From assembly GCA_015485385.1 (NCBI GenBank), contig WFTS01000040.1, forward strand, positions 1 to 42,069: 42,069 bases of DNA, given 5' to 3'. The stretch comes from Kordiimonadales bacterium. GTDB lineage: Bacteria; Pseudomonadota; Alphaproteobacteria; Sphingomonadales; Kordiimonadaceae. Below the pieces are notes generated by a model. The model was not told the origin of the DNA and did no database searches. It worked only from the letters and a program-made list of their open reading frames with translations. This document shows, one piece after another, positions 1-42,069 of this stretch. Each line of letters begins with the position of its first letter. The stretch's first letter is position 1. The position numbers were made by a program, and so were the translations under genes.

Positions 1-342
1 GATATAAAGCGCCAAGACCGCACTAAGTGCTGTCACTGCGAAGGGGGCCAAAACCGCAGGAACCTGATCTTGCTGGGTAAAGCTATGCCCCATCCAGTAA
101 AGCCCGGTTGAAAAGAAACCAAAGCCAGCCCACCAGCCGCGCCTAAAGGCCTCCCGACCATTTTTAGCGGCCGTTATCAACAGATAAAAAAGCGGAAATG
201 CAACGAATAAAGCGGGGAAAAAATTGGTAGGCGCAAAGGCCCGCGACAATAAAATGCCAGCCAAAAAAGCAAAGGCCGGAACAGCGAAGCCCCCTTGCGC
301 TTCAAGCCAGTTGAAAAACCGCACGACAAAGCGGCGCGGCAT
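1..342 (-). CDS. lnt: Apolipoprotein N-acyltransferase, N-terminal part (runs off window)
   Basis: Lnt is an inner-membrane enzyme that adds the third acyl chain to the N-terminal cysteine of lipoproteins. The visible 114 codons start at MPRRFVVRFFNWLEAQ and stay open to the window edge. They are hydrophobic, with several membrane segments typical of the Lnt N-terminus, including AFLAGILLSRAFAPTNFFPA and the family-like stretch WWAGFGFFSTGLYWMGHSF. The nitrilase-like catalytic domain lies outside the window. The gene follows corC by 13 bases on the same strand, and phoH-ybeY-corC-lnt is a common proteobacterial order. An ATG four codons upstream is in another frame, so the start at 342 is preferred. 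Identification rests on the N-terminal sequence and the context. Confidence 0.85.
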   Translation of the reverse strand, partial: MPRRFVVRFFNWLEAQGGFAVPAFAFLAGILLSRAFAPTNFFPALFVAFPLFYLLITAAKNGREAFRRGWWAGFGFFSTGLYWMGHSFTQQDQVPAVLAPFAVTALSAVLALYI

Positions 343-355
343 AAAATCATCTAAA

Positions 356-1270
356 TTATGATCTGTCACTTGGCCTGTCGCTCCCTGCCGGCTGATAGAT
401 TCTAACTTTGCTAATACGGCGTGGGTCAGCGTCTACAACTTCAAACTTATAACCGCTTTGGTGGGGAATAATTTCGCCAATTTCAGGAACATACCCAGCA
501 AGAGAGAAAACAAGCCCGCCCACTGTGTCTACGTCTTCATCTTGATCATCCGGCAGCAAATCAATGCCCAAAAGCTCTTCCAGATCAGCGATTTCCGCCC
601 GCGCATCTGCATCATAACCGCCGTCAGCCAAGGCAATAATGTCAGGTGTGTCTATTTCATCGTGCTCATCATCGATTTCACCGATCACCTCTTCAACGAT
701 ATCCTCCACGGTCACAAGCCCGTCTGTGCCGCCGTATTCATCCACAACAATCGCCATATGGGTGCGGCCTTGACGCATTTTCGCCATCAGGTCCACCACC
801 TTCATCGCCGCAGGGACAAACAAAACCCGCCGCTGAATTTCCCCGATTTTAAAAGCGGATGTATTCGCCTTGTCAGCAACAACCTTCAAGACATCCTTCA
901 CATGAACCATGCCCTGCACATCGTCCAAAGTATCCCGGTAAACCGGCATGCGTGAATGAGCGGCTTGTGCGAAAACAGCGACCATTTCACCGAAGGAGAC
1001 ATCACAAGGCACCGCCACAATATCACCGCGCGGCACCATCACATCGTCAACTGTCAGGGCGCTGTAATCCAGCACATTGAAAAGCATTTCGCGCTCAGAA
1101 GCCCCTAGCGTTTCGCCCTCAAATTCTTCTTCATGCTCTTCAAGCGCTTCTTCCAAACTTTCGCGCAGACTTACTTCCGTCTGACGAAACCCAAACAGCG
1201 CTTTCACACTTGCCCAAAAGCCGCTAGGACGCACCGGCGCGCCTGTTTTTAAACCTCGGTTATCTGTCAT
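356..1270 (-). CDS. corC: CorC/HlyC-family CBS-domain protein
   Basis: The 304-aa protein has an acidic N-terminal region (about residues 37-55, [15 protein letters not shown]) and a paired CBS domain (about 70-205). The CBS region contains [15 protein letters not shown], the CorC hallmark [20 protein letters not shown] and [21 protein letters not shown] CorC/HlyC C-terminal domain follows (about 220-295, with [20 protein letters not shown]). There is no DUF21 membrane domain, so this is the soluble CorC type linked to magnesium/cobalt efflux rather than a membrane transporter. Its ATG overlaps the ybeY stop in an ATGA arrangement, which indicates translational coupling in a phoH-ybeY-corC-lnt operon. 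Older annotations call such proteins hemolysins; there is no evidence of that here. Confidence 0.9.
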
Positions 1271-1839
1271 ATCTCATCCGCCTTATACGGATCCTTTATA
1301 CCTAGCCCGGCGAGAATATCCCGCTCCAAAGCTTCCATTTCAAATGCATCTTTGTCGTTGATATGGTCATAGCCCAGCAAATGTAAAACCCCATGAACCA
1401 CCAAATGAACCAAATGGGCGTGATTAGTTTTGCCTTGCTCGCTGGCCTCACGCGCCACAACGGCGTCTGCAATGATCAAATCCCCTAGCAAAACCGGCGG
1501 GCCGCCTTTTGCAGATAGCGTCAAGGCGCCCGGCAGATCATCCGGCTCTATACCTGGAAAAGACAAGACATTTGTGGGCTTATCTTTACCCCGATAATCC
1601 CGGTTTAACTGTTGGCTTTGCCCGTCTGCGACCAGTTCAACATATATTTCTACGGCGGGTAAAGGGCCGGTAAGACCATTTTCCAAAGCCGCGCAAACGG
1701 CGGCTTCAATTACACAAGGCCAATCAACATCCTCGCCGAGGCATGTTTTAGGCACGTCAATATCAAGAGTAAGACCAGCGGGCACACAAGGCGCTTGCTG
1801 GCCGGGCATACTGGCAGGATCATCAGCAGATATTACCAT
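1267..1839 (-). CDS. ybeY: Endoribonuclease YbeY (rRNA maturation)
   Basis: YbeY is a zinc-dependent RNase needed for 16S rRNA 3'-end maturation and 70S quality control. The 190-aa protein carries the family metal-binding signature [15 protein letters not shown], with three histidines, near residues 143-157. The conserved stretch [15 protein letters not shown] precedes it. The common YbeY length is about 155-170 aa. The extra N-terminal 20 residues ([17 protein letters not shown]) may not all be translated, and a second in-frame ATG lies at codon 11. It begins 3 bases after the phoH stop and overlaps corC by 4 bases, so it sits in the middle of an operon. Confidence 0.95.
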
Positions 1840-1842
1840 ATT

Positions 1843-2922
1843 TTAACGCCCATCATCATCGCCGTAAGCATCAACAATACGGGCAACCAGTGGGTGACGC
1901 ACCACATCGCGCTGGGTAAAGCGCGTAACGGCAATGCTGTCTACACCCCGTAAAATATCTAAGGCATGACGCAGTCCAGAGCGCGTGCCGCGCGGCAGAT
2001 CAACCTGACTAGGATCGCCACAGATTACCATACGGCTGTTTTCTCCAAACCGGGTGAGGAACATTTTCATCTGCATCGAAGTGGTATTTTGCGCTTCGTC
2101 AAGAATGACAAACGCATCAGAAAGGGTACGCCCACGCATATAGGCCAAGGGGGCAATCTCTATCTGGCCCGAGGCAATGCGTTTTTCCACCTGTTCAGCG
2201 GGCATCATATCGTACAAAGCATCATATAGAGGGCGCATATAAGGATCGACCTTATCCTTCAAGTCGCCGGGCAAAAAACCTAGGCTTTCCCCTGCTTCGA
2301 CCGCCGGGCGGGATAGGATCAACCGGTCCACTTCACCTGCAAGCATCCGCGACACAGCCATCGCAATGGCCAAATAAGTTTTACCCGTACCCGCTGGTCC
2401 AACACCAAAAACCATTAAGTTGTTTTTCAACTTTTCAACATAATCAGCCTGCCCCGGCGAACGCGGAACCACAACACGGTTACGGGTTGTGATCTTCAAA
2501 TGCTCGGCTGTTTCGCCGTTTACCTTTGGTGTCGAAGTGCTTTTTCTGGCCGGTTTGACATCCCCCGTTAATAAGGTGCCTTCATTCATTCGCAGCACAC
2601 CGTCCACATCCCCTAGATCAATTTCATGGCCTTTTTTCGCCAGATCATACAGATCGCCCAGAACCCGCTTTGCCATATTGGCGGCCTCTGCCCCGCCTTC
2701 AATGGCAACCCGATTGCCCCGATTGATCAAAACCACACCAAGCTTTTGTTCGATACGCGCCAAATTATGGTCATGTTGCCCAAATGTTATGGCGGCTAGG
2801 CGATTGTCTTCAAACTCCACAACCATACGGCGGTGTTCGTTTGCGCTTTCGCGATGGGGTGCGCTTTCGCGGGGCGGTGTGCTTTCGCGGGGGGGCGCAC
2901 TTGAAATGCTTCTAGCGGTCAT
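1843..2922 (-). CDS. phoH: PhoH-family ATPase (YbeZ type)
   Basis: This is a cytoplasmic P-loop ATPase of the PhoH/YbeZ family, which partners functionally with YbeY in RNA metabolism. The Walker A motif is GVGPAGTGKTYLA (about residue 175) and the Walker B motif is DAFVILDEAQNTT (about 268). The family stretch GFLPGDLKDKVDPYMRPLYD is also present. An N-terminal region with LGVVLINRGNRVAIEG matches the small N-terminal domain of YbeZ. The first 30 residues are low complexity, with a PRES-like unit repeated (PPRESTPPRESAPHRESA) and mirrored in the DNA by a repeated gctttcgcg element. This part is probably disordered. No strong Shine-Dalgarno sequence precedes the ATG. It is the first gene of the phoH-ybeY-corC-lnt run and lies 138 bases after miaB. 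Confidence 0.93.
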   Translation of the reverse strand: MTARSISSAPPRESTPPRESAPHRESANEHRRMVVEFEDNRLAAITFGQHDHNLARIEQKLGVVLINRGNRVAIEGGAEAANMAKRVLGDLYDLAKKGHEIDLGDVDGVLRMNEGTLLTGDVKPARKSTSTPKVNGETAEHLKITTRNRVVVPRSPGQADYVEKLKNNLMVFGVGPAGTGKTYLAIAMAVSRMLAGEVDRLILSRPAVEAGESLGFLPGDLKDKVDPYMRPLYDALYDMMPAEQVEKRIASGQIEIAPLAYMRGRTLSDAFVILDEAQNTTSMQMKMFLTRFGENSRMVICGDPSQVDLPRGTRSGLRHALDILRGVDSIAVTRFTQRDVVRHPLVARIVDAYGDDDGR

Positions 2923-3045
2923 ATGATACGGTGCTTGGCATATTGAACGGTTTTGGCTCCTGATATTTCTATCGATTTATGTTTCTATCGACATGGGCCA
3001 ACGCCTTAAAAACCGGGGAAGCAGATATAATCCCAAAGTAAAGCG

Positions 3046-3064
3046 TTAAAGTCAGCGACTTTAA
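3046..3064. repeat. Perfect inverted repeat at the miaB stop codon
   Basis: TTAAAGTC and GACTTTAA flank a 3-base spacer (agc), giving an 8-bp perfect stem. The right arm contains the miaB stop codon (3061-3063 on the minus strand). There is no T-run on either side, so it is not a classic intrinsic terminator. It could protect or attenuate the miaB transcript end before phoH. Confidence 0.5.
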
Positions 3065-4470
3065 GCCGAGATAAGGACCCCTTTAAGGCTGCGCGGACCG
3101 GCTTCAACAATTTTGACCCGCACCAATTTACCCATATAACCATTGTATGCCTGATCCTTGCCCTCGTCCAGCGCATTATCTGCACCGCTTAGGTCAACAT
3201 GAACCGCTTGCAAATAAGGGCTGCGGCCCAACAATTGGCCTTCAAGCTTGCCTTCGCGCTCTAGGAGGATGTCCATTTCCATACCCAAGGTGCTTTGGTT
3301 AAACTCCTGCTGTTGCTGATCAAGCAAAGCTTGCAAGCGCGTCAGGCGTTCAGATTTCACGTCTTCGGGCACTTGTTCTTCGATCACAGACGCCGGAGTG
3401 CCGGGGCGGGGGCTATATTTAAAGCTGTAAGCTTGAGCAAACTTCACTCGGCGCACTAGATCCAGCGTATCTTCGAAATCCTGATCGGTTTCGCCGGGAA
3501 AACCGACGATAAAATCGCTGGAAAGCGCCAAATCGGGACGGGCCGCGCGCAGGCGTTCAATCACTTGGAAATAGTCTTCACGGGTATGTTTGCGGTTCAT
3601 GGCCTCTAGAATTGCGTCCGATCCTGATTGTACTGGCAGGTGCAGGTACGGCATGCAGGCGGCAATATCACGGTGGGCATTGATAAGATCATCATCCATA
3701 TCGCGGGGGTGCGAGGTGGTATAGCGAATACGGCTAATGCCCTCAACGCCATCAATAGCGCGGATCAGTTCCCCCAAATTGGCTGTAGCATCCTGTGTGT
3801 TTTCGCCGTCTTTCGCCCCGTGATACGCATTAACATTTTGCCCCAAAAGCGTGATTTCCACCACGCCTTTGGCAGCCATACGTTCAGCTTCGGCCACCAC
3901 ATCTGCCACCGAGCGACTATATTCCGCACCTCGTGTATAAGGCACCACACAGAAAGCGCAGAATTTATCGCAGCCTTCTTGGATGGTTAGAAACTGGGCT
4001 GGACGGTCGAAATCAGATTCTGTTGGCAAGCTGTCAAATTTAGTATCAATAGGAAACTCGGTGTCCATCACCCGGCTTGAGGAGCGTCCTGCATCGCGCT
4101 GTGCCTGTGCTTCAGATAGCATATCTGGCAAGCGGTGGTAGGTTTGCGGTCCAAGAACCAGATCAACCGCAGGGGCGCGTTTCATCATTTCAGCGCCTTC
4201 GGCTTGCGCAACACAGCCCGCAACCGCGATAAACATATCTTTGCCCGTAGCGGCCTTTTCCATTTTGGTCAGTTTCAGCCGGCCAATTTCAGAATAGACC
4301 TTCTCAGCCGCTTTTTCGCGGATATGACACGTATTGAGGATAACCAGATCCGCATCCTCTGCAGAATCTGATACCTCATACCCCACAGGTTTCAAGACAT
4401 TAGCCATCCGATTACTGTCATAGACATTCATCTGACAACCGTATGTTTTTATGAAAACTTTTTTACTCAA
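3061..4470 (-). CDS. miaB: tRNA-2-methylthio-N6-dimethylallyladenosine synthase MiaB
   Basis: MiaB is a radical-SAM methylthiotransferase that converts i6A37 to ms2i6A37 in tRNAs. Three cysteines of the N-terminal UPF0004 domain are at C12 (TYGCQMN), C48 (LNTCHIRE) and C86 (VAGCVAQ). The radical-SAM cluster CDKFCAFC spans C168, C172 and C175. A C-terminal TRAM-like region follows. I chose a TTG start at 4470. A GGAG sits 7 bases upstream, and the resulting 469 aa is the usual family length. The longer in-frame reading to 4575 adds 35 unrelated residues. The gene lies between plsC and phoH on the same strand, as in many alphaproteobacteria. Confidence 0.95.
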
Positions 4471-4626
4471 AGTGCTGCTCCTGCCCGGGCATAATCGGTT
4501 CAGATAGGGCCAGACTATCATAGTGAGGCCCTCAAAAAAGGTGCCGGAGACTACCACCGGGATTGCGAGAGTCAAGTCGCAGAGGCGCTGTCGTCAAAGC
4601 CAGAGGATTTTACCGGTTTTTTATGT

Positions 4627-5532
4627 TTAAACTGACGTATCCGCAGCGGCAGCAATCGGCTGGGCGATACGCGGACCCATACGCATTTCAAGCCGGTGTG
4701 CGCGCTCTAGCCCGGCGCTCACCTGTTCTTCACAGTAACGCGCCAAATCTTTACGGCATCCCGCAGCCTCAAGGGTGATCGGTTCATGAAATTCTATGGT
4801 CACAACAGTGCGCGCAAGGCCCAAAAATTGCCGTAAATGATCAAACAGTTCCACATCCCCAAGCCACGCCACTAAGGGCCGTTGACTGCGCAAAAGCGGC
4901 ATGCCGTTCATTTCCGTATATGCAAGTGTTACCGGCTGAATTTGCAGTGTATGGTCGCTGGCCTCGTCGGCGCGCTCGGCCACGGAAAACAGTGAAGACT
5001 TAAATCTTTCAACCCGCACGCCGTCGGTTGACGTGCCCTCGGGAAACAAAATCAGGCTGTGACCTTCTTTGATGCGTGAGGTCAAACGATCGGCCTGACG
5101 CTTGGCATCGGTGCGGCGAGTTCTGTTGACAAAAATGGTTTTATGCAAATTGCACATGGTGCCCAAAAAGCCCCAGCTTGCCATTTCGGATTTGGCGATA
5201 AAACTGGCATTTTCCAACCGCCCTCCAAGAACTATAATATCCAGCCAACCAATATGATTACTGGCATATAAAACCGGACCACCGCGCCGGGGCGCGCCTT
5301 TTATCCGCACTTTCAGTCCAAGAATACGGCACATTGTCCGGTGCCAAAGCCCGGCACCAGACCACCAGCGACTGTGCGACATGCGGACCATAATGGCCTG
5401 CACACTAAAAACCGGAATCGAGACCAAAATAATACTGCTAACACGGATCAGGCCAAGCAGAGTCCAGCCTTCAACTTTAAAGTTGGACCGCAGCCCTCCG
5501 TATTCCTCTGCCGTTTTGTAATTTTCAGCCAT
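4627..5532 (-). CDS. 1-acyl-glycerol-3-phosphate acyltransferase (PlsC family)
   Basis: This is a membrane-associated acyltransferase that probably makes phosphatidic acid from lysophosphatidate. The catalytic NHxxxxD motif reads SNHIGWLDI (about residue 93), and the substrate-binding motif reads FPEGTSTDG (about 166). An N-terminal hydrophobic helix (LIRVSSIILVSIPVFSVQAI) would anchor it to the inner membrane. At 301 aa it is a little longer than minimal PlsC proteins. It lies 47 bases after fur and before miaB on the same strand. Paralogues that acylate lyso-ornithine lipid (OlsA) share these motifs, so the exact acceptor is uncertain. Confidence 0.88.
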   Translation of the reverse strand: MAENYKTAEEYGGLRSNFKVEGWTLLGLIRVSSIILVSIPVFSVQAIMVRMSHSRWWSGAGLWHRTMCRILGLKVRIKGAPRRGGPVLYASNHIGWLDIIVLGGRLENASFIAKSEMASWGFLGTMCNLHKTIFVNRTRRTDAKRQADRLTSRIKEGHSLILFPEGTSTDGVRVERFKSSLFSVAERADEASDHTLQIQPVTLAYTEMNGMPLLRSQRPLVAWLGDVELFDHLRQFLGLARTVVTIEFHEPITLEAAGCRKDLARYCEEQVSAGLERAHRLEMRMGPRIAQPIAAAADTSV

Positions 5533-5579
5533 GGTTTATCTGCCGGTTTACGGATCACATGCCGTGCCCTGCAAGGCGG

Positions 5580-6011
5580 TCAGCTTTTGTCACCGTTTTT
5601 TAATGGCACGCCGTATAATTCCATACGGTGATCCACCAAACGAAACCCCATTTCGCGTGCAATTTTTTCCTGCAAGGCTTCTATTTCTTCGCTGTGGAAC
5701 TCAAGCACTTCTCCGGATTCCACATCGATCAAATGGTCATGATGTTCGTCCGTCACAGTTTCATAGCGTGACCTGCCATCACGGAAATCATGGCGTTCAA
5801 GGATGCCGGCATCTTCAAACAAGCGCACTGTGCGGTAAACGGTTGCTATGCTGATACCACTGTCGATCGCGGTAGATCGCCGGTAGACTTCTTCCACATC
5901 CGGGTGGTCTTCAGCACCAGAGAGTACTTTAGCAATAACCCGCCGTTGATCAGTCATCCTCATGCCTTTTTTTAGGCATAGATCTTCGATGGATGAGGGT
6001 AATTGGGTCAT
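5580..6011 (-). CDS. fur: Fur-family metal-responsive transcriptional regulator
   Basis: This is a 143-aa DNA-binding regulator with an N-terminal winged helix (recognition region SGISIATVYRTVRLFEDAGI) and a C-terminal metal-binding and dimerisation domain (DEHHDHLIDVESGEVLEFH). The paired cysteines that hold structural zinc in Escherichia coli Fur (HDHLICLDCG) are replaced by Asp and Ser (LIDVESG). This is usual for alphaproteobacterial Fur/Mur proteins, some of which respond to manganese rather than iron. Which metal it senses cannot be told from sequence. It heads a possible fur-plsC-miaB transcription unit. Confidence 0.9.
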   Translation of the reverse strand: MTQLPSSIEDLCLKKGMRMTDQRRVIAKVLSGAEDHPDVEEVYRRSTAIDSGISIATVYRTVRLFEDAGILERHDFRDGRSRYETVTDEHHDHLIDVESGEVLEFHSEEIEALQEKIAREMGFRLVDHRMELYGVPLKNGDKS

Positions 6012-6202
6012 TATTGAATGCGCTCCCTACTGTTGGAAATATCCCAAATGTTTCACAAACGACGATGCCACAGCAGGCCAGTAAGGGCAAGAAGGATCGC
6101 CGCCCTTGACGGGAATGTCACAAAAACCACACATGGATGTCACAGACGGGCCTTAAGGGGCTTAAATATTGGGGAAAGACGGGACAGGACGAGGGCCGAA
6201 AA

Positions 6203-6613
6203 TTATTTCTTGCGGCCCCTGCCCAACCCAATTTGCTTGGCCAAAACCCGGCGTTGGTCTGCGTAATTTGGAGCAACCATTGGATAATCCGCCGGCAAGC
6301 CCCAACGGTCACGATACTGATCTGGCGTTAGGTCATACTGCGACTTCAAATGGCGTTTCAGCATCTTCAGCTTTTTGCCGTCTTCAAGGCAGATAATATA
6401 ATCTGGAGTGATGGATTTTTTAATCGGAACGGCAGGCTTTGGCTTTACTGCGCCGCGCGCTGATGCTCCGCTTAGGCCACACAGGGTTTGAAAAACACTT
6501 TCAATCAGAGCAGGCAAATCAGCCACCGCTACAATATTGTTGGCAACATGTGAGGCGACAATATCGGCCGTAAGTGCCAACAATTCATCCTTCATAAGCG
6601 CATTATGATGCAT
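6203..6613 (-). CDS. mucR: MucR/Ros-family zinc-finger-like transcriptional regulator
   Basis: MucR proteins are alphaproteobacterial H-NS-like or zinc-finger regulators of exopolysaccharide, motility and cell-cycle genes. The 136-aa protein starts MHHNALMKDELLALTADIV, a typical MucR N-terminus, and ends with the conserved block YRDRWGLPADYPMVAP then NYADQRRVLAKQIGLGRG. The start at 6613 is chosen over an in-frame ATG 20 codons upstream because homology begins there and a GGGA precedes it. In the zinc-finger region (ICLEDGKKLKMLKRHLKSQY) the second Cys position is Asp and the usual distal His positions are Gln and Tyr, so classical zinc binding may be lost. It is divergent from the TusA-like gene. 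Confidence 0.9.
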   Translation of the reverse strand: MHHNALMKDELLALTADIVASHVANNIVAVADLPALIESVFQTLCGLSGASARGAVKPKPAVPIKKSITPDYIICLEDGKKLKMLKRHLKSQYDLTPDQYRDRWGLPADYPMVAPNYADQRRVLAKQIGLGRGRKK

Positions 6614-6627
6614 AGTGTCCCATCTAC

Positions 6628-6680
6628 TTTGTACAAACGTAAAGCCAGCAAAGCCAAACCCCCATTTTTGCAAACGTTCC
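6628..6680. promoter_or_regulatory. Candidate operator region between mucR and the TusA-like gene
   Basis: The 116-bp divergent intergenic region contains a perfect 10-bp palindrome, TTTGTACAAA (6628-6637), followed by ACGT. A related TTTTTGCAAACGTT lies at 6665-6678, and a third gtacaaagttac element lies near 6690. MucR proteins commonly repress their own genes through AT-rich sites, so autoregulation here is plausible. No clean -35/-10 pair was assigned. Confidence 0.3.
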
Positions 6681-6729
6681 TGTATTACAGTACAAAGTTA
6701 CAAATCTATTTTTTCAATCGAAGAGCCTT

Positions 6730-7050
6730 ATGCCCCTGTTCCCTACAACAAGCCTCCCCAAAAAACAGCCTGATCTCGATTTAACGGGCACCAGTTGCCC
6801 AATGGCCTTTGTAAAAACCCGTATTTACCTAGACCAATGTATGGCCGAGCAAATCATCGAAATTTTGTATGAAAATACTGCCGCGAACGAGCCGCTGGTC
6901 CGATCAATAGAGGCGCTTGGGCATAAAATATTGCCACAAAACAGCGTACTAGAAACCCAAGAGACCGCCGCAATCAATATCCATACATCAGATCATCTTT
7001 ACAAAAGCAGCATACAGTTAAAGCGAATTTTTGTGCAAGTAAAGAAGTAA
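6730..7050 (+). CDS. TusA/SirA-family sulfur-carrier-like protein
   Basis: The 106-aa protein contains the TusA-fold start LDLTGTSCPMAFVKTRIYLD at about residues 16-35. The conserved Cys of the CPxP motif is present, but the motif reads CPMA, so the second proline is absent. Canonical TusA relays persulfide sulfur for tRNA thiolation. The CPM(T/A)FVKTR form is, from memory, a separate alphaproteobacterial subgroup of unknown role. The C-terminal 35 residues (SDHLYKSSIQLKRIFVQVKK at the end) are lysine-rich. It is transcribed alone, divergent from mucR and convergent with rimI. Family assignment is good; function is unknown. Confidence 0.75.
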   Translation: MPLFPTTSLPKKQPDLDLTGTSCPMAFVKTRIYLDQCMAEQIIEILYENTAANEPLVRSIEALGHKILPQNSVLETQETAAINIHTSDHLYKSSIQLKRIFVQVKK

Positions 7051-7087
7051 TAAAGGCAATCTTTTACAATTTTATCTAAAGAGTTGA

Positions 7088-7570
7088 TTAATCAATCCTT
7101 AGAGAAAAAACATAAGCATCACAGCTTTTCCCATCTGTCATTTGGTAATAGGCGGAACGTTCTCCAATTTTCTCAAATCCAGTTGCACGATATAGCTGTA
7201 TTGCTTTCCGATTATCTTCCCGGACCTCAAGAAAAAAACGGTTTATATTTTGTGATTTAAGATGGGATAATAGGTGCGCAAACATGGCCTTGGCCAAACC
7301 TTGCCCTTGCCTGTCAGGCTCGACTGCAATGGAAACCAGCTCCGCTTCATCCAAAACACACCGCACAAGAGCAAATCCAACAGGCGCCTGATCTTGAGAA
7401 TAAACAAATCCTTCAAACCCAGGCGACGCGATCAAGTCTTCGAACGCGTCCCTTGTCCAAGGGCGACCGCCTTGTGACATGAACGCACGTTTGTGCAGCG
7501 CAGCCATCAGCTTAGTCGCACCCCTGTTGCCGCTTTTAACCAGCAGGACCTCAAGGGGCGGCTGGCTCAT
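7088..7570 (-). CDS. rimI: RimI-type ribosomal-protein alanine N-acetyltransferase (GNAT)
   Basis: This 160-aa GNAT-fold acetyltransferase has the acetyl-CoA motif A (VEPDRQGQGLAKAMFAHLL) and the RimI-like C-terminal strand NRFFLEVREDNRKAIQLYRATGFEKIGER. RimI acetylates the N-terminal alanine of ribosomal protein bS18. Its ATG overlaps the tsaB stop (ATGA). The tsaB-rimI pairing is widespread and is the main reason to call it RimI rather than a generic GNAT. Confidence 0.87.
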   Translation of the reverse strand: MSQPPLEVLLVKSGNRGATKLMAALHKRAFMSQGGRPWTRDAFEDLIASPGFEGFVYSQDQAPVGFALVRCVLDEAELVSIAVEPDRQGQGLAKAMFAHLLSHLKSQNINRFFLEVREDNRKAIQLYRATGFEKIGERSAYYQMTDGKSCDAYVFSLRID

Positions 7571-8229
7571 GTCTCAAGAATTTTTATAATGGGTTTTGCC
7601 TTTACGGCATCGGCAGCGCGCAGATAATATGGCTCTGGAGGAAAGTCATCCGGCAAAAGCGCCGGGGCTAGCCCTGCCAGCACACCGGGGTCAATACCAT
7701 CCATTTCCCCAATTTCACGTCCCATAATAAGCGGCACACCGGAGCCGATTACATAACCCGAGCGCTCTTCGATCCGGTCGCAAGCGATATGGGCGTCTAT
7801 ATTTTCCGCCTCTGTTACCGGGACGGGTAAACCGCCAGTGCCGCGCCCTTCAAAGGCTTGATAATAAACCTGTCCGCCGCGCCCCTTGACCACCGCATGA
7901 ACCGGCCCCCCTGTAAGTGGGGCCTGAGCTGCAAGGCAGACAAGCGACGAGACCCCAACACACGGCACTTGAAGCGCCAAAGCAAGGCCACGCGCCACCG
8001 ACAGACCTATGCGCAAACCGGTAAAGGTGCCGGGCCCAGTGGTTACAGCGATGCGCATGATGTCCTCATACTCCGCCGCCGCAAGATCAAGCAATTCCTC
8101 GATCATCGGCAGCAAGCGCTCTGCATGGCCTCTCCCTAAATTTTCGCGCGCGCTATGAACCGTCCCGTCTGCAAGCAACAAAGCAGCGCTACAGTGGGTT
8201 TCAGCGGTATCAATAGCGAGAATGATCAT
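7567..8229 (-). CDS. tsaB: tRNA threonylcarbamoyladenosine biosynthesis protein TsaB
   Basis: TsaB is a catalytically inactive ASKHA-fold paralogue of TsaD and works with TsaD and TsaE to form t6A37 in ANN-decoding tRNAs. The 220-aa protein opens with the typical MIILAIDTAETHCSAAL and has the family stretch VTTGPGTFTGLRIGLSVARGLA. A C-terminal ending like PYYLRAADAVKAK matches the common TsaB tail. The gene starts 24 bases downstream of the nitroreductase and overlaps rimI by 4 bases, so the three may form one transcript. Confidence 0.93.
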   Translation of the reverse strand: MIILAIDTAETHCSAALLLADGTVHSARENLGRGHAERLLPMIEELLDLAAAEYEDIMRIAVTTGPGTFTGLRIGLSVARGLALALQVPCVGVSSLVCLAAQAPLTGGPVHAVVKGRGGQVYYQAFEGRGTGGLPVPVTEAENIDAHIACDRIEERSGYVIGSGVPLIMGREIGEMDGIDPGVLAGLAPALLPDDFPPEPYYLRAADAVKAKPIIKILET

Positions 8230-8253
8230 AACGTGGCTTACAAATAGGGTTGC

Positions 8254-8844
8254 TTACAATATGGCTGCGGCATCATCAAAGGCGAGCCGTGGACTGCGCG
8301 GGAATATATCCTGATCTGTCCCATAACCCAGCGAGCAAATGAAGTTTGATTTCACCTTTGTGCCCGCGAAAAACTCAGCGTCAACCGCTGCGTTATCAAA
8401 ACCGGACATAGGCCCACAATCCAACCCAAGGCTGCGCGCCGCCATCATCAGATATGCCCCCTGCAACGTCCCATTACGCATGGCTGTTACCTCAGCCACA
8501 TCCGGGTCTGCAAACCAGTTTTGAGCGTCAAGATTATGCGGAAACAATTCAGGCAGCTTGCCAGCAAAATCTAGATCATTGGCAATGATTACCGTTACCG
8601 GCGCTTGCATCACCTTGATGTCATTGCCCTCCATTACCAACGGTTTTAGTCGGGCCTTGGCCGCTTTGCTTTTGATAAAATAAAAGCGGGCCGGACAGCA
8701 ATTTGCGCTCGTGGGGGCCATTTTCAGCAAGTCATACAGAGTATGCAATTGCTCATCAGACACCGGCGTGTCCTGCCAAACATTTATTGTTCGCGCCTCT
8801 CTAAACAGTTGGTCAAGCGCCGCGTCACTAAGGGGCTGTGCCAT
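8254..8844 (-). CDS. RutE/HadB-type nitroreductase (malonic semialdehyde reductase-like)
   Basis: This is a 196-aa FMN-dependent nitroreductase-fold protein. The start ([20 protein letters not shown]), the FMN-site stretch [16 protein letters not shown], the late motif [16 protein letters not shown] and the ending [13 protein letters not shown] match the RutE subfamily, which reduces malonic semialdehyde to 3-hydroxypropionate in pyrimidine catabolism. No other rut gene is present, so its physiological substrate is open; a general aldehyde or quinone reductase is possible. AAGGA lies 6 bases before the ATG. Three 17-bp tandem repeats lie in its leader. Confidence 0.8.
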
Positions 8845-8855
8845 TGCTATTCCTT

Positions 8856-8906
8856 TTCAAACAGTTTTCAGGTTCAAACGGCTTCAGGGTTCAAACAGCT
8901 TTAAAG
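8856..8906. repeat. Three tandem 17-bp repeats upstream of the nitroreductase gene
   Basis: The copies are TTCAAACAGTTTTCAGG (8856-8872), TTCAAACGGCTTCAGGG (8873-8889) and TTCAAACAGCTTTAAAG (8890-8906). The period is exact and each copy starts TTCAAAC. They lie 12-62 bases upstream of the nitroreductase ATG, in its leader or promoter region, and could be regulator sites or a slippage product. Confidence 0.7.
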
Positions 8907-8995
8907 CAGTGGAAAAATTTCTGCCCCGTCTTGCCAGTTTGCAGGAAACAAGGCAAGACTATGCTTAGTTTCAAGTATAAAATGCTAGGCACCTT

Positions 8996-10042
8996 ATGCA
9001 AAGAGCACTGATCGCACTGGTTTTTCTTATAGGCCTTTATGCCGGAGCCCTGCCGTGGCTTCCCTCTGCCATTGCCGATAATTCTGCGGTCGTACTGCTG
9101 TATCACCGCTTCGGAGAAGACAAGTATCCAAGCACCAACATCCGCACAAGCCAGCTTGAAGATCAGATCAAACAATTGAAAACGGGTGGTTATCATTTTA
9201 TGGGCCTGCGCGAGGCCGTTAACACCCTAAAAAACGATACCCCGTTTCCTGACCGCACTGTAATTTTAACCGTGGATGATGCGTATAAATCGCTGTTAAC
9301 CGAAGGGTGGCCGCGCCTAAAAGCAGCGGGCATCCCGCTAACCTTGTTTGTTTCAACCGATGCGGTGGACGCTGGCAGCAGCAATTATATGTCGTGGGAT
9401 GATGTGCGCACACTTCGGTCTGAAGGCGTTGAGATAGGGCATCATACAGCGTCTCATATGCATATGGTTGCGGCAGGGTTAGAGGCGGCTCTTAAAGATG
9501 TCCGGCGGGCAAGCACGCGTTTTGAAACCGAACTTGGGTCTGTACCGACAGTCTTTGCATATCCTTACGGCGAATATGATACTAGAATAGCAAACGCCAT
9601 AAAAGCTGAAGGGTTTGAAGCCGCGTTTGCCCAATATAGTGGCCCCATCGCGCCGTGGCAAAACCAGTTTTTCCTACCGCGCTTTCCCGTAAACGAGCGT
9701 TACGGCAATCCAGAACGCTTCAAACTGATCACTCAAACTCTGGCCTTGCCGCTGGGTGACCTGATCCCGACCGATCCTTTGTTAACAAGCGCCAACAATC
9801 CACCGCTGTTTGGTTTCACTGTCGAAGCCGAAATCAAAAGCCTGCGGGCACTGGCTTGTTATCCTAGCCATTTAGGTAAAGCGGCAACGCTGAATTTTAT
9901 CGCGTCGCGCCGGGTTGAGGTACGGTTTGATAAACCCTTCCCCAAAGGCCGCAACCGAATAAATTGCACCATGCCAGCGGGAGGTGGGCGTTGGTATTGG
10001 CTCGGACAATTTTATTTATTGCCCGGCGGCCAGCTTGACTAA
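8996..10042 (+). CDS. Secreted polysaccharide deacetylase family protein
   Basis: The 348-aa protein has an N-terminal signal peptide (hydrophobic core ALIALVFLIGLYAGALPWL, likely cleavage after AIA near residue 27) and then a NodB-type deacetylase domain. Motif 1 is LTVDDAYKS, where the usual TFDDG has Val and Ala but keeps both Asp. Motif 2 is GHHTASHMHM with the metal-binding histidines. Motif 3 is FAYPYGEYD. The subfamily resembles PgaB/IcaB-like deacetylases that begin VVLLYHRFGED. The last 100 residues form an unassigned C-terminal region. It probably acts in the periplasm on a cell-wall or exopolysaccharide N-acetyl sugar. Confidence 0.85.
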   Translation: MQRALIALVFLIGLYAGALPWLPSAIADNSAVVLLYHRFGEDKYPSTNIRTSQLEDQIKQLKTGGYHFMGLREAVNTLKNDTPFPDRTVILTVDDAYKSLLTEGWPRLKAAGIPLTLFVSTDAVDAGSSNYMSWDDVRTLRSEGVEIGHHTASHMHMVAAGLEAALKDVRRASTRFETELGSVPTVFAYPYGEYDTRIANAIKAEGFEAAFAQYSGPIAPWQNQFFLPRFPVNERYGNPERFKLITQTLALPLGDLIPTDPLLTSANNPPLFGFTVEAEIKSLRALACYPSHLGKAATLNFIASRRVEVRFDKPFPKGRNRINCTMPAGGGRWYWLGQFYLLPGGQLD

Positions 10043-10071
10043 CCATAAGTTTCTATAGGGGCGTCTAGTGC

Positions 10072-10094
10072 GGCGTCTGTTTACCGTTGACGCC
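10072..10094. terminator. Possible hairpin between convergent genes
   Basis: GGCGTC and GACGCC pair around an 11-base loop in the 160-bp gap between the deacetylase and the Nfu gene. There is no T-run, so terminator function is uncertain. Confidence 0.25.
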
Positions 10095-10202
10095 TACACA
10101 GAGCATGAACGCCACTTCAATAAAGCTCGGTTGGAAAGGCTATATGTGTAGGTAATGTCCTGAAAGTGCCGAAGCGCAGAGCCATTCGTTTCCGTTGGCA
10201 GT

Positions 10203-10763
10203 TTATTCAACCGCCTGCACATCCACCACTTCAGGCACATAATATTTTAACAGATTTTCAATGCCGTGCTTCAGTGTGATCGTAGAGCTTGGGCAGCCCG
10301 CACACGCCCCTTGCATTTGCAAATACACCACGCCTTCCTTAAACCCCCGGTAAACAATATCGCCGCCGTCACCGGCAACCGCTGGGCGGACCTTTTCATC
10401 AAGCAGAGTTTTAATCTGCTCGATAATATCTGCGTCAGCTTCATCTTCCTCGACAGTGCTGTGTTCTGTGCCAGCAGACGCATTCAACACCGGCGAACCC
10501 GATGCGAAAAACTGCATCAAACCGGCAAGAACATTTGGCTTCAAATTGTCCCACTGCGTATCGTGGCTTTTTGTTATCGTGACAAAATCATGCCCTAAAA
10601 ACACCCCGCCAACGCCCGAAAGCGCAAACATAGCTTGCGCCAGAGGGGATGCCTCTGCGCTGTCTGGGCCTGTGAAATTAGCCGTACCGGTCTCTAGGAT
10701 CGTACGGCCCGGTAAAAATTTAAGCGTATCTGGGTTAGGCGTAACTTCGGTTTCAATAAACAT
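10203..10763 (-). CDS. Nfu/NifU-type iron-sulfur cluster scaffold or carrier protein
   Basis: The 186-aa protein has an N-terminal Nfu_N domain (TEVTPNPDTLKFLPGR, about residues 5-20, through FASGSP near 90) and a C-terminal NifU-like domain with the cluster-binding CxxC in GACAGCPSSTITLKHG. It is the eukaryote- and alphaproteobacteria-type Nfu that delivers Fe-S clusters to client proteins. The start at 10763 has AAGGA 7 bases upstream and gives the family's usual MFIETE N-terminus. A longer reading adds 16 unrelated residues. It is transcribed alone, convergent with the deacetylase. Confidence 0.92.
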   Translation of the reverse strand: MFIETEVTPNPDTLKFLPGRTILETGTANFTGPDSAEASPLAQAMFALSGVGGVFLGHDFVTITKSHDTQWDNLKPNVLAGLMQFFASGSPVLNASAGTEHSTVEEDEADADIIEQIKTLLDEKVRPAVAGDGGDIVYRGFKEGVVYLQMQGACAGCPSSTITLKHGIENLLKYYVPEVVDVQAVE

Positions 10764-10909
10764 GACCAAATCCTTCGTGATTTGACGCACATTTGGGGAT
10801 TTAGAGAGCAAACGTCAAGTAAATATATCATGGGTGCGACGTTTCGCGCCCTAAAAAACACTTAGTTTCAAAGCTGAAACCACGCCGCTTAGACGCAACT
10901 TAAAATGCC

Positions 10910-11488
10910 CTAGCGTGAAAATTCGGTCACATCGGCCTTTAGTTCTGATAGGCAATTTTCCAGCGGTACACGCATACCCCTGACACGGCACAGTATCAAA
11001 CTGCCTTGGATGCGTTCGATCGCATATGCGCCCCATGCGGCGGCGTCTGATCTGTCTGCACCGGCGCTGGATAAACCTTTCTCCAAGCCCTGCTGCCACA
11101 CTGAAACCGTCTTATTGATCTGATCGCCAAACAGCGCTTGACCGCCTCCGAGCAGAAGACTGTTCATCAAACACATCGGCACCGCGCCAGAATAATAAAG
11201 GGCTGTGCCGTCCAAACTGGCAATCAAGCTGTCGCGCCTGGAAACCGCAGACCGCCCAGACATGAGAGGGGCCAACACCAAGCTTTGCAGCCGCACCCCC
11301 GACTGCCCCAAGACATGAGCAGCCATATCCTCTTTGCCCTTTGGGAAATGATGATACAGGCTGGCCTTCGACAACATCACAGCCTCCGCCAACATCTTTA
11401 GGCTAGCACCCTCATAACCACTATGGACAAATACGCCCATAAGACGGTCGCTAATCTCTGCTTTTGATAGCTTGGCGATGCGCGGCAT
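10910..11488 (-). CDS. TetR/AcrR-family transcriptional regulator
   Basis: The 192-aa protein (start MPRIAKLSKAEISDRLMGVF) has an N-terminal helix-turn-helix: FVHSGYEGASLKMLAEAV then MLSKASLYHHFPKGKEDM. The C-terminal ligand domain resembles the LmrA/YxaF group (GQSGVRLQSLVLAPL and later segments). AAGGG lies 6 bases before the chosen ATG. An upstream in-frame start would run through a palindromic site that is better explained as this regulator's operator. Its nearest neighbour is the divergent penicillin-binding protein gene. No obvious efflux or enzyme target is adjacent. Confidence 0.87.
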   Translation of the reverse strand: MPRIAKLSKAEISDRLMGVFVHSGYEGASLKMLAEAVMLSKASLYHHFPKGKEDMAAHVLGQSGVRLQSLVLAPLMSGRSAVSRRDSLIASLDGTALYYSGAVPMCLMNSLLLGGGQALFGDQINKTVSVWQQGLEKGLSSAGADRSDAAAWGAYAIERIQGSLILCRVRGMRVPLENCLSELKADVTEFSR

Positions 11489-11540
11489 GCTTGACCCTTT
11501 CCCCGTTTGGCGCCAAAATAGCTCCATAAGGTTATTTATA

Positions 11541-11554
11541 ACCAAACGTTCGGT
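11541..11554. promoter_or_regulatory. Candidate TetR-family operator
   Basis: ACCAAACGTTCGGT is a 14-bp imperfect palindrome (12 of 14 positions symmetric) with a perfect AACGTT core. It lies 53 bases upstream of the TetR-family start and about 118 bases before the divergent penicillin-binding protein gene. The shape and place fit an autorepression site. Confidence 0.45.
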
Positions 11555-11671
11555 CAATTTAAAAAATATAGATTTTAAAAATTAATAGCTTGATCGCAAC
11601 TTTGCCCCATTTACGCACCATGCTATGACCCACTGTAACAATGAAGATCAGCTAATATTGAAGGATCAGGC

Positions 11672-13834
11672 TTGAGCACAGCCAGAAAAAACAAAAGCGC
11701 CTCTAAAAATCCGCCCGGTCGCAAAGCTTCGAAGGCGAAGCCTGCGAGAGCGACAGCTGAAACGGTGGGAAAAGCAGGGAAGCCACCCATAAAAAACGCT
11801 GGGAGTGCGGGAAAAAATACTGGGAGTGCAGGAAAAAATGCTGGACGCACAAAACAAACCTCTGGGCGCACCAAAAAGAATGCTGAACTTGCTAAGCCTA
11901 AGCGCTCGCTGGTGCGGCGGTTCTTTTATTATGGCACCACAGCCAGCATTTGGGCCGTCATCTTAGGGTTGATCGCCATTGGTCTTTTGTCCTTGGATCT
12001 GCCAGATCTTGATAATCCCCCTCAACCAGGGGCTTCGGATACGGCTGTCATTGTCAAAGCGGCAAACGGCGCAACTATGGTGCGACGCGGCCCGTCTTAC
12101 GGTGACTGGATCAGTTACAGTGAAACACCAGACACGCTTATCAAGGCGTTTTTAGCCGTTGAAGATAGGCGGTTTTTCGATCATTCCGGCATTGACATGA
12201 AAGGCCTCATGCGCGCTTTGGCAGCGAACGTCAAAGCTGGCGGGGTACGAGCCGGAGGAAGCACTCTGACCCAGCAATTGGCAAAAAACCTGTTCCTAAC
12301 AAATCAGCGTACGCTCAAGCGCAAAGTACAAGAATTATTATTAGCCTTTTGGCTGGAACAGAAATTCACCAAACAGCAAATTCTTACACTCTATTTAAAC
12401 CGGGTATATTTTGGCGGCGGGGCCTACGGTATTGATGCGGCTGCCCGTAAATATTTTGGCCATTCTGCCCGTACATTATCGGTTGCAGAGGCCGCCACAA
12501 TTGCAGGGCTGGTGAAAGCCCCGTCACGCTATGCACCGCATATCAACCCCGAAGGATCATGGCGGCGCGCGCAAATTGTGCTTGGCGCCATGGTTAAAAA
12601 TGATGCGATCACATCTGCTGCCGCCGCTAAAATAAAACAACAGCCCCCCAAACTTCGCACAAGTGCTGCCGGACGCGATGTGCGTTATTTCACCGACTGG
12701 GTAGAAGGCCGTGCTCGTAAGCTGGTGCCTCAGGCAGCGGGTAAAAGCTTGATTATCCATTCAACCATCGACCCCGGTATTCAGCGCGCTGCCGCAATGG
12801 CCATTGAACGTGGTCTGGCAGGAGAAGGCGCAAAACAAAGCGCAAGCCAAGGCGCTCTTGTTGCCATCGATCATGACGGCGCAGTCCGAGCAATGGTTGG
12901 TGGCCGTGACTATGCAAAAAGCCAATATAACCGAGCCGTACAAGCCGAACGTCAACCGGGGTCGGCTTTTAAACTATTCAGCTATCTAGCCGGGCTGGAA
13001 AGTGGGCTTAAAACCTATGACCGCTTTACGGATCAGAAGATCACTATCGACGGCTGGTCGCCTAAAAATTACAACGGAAAATATAACGGCGAGATGACCG
13101 CAAAAGAGGCTTTCGCCCGTTCAATCAATACTGTGGCCGTACAAATTGCGGAAAAAGCCGGGCGCAAGCGCGTCGCCGCTATGGCACGCAGGCTTGGGAT
13201 CACAACGCCGGTGCAGCCGATCCCAAGTTTACCCTTAGGAACCGCCGAAGTAAGACTGATTGATCTAACCAGCGCCTATGCAGCTGTGGCAAACGGCGGA
13301 CATTTGGCTCCTGCTTACGGTATCGTTGAAATCACCACACTGAGCGGCGAAGTTATCTACCGCCGCCGCCCCCGCGCGCCTGTGCCGGTTCTGGCTTATC
13401 CTGTGGTGAAAAATATCACCGATATGCTGAAATCTGTGGTTTTGTGGGGATCGGGTAGAAATGCTGAAATTGATCGCCCCGCTGCTGGAAAATCTGGCAC
13501 GTCACAAGACAGCCGTGACGCTGTTTTCGCGGGCTTTACCAGCGATATGACCACAGCTGTTTGGGTCGGGAACGACGACGGCACACCTATGCGCTATGTT
13601 ACTGGTGGCGGCTTGCCCGCACGCATTTGGGCAGACTTTATGTTAGAGGCTCATGTGGGCCAACCTGTGCGCCCCCTGTTGGCTGATGCGGGCATTTATG
13701 CCGCCGCCGCAGATGTGAAAGCCTCAGAGCAGGGCGTTCAAAAGACTCGGTTAAAATCAGGACAAAACAAGCCCGTGCCAAAGAAGAAAAAGAAGAAGAA
13801 AAGCTTTTTCAAACGGTTATTTGGCGGCAATTAA
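11672..13834 (+). CDS. Class A penicillin-binding protein (bifunctional, PBP1A-like)
   Basis: This is a 720-aa peptidoglycan synthase anchored in the inner membrane. Residues 1-82 are a Lys/Ala/Gly-rich cytoplasmic tail with repeated GSAGKN units. One membrane helix follows (about 90-108, TASIWAVILGLIAIGLLSL). The glycosyltransferase domain has catalytic E164 in VEDRRFFDHSG and GGSTLTQQLAKN. The transpeptidase domain has S431-A-F-K434, S484-I-N486 and K607-S-G-T610, so both activities look intact. The C-terminus is a run of lysines (PVPKKKKKKKSFFKRLFGGN). The start is TTG with AAGGA 6 bases upstream. It is compact for class A enzymes and has no clear OB/ODD insertion. Confidence 0.92.
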   Translation: MSTARKNKSASKNPPGRKASKAKPARATAETVGKAGKPPIKNAGSAGKNTGSAGKNAGRTKQTSGRTKKNAELAKPKRSLVRRFFYYGTTASIWAVILGLIAIGLLSLDLPDLDNPPQPGASDTAVIVKAANGATMVRRGPSYGDWISYSETPDTLIKAFLAVEDRRFFDHSGIDMKGLMRALAANVKAGGVRAGGSTLTQQLAKNLFLTNQRTLKRKVQELLLAFWLEQKFTKQQILTLYLNRVYFGGGAYGIDAAARKYFGHSARTLSVAEAATIAGLVKAPSRYAPHINPEGSWRRAQIVLGAMVKNDAITSAAAAKIKQQPPKLRTSAAGRDVRYFTDWVEGRARKLVPQAAGKSLIIHSTIDPGIQRAAAMAIERGLAGEGAKQSASQGALVAIDHDGAVRAMVGGRDYAKSQYNRAVQAERQPGSAFKLFSYLAGLESGLKTYDRFTDQKITIDGWSPKNYNGKYNGEMTAKEAFARSINTVAVQIAEKAGRKRVAAMARRLGITTPVQPIPSLPLGTAEVRLIDLTSAYAAVANGGHLAPAYGIVEITTLSGEVIYRRRPRAPVPVLAYPVVKNITDMLKSVVLWGSGRNAEIDRPAAGKSGTSQDSRDAVFAGFTSDMTTAVWVGNDDGTPMRYVTGGGLPARIWADFMLEAHVGQPVRPLLADAGIYAAAADVKASEQGVQKTRLKSGQNKPVPKKKKKKKSFFKRLFGGN

Positions 13835-13917
13835 TGTGATCGTTATAGCTAAAAGGCGGCGTGTCATTAGGCCGCAGGGCTGTTGTCTTCAGTGCTATAA
13901 TCCCTTAATCCATAGCC

Positions 13918-14337
13918 ATGAGCACAGTCATTCGGTACGCAGAAAATAACCCGGCCAAGGATGCTGGCCGAGCCGCAGCACTAGGTCGGCGCGCAGAAAT
14001 CCGCACCTTTGTTGTGGATTTTTATAGTGCTATTCGTCAGCATGAAACGCTGGGGCCTATTTTTAACACAGCGGTTGAGGATTGGGATGCTCACTTTGAA
14101 ACCCTAACCGATTTCTGGATGACCGTACTGCTGGGTGTGCCATCCTATAAGGGTAACCCGTTTGAGGCCCACCAACAGGTTAGCGGTATCCAAGACAGCC
14201 ATTTTGATAGCTGGCTGATCGTTTTTAAAGAGAGCGCAAACCGTTCCCTAAACGAAGATCTCGCCGCTATCGCTATTGAAAAAGCTTCCCGGATTGCAGA
14301 CAGTCTGCGCAGTGGCTTGTTTTTCCGCACCCGCTAA
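13918..14337 (+). CDS. Group III truncated haemoglobin
   Basis: This 139-aa globin has the group III signature FVVDFYSAIRQHETLGPIF in helix B/C. The helix E-F region is DFWMTVLLGVPSYKGNPFEA, and the proximal histidine lies in GIQDSHFDSWLIVF. Group III trHbs are haem proteins of unclear role, linked to peroxide or nitric oxide chemistry in some species. It stands alone, 83 bases after the penicillin-binding protein gene. The downstream 143 bp (14338-14480) contains nothing recognisable. Confidence 0.9.
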   Translation: MSTVIRYAENNPAKDAGRAAALGRRAEIRTFVVDFYSAIRQHETLGPIFNTAVEDWDAHFETLTDFWMTVLLGVPSYKGNPFEAHQQVSGIQDSHFDSWLIVFKESANRSLNEDLAAIAIEKASRIADSLRSGLFFRTR

Positions 14338-14480
14338 CAGAGCCAGATGACTGAACCAGCCCTAAACCAGAAAGTCGCCCTAAGAGAGACCAGATAAAGA
14401 GAAAAGAGACCACCACGCTTGCTCTTAGAACCTTACTCTTAATATCAAGCGCGCCTCAGAGGTTAAGCGCGAAAGCCCAG

Positions 14481-15179
14481 TTAAAATTGTAGTTTAAACA
14501 AAGCGCTACCTTCGGTTTTTAACCAGCGCCTAAGGCTTTTATGATCGGGTACACATTTGGCAACTTCGGCCCAGAAATGTACTGAATGATTCATTTCAAC
14601 CAGGTGTGCCACTTCATGTGCGGCTACATAGTCCATCACGGCGTACGGGGCCATCAACAAGCGCCAACTGAACCGCAGCCCCCCTTTTGATGAACAGCTG
14701 CCCCAACGGCTTTTCATGTCTCCGATGCTGATGTTTTCAAAGGTAACACCCAGCATTTCACTATGAACAGACGCGCGCTCAGTCAGAGTTTTCTTGGCTT
14801 GACGGCGCATCCAGTTTTCCAGCCGTTTGGCGGCCATGTCGGCGGGTCCACCCACGCATATTTCACCGTCATAGCGGTGTATAGTGCGCGGACCATCATC
14901 CATGAAAACAATCTGGTGATCTTTCCCCAAATAGGGCATCACCGCGCCGTGCCCGACGTGATGTATAGGCCCTAGTGCCGCGCGCTCACGCACAATCCAA
15001 TCAACTTGCTTTTGAATGAATTTCTCAGCCGCGCGGCGTCCAACATGGCTGGGCAATGTAAGTTTGATATCCCCATTTGCGCGGTCGATGCGCAAGATCA
15101 GTCGTTTCGCCTGCGCATTATAGCGCAAGCGTACCGGCACAAGGTCGCCGTTCAGATCAACGCTGAAATGCTCCCCCAA
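14481..15179 (-). CDS. YgjP/WLM-type zinc metallopeptidase (DUF45 family)
   Basis: The 232-aa protein has the zinc-binding sequence AAHEVAHLVEMNHSVHFWAEV near residue 190, i.e. HExxH plus a third ligand in HxxxFW, preceded by DMKSRWGSCSSKGGLRFSWR. These are the hallmarks of the YgjP (formerly UPF0073/DUF45) family. The fold resembles SprT and other minigluzincins. No signal peptide is seen, so it is probably cytoplasmic. The substrate is unknown. It is the last of a minus-strand run with the YcgN and SCO genes. Confidence 0.88.
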   Translation of the reverse strand: MGEHFSVDLNGDLVPVRLRYNAQAKRLILRIDRANGDIKLTLPSHVGRRAAEKFIQKQVDWIVRERAALGPIHHVGHGAVMPYLGKDHQIVFMDDGPRTIHRYDGEICVGGPADMAAKRLENWMRRQAKKTLTERASVHSEMLGVTFENISIGDMKSRWGSCSSKGGLRFSWRLLMAPYAVMDYVAAHEVAHLVEMNHSVHFWAEVAKCVPDHKSLRRWLKTEGSALFKLQF

Positions 15180-15264
15180 ACTGATGCTCCCCTTTGTTTG
15201 ACCCGATTACTTTGTGATATCCGGTTGCTTTGTTGGATGCGATTGCACTGAAACCCGGCGCAGC

Positions 15265-15693
15265 CTATGCTGGCCACGTGACCAGATGGTCTTCAAATTC
15301 CCCGGCTTCGCGTTCATCAACACAGCGCCCGCGCACCGAAATGCCTGCTGTAAAAACCGTGTCTTTGCTGCCACTTACCAAGGGGTGCCAATCATGCAAT
15401 TTTTTACCCTCATACAGAAGCCGGTATGCACACGTGCTGGGCATCCAAGGCAGCTTGTGCAACAAATCCGCGGACATCACCACGCAGTTCCCCACATAGC
15501 GTTGCCGTGTGAGATATTTTCCGCATTTTATGGTTTCCGGGTCCAAAAATCGGCAGGCAATATCTGTATGATGAATGTCACCTGTGTCTTCATCTTCAAG
15601 CTTATGCAAACAACATTTCCCGCAGCCATCGCACAGTTGTTCCCATTCCTGTGGGGTCATTTCCCCCAACGATTTATCTTCCCAAAAGGGCAT
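15265..15693 (-). CDS. YcgN-family cysteine-cluster protein (UPF0260)
   Basis: The 142-aa protein starts MPFWEDKSLGEMTPQEWEQL and has the cysteine cluster LCDGCGKCCLHKLED, followed by cysteines in IACRFLD, IKCGKYL, GNCVVM, STCAYR and GRCVDE. This pattern is typical of YcgN/YkgJ-type proteins, which are thought to bind metal, probably zinc or an Fe-S cluster. No enzymatic role is established. It lies 11 bases downstream of the SCO gene. Confidence 0.88.
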   Translation of the reverse strand: MPFWEDKSLGEMTPQEWEQLCDGCGKCCLHKLEDEDTGDIHHTDIACRFLDPETIKCGKYLTRQRYVGNCVVMSADLLHKLPWMPSTCAYRLLYEGKKLHDWHPLVSGSKDTVFTAGISVRGRCVDEREAGEFEDHLVTWPA

Positions 15694-15704
15694 CTGTCTT
15701 TCGC

Positions 15705-16334
15705 CTATTTAGCCGCGCTGGTCGATTTTTTATCAAGAGCCGGTTTTTTATCAAGAACCGATTTAAAAACGGTCGCAATATCCTGCGGCGTATCCTTGCC
15801 AGAAAAAATTCTATTATAAACCCCGTCCTGATCCATTACGAAAATAAAGGATTGATGATCCATCAAATAATCATCTGAACCGTCAATCGGCCGTTTTTTA
15901 TAATAGACTTTATAGCGGTCTGTAACCGCTTTAATCTCGGCTGGTGTGCCAGTAAGCGCGATCAAGCTTGGGTGATAATCCAGCACATATTCTTTCAGCT
16001 CCGCAACCGTATCGCGCTCTGGATCAACGGTAATGAACAACGGCTGGATAGCGGATATATCGTACCCATCTTTTTCCAGCAGCTCCAGTGCAAGGGTGAT
16101 TTTATGAAGCTCAATCCGACAAATATCCGGACAATAGCTATAGCCAAAATAAACCAGCATAAACTTGTCGCGAAAATCTGTATCAGAAACCCGCGTCCCC
16201 AAATGCGATGTCAGGGTAAAAGGCCCGCCCGGCCCGCTATTTTTATGAGGGACTGTTTGGTTGGCATATCTTAGGCCCGCCACGGCCAATAGTGCAAAAA
16301 CCGCAACCCACGCGAAAAGCCGTACTGTTTTCAT
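15705..16334 (-). CDS. SCO1/SenC/PrrC-family copper chaperone
   Basis: This 209-aa membrane-anchored thioredoxin-fold protein is expected to deliver copper to the CuA site of cytochrome oxidase or to act in redox signalling. The N-terminal helix (TVRLFAWVAVFALLAVAGL) anchors it with the domain in the periplasm. The CxxxC motif is in YCPDICRIE, and the copper-binding histidine is in MDHQSFIFVMD. The start at 16334 is chosen because GGAG lies 7 bases upstream; a longer reading adds 9 residues. In Rhodobacter, SCO homologues (PrrC/SenC) sit beside regBA, and here the RegB-RegA genes lie 1.7 kb away on the other strand. Confidence 0.92.
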   Translation of the reverse strand: MKTVRLFAWVAVFALLAVAGLRYANQTVPHKNSGPGGPFTLTSHLGTRVSDTDFRDKFMLVYFGYSYCPDICRIELHKITLALELLEKDGYDISAIQPLFITVDPERDTVAELKEYVLDYHPSLIALTGTPAEIKAVTDRYKVYYKKRPIDGSDDYLMDHQSFIFVMDQDGVYNRIFSGKDTPQDIATVFKSVLDKKPALDKKSTSAAK

Positions 16335-16496
16335 CCCATATCTCCAAAAATTGATCGCCAAATCACCCTATCAGCCCCTTTAGGGCTTGTGATCTTTGGG
16401 CACTTATAGAAATATGGGCGCCAGATGTCACGGCCCTTTGCCAAAGCAACTTCATCAAAGCAAAGCAATGTAGGCATATTTTATATCGGAGCACCC

Positions 16497-17060
16497 ATGA
16501 AACCCTTCAATCCCCTAAGTGTTGTAGCCACCCTTTTTATGGTGATTACCCTAGCCCTGCCTGCGGAGGCCTCGCCTCAGCTTGATCTCTTGAAAGCTGT
16601 CGAAAAAGCGGACGTAGAGAAACTGGAAAAGCTTTTAGGCAAAGGGGTTTCCCCCAACACCCGTTTGGTAAGCAGTGGTGAGCCAGCCATAATTATCGCA
16701 GCCAACAAAGGCAGCCTGAAAATTGTGAAACTGCTGTTAGAAAATGGTGCGCGCCCCGATTATACGGAACGGTCACGCGGGGAAACAGCCTTGATGCGGC
16801 GCTCTGTGGCTGGTGATGTCAATATGATCAAGCTGCTGTTAGCGCACGGGGCTGATCCCAACCGGGCAGACATTGGCCAAGAAACGCCCCTGATGAAAGC
16901 TGTGAGGGGGCGCAAGTTTAAAGCGGCGCAACTGCTGTTAGAAGCAGGGGCCGATCCCAACGTGCAAGACTTAACCGGCAAAACTGCGCTTGAATATGCC
17001 AAGCAGCGGCGCAGCCGTCGATTTGTCCGCCTGCTGCAAGATGCTGGGGCCACCTATTAG
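16497..17060 (+). CDS. Secreted ankyrin-repeat protein
   Basis: The 187-aa protein begins with a signal peptide (NPLSVVATLFMVITLALPAE, cleavage near AEA/SP). About four ankyrin repeats follow: LLKAVEKADVEKLEKLLGKG, PAIIIAANKGSLKIVKLLL, ETALMRRSVAGDVNMIKLLL and QETPLMKAVRGRKFKAAQLL, then a partial fifth. The start is supported by GGAG 5 bases upstream. It probably works in the periplasm, where small ankyrin proteins such as AnkB protect against peroxide; that role is not shown here. It is followed at 38 bases by the CobD-like gene. Confidence 0.85.
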   Translation: MKPFNPLSVVATLFMVITLALPAEASPQLDLLKAVEKADVEKLEKLLGKGVSPNTRLVSSGEPAIIIAANKGSLKIVKLLLENGARPDYTERSRGETALMRRSVAGDVNMIKLLLAHGADPNRADIGQETPLMKAVRGRKFKAAQLLLEAGADPNVQDLTGKTALEYAKQRRSRRFVRLLQDAGATY

Positions 17061-17097
17061 CGGCCTTTCCAGCCATATTCTCTCCCTTGAGGGCGCT

Positions 17098-18051
17098 ATG
17101 CTATGGCTCGGCCTTGCGGCGATAGCGCTGTTGACTGACTATCTTCTTCCCTTGTCGGCCACACGGAAAATTCCATCCCTAGATGTCTGGCTTGGACGCC
17201 TAGCACAAGGTATAATCCAAAAACTAGACCGCCCCTCACGCACATTAAGCGCCTTGCGTATGCGGGGGCTTATTGCTGTTGGTGTCTTATTGGCTCTGGC
17301 CTTTGCGCTTGGGCTACTGCTCAATTTTTTAATGATACTGCACACAACTGCGCTGGTTGCGGCGCTGGTGTTGATTATCCCGCTGTTTGGACAAAAACAA
17401 ACGCTGCAAAATATGATCAAAGCTGGACAAGAGCTTGATCCTAAAACGTTAAAACCCAACGCGGATATACATCATATGGTGCGCGCTGCCGGGGCTAACG
17501 CCGTGTTAAATTTCACCACCAAACTTGTTGTACGCACCCTGTGGTGGGGTCTTGGCGGATTTGCGTTTCTGTTGCCGCAAATCCTGCTGGCAGCTTTTAT
17601 GAACGCTGCTGAAAAACGGCGCTCCGGCCAGCCAGAGAGCCCCTTTTTTACAGGCTTTTCAATCCTTCACGAGCTTTCCGCAGCCCCCGCGGCAATTTTC
17701 GCGGCCGCCCTTGTCGCGCTGGCACATTTTTTCATCCCCCATACCAATTTAGGCGTCTTTAAAGCTTTTTACCCAAAGGAAACCGTGGGGCCAATCAGCC
17801 GTTACTACCCCTTAAATGTTATCGCCCACGGCCTCAATCTTGCGTTCGAGGCCGATATTAGTTCCGCCGCCAACAAGCAAAAAAAGTCTGATAGAGCCGT
17901 CCATTGGATTGGCCCCGCTGATGGTCGCGCCCAATGTAAGGCCTCAGACCTGAAGAAAATCTGGCTCCTCACGATCATCGCTTTTGCGCTCTATCTCATG
18001 ATAGGTTTCATGGTATTTTCATTGTTTTTCTTGATTGCTAGCGCCGCCTAG
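17098..18051 (+). CDS. CobD/CbiB-like integral membrane protein
   Basis: The 317-aa protein has about five hydrophobic segments. It resembles adenosylcobinamide-phosphate synthase CobD/CbiB in layout: an early LDVWLGRLAQGIIQKLDRP (CbiB: HPVvWiGrli), a middle segment from HMVRAAGANAVLNFTTKLVV, and a late HWIGPADGRAQCKASDLKK like the CbiB tail. The highly conserved ESLAENTxDGVxAP motif is not recognisable, so it may be a divergent paralogue without the classical reaction. No other cobalamin genes are present. The start at 17098 has GAGG 5 bases upstream, and a longer reading overlaps the ankyrin gene. It is followed after 6 bases by regB. Confidence 0.5.
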   Translation: MLWLGLAAIALLTDYLLPLSATRKIPSLDVWLGRLAQGIIQKLDRPSRTLSALRMRGLIAVGVLLALAFALGLLLNFLMILHTTALVAALVLIIPLFGQKQTLQNMIKAGQELDPKTLKPNADIHHMVRAAGANAVLNFTTKLVVRTLWWGLGGFAFLLPQILLAAFMNAAEKRRSGQPESPFFTGFSILHELSAAPAAIFAAALVALAHFFIPHTNLGVFKAFYPKETVGPISRYYPLNVIAHGLNLAFEADISSAANKQKKSDRAVHWIGPADGRAQCKASDLKKIWLLTIIAFALYLMIGFMVFSLFFLIASAA

Positions 18052-18057
18052 GAAAGA

Positions 18058-19383
18058 GTGGCTGGCATGGGTAAAGATAAAGAGCTGATATTGATCGACC
18101 CCGCCTTATCGTATGGCGGCGGCGTACGCCTTGGCACACTGGTGCTCATTCGCTGGTTGGCGGTGGGTGGACAATTGGCGGCGCTCTTGATCGTTCATCA
18201 ACTGCTGGGCTTTGATGTCCGGCTAGACCTAACACTGCCAACGGTATTGGTATCTGCCCTTTTAAATCTGTGGTTCTCCCTGCGCGCAGATACCAACGCC
18301 CGTCTAAACGAAACCCAGTCAGCAGCCCATCTTACGTTTGATCTGGCCCATTTAACCTTGCTGCTTTTTTTCACGGGCGGCCTTGCCAACCCGTTTTCTG
18401 TTCTAACCCTTGCACCGGCCAGCGTATCAGCCTCGATCCTTGGCAGCCGCAGCACCAAACTTTTGCTCGCCATCTCGCTTTCGCTTGTTACCGCTCTTGC
18501 CTTTACCCCGTTTCCCTTGCCGTGGGACGGCCCCCCGCCTGAAATCAACGGCCTGCTGCGTCTTAGCATCTGGATCAGCCTATGCTTTACCTTGATCTTC
18601 TTGACGCTTTATATGGCACGGATCGGACGTGAGGGCCGAGAACGAGAGCGCGCTCTAGCGGCCATGCAAGCGGCCCTTGAGGCAGAGCAACAGCTTGCAG
18701 CCTTGGGCACACTCGCCGCTGCGGCTGCGCACGAACTTAGCACACCGCTTGGCACTATTCTTTTGGTCTCAAAAGACCTGTTAGACACGTGGGACGGGGA
18801 CAAACAAACCGCCGAAGACCTAGCTCTGATAGCGGAACAAACCACACGCTGCCGAGATATACTTGCACAGCTGCGCCAAAACCGCATCGCAGGGGATAGC
18901 GATCATTTCAGCCATATGAATGTCGAGGCAATACTGCGAGAGGCGGCAGGCCCCCACGAAAAACGGGGTATCACTATCCAGTATGCAACGTCGGGCGACA
19001 ACCGTGTCAATATCCGCCGTACACCGGAATTGATCCATGCCTTTCGCAATATCACCGAAAATGCTGTTGGCTTTGCCCGGTCAAGCGTGACAATCACCGT
19101 TCAGTGGACAATAGATCACCTGATCATTAGCATAGAAGATGACGGCCCCGGATTTGATCCGCAGATCCTAAGGCGCTTGGGGGAGCCTTATGTCACAACC
19201 CGCCAACCAACGCCGGGCCAAGATGGCGGAATGGGACTTGGGTTGTTCATTGCTAAAACCCTTCTGGAGAGAAGCCGAGCCAGCCTTACGTTTTCTCAAG
19301 CCGCCTCAAAAGGCGCGCACATTGATATTTCATGGAAACGTACCCATTTGGATAGCGAAAAACTTGCAAAAACCAGCCACTGA
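18058..19383 (+). CDS. regB: Redox-sensing histidine kinase RegB/PrrB/ActS
   Basis: This is a 441-aa membrane kinase. Residues 20-185 contain about six membrane helices and the RegB quinone-site motif FFTGGLANPFSVLTLAPASV. The H-box HELSTPLGTILL places the phosphorylated histidine at H225 with the GTG start. A cysteine 40 residues on (C265, in TTRCRDILAQL) matches the redox-active cysteine described for Rhodobacter capsulatus RegB. The ATP-binding domain has the boxes ENAVGFA, EDDGPGFD and GGMGLGLFIAKTLL. RegB senses the quinone pool and oxygen and phosphorylates RegA. Either GTG 18058 or ATG 18067 could be the start. Confidence 0.93.
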   Translation: MAGMGKDKELILIDPALSYGGGVRLGTLVLIRWLAVGGQLAALLIVHQLLGFDVRLDLTLPTVLVSALLNLWFSLRADTNARLNETQSAAHLTFDLAHLTLLLFFTGGLANPFSVLTLAPASVSASILGSRSTKLLLAISLSLVTALAFTPFPLPWDGPPPEINGLLRLSIWISLCFTLIFLTLYMARIGREGRERERALAAMQAALEAEQQLAALGTLAAAAAHELSTPLGTILLVSKDLLDTWDGDKQTAEDLALIAEQTTRCRDILAQLRQNRIAGDSDHFSHMNVEAILREAAGPHEKRGITIQYATSGDNRVNIRRTPELIHAFRNITENAVGFARSSVTITVQWTIDHLIISIEDDGPGFDPQILRRLGEPYVTTRQPTPGQDGGMGLGLFIAKTLLERSRASLTFSQAASKGAHIDISWKRTHLDSEKLAKTSH

Positions 19384-19408
19384 CACCCAACAGGAAAAAG
19401 GCCAAGAC

Positions 19409-19957
19409 ATGACACAATTTTCTGCACAGTCAGACGAAAAGAAACTTTTGATCGTTGAAGACGACAAGGCCTTTCGCACCCGCCTTGCGCTGAGTATGGA
19501 ACGCAAAGGCTTTACGGTTTTTACGGCTGAAGGCGTTGAAGAAGGTGGTATCATAGCTGCTGATACTAATCCACAGTATGCCGTGCTTGATATGCGCCTA
19601 GAAGACGGTAACGGGCTTGACCTTGTGCCCACCTTGCGCCAGCTCCGCCCCGACATGCGGATTGTCATCCTGACGGGGTACGGCAATATTGCCAGTGCCG
19701 TGGCTGCCGTGAAGGCTGGTGCCGTAGACTATATGGCCAAACCTGCTGATCCGGATGAAATCGCCAATACCTTGTTGGCATTAAAGGGCAGCACTCCGCC
19801 ACCGCCTGAAAACCCGATGTCCGCCGACCGGGTCAAGTGGGAACATATCCAACGGGTGTTTGAGCTATGTGACAGAAATGTTTCTGAAACCGCACGGCGT
19901 TTGAATATGCACCGGCGCACATTACAGCGCATTCTCGCCAAACGGTCGCCATTATAA
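19409..19957 (+). CDS. regA: Redox response regulator RegA/PrrA/ActR
   Basis: The 182-aa protein has an N-terminal receiver domain with acidic pocket VEDD, the phosphoacceptor D61 (AVLDMRLEDGNGL), T/S site ILTGYG and K in YMAKPADPDE. The C-terminal Fis-type helix-turn-helix (VKWEHIQRVFELCDRNV then SETARRLNMHRRTLQRIL) is almost letter-for-letter the RegA/PrrA DNA-binding domain. It controls aerobic-anaerobic switching of respiration, carbon and nitrogen metabolism in relatives. The ATG at 19409, 25 bases after regB, gives the usual family length and has an AGGAAAAAGG stretch upstream. A longer in-frame reading overlaps regB and is not used. Confidence 0.95.
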   Translation: MTQFSAQSDEKKLLIVEDDKAFRTRLALSMERKGFTVFTAEGVEEGGIIAADTNPQYAVLDMRLEDGNGLDLVPTLRQLRPDMRIVILTGYGNIASAVAAVKAGAVDYMAKPADPDEIANTLLALKGSTPPPPENPMSADRVKWEHIQRVFELCDRNVSETARRLNMHRRTLQRILAKRSPL

Positions 19958-19993
19958 ACAGCTCTGATAAACAACCCTAAAAAATGGTGAAGT

Positions 19994-20015
19994 CTGTGAC
20001 ATTCATCTGTCGCAG
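19994..20015. terminator. Hairpin between regA and the convergent EAL-like gene
   Basis: CTGTGACA and TGTCGCAG form an 8-bp stem (one G-T pair) with a 6-base loop in the 64-bp gap between convergent stops. There is no long T-run, so a bidirectional or rho-assisted terminator is possible. Confidence 0.4.
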
Positions 20016-20021
20016 GTAAGA

Positions 20022-21347
20022 TTAGCGTGTAACCGGACTAATGGCGGTGCCCTGAAACAAATGAACCCCAAGCCTGTGCCCAAAATCCACCTGCTGCGCA
20101 CTATTGCAGCCGCTTAGAATAACACGCGCAGTACCGATCTGTGTGATCCGCTGACGAAGCGCATCTTCTGTGGCTGTATCTAACCATTTGTCCATATTGG
20201 TGTCTGGCAGCTTTAATTTCACAAAATCAGCATCAAAATTTCTATAATCCAGCCACAGCAAAGCCCGGGGGTCTAGCCCGCCGATCATCACCCTGTATCC
20301 CAGTGTCTCCATTTTTTCCTGAACGCTGTGATACGCCCCGAAATTTGCCATCACATCTATAATGCCAAATTCAAGAATAATGGTGGAGCGCGGCTGCGCG
20401 CCTAAAGAGCGGTCAAAGCGATCAAATGCCGGGCTATCAAGCGCGGCTGCGGCACTGATATGAAGGCTAGAGGCAATGAAATTATCATTTTGCATATTAG
20501 GCGTGGCATAAAGAACCCGGCTTGCCAGCAAGTCTTTCAAATAGCCCTTCAGCCAACGATTTTGGCTGTAAACCTGCGAATCCATTAATTTATCGAAGAT
20601 CACAGCTGTTGGGACAAACCTGTGCACCATCACCGGCTGCGGCTGTTGATCCCCAATGATAGCCATCACCTGTTGACGCCGTAGCATACTGCTAACATCG
20701 GCCCCCAACAGCGCTTTATTTAGGGCAACAATCAGTTCTGGATCCAATTCCCGTTGCTGAATTTCATAGCGAGGGGCTTCGATTGGAACCATGCGAATCG
20801 TTGATTTTTTGGCCTTCTTTTTCTTATCAGGCTTGGGCTTTAAATTGCTTTTCAACTCTGCTTCTTGCAGCGAAGTTGCCTGTGATATCAGCTCAGATGC
20901 TAGGGCTGATGGCGCTGTCTCTGTGGTTCCTTGGGCAATATCGTCTGCCAGCTGTTCAATATATTTTCGAAAGCCGGGATAATCTTCTTCAATCTCAAAC
21001 CATGAAACAAAAAGATCGCTTTCTCCTTGAACCGGATCCAGCTTTTGTATCAGGGCCGAGTCGCGAAATTTGCGCCGAATATGATTCAAAAGCGGGTCTA
21101 TCGATTCTACCCTTGCGTCCTTTACGATCAGCACAACATCATTGTTTGGCAAAGCAAACATGGTTGCCCCAAAATTCGTAATCAAGCTTCTAAGGGTTAC
21201 AGCCACAAAGCGCCGATAATGTTCTTCGCGAAAATGTTTTTCTAAGCGCGACAGGTGCACATGAATGGCCCTTCGGCCTTGGGCATGCAGGCGCAGTTGC
21301 CGAACATAATCGACCATTTCATCAACGGATTTCATATCTTTTGACAC
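20022..21347 (-). CDS. Degenerate GGDEF/EAL-like cytoplasmic protein
   Basis: I do not recognise a named family. The 441-aa protein has no signal peptide or membrane helix. The N-terminal part (about 10-150, with RFVAVTLRSLITNFGATMFA and NDVVLIVKDARVESIDPLL) resembles a nucleotidyl-cyclase-like fold without GGDEF. A Lys-rich linker (KPKPDKKKKAKK) follows. The C-terminal part ends DFVKLKLPD ... ARVILSGCNSAQQVDFGHRL then GVHLFQGTAISPV, which matches the last strands of EAL domains (VKI-AEGVE-xxxxLxxLGxxxxQGxxxxxP). EAL, the DD pair and the catalytic glutamates are missing, so it should not hydrolyse c-di-GMP. It could be a c-di-GMP receptor or a scaffold. The start is GTG with AAGGTG 9 bases upstream. 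Confidence 0.6.
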   Translation of the reverse strand: MSKDMKSVDEMVDYVRQLRLHAQGRRAIHVHLSRLEKHFREEHYRRFVAVTLRSLITNFGATMFALPNNDVVLIVKDARVESIDPLLNHIRRKFRDSALIQKLDPVQGESDLFVSWFEIEEDYPGFRKYIEQLADDIAQGTTETAPSALASELISQATSLQEAELKSNLKPKPDKKKKAKKSTIRMVPIEAPRYEIQQRELDPELIVALNKALLGADVSSMLRRQQVMAIIGDQQPQPVMVHRFVPTAVIFDKLMDSQVYSQNRWLKGYLKDLLASRVLYATPNMQNDNFIASSLHISAAAALDSPAFDRFDRSLGAQPRSTIILEFGIIDVMANFGAYHSVQEKMETLGYRVMIGGLDPRALLWLDYRNFDADFVKLKLPDTNMDKWLDTATEDALRQRITQIGTARVILSGCNSAQQVDFGHRLGVHLFQGTAISPVTR

Positions 21348-21415
21348 TTAGCGCAACACCTTACTTGAAACTATCATTCTCAATATTTTAAACGATAGCT
21401 CTTAATTTTTTGGCT

Positions 21416-22183
21416 TCATCTCGCAGAATATTTTCTTCTTTTGTGCAACCACCAGCCCGTTTCATTGATCGAATAAACCGGCCGATAATGCAGTATCTTT
21501 GTATCAGACAACACCGCATCCACTTGGTTGTCGAGAATGAGATATTCATCCCCAACCCTGACAGCAAGCACCGCGTGAGCCGCACGCAAGTTTTCATCCT
21601 GCAAAACAACAATACGCATCGTATCTGCCGCTACGCCCAAGCGTTTCAGGGTAATATATTTGCTGATTGCATAGTCTTCACAGTCCCCGTCCCGAAGAAA
21701 AAATTCGTCTGGAGTTTCCCAATAATCTGGAATACCCCAATTGATTGGATCCAGAATATATGTGGTCCGATTCATAAAACGGTTCACGGCGCGAATAACT
21801 GTGTCCTTAGGCTTACCGCTTTGCTCGGCGATAAATTTATCCCATTCCGCGCGCCCACAAACAGCACGGCCTTGAACGCGGCATTTTTTGGCCCTGACTT
21901 CTGGGTCTATATCAAGGTCTTTCGCTGGCGTGCGAGGCAGATTTTGCCGTCGCCACATATCCGCCCATTTTGCAAAAGAGCGTTTGCCCCTAGACCTGAT
22001 TTCCATGCTGGAAAAAAGCTTAATTTTCTTTGGAGCAACAACAGCTGCCACTTCAGGTGTGCTTTCAGGAGCGCTGTTGGAAGTCGACTTGCTTGTCGCC
22101 GCTTGTGCAGCCTCTAGGACGTCCAAGGGCCATACAAGCACTGTTGCCCCGAATAAAATATACAAGCCTTTTTTACGCAACAT
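21416..22183 (-). CDS. Periplasmic transglutaminase-like cysteine protease (BTLCP/LapG-type)
   Basis: The 255-aa protein starts MLRKKGLYILFGATVLVWPL with a signal peptide ending near AQAA. The BTLCP catalytic triad is visible: Cys in DGDCEDYAISKYITLKRLGV, His in AAHAVLAVRVGDEYLILD, and Asp in LDNQVDAVLSD. The late motif YRPVYSINETGWW is also typical. LapG in Pseudomonas cleaves the adhesin LapA and is held by the c-di-GMP receptor LapD. No large RTX adhesin or LapD is in this window. The start at 22183 has AAGGA just upstream; TTG at 22204 is the alternative. It follows the HD-GYP gene divergently and precedes the EAL-like gene on the same strand. Confidence 0.85.
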   Translation of the reverse strand: MLRKKGLYILFGATVLVWPLDVLEAAQAATSKSTSNSAPESTPEVAAVVAPKKIKLFSSMEIRSRGKRSFAKWADMWRRQNLPRTPAKDLDIDPEVRAKKCRVQGRAVCGRAEWDKFIAEQSGKPKDTVIRAVNRFMNRTTYILDPINWGIPDYWETPDEFFLRDGDCEDYAISKYITLKRLGVAADTMRIVVLQDENLRAAHAVLAVRVGDEYLILDNQVDAVLSDTKILHYRPVYSINETGWWLHKRRKYSAR

Positions 22184-22336
22184 ATTTCCTTGGTCAGATT
22201 TCAATTGAGCCTAAGCGAATATTGTACCAACATAAGAGGCAAACCTTAACGATCCAAGGTATCTTCTAACATATTTGCCCAAAAATCGGCAGATAGACGT
22301 AACAACAAGCCGCGCGGGCCACTAAAGGAAACCCTG

Positions 22337-24415
22337 ATGCAAGACCATAACAGCCTAAGAAATGACACCTCAATATCTGGGTTCTCCTTTTTAAAGTTTG
22401 GCATTGGCGTGCTGGTTTTGGTGCTCATTGGCTTTTGGGGCATCATGCGGTTCGCCTCAGCACAGGCCGATCAAGATATCGAAGCTTGGCAAGCCCGCCT
22501 TGATTTAATAGGCCATAGCCGTGCGGCAGATGTGTCCACTTGGCTAAACCGACATCTGCTTGCCGTAGAGCAGCTTGCAGCAGACGCCTCCATCCAGCTT
22601 TATGCCTCTCAAGCCGCGTTTGGCGATGATCCCGAAACACTTTCAGCCCAGCGCGGATATATTTTTAATTTGCTCTCAGCAGAATCTGAGCGCTCCGGAT
22701 TTCACGAACAACGCGCGATCGATAAAATAGCGGCAAATGTTAAACGCCCACAGCGAGCAGGTCTGGCTGTTATCAAGGGCGACGGCACTTTGATGGTGAT
22801 GTCCCCCGGTATGCCGCCCCTGCGTGCGGATGATTGGGCTGCATCTTCGAGCAACAGCTTTATTACCCTCGGGCCGCCCTTGGGCGACAAAACCCCTTTG
22901 CTGCTGTTCGGGGCGCGCGTCACAGCGCCGTCCGAGGCTGGCGGCGACACCGCAGAGGATGTTTGGTTAATCGGCGCACGGCCTTTGGACGGCGATTTTT
23001 TGGAAACACTTGTTCAACCCGGCGACCAAAGCCTAACGGCTGAAACTTATATTGTTGTGCCCGGCACGAAGGGGGTTGTTACGCCAATCACACCACTGGC
23101 TGAAGGGGGGCGTATTGGTGTAGCTCGCCGTGACCCTGCCGCTGATTTTGCCGCAAACCAGCCGGGCGGGTTTGGCCGCTATAAAAACTATGCGGATACA
23201 GATGTCTTTGTTGTTGGCAAAGAATTAAGCGCCCCCGTAAATTGGATATTGGTCCGCAGTATCAGCAGCCAAGAGGCAATGGCTCCTATCATCGCCCGGC
23301 GCAATAGCTTGATTTTAACGCTTTCACTGGCGGCTTTGTTTGTTTTTGCAGCCTTAGTGCTTGTTTGGCGCCACGGTGTCTCTAGAAAACTTGAGCTATC
23401 CTACAAAGAACAGGCCACCCTGTCGCAGCAGAAAGAATCGCTCTACCGGTTTGTCCAATCGGTGTGTGATGGTCAGCAAAATGCCATCGCAGCCCTTGAT
23501 ACAGACATGATTGTCCATTTCACCAACCAGAAACTAGCGCGCATCACCGGCATTGGTTGCGCTGAATTGATGAACCGGCGTTTGGATACCGCTTTTTCTG
23601 GTGAACTGGCCGAAAAAATGCGGGCTGGGGTGAAGGCCGCTGCTGTTGGGACCGCGACACTGACCCGTATAAAATACGGTAAAGAAGATGAGGAAGCGAC
23701 ATATCAACTGGAAACCTTGCCCCTCAATGCTGGCGGCAATGTCCCTGCGCAAGCGCTTATGGTTATGCAGGATATTTCAGATCTGATCACCGCACAGGAC
23801 CGGTCCGAATCGCTTTTCCGACAGCTTGTTGGCACACTGACTGAAATCATTGATGCCCGCGACCCATGGAGCAAGCATCACAGCGCGCGAGTTGCTGATG
23901 TAGCCGCCGCCATCGCACAAGAGCTTGGCTGGGACGAAAATGCCGTTGAAAGCATCACCATTGCGGGACAACTGGTAAACCTTGGTAAAATATTTGTTCC
24001 AATTGAAATATTGACCAAAGAAACCCCCCTTACAGATGCCGAGTTTAAGTTGGTTCATGACAGTATGCACAAAGGTGCGGCGCTTGTATCTGGTTTAGAA
24101 TTCAAAGGGCCTGTTGCCGCAACGCTGGCACAAATGCATGAATGTTGGGATGGCTCAGGCCACCCTGAGGGCCTAGCGGGCGATGCAATCGAACCAGGGG
24201 CACGCATACTCGCCGTCGCAAACGCCTTTGTGGGCATGGTCTCCGCACGGGCGCACCGGGATGGGCTCGGCTTTGACAAAGCAGCAGATATTCTTCAAGC
24301 CGAAGCTGGCAAAAAATATGAACGGCGATCCATTGCCGCGCTGCAAAGTGTTTTGGAAAACAAAGGGGGCCGCAGCCGTTGGCATCACTATATGGACAAG
24401 CCTGAAGAAGCCTAG
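22337..24415 (+). CDS. Membrane sensor with PAS and degenerate HD-GYP domain
   Basis: The 692-aa protein has an N-terminal membrane helix (about 15-37), a periplasmic sensor-like region (38-325) and a second helix (about 327-345). A PAS-like domain (about 370-490, SLYRFVQSVCDGQQNAI) and an HD-GYP fold (about 505-680) follow. The HD-GYP fold keeps HHSARVADVAAAIAQELGW, KIFVPIEILTKETPLTDAEF, HECWDGSGHPEGLAG and AVANAFVGM. The core metal pair HD (LHDIGK) reads V547-N548 (LVNLGKI), GYP reads GHP, and a late Asp is Asn. Phosphodiesterase activity is therefore unlikely, and a receptor role is more plausible. AAGGA lies 7 bases before the ATG. Confidence 0.8.
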   Translation: MQDHNSLRNDTSISGFSFLKFGIGVLVLVLIGFWGIMRFASAQADQDIEAWQARLDLIGHSRAADVSTWLNRHLLAVEQLAADASIQLYASQAAFGDDPETLSAQRGYIFNLLSAESERSGFHEQRAIDKIAANVKRPQRAGLAVIKGDGTLMVMSPGMPPLRADDWAASSSNSFITLGPPLGDKTPLLLFGARVTAPSEAGGDTAEDVWLIGARPLDGDFLETLVQPGDQSLTAETYIVVPGTKGVVTPITPLAEGGRIGVARRDPAADFAANQPGGFGRYKNYADTDVFVVGKELSAPVNWILVRSISSQEAMAPIIARRNSLILTLSLAALFVFAALVLVWRHGVSRKLELSYKEQATLSQQKESLYRFVQSVCDGQQNAIAALDTDMIVHFTNQKLARITGIGCAELMNRRLDTAFSGELAEKMRAGVKAAAVGTATLTRIKYGKEDEEATYQLETLPLNAGGNVPAQALMVMQDISDLITAQDRSESLFRQLVGTLTEIIDARDPWSKHHSARVADVAAAIAQELGWDENAVESITIAGQLVNLGKIFVPIEILTKETPLTDAEFKLVHDSMHKGAALVSGLEFKGPVAATLAQMHECWDGSGHPEGLAGDAIEPGARILAVANAFVGMVSARAHRDGLGFDKAADILQAEAGKKYERRSIAALQSVLENKGGRSRWHHYMDKPEEA

Positions 24416-24448
24416 CAGGCTTCACTTTCAGGCACACGTTCAATAGGT

Positions 24449-24463
24449 CCAACTACCAGTTGG
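24449..24463 (+). terminator. Short hairpin after the HD-GYP gene
   Basis: CCAACT and AGTTGG flank ACC, giving a 6-bp stem 34 bases after the stop. No T-run follows directly. Confidence 0.3.
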
Positions 24464-24520
24464 GATGATATTTACGAGATGTGCGCCATAACTAACCGTT
24501 ATGACTAAGCGCTAGGACAA

Positions 24521-24539
24521 AGTGCTTCGACTAAGCACT
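24521..24539 (-). terminator. Hairpin at the end of the Hpt gene
   Basis: AGTGCTT and AAGCACT form a perfect 7-bp stem with a 5-base loop, overlapping the Hpt stop codon at 24538-24540. A direct repeat of GACTAAGC lies just upstream on the plus strand. There is no clear T-run. Confidence 0.35.
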
Positions 24540-24945
24540 ATGATTCTTCTTGTACAATCGTGTGCAGCCGCAGCTTTAGGGCCTCACCCTGAGCCCCCCC
24601 ATCGCCCGTAACCCTGTGTTCAAGCACAACCTCAAATGTGCGGACATGAGCCCCCAACACACGCAGACTGACAGGTTTTGTCGCCTCAATATTTTTCAAA
24701 TACCCACACAAGGACGTGCCAACGGCTGTCATGAGGTCAAAGTTGAAACTAGCCCCCATGCCTTTGATATTGTGGGTCAAGTCATACAAACGGTTGATCA
24801 TTTTATCCCCGCGCAGGGCCGGGGCCTGTAAGCCGGAAACAATGTGGCGAAGCTCCACCACTGCATCACTGGTCCATTCAACGAATTGTTCTACCAATTC
24901 ATCATCATCTGAATAGGAAACATTGCTGTCGCCGTCAGTTTTCAT
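24538..24945 (-). CDS. Solitary histidine phosphotransfer (Hpt) domain protein
   Basis: The 135-aa protein is an all-helical Hpt module with the phosphorylatable histidine in YDLTHNIKGMGASFNFDLMT (about residue 58), matching the Hpt pattern H-x-(L/I/M)-K-G. An acidic N-terminus precedes it. Such free Hpt proteins shuttle phosphate between hybrid kinases and response regulators. No hybrid kinase or partner regulator is adjacent; the nearest two-component genes are regBA (5 kb) and the kinase at 39.4-40.8 kb. Transcription is convergent with the HD-GYP gene. Confidence 0.8.
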   Translation of the reverse strand: MKTDGDSNVSYSDDDELVEQFVEWTSDAVVELRHIVSGLQAPALRGDKMINRLYDLTHNIKGMGASFNFDLMTAVGTSLCGYLKNIEATKPVSLRVLGAHVRTFEVVLEHRVTGDGGAQGEALKLRLHTIVQEES

Positions 24946-25146
24946 ATCCGCCCCAAAACGCTTGTATTCTTCTAACGCTAGCTGAGTTTAGCATAATAAC
25001 AACCCAAATCATACGATTTGACCCAATAACGGCCCTAGAGTAATGGTTTTACTTGCATACGCACAGGTGATTTAGATACATCACTAAGAGATAACTTTAA
25101 AACGAGGGCCAAACTTGGGCCTCATACGGGACTAAGGAGCCTTAGG

Positions 25147-25362
25147 GTGAAAATTACGGAAATTACACGTCTGCAAGCATATCTTCAGGACAAGTTCGAA
25201 AATGATAGCATCAAGTTAATGCAGCGCCCCAATGCAACTGATTCTGTTGAGATGATGATTGGGGACGAATTTATCGGAGTTGCTTACCGCGATGAAGACG
25301 AAGGCGAATTATCATACTCGCTCAGCATTTGCGTGCTAGCGGAGGATCTGCCTCTCGACTAA
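25147..25362 (+). CDS. DUF3126 family protein
   Basis: A 71-aa cytoplasmic protein of unknown function. Its sequence follows the DUF3126 pattern: an N-terminal helix ITRLQAYLQDKFENDSI, then EMMIGDEFIGVAYRDEDEGE and a hydrophobic ending (LSYSLSICVLAEDLPLD). It is found almost only in Alphaproteobacteria. The start is GTG with AGGAG 7 bases upstream. A GAGGGCC...GGGCCTC hairpin lies in the leader just before the ribosome binding site. The YqaE-like gene follows after 17 bases. Confidence 0.85.
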   Translation: MKITEITRLQAYLQDKFENDSIKLMQRPNATDSVEMMIGDEFIGVAYRDEDEGELSYSLSICVLAEDLPLD

Positions 25363-25379
25363 ACAGGATTAGGACCGGC

Positions 25380-25607
25380 ATGTTATATTTACTCGCAATT
25401 CTAATTCCGCCGCTTGCTTTATTGTTAAGTGGCAAGCCAATTCAGGCGATTCTCAGCTTTTTGCTCTGGGTCGCAGCTTGGTTTGCCACGTTCCTCTTTG
25501 GGGCGGGCTTCATCATGTGGCTAATCTTAGCGGCCCATGCTGTTTTTGTCGTGCGTGACCGAAATCTAAGAAAGATGATAAAAGACGCCACCAACCAGCA
25601 AAAATAA
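25380..25607 (+). CDS. YqaE/Pmp3-family small membrane protein
   Basis: This 75-aa protein has two hydrophobic helices: MLYLLAILIPPLALLLSGKP, with the Pmp3-like LIPPLALLL, and the segment from AILSFLLWVAAWFATFLFGA to LILAAHAVFVV. A basic tail (RDRNLRKMIKDATNQQK) follows. Pmp3/YqaE proteins are stress-linked membrane proteins that affect membrane potential in yeast. AGGA lies 5 bases before the ATG. It probably shares a transcript with the DUF3126 gene and perhaps with the TPR-oxygenase gene 37 bases on. Confidence 0.75.
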   Translation: MLYLLAILIPPLALLLSGKPIQAILSFLLWVAAWFATFLFGAGFIMWLILAAHAVFVVRDRNLRKMIKDATNQQK

Positions 25608-25644
25608 GATGCCCTGAATAGGGTTAGATTCGCGGAGATTTTCG

Positions 25645-27471
25645 GTGCAGCAGGCGCAAGTGCAACAGCTTTTACAACAAGGGGGCAGCGCCTTTGGCCA
25701 AGGCAACCTGCAGCTGGCGGAAAAATGTTGCACTGCGGTTCTTGAGACATTCCCAAAAGAAGCAAACGCCCTTCATCTGCGCGCCCTGATTTACAAAAAA
25801 TCTAACCGCCCACAAGAGGCCGCCCTTACTTTTCGTTCAGCACAAAAAGCAGCTCCAAACAATGCTGAAATAGCGAATAACTTTGGTAATTTATTGCGGG
25901 AAACCGGCGACAATGCAGGGGCTATCAACCAGTATGACAAAGCTATAGCCAGCAATTCAAAATTTGCAGAGCCCTGGTTCAACAAGGGGCTTACCCTTCA
26001 GTCAACAGGGAACCATAATGAAGCGCTGGTAGCATTTGAAAAGGCGGCAAAACTTAAACCAAACGATGCCCGATTTGGAAATGCCGCTGGATTATCCCTC
26101 AAAGAATTAGGCCGGCTAGACGAGGCGGTTGAAGCCTATAAGCAAACGCTTGAAATCAATCCGAACCATTATCGGGCGCTTCATAATTTAGGGACAACAT
26201 TACGCTTACAAGACCGGCAAAGCGAGGCGCTCACTTATATCGAAAAGGCGATAAAACTAGAACCCCGCCTTGCCGAGCTTCGGTATAATTTAGCCAATAA
26301 TTTATATGATCTGGGCCACCATGAGCAAGCCGACGAAGAATACCGCCGCGCTATTGCTTTAAAACCGGATTATCTGGACGCCCATGAGACCCTCAATCAA
26401 ATGTATTGGGAGCACGGAAAACGCGACCTATTTGCCAAATCCTATACAGTTGGCATCAAGCAAGTGCCGATGTCCGCACCGCTTCGGGATGCCCATATCA
26501 AGGCTCTTGAATTGGCTGGGGATGTGGAAGGCGCAAATGAAGCACTTGATGCTGCGCTGGCTGATGTGGGGGCTGACGCAATCCTATTAAGGCGAAAAGC
26601 CCGCCTAGTTTCCGAGGTCGGCGATATGGACGCGGCCGTTCACTATTTTGAAAAAGCTGTTGAATCTGGCCCCGATAAAAAGCCAATCCGCATAGATTTT
26701 GCCCAAATTTTAATTCAACTCGGACGTTATGAGGATGCCCTTGCACACCTTGATGCCGCTGAAGCGCAGTCCCCGAATGACCAAGAAATGTGGGCTTTGC
26801 GTGGGCTTTGCTGGCGCCTTCTCGGTGATAAGCGCGAAAGTTGGCTTAACGACTATGACACATTTGTGCAACCTCGCCGCATCGAAACACCGCAAGGCTA
26901 TGATAATATTGAAGAATTTCTGTCTGAACTTAGCAGAGCTGTGTGCGCCATGCATGTCACACAAGTCCGGCCATTAGAACAAACCCTGCGCGGCGGCACG
27001 CAGACCCCTGGTCGTTTGTTTTTTCGGCCAGTCCCCATCATTCAAACACTAAAGCAGCAGCTTGAAAAAGAAATCTCTGCCTATATTGCTGCCATGCCTG
27101 ACGATAGTGACCACCCATTATTAAGCCGCAAACGGGCCAACTTTAAATTTACAGGCTCATGGTCGGTGCGGTTAAGCAAAGACGGCTTTCATGTCAATCA
27201 CATCCACCCTGCGGGCTGGATCTCTAGTGCCTTTTATGTCGAAGTGCCGCCATGCCTATCTGAAACCGACTATAGCAAAGGCAACCAAGGATGGATCAAG
27301 TTTGGTGAGAGCGGCCTGTCTTTAGGGCCAGAGCGCGAAGTGATACGAAAACTGGTCAAGCCAGAACCGGGTATGCTTGCACTATTTCCATCCTATGTTT
27401 GGCATGGAACCATCCCTTTCAGTGATGATGCAACACGGATAACAACACCGTTCGACGTCGTACCGGACTGA
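25645..27471 (+). CDS. TPR protein with C-terminal 2-oxoglutarate/Fe(II) oxygenase domain
   Basis: The 608-aa protein has about ten TPR units (residues 5-400). Clear ones are AEIANNFGNLLRETGDNAGA, WFNKGLTLQSTGNHNEALVA and RALHNLGTTLRLQDRQSEAL. A 2OG-FeII_Oxy_5-type domain follows (about 490-605). Iron ligands are suggested in GFHVNHIHPAGWISSAFYVE and VWHGTIPFSDDATRITTPFD, where the last Arg would hold 2-oxoglutarate. The start is GTG with GGAG 7 bases upstream. Fused TPRs usually grip a protein substrate, so it may hydroxylate a protein or peptide. The codons for its last residues and stop are followed by a near-copy of themselves (27474-27491). Confidence 0.85.
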   Translation: MQQAQVQQLLQQGGSAFGQGNLQLAEKCCTAVLETFPKEANALHLRALIYKKSNRPQEAALTFRSAQKAAPNNAEIANNFGNLLRETGDNAGAINQYDKAIASNSKFAEPWFNKGLTLQSTGNHNEALVAFEKAAKLKPNDARFGNAAGLSLKELGRLDEAVEAYKQTLEINPNHYRALHNLGTTLRLQDRQSEALTYIEKAIKLEPRLAELRYNLANNLYDLGHHEQADEEYRRAIALKPDYLDAHETLNQMYWEHGKRDLFAKSYTVGIKQVPMSAPLRDAHIKALELAGDVEGANEALDAALADVGADAILLRRKARLVSEVGDMDAAVHYFEKAVESGPDKKPIRIDFAQILIQLGRYEDALAHLDAAEAQSPNDQEMWALRGLCWRLLGDKRESWLNDYDTFVQPRRIETPQGYDNIEEFLSELSRAVCAMHVTQVRPLEQTLRGGTQTPGRLFFRPVPIIQTLKQQLEKEISAYIAAMPDDSDHPLLSRKRANFKFTGSWSVRLSKDGFHVNHIHPAGWISSAFYVEVPPCLSETDYSKGNQGWIKFGESGLSLGPEREVIRKLVKPEPGMLALFPSYVWHGTIPFSDDATRITTPFDVVPD

Positions 27472-27491
27472 TTGACGACGTACCGGACTGA
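27454..27491 (+). repeat. Tandem 18-bp duplication spanning a stop codon
   Basis: GACGTCGTACCGGACTGA (27454-27471, the oxygenase C-terminus and stop) is repeated as GACGACGTACCGGACTGA (27474-27491) with one mismatch and a 20-bp period. The second copy lies downstream of the stop and is not translated in frame. Confidence 0.85.
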
Positions 27492-27539
27492 CAAAAAAGA
27501 TTGGGAAGGGCGCAACCACGCAGTGACGGAGGCATACCC

Positions 27540-28253
27540 CTATTTATACCGAAACCACCCCGTTATCGCATATCGGTGCCCGGCCGCATAATCCGCCACA
27601 TAACTCACCGCATGATTTTGCGGTACTGTGAAAACATTCAAGGCATTAAAGCGCGGCAATAGGGCATCGGTTACGTCCCAATTTTGATTGTAAAATTGCA
27701 GCAACCCGCCCCAATCTGGGTCCCACTTTGGGGTGAAATTAAAAACAAAGGCTGCAACCCGGTATTCCTCGGTAACGTCGTCTGTATGAAATTTCAAAAA
27801 TTGCCCCGGACCATATCGTGTGGCTTGTGCATCGCCTTTGATAATATCAGGCCGCCCCGTAAGCTTGCGAACAAAATCCAGTACCGTAGGCGAGTTGATG
27901 AAATCCAGAAATCGGTCCAGAGATGGCACTTGGCCCCAACCCTGCAAATAAGCGTCCAACATAGGGTAGCAATCATAAGAATATTGAAACCCGTTAGCGG
28001 CTTGCTCGTTAACTTGAACCAAAATCGCGTCACGTTGGTCTTTGCTCATTGCGGCCCAATCCTCGGCCCTATGAAACTTAGGGCCGCCGTCGCTGTAGGC
28101 AAAGCCCCACGGTATTTCTCTGGTTAAAACATTATAGAGGCGTTCGGCACTTTCCGGGGCTAAGATAGCCGGGATATGTAACCGTTTCTTCTCAGAATAT
28201 GCCGCTGCAAGTGCAGAAATATCAAGGGCTGAGTTCAATTGAAAATCAGACAT
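27540..28253 (-). CDS. 2-oxoglutarate/Fe(II)-dependent oxygenase (prolyl-hydroxylase-like)
   Basis: This is a 237-aa stand-alone dioxygenase. The HxD motif is in GPGQFLKFHTDDVTEEYRVA, the distal iron histidine is in VPQNHAVSYV, and the 2-oxoglutarate arginine is in GHRYAITGWFRY. The layout matches the P4H/Tpa1-like group, which hydroxylates prolyl residues in proteins. It is encoded opposite to its neighbours, between two TPR-fused enzymes. The substrate is unknown, and small-molecule oxidation cannot be excluded. Confidence 0.85.
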   Translation of the reverse strand: MSDFQLNSALDISALAAAYSEKKRLHIPAILAPESAERLYNVLTREIPWGFAYSDGGPKFHRAEDWAAMSKDQRDAILVQVNEQAANGFQYSYDCYPMLDAYLQGWGQVPSLDRFLDFINSPTVLDFVRKLTGRPDIIKGDAQATRYGPGQFLKFHTDDVTEEYRVAAFVFNFTPKWDPDWGGLLQFYNQNWDVTDALLPRFNALNVFTVPQNHAVSYVADYAAGHRYAITGWFRYK

Positions 28254-28323
28254 AAGCCTATGGTCCTATTTTGCCAACGCGTTGGGCTTTTATTTACCCT
28301 ATGGCTACTGTAGAAAGAGCCTT

Positions 28324-28452
28324 ATGAAAATGCCAGAAAATAGCCATCAAATTACATGTTATGTCCGTCGGTGCGGCACGGCCCTTCTTGCCATTGACGC
28401 TACAAAAAATTTGAAGCGGATCAGTAACACCACTTGTTTGATCGCTGTATGA
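28324..28452 (+). CDS. Possible 42-aa small ORF coupled to the TPR-sulfotransferase gene
   Basis: The reading frame MKMPENSHQITCYVRRCGTA... ends ...NTTCLIAV. Its stop overlaps the next gene's ATG at 28449 as ATGA, the arrangement expected for translational coupling. It has three cysteines and no strong Shine-Dalgarno, only AGAG before the ATG. It could be a leader peptide, a small substrate peptide or chance. I do not recognise a family. Confidence 0.2.
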   Translation: MKMPENSHQITCYVRRCGTALLAIDATKNLKRISNTTCLIAV

Positions 28453-30329
28453 CCCTAGCAAGTCCACATACAGCCACTCTAGAGGCAGCCGAGGCCCATC
28501 ACCGCAACGGGCGCCTTGAGGAAGCCCAAACACAGTATCACGCCATTTTAAAAATAGTGCCTGACAGTGCCGACGCGCACTATGGTTTGGGTACGGTTTT
28601 GGTCCAAAACGGCAAGATGGATCAAGCGCTTTCCCATTTAGAAAAAGCTGTGGCCTTAGACCCTAACGTGCCTGAATTTCTGTTTAATCTGGCTCTGGTC
28701 GAACAGCAATTGGGCCTAATTAGCCGTGCGGCGCAGTCTTTGGAAAAAGCAGGGGCCGCAGCCCAAAATGACTTATATTTTCTCATCCCGATTTGCAAAA
28801 AATTGGTCGAAATCCGCCAACCACACACAGCGTTGCATTATTTACAAGCAACCGGTTCTCATGACCCTAAAGTGATGTTTTTGATTGCCCGAGCAAGGGC
28901 GTTTTGCGGAGATTTAGAGCGCGCCCTTGACGATTTTAATCAGCTGATCCAGCGGTTTCCAAATGACATGGCCCTTCGGCGCGAACATGCACGCGCGGCC
29001 GCGCTTATCCGGGACTATGATACGGCTATCCAGTCCTATCAGGCGTATTTGAAAAAACCTGACGCAAATGCCGACGACTTTCTTGGTCTTGCAGACCTTT
29101 ATTTGACAGCCCACAAGCCATCATTGGCCAAAGACGCGCTGGCGCAGTTTTTTAAATTGGGCGGCGTCCAAGCGGATGCCTATTTGATTGCAGCCAAATG
29201 CGCGCGCCTTGAAAACAATCATGAAGCCCTCAGACAAAATATTGATAAAACCATAGAGCTTCAGCCGACATCAGGCCAAGCTTGGCATTTCCGAATGGAA
29301 ACCGCAGAGCAAGAAAACCTGCCTGACATTGCCAAAAGCTGCATACGTCTTGCCGCAGATCCGGCCTGTAGCCGCCGCGATGCCGTGCGCTTATATCTCT
29401 GTGCGGGCAAGGCCTATGAAATGATAGGCGACTATCAACCCGCGTTTGAGGCCTTATCAAAAGGTAACGCGCACCACCAAAATTTAATGGCCCAAGAGGG
29501 CGCACAATATGACCCAAATACCACTGCCGCCTATCATAAGGCTACTTTAGAAAGATACCCTTTAAACGCTATTTTCCCGACAAATACTGTGCCGCCCAAA
29601 CCAAACCAAACAAGGCCCTTGTTCATCTTAGGTATGCCACGCTCTGGCACGACATTAGTGGAAAAAATGTTAGCCACATGGGATAATATTGAAGCAGGCG
29701 GCGAGAATGAAGCCATAGAATTTATTGCACAGCGCTATTATTGGGACATCACAAAAAAACGGGCGGCGCTACCCTCTGCACTGGAGGTCAGCGCATTAGA
29801 AAAAATGGCCACACAATATTGGGCTCGCACCCCATCCAAAGCAGAAATTCTAACCGATAAAATGCCCCATAATTTTCGCCATATCGGACTAATTTGCCAA
29901 ATATTTCCTTCGGCACCTGTCCTCTATATGAAGCGCGACCCTATGGATGTGTGCCTCTCGATCTACAGTAGGCTGTTTCCTGATGGTCATCCCTATGCTT
30001 GCGACCTGAAGGCTATCGCTGATTTTTATGCGGCCAGCGACCGGCTTTTAGATCATTGGAAAAAGCTTTTCCCCGACAGAATATTAGAAGTTCAATATGA
30101 ACGACTAGTGGAAGACCCAAAAGCCGTAACCCGTGAAATAGCCTCTTTTTGTGGGCTACAGTGGCACAAACAATGCCTAGAGTTCCATAAGGCAAACAGC
30201 AGCAGCTTTACCTTCAGCGAACTTCAGGTTCGGCAACCTCTGAACAAAGATGGCCTTGGTCGATGGCAACAGTACGGCGCCCTATTGGACCCCCTTAGAC
30301 ATGCCCTGCAGAAGGCTGGCGTCTCATGA
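28449..30329 (+). CDS. TPR-containing sulfotransferase
   Basis: This is a 626-aa two-part protein. Residues 1-370 are TPR repeats, clearest in EAQTQYHAILKIVPDSADAH, YGLGTVLVQNGKMDQALSHL and PEFLFNLALVEQQLGLI. The C-terminal sulfotransferase (about 390-620) has the PAPS 5'-phosphosulfate loop FILGMPRSGTTLVEKML and the 3'-phosphate motif LYMKRDPMDVCLSIYSRL. Related TPR-sulfotransferases are often compared with tyrosylprotein sulfotransferase, but the acceptor here is unknown. The ATG at 28449 overlaps a short ORF's stop; TTG at 28434 is an alternative start. Its own stop overlaps the methyltransferase ATG (ATGA), so the two are coupled. Confidence 0.88.
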   Translation: MTLASPHTATLEAAEAHHRNGRLEEAQTQYHAILKIVPDSADAHYGLGTVLVQNGKMDQALSHLEKAVALDPNVPEFLFNLALVEQQLGLISRAAQSLEKAGAAAQNDLYFLIPICKKLVEIRQPHTALHYLQATGSHDPKVMFLIARARAFCGDLERALDDFNQLIQRFPNDMALRREHARAAALIRDYDTAIQSYQAYLKKPDANADDFLGLADLYLTAHKPSLAKDALAQFFKLGGVQADAYLIAAKCARLENNHEALRQNIDKTIELQPTSGQAWHFRMETAEQENLPDIAKSCIRLAADPACSRRDAVRLYLCAGKAYEMIGDYQPAFEALSKGNAHHQNLMAQEGAQYDPNTTAAYHKATLERYPLNAIFPTNTVPPKPNQTRPLFILGMPRSGTTLVEKMLATWDNIEAGGENEAIEFIAQRYYWDITKKRAALPSALEVSALEKMATQYWARTPSKAEILTDKMPHNFRHIGLICQIFPSAPVLYMKRDPMDVCLSIYSRLFPDGHPYACDLKAIADFYAASDRLLDHWKKLFPDRILEVQYERLVEDPKAVTREIASFCGLQWHKQCLEFHKANSSSFTFSELQVRQPLNKDGLGRWQQYGALLDPLRHALQKAGVS

Positions 30330-31264
30330 AACATGAACCAGAAATAGAGGCTTGGAGCCGGTACTGGGCAGCCAACAGGCTAGACAGCTGTATTTCTGGC
30401 CAAGGAATTGAAGACGAAGCAGATATCAATGCGCTGTGGGCTAGTTTCGTGCAGGATACGCCTGATAACAGCCGATTAATCGACCTAGCCGCTGGCAATG
30501 GGGCTGTATCAATACGGCTGTTAACTCAGGCGCAGGCGCACGGAAAAACCCTTGCTGTAGACGCGGTCGATCAAGCCATCATTGATCCTGCTCGCCACCT
30601 TAAAAATCACAGTGCAATTGCAGCGCAAATAATGTTTCACGCTGAAACAGACATCAGCGCCCTGCCCTTCAAGGAAGCAACCTTTGACGGGGCCGTATCC
30701 CAATTTGGATTTGAATATGCGCCCCAGAAAGCGGCTGCAAAAGAAATGCTGCGTATCTTAAAACCCGGCGCGCACTTTCAGCTATTGATCCACCATGCCA
30801 ACAGTGCGTTGGTGGCGCCGAATGTTCAAAAGATCACCTACATTACAGGGTTGCTTGCCAAAGGGGGGCCGGTTGAGGCCGCACACACGTATTTAACATC
30901 CCCGCCGGACAAACAAGCAGCAGCCTTAGAAGCTTTAGAGCAAATAGGCCAGCAAACATTGGCGGCTTATAGCGCACAACCGCCAGCCATCATTCAGGAA
31001 ATATTCGGTGCGATTTCACAATTGGTGCAGCGCTCTGACCTCAGATTTTCTGTGCGCGCGAAGGCCGCTGTTGATATGGAAGGCCGCTTGCGGGCAGAAG
31101 CCGAACGTATGCGCCAACTCGCTGCGGCGGCGCTGGATGCAGATCAAATCCGTTCACTGGGGGATAGGCTCAGCCAAGCGGGAGCAACAGAGCTGGCTAT
31201 AACGGAATTATACATTGGCACCGACAAAGCCCTTCTGGGCTGGCTTGTTTGCGGCAAAAAATAG
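30326..31264 (+). CDS. SAM-dependent methyltransferase (class I)
   Basis: The 312-aa protein has a Rossmann-type SAM-binding motif I (NSRLIDLAAGNGAVSIRLL, about residue 50), the acidic strand LAVDAVDQ, and motif IV-like FDGAVSQFGFEYAPQKAAAK with AKEMLRILKPGAHFQLLI. A helical C-terminal part (AEAERMRQLAAAALDADQIR) may recognise the substrate. It overlaps the TPR-sulfotransferase by 4 bases, so the methyl transfer is likely part of the same pathway, on the same or a related acceptor. No closer family could be assigned. Confidence 0.85.
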   Translation: MKHEPEIEAWSRYWAANRLDSCISGQGIEDEADINALWASFVQDTPDNSRLIDLAAGNGAVSIRLLTQAQAHGKTLAVDAVDQAIIDPARHLKNHSAIAAQIMFHAETDISALPFKEATFDGAVSQFGFEYAPQKAAAKEMLRILKPGAHFQLLIHHANSALVAPNVQKITYITGLLAKGGPVEAAHTYLTSPPDKQAAALEALEQIGQQTLAAYSAQPPAIIQEIFGAISQLVQRSDLRFSVRAKAAVDMEGRLRAEAERMRQLAAAALDADQIRSLGDRLSQAGATELAITELYIGTDKALLGWLVCGKK

Positions 31265-31393
31265 AGTAAAGCTCACACCCCTTAAAGCCTATCACACAGC
31301 AAAATGCAGACCCCATCAGCCTGCTATTGAGGACTGGTTTGTTCATGACACATTCCATTGTAAGCACAGCAATAACCCGGGCACTGAGGCCAT

Positions 31394-31423
31394 AAAAAAA
31401 CGGCGGGCACAAGGCCCGCCGTT
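31394..31423 (-). terminator. Intrinsic terminator of the TonB-dependent receptor gene
   Basis: On the minus strand, AACGGCGGGC and GCCCGCCGTT form a 10-bp stem around CTTGT, followed by a run of seven Ts. It lies 27 bases downstream of the receptor stop. Confidence 0.9.
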
Positions 31424-31449
31424 CTCAATTTGTTTGTTAAGCCCGAAGC

Positions 31450-34341
31450 TTAGAAGCGCAGACGTGAACCGATGAAGATACGAGTGCCAATGACATCATA
31501 TGTTTCAGGGAACGTGTTTGCTTGCTGCTGGCTATCACCAAGGAATGATGGCTTGTTATTGAACAAGTTACGCGCACCACCATAAACCTGAACTGTTTCA
31601 TCAATGTCATATGTGAATGACAGATCGAAATAGTTTTCAGCGCCAATGGATGGAACAACCAGGTCAGAAGCCGAGAGACCGTCATTAATGATCTGATCAT
31701 CCTGTACGCCATCAAGCCAACGCCAGTTCAAAGACATGGTCAAAGGACCGTTTGCCATTGTTGTACGCATGTTAAAGCGATTCTTAGGATCAGGGCGTCC
31801 ACAGATGTTACCATATTGGCCTTCACAATCCAGAACCGTACCAACCTGTAGATCAGGGATAGAGCTGTTGTTAATCACGCGTGTACCAACAAAGGCAATG
31901 CTAAGAGTAGACCCGCCTTCATAGAAACCGAAATCAACATCAGTTGTGTAGTTCCATGACAGATCGACACCAGAGGTTTTAACCTGACCAATGTTCGCGT
32001 TACCAGCAAACACTGTATCAACGTTACCATCTGGGCGACGTGTAATGGCCTTACAATAAAGCGAGTTCAAGTCCTGAACCGTGTTGTAGCAAATATCTAG
32101 GATATTATTTACACCGCCACCAAGTGTCGAAACAGCTTGGTCGATAGTGATGTCATAATAATCCACAGACATTGTGAAGCCAGGAAGTGCTGTAGGCGTG
32201 AACACTGCACCAACGGTGTATGTGTCAGACGATTCTTCAAACAGATCAGGGTTACCACCGAAGATGCCTTCGATTTGGCTGTTAGCCTGAGTGAAGTTAC
32301 CGGTCAAACCTGCTGGAACACCTTGCGCCTCACAAAGTGCGATCAAAGTAGCAGAAGGGTTCGCTGTTGAATCAGAACATGGGTCTGTTGCGCCAGGGAA
32401 ACCATTTGCATTACCTGCAAACAATTCAGCAACGTTTGGTGCACGCACCGCACGCTGATACTGAGCGCGGAAGCTAATGTCTTCGATCGGTGCCCAAGTT
32501 AGACCACCAGCATATGACCAAACTGATCCAGCTGTAGAATAATCAGAGATACGAGCCGCAACAGTAGCATCTAAGCTTTTTGCGCCAGGTACGTCAGATA
32601 ATAGTGGAATAGCAAGCTCGACAAAGCCTTCGTAAGAATCGTACCCACCAATAGTTGCTTCGCCAGCGTTAAAGCCAAGAACGTCACCGCTTGCGAGGAA
32701 CTCATCAGGGCGGAATGCTGAATTATCTTTACGGTATTCAACACCCATCGCAACGCCGATTTCACCAGCACCAGTAAGATCACCCAAAGAACCACTAACC
32801 AAGCCTTGGATATTCTGTGTCTGAATGAAAGTCACGTTAGACGCGCCAATATTTACGAAGTCAATTGCAGCTTGGCTGATATTGCCAGCACCAAAGATAT
32901 TCATTGGTGCACAACCGCTTGAAGCATCCTGACAAGACAGGCCATCATCTGTTACCAGTGCAGCCTGACGGAATTTAGTTTCCGCAACGTCATTGTTCAA
33001 CAGGTTTGTCGCGTCAACACGGGCAAAGCTGTATGAAACATCATATGACCAACCATCAGCGATATCGCCGTCAAAGCCAACCAAGAAACGATAACCGTTA
33101 CGTGTGTCAAGAGACTGACGTGAACCATTTTCAACCATACGGCGGCCAATGAATGGCAAGAACGCATTGTCGTTACCGTCAACGATGCCGTCACCATTTG
33201 TATCTGTACGAATGCCGTCGAGAGCTTGCTGAACGTCAGCAGCAAAGAATGGGCTGTCAGGGTTTACTTCAAGGCCACCAACAAATGCAGGCGTTGGAGC
33301 AAGTTCCTGAGGTACACGGTTAGATACGAATGTTGCATCTAGGTAGAAGCGTACATTGTCGCTCACTTGATAATGAGTCATCGCTGACATCATGAAGCGC
33401 TCTTGTGGCAACTGAAGGAAGTTATCAGGTGCATAGTTAAAGCGGTTTGCATTCGTAAATACAGCGCCAGAACCATCCTCATTAAAGCGACCAAGACGAT
33501 CGCCGTTTGGAAGAACCGGCCCGCCAAAGACGCGTGTACCAGGAATACCTGATGAACCACCGCCAAGAAGACCAGATTCTGAACCAAATGATGGGCCAGG
33601 TGTTTCAACCGAACCAAACGAGTCAGACAATGCAAATGTAGAGAAGTCGCGGTCGCCCTGGAACAAGGGTTCACGTTTCATATAGTTCGCATAAACTGTT
33701 ACGTTACCACGGCCATCAGCGAAGTTACCGCCAACGGTAGCGCTGACATTATATTTGTTCGCATCGCCTTTGGTTGTTGTATCAAACTGCGCGTCAAGCT
33801 CTAGACCTTCAAAGTCAGACTTCATCACGAAGTTTACAACGCCGCCAAGAGCGTCAGAACCATAAACAGCAGAAGCACCACCGGTCACAACTTCAACACG
33901 CTCGATAAGCGAAGAAGGAATGGTGTTCAAATCAACAACACCAGCCTGGTTAGATTGTAGATAACGGCGGCCGTTTACAAGAACGAGCGTACGAGACGCG
34001 CCTAAACCACGAAGGTTTACTGTCGCTGTACCGTTACCAGGGTTGTTTGATGATCCACCAAAACCCGGGATTGTTTGTGGCAAAGTGGCAAGCACCTGCT
34101 CAACGTTCTGCGCGCCCGTGAATTTGAATTCAGACGCATCAACAGTAGAGATCGGTGAAGGAGCTGACAGATCACGGCGTACAATGCGCGAACCTGTTAC
34201 TACTACTTCTTCAAATTCTTCTCCGTCAGTATCAGCATCTTGTGCTGATACACTAGTGGCTCCCAGCGCCAAGCTGGCGATCAAGGTTGCTGCGCTACCC
34301 AAAAGCGCGGAGCGGCGCAAATATTTAAATTCGTTCGACAC
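31450..34341 (-). CDS. TonB-dependent outer-membrane receptor
   Basis: The 963-aa protein has a signal peptide (ALLGSAATLIASLALGATSV, cleavage after SVSA near residue 33), a TonB-box-like acidic stretch EEVVVTGSRIVRR, and a plug with ATVNLRGLGASRTLVLVNGR and EVVTGGASAVYGSDALGGVV. A large beta-barrel ends in the aromatic signature GSRLRF. The start is GTG at 34341, chosen for GAGGA 8 bases upstream and for the signal peptide; a longer reading adds 41 unlikely residues. Codon choice looks biased (many cgt, ggt, gaa), as in highly expressed outer-membrane proteins. The ligand is unknown. It sits between TPR-fused modifying enzymes. Confidence 0.93.
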   Translation of the reverse strand: MSNEFKYLRRSALLGSAATLIASLALGATSVSAQDADTDGEEFEEVVVTGSRIVRRDLSAPSPISTVDASEFKFTGAQNVEQVLATLPQTIPGFGGSSNNPGNGTATVNLRGLGASRTLVLVNGRRYLQSNQAGVVDLNTIPSSLIERVEVVTGGASAVYGSDALGGVVNFVMKSDFEGLELDAQFDTTTKGDANKYNVSATVGGNFADGRGNVTVYANYMKREPLFQGDRDFSTFALSDSFGSVETPGPSFGSESGLLGGGSSGIPGTRVFGGPVLPNGDRLGRFNEDGSGAVFTNANRFNYAPDNFLQLPQERFMMSAMTHYQVSDNVRFYLDATFVSNRVPQELAPTPAFVGGLEVNPDSPFFAADVQQALDGIRTDTNGDGIVDGNDNAFLPFIGRRMVENGSRQSLDTRNGYRFLVGFDGDIADGWSYDVSYSFARVDATNLLNNDVAETKFRQAALVTDDGLSCQDASSGCAPMNIFGAGNISQAAIDFVNIGASNVTFIQTQNIQGLVSGSLGDLTGAGEIGVAMGVEYRKDNSAFRPDEFLASGDVLGFNAGEATIGGYDSYEGFVELAIPLLSDVPGAKSLDATVAARISDYSTAGSVWSYAGGLTWAPIEDISFRAQYQRAVRAPNVAELFAGNANGFPGATDPCSDSTANPSATLIALCEAQGVPAGLTGNFTQANSQIEGIFGGNPDLFEESSDTYTVGAVFTPTALPGFTMSVDYYDITIDQAVSTLGGGVNNILDICYNTVQDLNSLYCKAITRRPDGNVDTVFAGNANIGQVKTSGVDLSWNYTTDVDFGFYEGGSTLSIAFVGTRVINNSSIPDLQVGTVLDCEGQYGNICGRPDPKNRFNMRTTMANGPLTMSLNWRWLDGVQDDQIINDGLSASDLVVPSIGAENYFDLSFTYDIDETVQVYGGARNLFNNKPSFLGDSQQQANTFPETYDVIGTRIFIGSRLRF

Positions 34342-34872
34342 TTTGCGTTTCCTCTTTATTTGATTGTTAAAAAAACCGTCCCCCCAAGTATTGAGACAGC
34401 TACCGATTAACCCGACCCAGCCCTTGGTTGATATAAAATATCGACATCTTGGGGCAGCGCGCACCAGAGTTAAACCTAAGGTGTGTCAATTAAACCACAG
34501 CCATAAACCTCGGGATGCAGCCATTTTCAGGTGGAATTTCGGCCACTTAAGCAGCAAGAGACTGTTTCCATTGATGTTCGACGCATTCGCACAACCTCGC
34601 GCTGCAAAGTAACGGGAGACCCCTTTGTTTTCTTAACAATCGGAGGTATTTTACGAGAACATCACCTCGCTGGCCACTAGGGCAACACCACAGCCACCGC
34701 GACTCGTCCTTGAGACGCGGCAGCTTGCTTAGGTGGGAAACTATAAGTATTACCGTATAAATCATCAGCTACTTATGTGACAGTTTGCCGCGGAGCTCTA
34801 TGCGTTACCTCATCAAGGGCTTAGCCTCATAAAATATGAACTGCCCGCATATTGACCCTGTCTTGAAGGGAT
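34342..34872. other. 531-bp gene-free region before divergent receptor and TPR-hydroxylase genes
   Basis: This is a long leader and promoter region with no credible ORF. A minus-strand TTGACA hexamer (34484-34489) could be a receptor -35, but no convincing -10 follows at 16-18 bp. A candidate plus-strand promoter for the hydroxylase gene is listed separately. An isolated CGGAGG near 34640 is not followed by a start codon at a usable distance. The length suggests an extended regulated leader for the receptor. Confidence 0.6.
34725..34753 (+). promoter_or_regulatory. Candidate promoter for the TPR-dual-hydroxylase gene
   Basis: TTGCTT (34725-34730) and TATTAC (34748-34753) are separated by exactly 17 bases, about 120 bases before the ATG at 34873. 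Both hexamers are imperfect. Confidence 0.3.
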
Positions 34873-37488
34873 ATGGATTTAGATATGACCAACATCGAAA
34901 CCCTGCAAGAAAAGGCCCGGTCCCTGCAAGCACAAGGGCAAATGGCCGCCGCAGAAAAAATTCATTGGGAAATCGTCGAACTGAATGCTGCCGCCCTTGG
35001 TTCATGGCAATTCCTAAGTGCCCGCGCAGCAGGCAGAAAAGATTACCAAGCGGCGGCTCAGGCGATCCAAAACTATTTGAAAATTGATACGCTCTCGGCG
35101 CAGGCATGGCAGGGTTTGGGTATCAACTTAATGCACACCAAGCAATTCACTGAGGCGCTGGATGCTTTCAAAGAAGCCGTGACACTTCAACCTGGAAATC
35201 CGACCAATCTTCTATATCTGGCAGCTGCAGCACACCAGCTAAACAATATACAATTAACCACCGACTGCCTTTCCCTAGCCTTACAGCAAACACCAACAGC
35301 CTCCTTGGAAGGGCTTTCCGACAAAGCTGAACCGGTTTTGGCGGCCATATTGCGCGCCGCACCGACCTTGCTGGAAGACCATATTAAGAAGCTTACTCTG
35401 GTCGCAGGCCCCCTGACTGGCCACCTAAAAGGAGCCCACTGGAGAATGCACGAAAAAGCGGCCCCCGCTTGGGCAAAGCCCGACCAAAAACCTGAACGCT
35501 TTTTCTTGCCCAATCTCCCGGCCCAACCTTGGTTCGATGATAAGGATATCCCTTGGATCAAGGACATAGAAGCCGCTTATGATGATATCAAGCTTGAGGC
35601 AAACGCCGCCTTACCTATAGCAAGCGGCAGGCCTTATATAGGCTCACATATGGCTGAAAATCCACAGTGGGAAACTCTTGCGGGCAATCAAGATTGGAGT
35701 GCAGTACACCTTTATAATGGCGGCAAACCCGACCCGGAAATCGTCGCCAAATTCCCAAAGACACTCAAGGCGTTAGAAAAATTACCGCTCTGCCGGGTCG
35801 GGGAAGATCCGATCGAAATCTTCTTCAGCCTTCTGGCACCGGGCGCCCATATTGTGCCACATTACGGCACATCAAATGGACGCCTAACCGTTCATATGCC
35901 GATCACCCTAGAAGCTGGTAGTTGCAGCTTGCGCGCCGGTGATGAAACGCGGCTCATGAAAGCGGGAAAGATACTGGCATTCGATGATAGTTTCGACCAT
36001 GAGGCTCGAAACAGTGGTAATAGCCTCAGGATCAATTTGATCTTTGAGACATGGCACCCTGCCCTAACGAGCAAAGAGCAAAATCAATTATCAGCCATGT
36101 CTGAAGCTTATGATGCATGGTTTTCTGGACGCAGTCATCGTCTTGAATTTCTTGGCCTATCCCTAAGCGCCGCCGCAGAGGCTGACTATTATGTTATCGA
36201 GGCTCAGAAAGTTGCAAATAAAACACGGTCATGGGCCGCTGATGGACAAGCCGCACACTTACTTTCCCAAGCGCTTGAGATAAACCCACACCACAAAAAA
36301 GCTCTTAGCTTGATGGTGGATGTTGCGTTTGGGGCAGGGGACAATGCAAAGGGTCTTGGCTATTTGCGGCGGTTGGGAGCCCTTATGCCCAATCATGCGA
36401 GTATTCAGTATCGGCTCGCCAATGTGGAAGAACAAATCGGCGATGCGCAAGGGACCAGAACTGCCTATCTCCGCTGCTTACACGCCGACCCCACAAATAT
36501 GATGTCTTACTTGTATGCTGGATATTTTTTCGAACAACACGCCGCCAATAGCGAGGACAAAAACGCAACCCTCGATATTGCCGCCCAGCTTTATTCTATG
36601 GGACAAGATATCAGCAATCACCTAACCAACTTACATAGTGGTGCCTCGGCCAATCCTGAGACTCGCCGGCGATCAGCTTCCGCAGACGCATTGCTCGCGA
36701 AAACAACAGCGCGCCTTCACGCAGATGCGGTTGGAAAACGCGGCGGATGTATCAAAAGCGCCCTTTGGCCACAAAATTACTTAGGGACCGTGCCTTATCG
36801 TGACCCAGCGCAAAAACCCCATGTATTTTATATCCCCGAGATTAGGCCAATTCGCTTTATGGACCGCGCCGATATGAAGTGGGCCAACACAGTAGAGGCA
36901 GCCTTTGATGATATTAAATCTGAACTAATGGCCGTCCTAGACAGTGACAAACCCTTTGGGCGACCTTATCTGGATGCCAACATGCATCTGGGTAGTGCGT
37001 TTGACCCGATAAAAGGTACCATGAACTGGGTTGCCCTAGACCTGTTTCGAGATGGAATTGCCAACGAAGAAATGCTCTCTAAGTTCCCCAAAACACGGGC
37101 TGCCCTTAAAGCAGCACCGCTTGCCAGCTTTGGGGATGATCCGTTTGAAGTGTTTTTCTCACTGTTAAAACCTCATCAGCATATCCCCCCTCATTTTGGT
37201 CTGTCGAACCACGGCATTACCGTGCATCTGCCCATGATTGTGCCTGAAAACTGCAAAATTCGGGTCGATCAAGAATGGCGACGGTGGCGAGAAGGGGAAC
37301 TGATCGCTTTTGATGATGCTTTTGATCATGAAGCCATCAATGAAAGCGATCAATTGCGTGTTGTCTTGATATTCGAGGTCTGGCATCCAGACCTAAGCAA
37401 AGCCGAGCAAAATGCGATCAAACGCACCTTCAATGCGCGTGACATGTGGCTACAATCACGGCGCCTGCCGGTGTGCGATAACAATTAG
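34873..37488 (+). CDS. TPR protein with two aspartyl/asparaginyl beta-hydroxylase domains
   Basis: This 871-aa protein starts with TPR units (about 5-180, e.g. AQAWQGLGINLMHTKQFTEA). An AspH-type 2OG/Fe(II) domain (about 210-400), a helical TPR-like linker (440-560) and a second AspH domain (about 640-865) follow. Domain 1 has iron histidines H330 (VPHYGTSNGRLTVHMP) and H376 (FDDSFDHEA), and R386 for 2-oxoglutarate. Domain 2 has H774 (PPHFGLSNHGITVH), H819 (FDDAFDHEA) and R829. Both keep the Ser 11 residues before the first His (FFSLL). The Arg nine residues after it in human AspH is Thr in both. AspH enzymes hydroxylate Asp/Asn in cysteine-rich protein domains. The start may be ATG 34873 or ATG 34885. 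Confidence 0.85.
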   Translation: MDLDMTNIETLQEKARSLQAQGQMAAAEKIHWEIVELNAAALGSWQFLSARAAGRKDYQAAAQAIQNYLKIDTLSAQAWQGLGINLMHTKQFTEALDAFKEAVTLQPGNPTNLLYLAAAAHQLNNIQLTTDCLSLALQQTPTASLEGLSDKAEPVLAAILRAAPTLLEDHIKKLTLVAGPLTGHLKGAHWRMHEKAAPAWAKPDQKPERFFLPNLPAQPWFDDKDIPWIKDIEAAYDDIKLEANAALPIASGRPYIGSHMAENPQWETLAGNQDWSAVHLYNGGKPDPEIVAKFPKTLKALEKLPLCRVGEDPIEIFFSLLAPGAHIVPHYGTSNGRLTVHMPITLEAGSCSLRAGDETRLMKAGKILAFDDSFDHEARNSGNSLRINLIFETWHPALTSKEQNQLSAMSEAYDAWFSGRSHRLEFLGLSLSAAAEADYYVIEAQKVANKTRSWAADGQAAHLLSQALEINPHHKKALSLMVDVAFGAGDNAKGLGYLRRLGALMPNHASIQYRLANVEEQIGDAQGTRTAYLRCLHADPTNMMSYLYAGYFFEQHAANSEDKNATLDIAAQLYSMGQDISNHLTNLHSGASANPETRRRSASADALLAKTTARLHADAVGKRGGCIKSALWPQNYLGTVPYRDPAQKPHVFYIPEIRPIRFMDRADMKWANTVEAAFDDIKSELMAVLDSDKPFGRPYLDANMHLGSAFDPIKGTMNWVALDLFRDGIANEEMLSKFPKTRAALKAAPLASFGDDPFEVFFSLLKPHQHIPPHFGLSNHGITVHLPMIVPENCKIRVDQEWRRWREGELIAFDDAFDHEAINESDQLRVVLIFEVWHPDLSKAEQNAIKRTFNARDMWLQSRRLPVCDNN

Positions 37489-37546
37489 ACACCTAAAGCC
37501 TAAATTAGCATTTCGATAGCGCCCAGAGTAAAAAAGGATACGGCAT

Positions 37547-37577
37547 AAAAAACCGCGCCAGAGACATCTGAAGCAGT
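37547..37577 (-). terminator. Decayed terminator in repeat copy 1
   Basis: This copy keeps a run of six Ts and the CGCGG arm, but several substitutions weaken the stem compared with copies 2 and 3. Confidence 0.4.
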
Positions 37578-37618
37578 GTTTTGATGGCGCCCAGAGAGCC
37601 AAAAAACGGGTGCGGCAT

Positions 37619-37649
37619 AAAAAAACCGCGCCAGAAGCCTCTGGAGCGG
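37619..37649 (-). terminator. Intrinsic terminator in repeat copy 2
   Basis: On the minus strand, CCGCTCCAGA and TCTGGCGCGG pair (one mismatch) around GGCT, followed by seven Ts. Confidence 0.8.
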
Positions 37650-37691
37650 TGTTTTGATGGCGCCCAGAGAGCCAAAAAACGAGTGCGGCAT

Positions 37692-37722
37692 AAAAAAACC
37701 GCGCCAGAAGCCTCTGGAGCGG
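37692..37722 (-). terminator. Intrinsic terminator in repeat copy 3, next to tRNA-Arg
   Basis: The same hairpin and seven-T run as copy 2, starting 8 bases after the tRNA CCA end. This would be the first terminator met by the tRNA transcript. Confidence 0.85.
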
Positions 37723-37730
37723 TGTTTTGA

Positions 37731-37807
37731 TGGCGCACCGGGGAGGATTCGAACCCCCGGCCCCCAGATTCGTAGTCTGGTGCTCTATCCAGCTGAGCTA
37801 CCGGTGC
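37731..37807 (-). tRNA. tRNA-Arg (anticodon ACG)
   Basis: The 77-nt cloverleaf reads on the minus strand. The acceptor GCACCGG pairs with CCGGTGC. The D arm is GCTCAGCTGGATAGAGC. The anticodon stem CCAGA/TCTGG holds the loop CTACGAA (anticodon ACG, decoding CGN via inosine). The T arm GGGGGTTCGAATCCTCC follows, then discriminator G, and CCA is encoded. Terminator-bearing tandem repeats follow directly. Confidence 0.96.
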
Positions 37808-37922
37808 GCAGTCATCAAAGGCCGCCGTCAACAACCTGCGAGAGATCATTAAGTGGCGGTGTGCGGCGGAACCTAATAAGATTACTATATGAAAGCAAGC
37901 GTGAAATCGCTTTTTCTTGTTA

Positions 37923-38468
37923 ATGCCACAATTAACCAGTAGCGTGCCCACTTCAACCGCTTATATAGACTGGCTTTTTAGAGTGTCACACCCATATAAA
38001 CTCTGCGCTTATAGCGCCCTTTTTCTGATGCTGACAGCCTGTTCTGGCTTTGCGGGCGACTGGCCGAATCTTGCGGAGCCTTTTCCTGACCCAAAGGAGC
38101 GCGAGCGTGTGATCGAACATGCCAATCCTGTGGCTCCAACACGAGCACCCACCGAATCGCCCCTAACGTCATCCGATGCAGTAAAACTGCTCAAGGCCAT
38201 CCAAACACAATTTGCGAAGGATACATCCGCATACAAAGGGGCTAAGGCCCATTTCGCAGCTGCTATGGGCGAGGATAAAACTGACTATTGGAACGAAGCC
38301 CAGCTTGCTCTTACCCGCCTTAGCCATACCGCCAGCAGATTAGATGCTATCTTGAATGCTGATACTATAAAATCCAGCGATGTTTGGATGCGCGTTTTAC
38401 GGCTGAAAAAAGAACAAGATACTTATCTTGTTAAAGAACGCAGATTACTTGCGGGGATCAAACCTTAA
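37923..38468 (+). CDS. Putative lipoprotein of unknown function
   Basis: The protein is 181 aa from ATG 37923. A lipobox LMLTAC is preceded by a hydrophobic stretch (KLCAYSALFLMLTACSG). The n-region is long from this ATG. A GTG at 37983 would give an ideal 20-residue lipoprotein leader (VSHPYKLCAYSALFLMLTAC) and is a strong alternative start. The mature part is Pro-rich at first (NLAEPFPDPKERERVIEHAN), then helical (DYWNEAQLALTRLSHTASRL). No family is recognised. Its stop is 4 bases from the stop of the convergent peptidase gene. Confidence 0.6.
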   Translation: MPQLTSSVPTSTAYIDWLFRVSHPYKLCAYSALFLMLTACSGFAGDWPNLAEPFPDPKERERVIEHANPVAPTRAPTESPLTSSDAVKLLKAIQTQFAKDTSAYKGAKAHFAAAMGEDKTDYWNEAQLALTRLSHTASRLDAILNADTIKSSDVWMRVLRLKKEQDTYLVKERRLLAGIKP

Positions 38469-38472
38469 AGAT

Positions 38473-39363
38473 TTACGGTTCAACAGCCTTTTCAATAGCG
38501 CGCACGACACAATCAGCCGCCAGCGTACCAACTAAAGCGAGCGTGGGCGCTAGCTCACCGTCAACCTGCTTATCCCCGGTGGCCATCGCAAACACAGTGT
38601 CCCCGTCAAAGGGTGTGTGGATGGGCCGGATAGAGCGCGCATACCCATCCTGCGCCATCATCGCAAGCCGTGTACATCCTGCTTTATCAAGGGCGAGATT
38701 GGTTGCCACCGCGCCGATCGTTGTATTGGTCCCGACAAAGCCTAGTTTGGGCATATCTACTACGCCGTGGGTGTGATCCCCATTCGCAATACCAAAGCTA
38801 TTCACCGCTACAATCGCCGATACAATAATGCCGTCCTCGGTCACCAAACTTGCACTGGCTATACCACCCGTGGCTGCGCCCGCTGTGGCACCGTAACCAG
38901 CCCCTGCCTTGCCGTGTGCAACCTTAGAGCTTATGGCCCCTAGCGCTTCCACGCCAAGCGCCCTGTAAGGGGGCTCAGTGCCCCAGTTTTTGTCGCCGCC
39001 GTTCATGAGGTCAAACAGAATGGCTGAAGGTACCACGGGGATCGTACGGGGGCCAAAAGGCAACCCTATGCCTTGCTCAGAAAGGCACGCGCTGACACCG
39101 TCGGCTGCAGCAAGGCCAAAAACAGAGCCTCCCGCCAAAACAAGCCCATGCACTTTCTCTACAAGGCATGTGGGGTCAAGTGCATCCGTATCTCGGGTGC
39201 CGGGGCCACCGCCCCTAACATCGACCCCCATCACGATAGGGTTATCAGGCATAATCACTGTCACACCAGTTTGCACCAAAGCGTCATGGGCTTGACCAAC
39301 TTTCAGGCCCTTCACATCGGTAAAGCGGTCTCTCTCACCCGGTTTTGCCAGTATTTGCACCAT
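38473..39363 (-). CDS. P1-family (S58, DmpA-like) peptidase
   Basis: This 296-aa Ntn-hydrolase-fold protein has the DmpA/BapA layout: GVTVIMPDNPIVMGVDVRGG, LAGGSVFGLAAADGVSACL, KAGAGYGATAGAATGGIASA and the self-cleavage region FVGTNTTIGAVATNLALDKA. Family members cut themselves before a Ser/Thr that becomes the nucleophile; here the Thr after Asn in GTNTTIG is the likely one. They hydrolyse beta-peptides, D-amino-acid amides or N-terminal residues. No signal peptide is seen. It follows the histidine kinase by 6 bases and is probably co-transcribed with it. Confidence 0.88.
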   Translation of the reverse strand: MVQILAKPGERDRFTDVKGLKVGQAHDALVQTGVTVIMPDNPIVMGVDVRGGGPGTRDTDALDPTCLVEKVHGLVLAGGSVFGLAAADGVSACLSEQGIGLPFGPRTIPVVPSAILFDLMNGGDKNWGTEPPYRALGVEALGAISSKVAHGKAGAGYGATAGAATGGIASASLVTEDGIIVSAIVAVNSFGIANGDHTHGVVDMPKLGFVGTNTTIGAVATNLALDKAGCTRLAMMAQDGYARSIRPIHTPFDGDTVFAMATGDKQVDGELAPTLALVGTLAADCVVRAIEKAVEP

Positions 39364-39369
39364 ACTTTA

Positions 39370-40773
39370 TCACCCCTCGCCTTGATCATCACCCGGCAGA
39401 CATATTTTAAAACTACTACCGTCTTTGCTTGAAGCCTCAAGGGCGATCTGCCCACCATGCGCCAGAATAATATCGCGCGCAGAAGCCAAACCAAGCCCTG
39501 TGCCGCCCGCGCGGGTAGATGTAAACGGCTTGAACAGCGTTGGCCGAATTTGATCTGGGATGCCCGGCCCTTTATCTGTCACCTTAATATGGCTTGTTCC
39601 GTCAGGATCGACCGATGCCGTAATGATGATAGAGCCTGTCTCGCCCTGTGCTTCACCTGCATTTCGGCACAAATTTAGAAACACGCGGTGGATCTGCTCA
39701 GGGTCTGCATAGATTTTCACGTCTTCTGGGACATCCACTATAAAATCGAACCCACCCTTATCCATATAGCCAAGCGACATACCAACATCGCGCACCGTAT
39801 CCGCAAGGCCTATCGACTGCTTTTCAGGCACTGGCTCATCGGCCTTGCCGTGTCTAAGCGTGCCCTCACACAGCGCCACTGCCCTGCTAACAGCCGTCAT
39901 CAAACGGCGTGAAACTTTTTGCACATGGGGGTGGTCAACCCGTTGCAGCGCATCTGTCGCCAACTGCGCGGTTGTGAGAATATTTCGAAGGTCGTGATTT
40001 ATCTTTGCAACCGCCTCTCCCAGCGATGCCAGCCGGGTTTTCTGGTGCAGGCTTTGGCGCAATTCTTCCTGCATCCGGCACAGTTCGCGCTCAACCAGCC
40101 CAATTTCATCTGGGCGAACCGTAGTTGCCTTCATGCGTGTTGCGGCCTCTGGGTGGCGGCGAAACGAGACAATACTGTCTTTCACCCGCCGCATTGGGCG
40201 CACCATAAGCCAGTGCAGCGATAGATAGACCAAAATCCCGATAAAGATCGAAATAACAAGCGACAGGGCCAGAATATTATTAGAATGGGTTGCAAGTGCC
40301 CGGTATAGATCGCCTTCATCCATAGTTATTTCAAACAGCCGGGTGCCTGGTGTCATGGCGTTGCCCACAACCCGTATCACCCGTTCGCCCCGTGCATCTA
40401 AGGTTTCAAATGCATCTGAAATTAACGAGCCAAGCGAAGGCTGACGCATATCATAGTTAGCATCCACTTCTGTTGGCATCACCGTGAAACCTAGCAAAAA
40501 GCTTTTATCTTCCCGGCGCACCACCACAGATATAACCCCTGCCGTATTTAACAGCCGCCGCTCCAATTCTGGGCTGACGGAATTATTCGGTGCTGCCTCA
40601 AGGGCAAGGGCCGCAATCTCTGCGTTTTCAAGGCGCTTCTCAAGGAATTCTTGCCGAAAGGTTGCGATAGACGGCAAATAGACAAAAACCGCCACTGCCA
40701 TCACAAATGTGAAGGTCAGGATCAACAAGCGTGATCGTAGGCTGGACGTGACTGGTCTATAATGCTCAGGCAT
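39370..40773 (-). CDS. Membrane sensor histidine kinase with HAMP domain
   Basis: The 467-aa protein has helix 1 (about 15-35, LLILTFTFVMAVAVFVYLPS), a periplasmic region (36-165), helix 2 (about 168-188, ILALSLVISIFIGILVYLSL), HAMP (VRPMRRVKDSIVSFRRHPEA) and a kinase core. The core has H-box KINHDLRNILTTAQLATDAL, N-box NLCRNAGEAQG, G1 VTDKGPGIP and G2 GGTGLGLASARDI. The H-box HDLRN is the kind seen in many alphaproteobacterial kinases. The signal is unknown. No response regulator is adjacent, so it is an orphan kinase that precedes the P1-family peptidase gene. Confidence 0.9.
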   Translation of the reverse strand: MPEHYRPVTSSLRSRLLILTFTFVMAVAVFVYLPSIATFRQEFLEKRLENAEIAALALEAAPNNSVSPELERRLLNTAGVISVVVRREDKSFLLGFTVMPTEVDANYDMRQPSLGSLISDAFETLDARGERVIRVVGNAMTPGTRLFEITMDEGDLYRALATHSNNILALSLVISIFIGILVYLSLHWLMVRPMRRVKDSIVSFRRHPEAATRMKATTVRPDEIGLVERELCRMQEELRQSLHQKTRLASLGEAVAKINHDLRNILTTAQLATDALQRVDHPHVQKVSRRLMTAVSRAVALCEGTLRHGKADEPVPEKQSIGLADTVRDVGMSLGYMDKGGFDFIVDVPEDVKIYADPEQIHRVFLNLCRNAGEAQGETGSIIITASVDPDGTSHIKVTDKGPGIPDQIRPTLFKPFTSTRAGGTGLGLASARDIILAHGGQIALEASSKDGSSFKICLPGDDQGEG

Positions 40774-41108
40774 ATAGCTGTTTCAACTCATTCACGCTAG
40801 AAATGCAAGTAAACAAAGTAGAATTGCGCCTGTTGGCTTACCCATAAAAGGCACACTATTAACCATCTGCTGCATACGGTTTCACACTGAAATACAGTCC
40901 AAGCGATCTTCAATATCTTCAAAAATATGTGGCGTCACAGACGCAGTAGCAGACAGCTTGCATGTTTTTATGCTACAAAGCGGCTTCAGGTGAGGAATAT
41001 AGCGCTTCTGCGGTTGACTCTAATCTCAGGCCTCGGTATACACGCGCTCGAAATTTGATCGCCCAGCCAAAACCCTATCAGGCTGAGTGAATAGCTGGAG
41101 TAAAACAA
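40774..41108. other. 335-bp gene-free region before rpmH
   Basis: The divergent promoter region of the kinase (minus) and rpmH (plus). Apart from the rpmH promoter, no credible gene, repeat or hairpin was recognised. A 42-aa frame inside it overlaps that promoter and is not called. Confidence 0.6.
41014..41042 (+). promoter_or_regulatory. Sigma-70-type promoter of rpmH
   Basis: TTGACT (41014-41019) and TATACA (41037-41042) are separated by exactly 17 bases, 66 bases before the rpmH ATG. It is one of the best matches to the consensus in the window, as expected for a ribosomal-protein gene. Confidence 0.75.
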
Positions 41109-41243
41109 ATGAAACGCACTTTTCAACCTAGCGTGCTGGTACGCAAGCGTCGTCATGGTTTCCGTGCTCGCAAGGCAACCGTTGGTGGCCGCAGAATTTT
41201 AGCAGCCCGTCGCGCACGGGGCCGCAAACGGCTTTCCGCTTAA
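41109..41243 (+). CDS. rpmH: Ribosomal protein bL34
   Basis: The 44-aa, strongly basic protein begins [19 protein letters not shown] and ends [12 protein letters not shown], matching bL34 of the large ribosomal subunit along its full length. It heads the conserved rpmH-rnpA-yidD order. A terminator-like hairpin between it and rnpA probably sets higher rpmH output. Confidence 0.97.
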
Positions 41244-41290
41244 AGCGTGATGCTGTTGGCTCGCTTTTTGGGCCATTATACGATATTTGA

Positions 41291-41321
41291 AAAGCCGACC
41301 GTGATTTTCCGGTCGGTTTTT
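41291..41321 (+). terminator. Intrinsic terminator or attenuator after rpmH
   Basis: CCGACC and GGTCGG form a 6-bp stem (41295-41316) followed by five Ts. It lies between rpmH and rnpA, where partial termination is common. Confidence 0.75.
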
Positions 41322-41353
41322 CAGTTTTAGACCATCATTGATCGAAGAAGTCT

Positions 41354-41779
41354 GTGACCAGCGAACCAACATTAGCCCTTGCTCGCATAAAAAAACGGCC
41401 AGAGTATCTGGCGGTCGCGGCGACGAGGCGCAAATGGGTAACGCCTGCTTTCATTTTACAAGCAAAGCCTGGCACAACCGATTCGCCGCCAAAAGTTGGT
41501 TTCACTGCATCAAAAAAGGTGGGCAACGCTGTTATTCGCAGCCGTGCGCGGCGGCGCTTGAAAGAAGTGGCCCGGCTGGTAATGCCGCACCACGGCGCTA
41601 TGGGGTGGGGCTATGTTGTGATCGCTCGGCAGGCCTCTGTTAGCTACCCATTTGAGAAATTGTGCGATGATATGTGCTGGGCCCTTGCAAAACTAACCAG
41701 CAGCGCCGATTTAAAGCCAAGTGGCAACAAAAAACGCCGCAAAGGCGCACAACGCAGCGATAGTGATAAAGGCCAATGA
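41354..41779 (+). CDS. rnpA: Ribonuclease P protein component
   Basis: RnpA is the protein subunit of RNase P and assists the catalytic RNA in cutting pre-tRNA leaders. The 141-aa basic protein has the family core [20 protein letters not shown] then RRLKEVARL, which includes the RNR-like [10 protein letters not shown], and the ending [20 protein letters not shown]. The last 25 residues ([20 protein letters not shown]) form an extra basic tail. The start is GTG with GAAG 6 bases upstream. It lies 7 bases before yidD. Confidence 0.9.
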
Positions 41780-41786
41780 GCAATTA

Positions 41787-42069
41787 ATGACAAGCCCCAC
41801 ACCAAAACCCAAAAGAAAATTGTCCCCTTTGGCCTATGTTTTTCTGGGTATTGTGACGTTTTACCGGCTTTTCATTTCGCCGCTTTTAGGGGCCAGTTGC
41901 CGGTATCAACCCACATGCAGCGCATACGGACTAGAGGCAATTTCGCACTATGGAGCGCTCAAGGGTGGCTGGTTAACGCTCAAGAGAATTGGCCGATGTC
42001 ATCCTTGGGGTGGATTTGGTTATGATCCTGTGCCAAAAAGCGCGGGGCCAAAAAGCGCGGGGCCAAAAA
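41787..42069 (+). CDS. yidD: Membrane protein insertion efficiency factor YidD (C-terminus cut by window)
   Basis: YidD is a small amphipathic membrane-associated protein near YidC that aids insertion of inner-membrane proteins. The visible 94 codons contain the family core [20 protein letters not shown] and the following [20 protein letters not shown], then [15 protein letters not shown]. The start is ATG 41787. The last visible residues repeat ([11 protein letters not shown]) because of a 15-bp direct repeat at the window end. The stop lies beyond the window. Confidence 0.92.

Follow-up and report, generated by a model that had tools for sequence, protein, structure and literature searches.

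Methanobactin operons combine a precursor gene, tailoring enzymes and a TonB-dependent receptor (TBDT), and in two cases they also contain a PF00685 sulfotransferase that is thought to act on the precursor peptide; TBDTs are grouped there with tailoring enzymes that rarely include a sulfotransferase (PMC3621798). That bacteria can sulfate Tyr is illustrated by RaxST of Xanthomonas oryzae, a bacterial tyrosine sulfotransferase (PMC4216712). For the individual enzymes considered below, the points of comparison are TPST1 and TPST2 of human and tick, and human AspH, in which TPRs are joined to a PF05118 domain. We know of no description of outer-membrane uptake receptors that are post-translationally modified by enzymes dedicated to them. 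A literature search covering a minority of subscription papers and no bioRxiv preprints returned no account of the combination of enzymes and TBDT presented here.

The locus lies in a window of 42,069 nucleotides (the whole stretch of DNA analyzed), which is contig C40 of a Kordiimonadales genome of 2.97 Mb that is 93% complete. The first-pass annotation had placed five enzyme genes and a TBDT within 12 kb, and six open reading frames with the corresponding Pfam domains bear this out. OGX5 (25645..27471, + strand) is a TPR-2OG oxygenase of 608 aa, with TPRs and a C-terminal 2OG-Fe(II) oxygenase domain, PF13759 (Pfam 9e-22). It is followed by a stand-alone prolyl-hydroxylase-like 2OG-Fe(II) oxygenase, P4H (27540..28253, − strand; 237 aa; PF13661 2e-20, PF13640 2e-17), a TPR-sulfotransferase, ST (28434..30329, + strand; 631 aa; TPRs and PF13469 Sulfotransfer_3, 2e-44), and a SAM-dependent methyltransferase, MT (30326..31264, + strand; 312 aa; Pfam about 3e-10), whose gene overlaps that of ST by 4 bases. 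The TBDT, which carries a signal peptide (31450..34464, − strand; Plug PF07715 7e-24, barrel PF00593 7e-31), and a TPR protein of 871 aa with two AspH domains (34873..37488, + strand; PF05118 Asp_Arg_Hydrox, 2e-75) complete the cluster, and a tRNA-Arg gene (37731-37807) lies directly downstream. The true start of the receptor is probably an internal GTG near 34341, because the signal peptide of its relatives begins there. The cluster is also found, in a form lacking the methyltransferase, on a contig of Kordiimonas sediminis (L148), and the source genome belongs to the same family. The G+C content is level across the whole window and therefore does not indicate a genomic island. Elsewhere in the window, tandem 73-base units at 37547-37765, behind the tRNA-Arg gene, contain terminator-like hairpins, and the third unit runs into the tRNA gene; at 20022-22204 a weak EAL-domain gene (below cut-off) adjoins a BTLCP (C93) protease gene, an arrangement that we take to resemble LapD/LapG.

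The catalytic residues of the enzymes are largely retained. In P4H, H156xD158 and H214 (HxD...H) and the 2OG-binding R227 are invariant in 15/15 aligned rows. The closest solved chain is OGFOD1 (E 1e-4), followed by EGLN2 and a bacterial protein at 0.035-0.04; the nearest solved chains thus include protein prolyl hydroxylases, at E 1e-4 and weaker, and prolyl hydroxylation is the predicted activity. A set of His residues in OGX5 is invariant across 13 and 34 aligned rows. The OGX5 AlphaFold model has a mean pLDDT of 95.0 and a pTM of 0.88; its structural matches are dominated by TPR proteins, and its TPR arm resembles MamA and OGT, with the catalytic domain barely covered by that comparison. 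As for MT, the best PDB matches are weak (3e-5), and LahSB ranks third among them at 5e-5.

The predicted catalytic domain of ST has a fold closest to the tyrosylprotein sulfotransferases (TPST). It shares with TPST1 and TPST2 a P-loop (MPRSGTT), a GE motif that aligns with the TPST GEE motif, and a DK motif; the P-loop residues and both motifs are conserved in 15/15 rows, as are R403, G405, E424 and K476 without any change. The Glu of the GE and GEE motifs is presumably the catalytic one. Unlike TPST1 and TPST2, the window ST is bacterial and TPR-fused, with no membrane anchor seen, and Tyr sulfation is predicted for it. It differs from RaxST in its TPRs and in its neighbor, a TBDT, whereas raxST is found with type I secretion genes. 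The TPR-AspH protein has human AspH as its best PDB match (1.9e-27). H141 and H187 of the iron site, together with S130 and R197 for 2OG, are invariant across the 11 rows of alignment A5, and in the alignment with the human protein they correspond to H679, H725, S668 and R735. Unlike human AspH, the window protein has two AspH domains per chain and a TBDT as neighbor, and the second 2OG-binding Arg (human R688) is replaced by Thr in both domains.

The grouping of these enzymes with a TBDT recurs well beyond the window. A scan of the named genomes with OGX5 gave at least 589 relatives, and in the best 80 loci a TBDT is present in 53, ST in 28, AspH in 22, MT in 14 and P4H in 13. For the 50 of these 80 with long flanks, a TBDT is found in 35 and at a distance of 300 bases or less in 19. 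The best 80 include 27 loci without a visible TBDT, 12 of which end within 8 kb and were set aside for this reason, and one OGX5 clade of 10 rows has no TBDT at all. By gene names read by eye, one OGX5 clade lies near ComM-like genes. A TBDT with three or more enzyme families occurs in 24 of the best 80 loci, and all five families with a TBDT in three of them (Thalassotalea eurytherma, T. loyana and an uncultured Pseudohongiella). The receptors of these gammaproteobacterial full-set loci are 53-56% identical to that of the window. At one locus of a same-order genome (L092), three OGX5 frames, two ST frames and one AspH frame, all on one strand, precede a single TBDT; OGX5 proteins from contigs titled Anaerolineaceae (L208) and Verrucomicrobia (L197) fall among proteobacterial rows and are perhaps misbinned.

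The source genome itself has four good TPR-ST matches. A single gene separates the window ST from its TBDT, and the remaining three TPR-ST genes are direct neighbors of TBDTs, about 40-260 bases from them. The 2.97 Mb genome contains 23 Plug matches (22 above cut-off), so that a random gene would seldom adjoin a TBDT. Near a weaker, TPR-free ST match on C41, no TBDT was recognized in the 13 kb examined. In the order, the window ST protein is matched in 228/246 genomes, in some via the TPR part alone. Among 20 ST loci from 20 genomes, hand-picked down the hit list rather than at random, a TBDT is present in 17; two were set aside for a contig end within 8 kb and no TBDT seen. When only loci with 8 kb or more of flank on each side are counted, the figures are 15/16 for a TBDT and 12/16 for one 300 bases or less away. 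MT, in turn, adjoins window-type receptors in genomes of other families.

The association is looser for AspH and P4H. A TBDT accompanies AspH in 24 of 40 loci that were also hand-picked down the hit list, not drawn at random, with 5 set aside by the same contig-end rule. Several of the closest relatives of the window AspH lie near a GNAT gene and rpsD, away from a TBDT; two of the rpsD-linked relatives group with AspH domain 1 of the window, and domain 2 falls into a set whose members are mainly linked to a TBDT. In L068, L069, L070, L083 and L105 the TPR-AspH gene lies near the gene for ribosomal protein S4 (rpsD), mostly with a GNAT-type gene by eye. Window-type AspH (E below 1e-55) occurs in 13 of the order's 246 genomes, a receptor of at least 50% identity in 10 and both in 8. 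The two lie on different contigs in 7 of these 8; of five such unlinked AspH loci, two have rpsD nearby (L070, L083), two carboxylase-type genes by eye (L081, L082), and the one in L047 has an MT beside it, together with the TPR portion of an ST-like gene.

Around good P4H matches, a TBDT was found in 4 of 19 loci, which were hand-picked in the same nonrandom way and some of which lie on short contigs. At the genome level, a receptor of at least 43% identity occurs in 47 of the 246 genomes of the order, P4H in 67 and both in 38, counted from 105 P4H rows (the 11 weakest omitted) and 75 receptor rows to about E 1e-149. All ten receptor rows of at least 50% identity come from P4H-bearing genomes, and five are within 20 kb of P4H. 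Where P4H and AspH lie elsewhere, OGX5 and/or MT remain beside the receptor. Among 398 genomes of the phylum, 14 have the receptor, 15 have P4H and 8 have both, at a distance of 0.6 to 6.1 kb in 7 of the 8 and on different contigs in the eighth (G053). When the 7 matched genomes that belong to the order of the window are removed, 8 with the receptor, 10 with P4H and 4 with both are left (p 1.5e-5), in a Fisher test that, like the others, ignores shared ancestry and builds on searches in which few candidates were scored per genome. The identity and E-value thresholds for both the receptor-P4H and the AspH-receptor co-occurrence were set after the tables had been viewed.

The grouping of the enzymes with the receptor is not due to chance. 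Co-occurrence with the receptor in other genomes, on which the first-pass annotation had staked its proposal, is present in both Alpha- and Gammaproteobacteria. Loci of the window clade keep their content while gene order and strand vary, and hitchhiking as the sole cause of the grouping is ruled out because of this variation.

Relatives of the window receptor, 52-69% identical to it, occur in Alpha- and Gammaproteobacteria. In a FastTree tree of 50 receptors, each the one closest to OGX5 in its locus, it is one of 11 that form a clade with full local support. P4H is present in 11/11 of the loci of this clade, AspH in 9/11, and ST and MT in 7/11 each. The enzyme labels change on the receptor tree 3 times for P4H, 9 for ST, 7 for MT and 9 for AspH, compared with shuffled means of 11.5, 16.9, 12.4 and 16.7, respectively, and 0/500 shuffles were as low. 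Mantel correlations between the distances of the enzymes and those of the adjoining receptors, with species descent uncontrolled, are r 0.31 for ST and 0.70 for AspH, above all 2000 shuffles, and 0.19 for OGX5, which is not above its shuffles. In the OGX5 tree, the OGX5 of Pseudohongiella and of L218 is distant from that of the rest of the window receptor clade, which hints that the clade may have recruited the OGX5 family more than once, with long branches making this uncertain.

These observations can be read as the sign of a single functional module, made up of the receptor and several protein-modifying enzymes of the cytosol, in which the receptor is modified before export, a reading that we put forward tentatively and rate just below an even call. 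In such a module, the TPR arms of OGX5, ST and the AspH protein would hold the unfolded receptor precursor in the cytosol. The oxygenases would hydroxylate chosen residues, Pro in the case of P4H and Asp or Asn in the case of AspH. The TPST-like ST would sulfate Tyr using PAPS, and MT may add a methyl group. The modified receptor would then pass through Sec export and be inserted into the outer membrane, where the modifications could tune its ligand recognition or gating. The enzymes are taken to be cytosolic because the receptor has a signal peptide and the enzymes, OGX5 included, show none by eye. Protein substrates are likely, because the modeled ST domain is TPST-like and the TPR arms resemble those of O-GlcNAc transferase. 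We infer the cytosolic location, the protein substrate, the identity of that substrate, the order of the steps and their effect; the receptor would be the best candidate substrate, given its association with the enzymes and the lack of another candidate; of the exported proteins, it alone remains with them.

The first-pass annotation had proposed that a protein or secreted peptide is hydroxylated, sulfated and perhaps methylated, possibly the receptor itself or its ligand. The protein-type substrate draws support from the TPST-like fold and the OGT-like TPR arms. The receptor as substrate gains nothing from its own sequence, in which tests at candidate sites gave either a negative result or no information, and rpsD is close to several of the nearest AspH relatives. 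Pro149 of the plug (SNNPG) is present in 17/17 receptors of the P4H clade, yet also in relatives without P4H; of the clade-specific columns, Pro149 and two other Pro sites, none separates enzyme-linked from unlinked receptors. No Tyr confined to ST-linked receptors was found in the aligned receptors, and the share of Asn, Pro and Tyr among invariant receptor columns is not clearly special when compared with six other receptor sets. A recognition motif in the signal peptide or N-terminal region was also sought by eye, and only lineage-specific patterns were seen.

An unlikely alternative is that the enzymes tailor a peptide or small protein which leaves the cell and is taken up again by way of the TBDT, as with methanobactin, whose operons are by analogy the best precedent for a modified ligand. 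In 5 of the best 80 loci the cluster has a DUF692-like gene, identified by eye, in its vicinity, and in L154, L167 and L221 a small Cys-rich gene is beside it, which would fit this alternative. Against it, when ORFs of 18-110 codons outside larger genes were compared across 12 window-clade loci, none was common to more than 3, and the groups found in three loci are upstream genes of the close relatives L155, L159 and L225. In the gene lists, read by eye, an exporter is not seen as a constant neighbor. The DUF692 domain is absent from the six cluster proteins. A precursor might lie elsewhere in the genome. Unlike the methanobactin operons, the locus yielded neither a precursor nor MbnB (DUF692), its sulfotransferase is of a different family, and it has TPR enzymes and 2OG oxygenases.

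Small molecules are frequent substrates of sulfotransferases and 2OG enzymes, and those of the cluster might act on a small molecule, a lipid or LPS that is either the ligand of the receptor or a part of the surface. The AspH domains do match the models of the ornithine-lipid hydroxylase OlsC (147.6 of 450 bits) and LpxO (67.3 of 500), well below the cut-offs in both cases. We consider such substrates improbable. Less probable still is that the enzymes process or detoxify a cargo once the receptor has imported it; uptake clusters commonly pair a TBDT with cytosolic cargo enzymes, but by eye no inner-membrane uptake transporter is a constant member here, and sulfation, hydroxylation and methylation by TPR enzymes would not make a degradative pattern. 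Mere neighborhood inertia or chance among enzymes with unrelated substrates, to which the rpsD-linked AspH genes and the ComM-linked OGX5 clade might point, is scarcely credible, since cluster content persists although order and strand differ, and AspH and the receptor co-occur despite lying mostly on different contigs.

Other genes recur around related receptors. SapC genes (PF07277), with the domain confirmed in four (L165:16582-17340, L220:11775-12563, L162:8979-9896, L212:1107-1925), and a tryptophan halogenase gene (PF04820), with the domain confirmed in one (L143:16707-18224), are found around these TBDTs as the enzymes are, and SapC-like genes form one cluster drawn from 8 of the compared loci. 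Unlike the enzymes, neither is among the 20 window proteins that were scanned. Both may be part of the modifying set. We know of no function for these genes beside TBDTs, and the titles and abstracts searched mention no cluster of SapC, halogenase and TBDT. In Alteromonadales-type loci the cluster has a DUF3450-ExbB-ExbD-TonB energizing operon beside it or in its vicinity (L155:17448-21171, with its domains confirmed; also L159, L205, L221 and L225). Near OGX5-TBDT genes, a bufferin-like operon is seen at L154:8083-9304, L167:8030-9242 and L221:17360-19418, containing by eye genes for a Cys-rich EGKCGEGKCGGDK peptide and DUF692-like and DUF2063-like genes. A small secreted protein is encoded near receptors in 18 compared loci, and the copy at L072:6553-7065 is VasI-like (PF11319, E 4e-6).

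To return to modification of the receptor, it is a serious possibility, somewhat short of even, that up to five cytosolic enzymes hydroxylate, sulfate and methylate a TBDT before export and so produce chemically distinct receptors from one gene, with enzyme sets that differ by receptor clade, and that this is widespread in Alpha- and Gammaproteobacteria. Our analysis suggests chemical decoration of some nutrient receptors prior to their use. If so, bacteria would have one more level at which to select nutrients, phages and toxins at the cell surface, and the frequent position of TPR-ST genes beside TBDTs would be explained. Protein-tyrosine sulfation and protein hydroxylation would also become common processes in bacteria, open to testing. 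Were the ligand modified instead, the clusters would point to a large class of modified peptides that has so far gone unrecognized.
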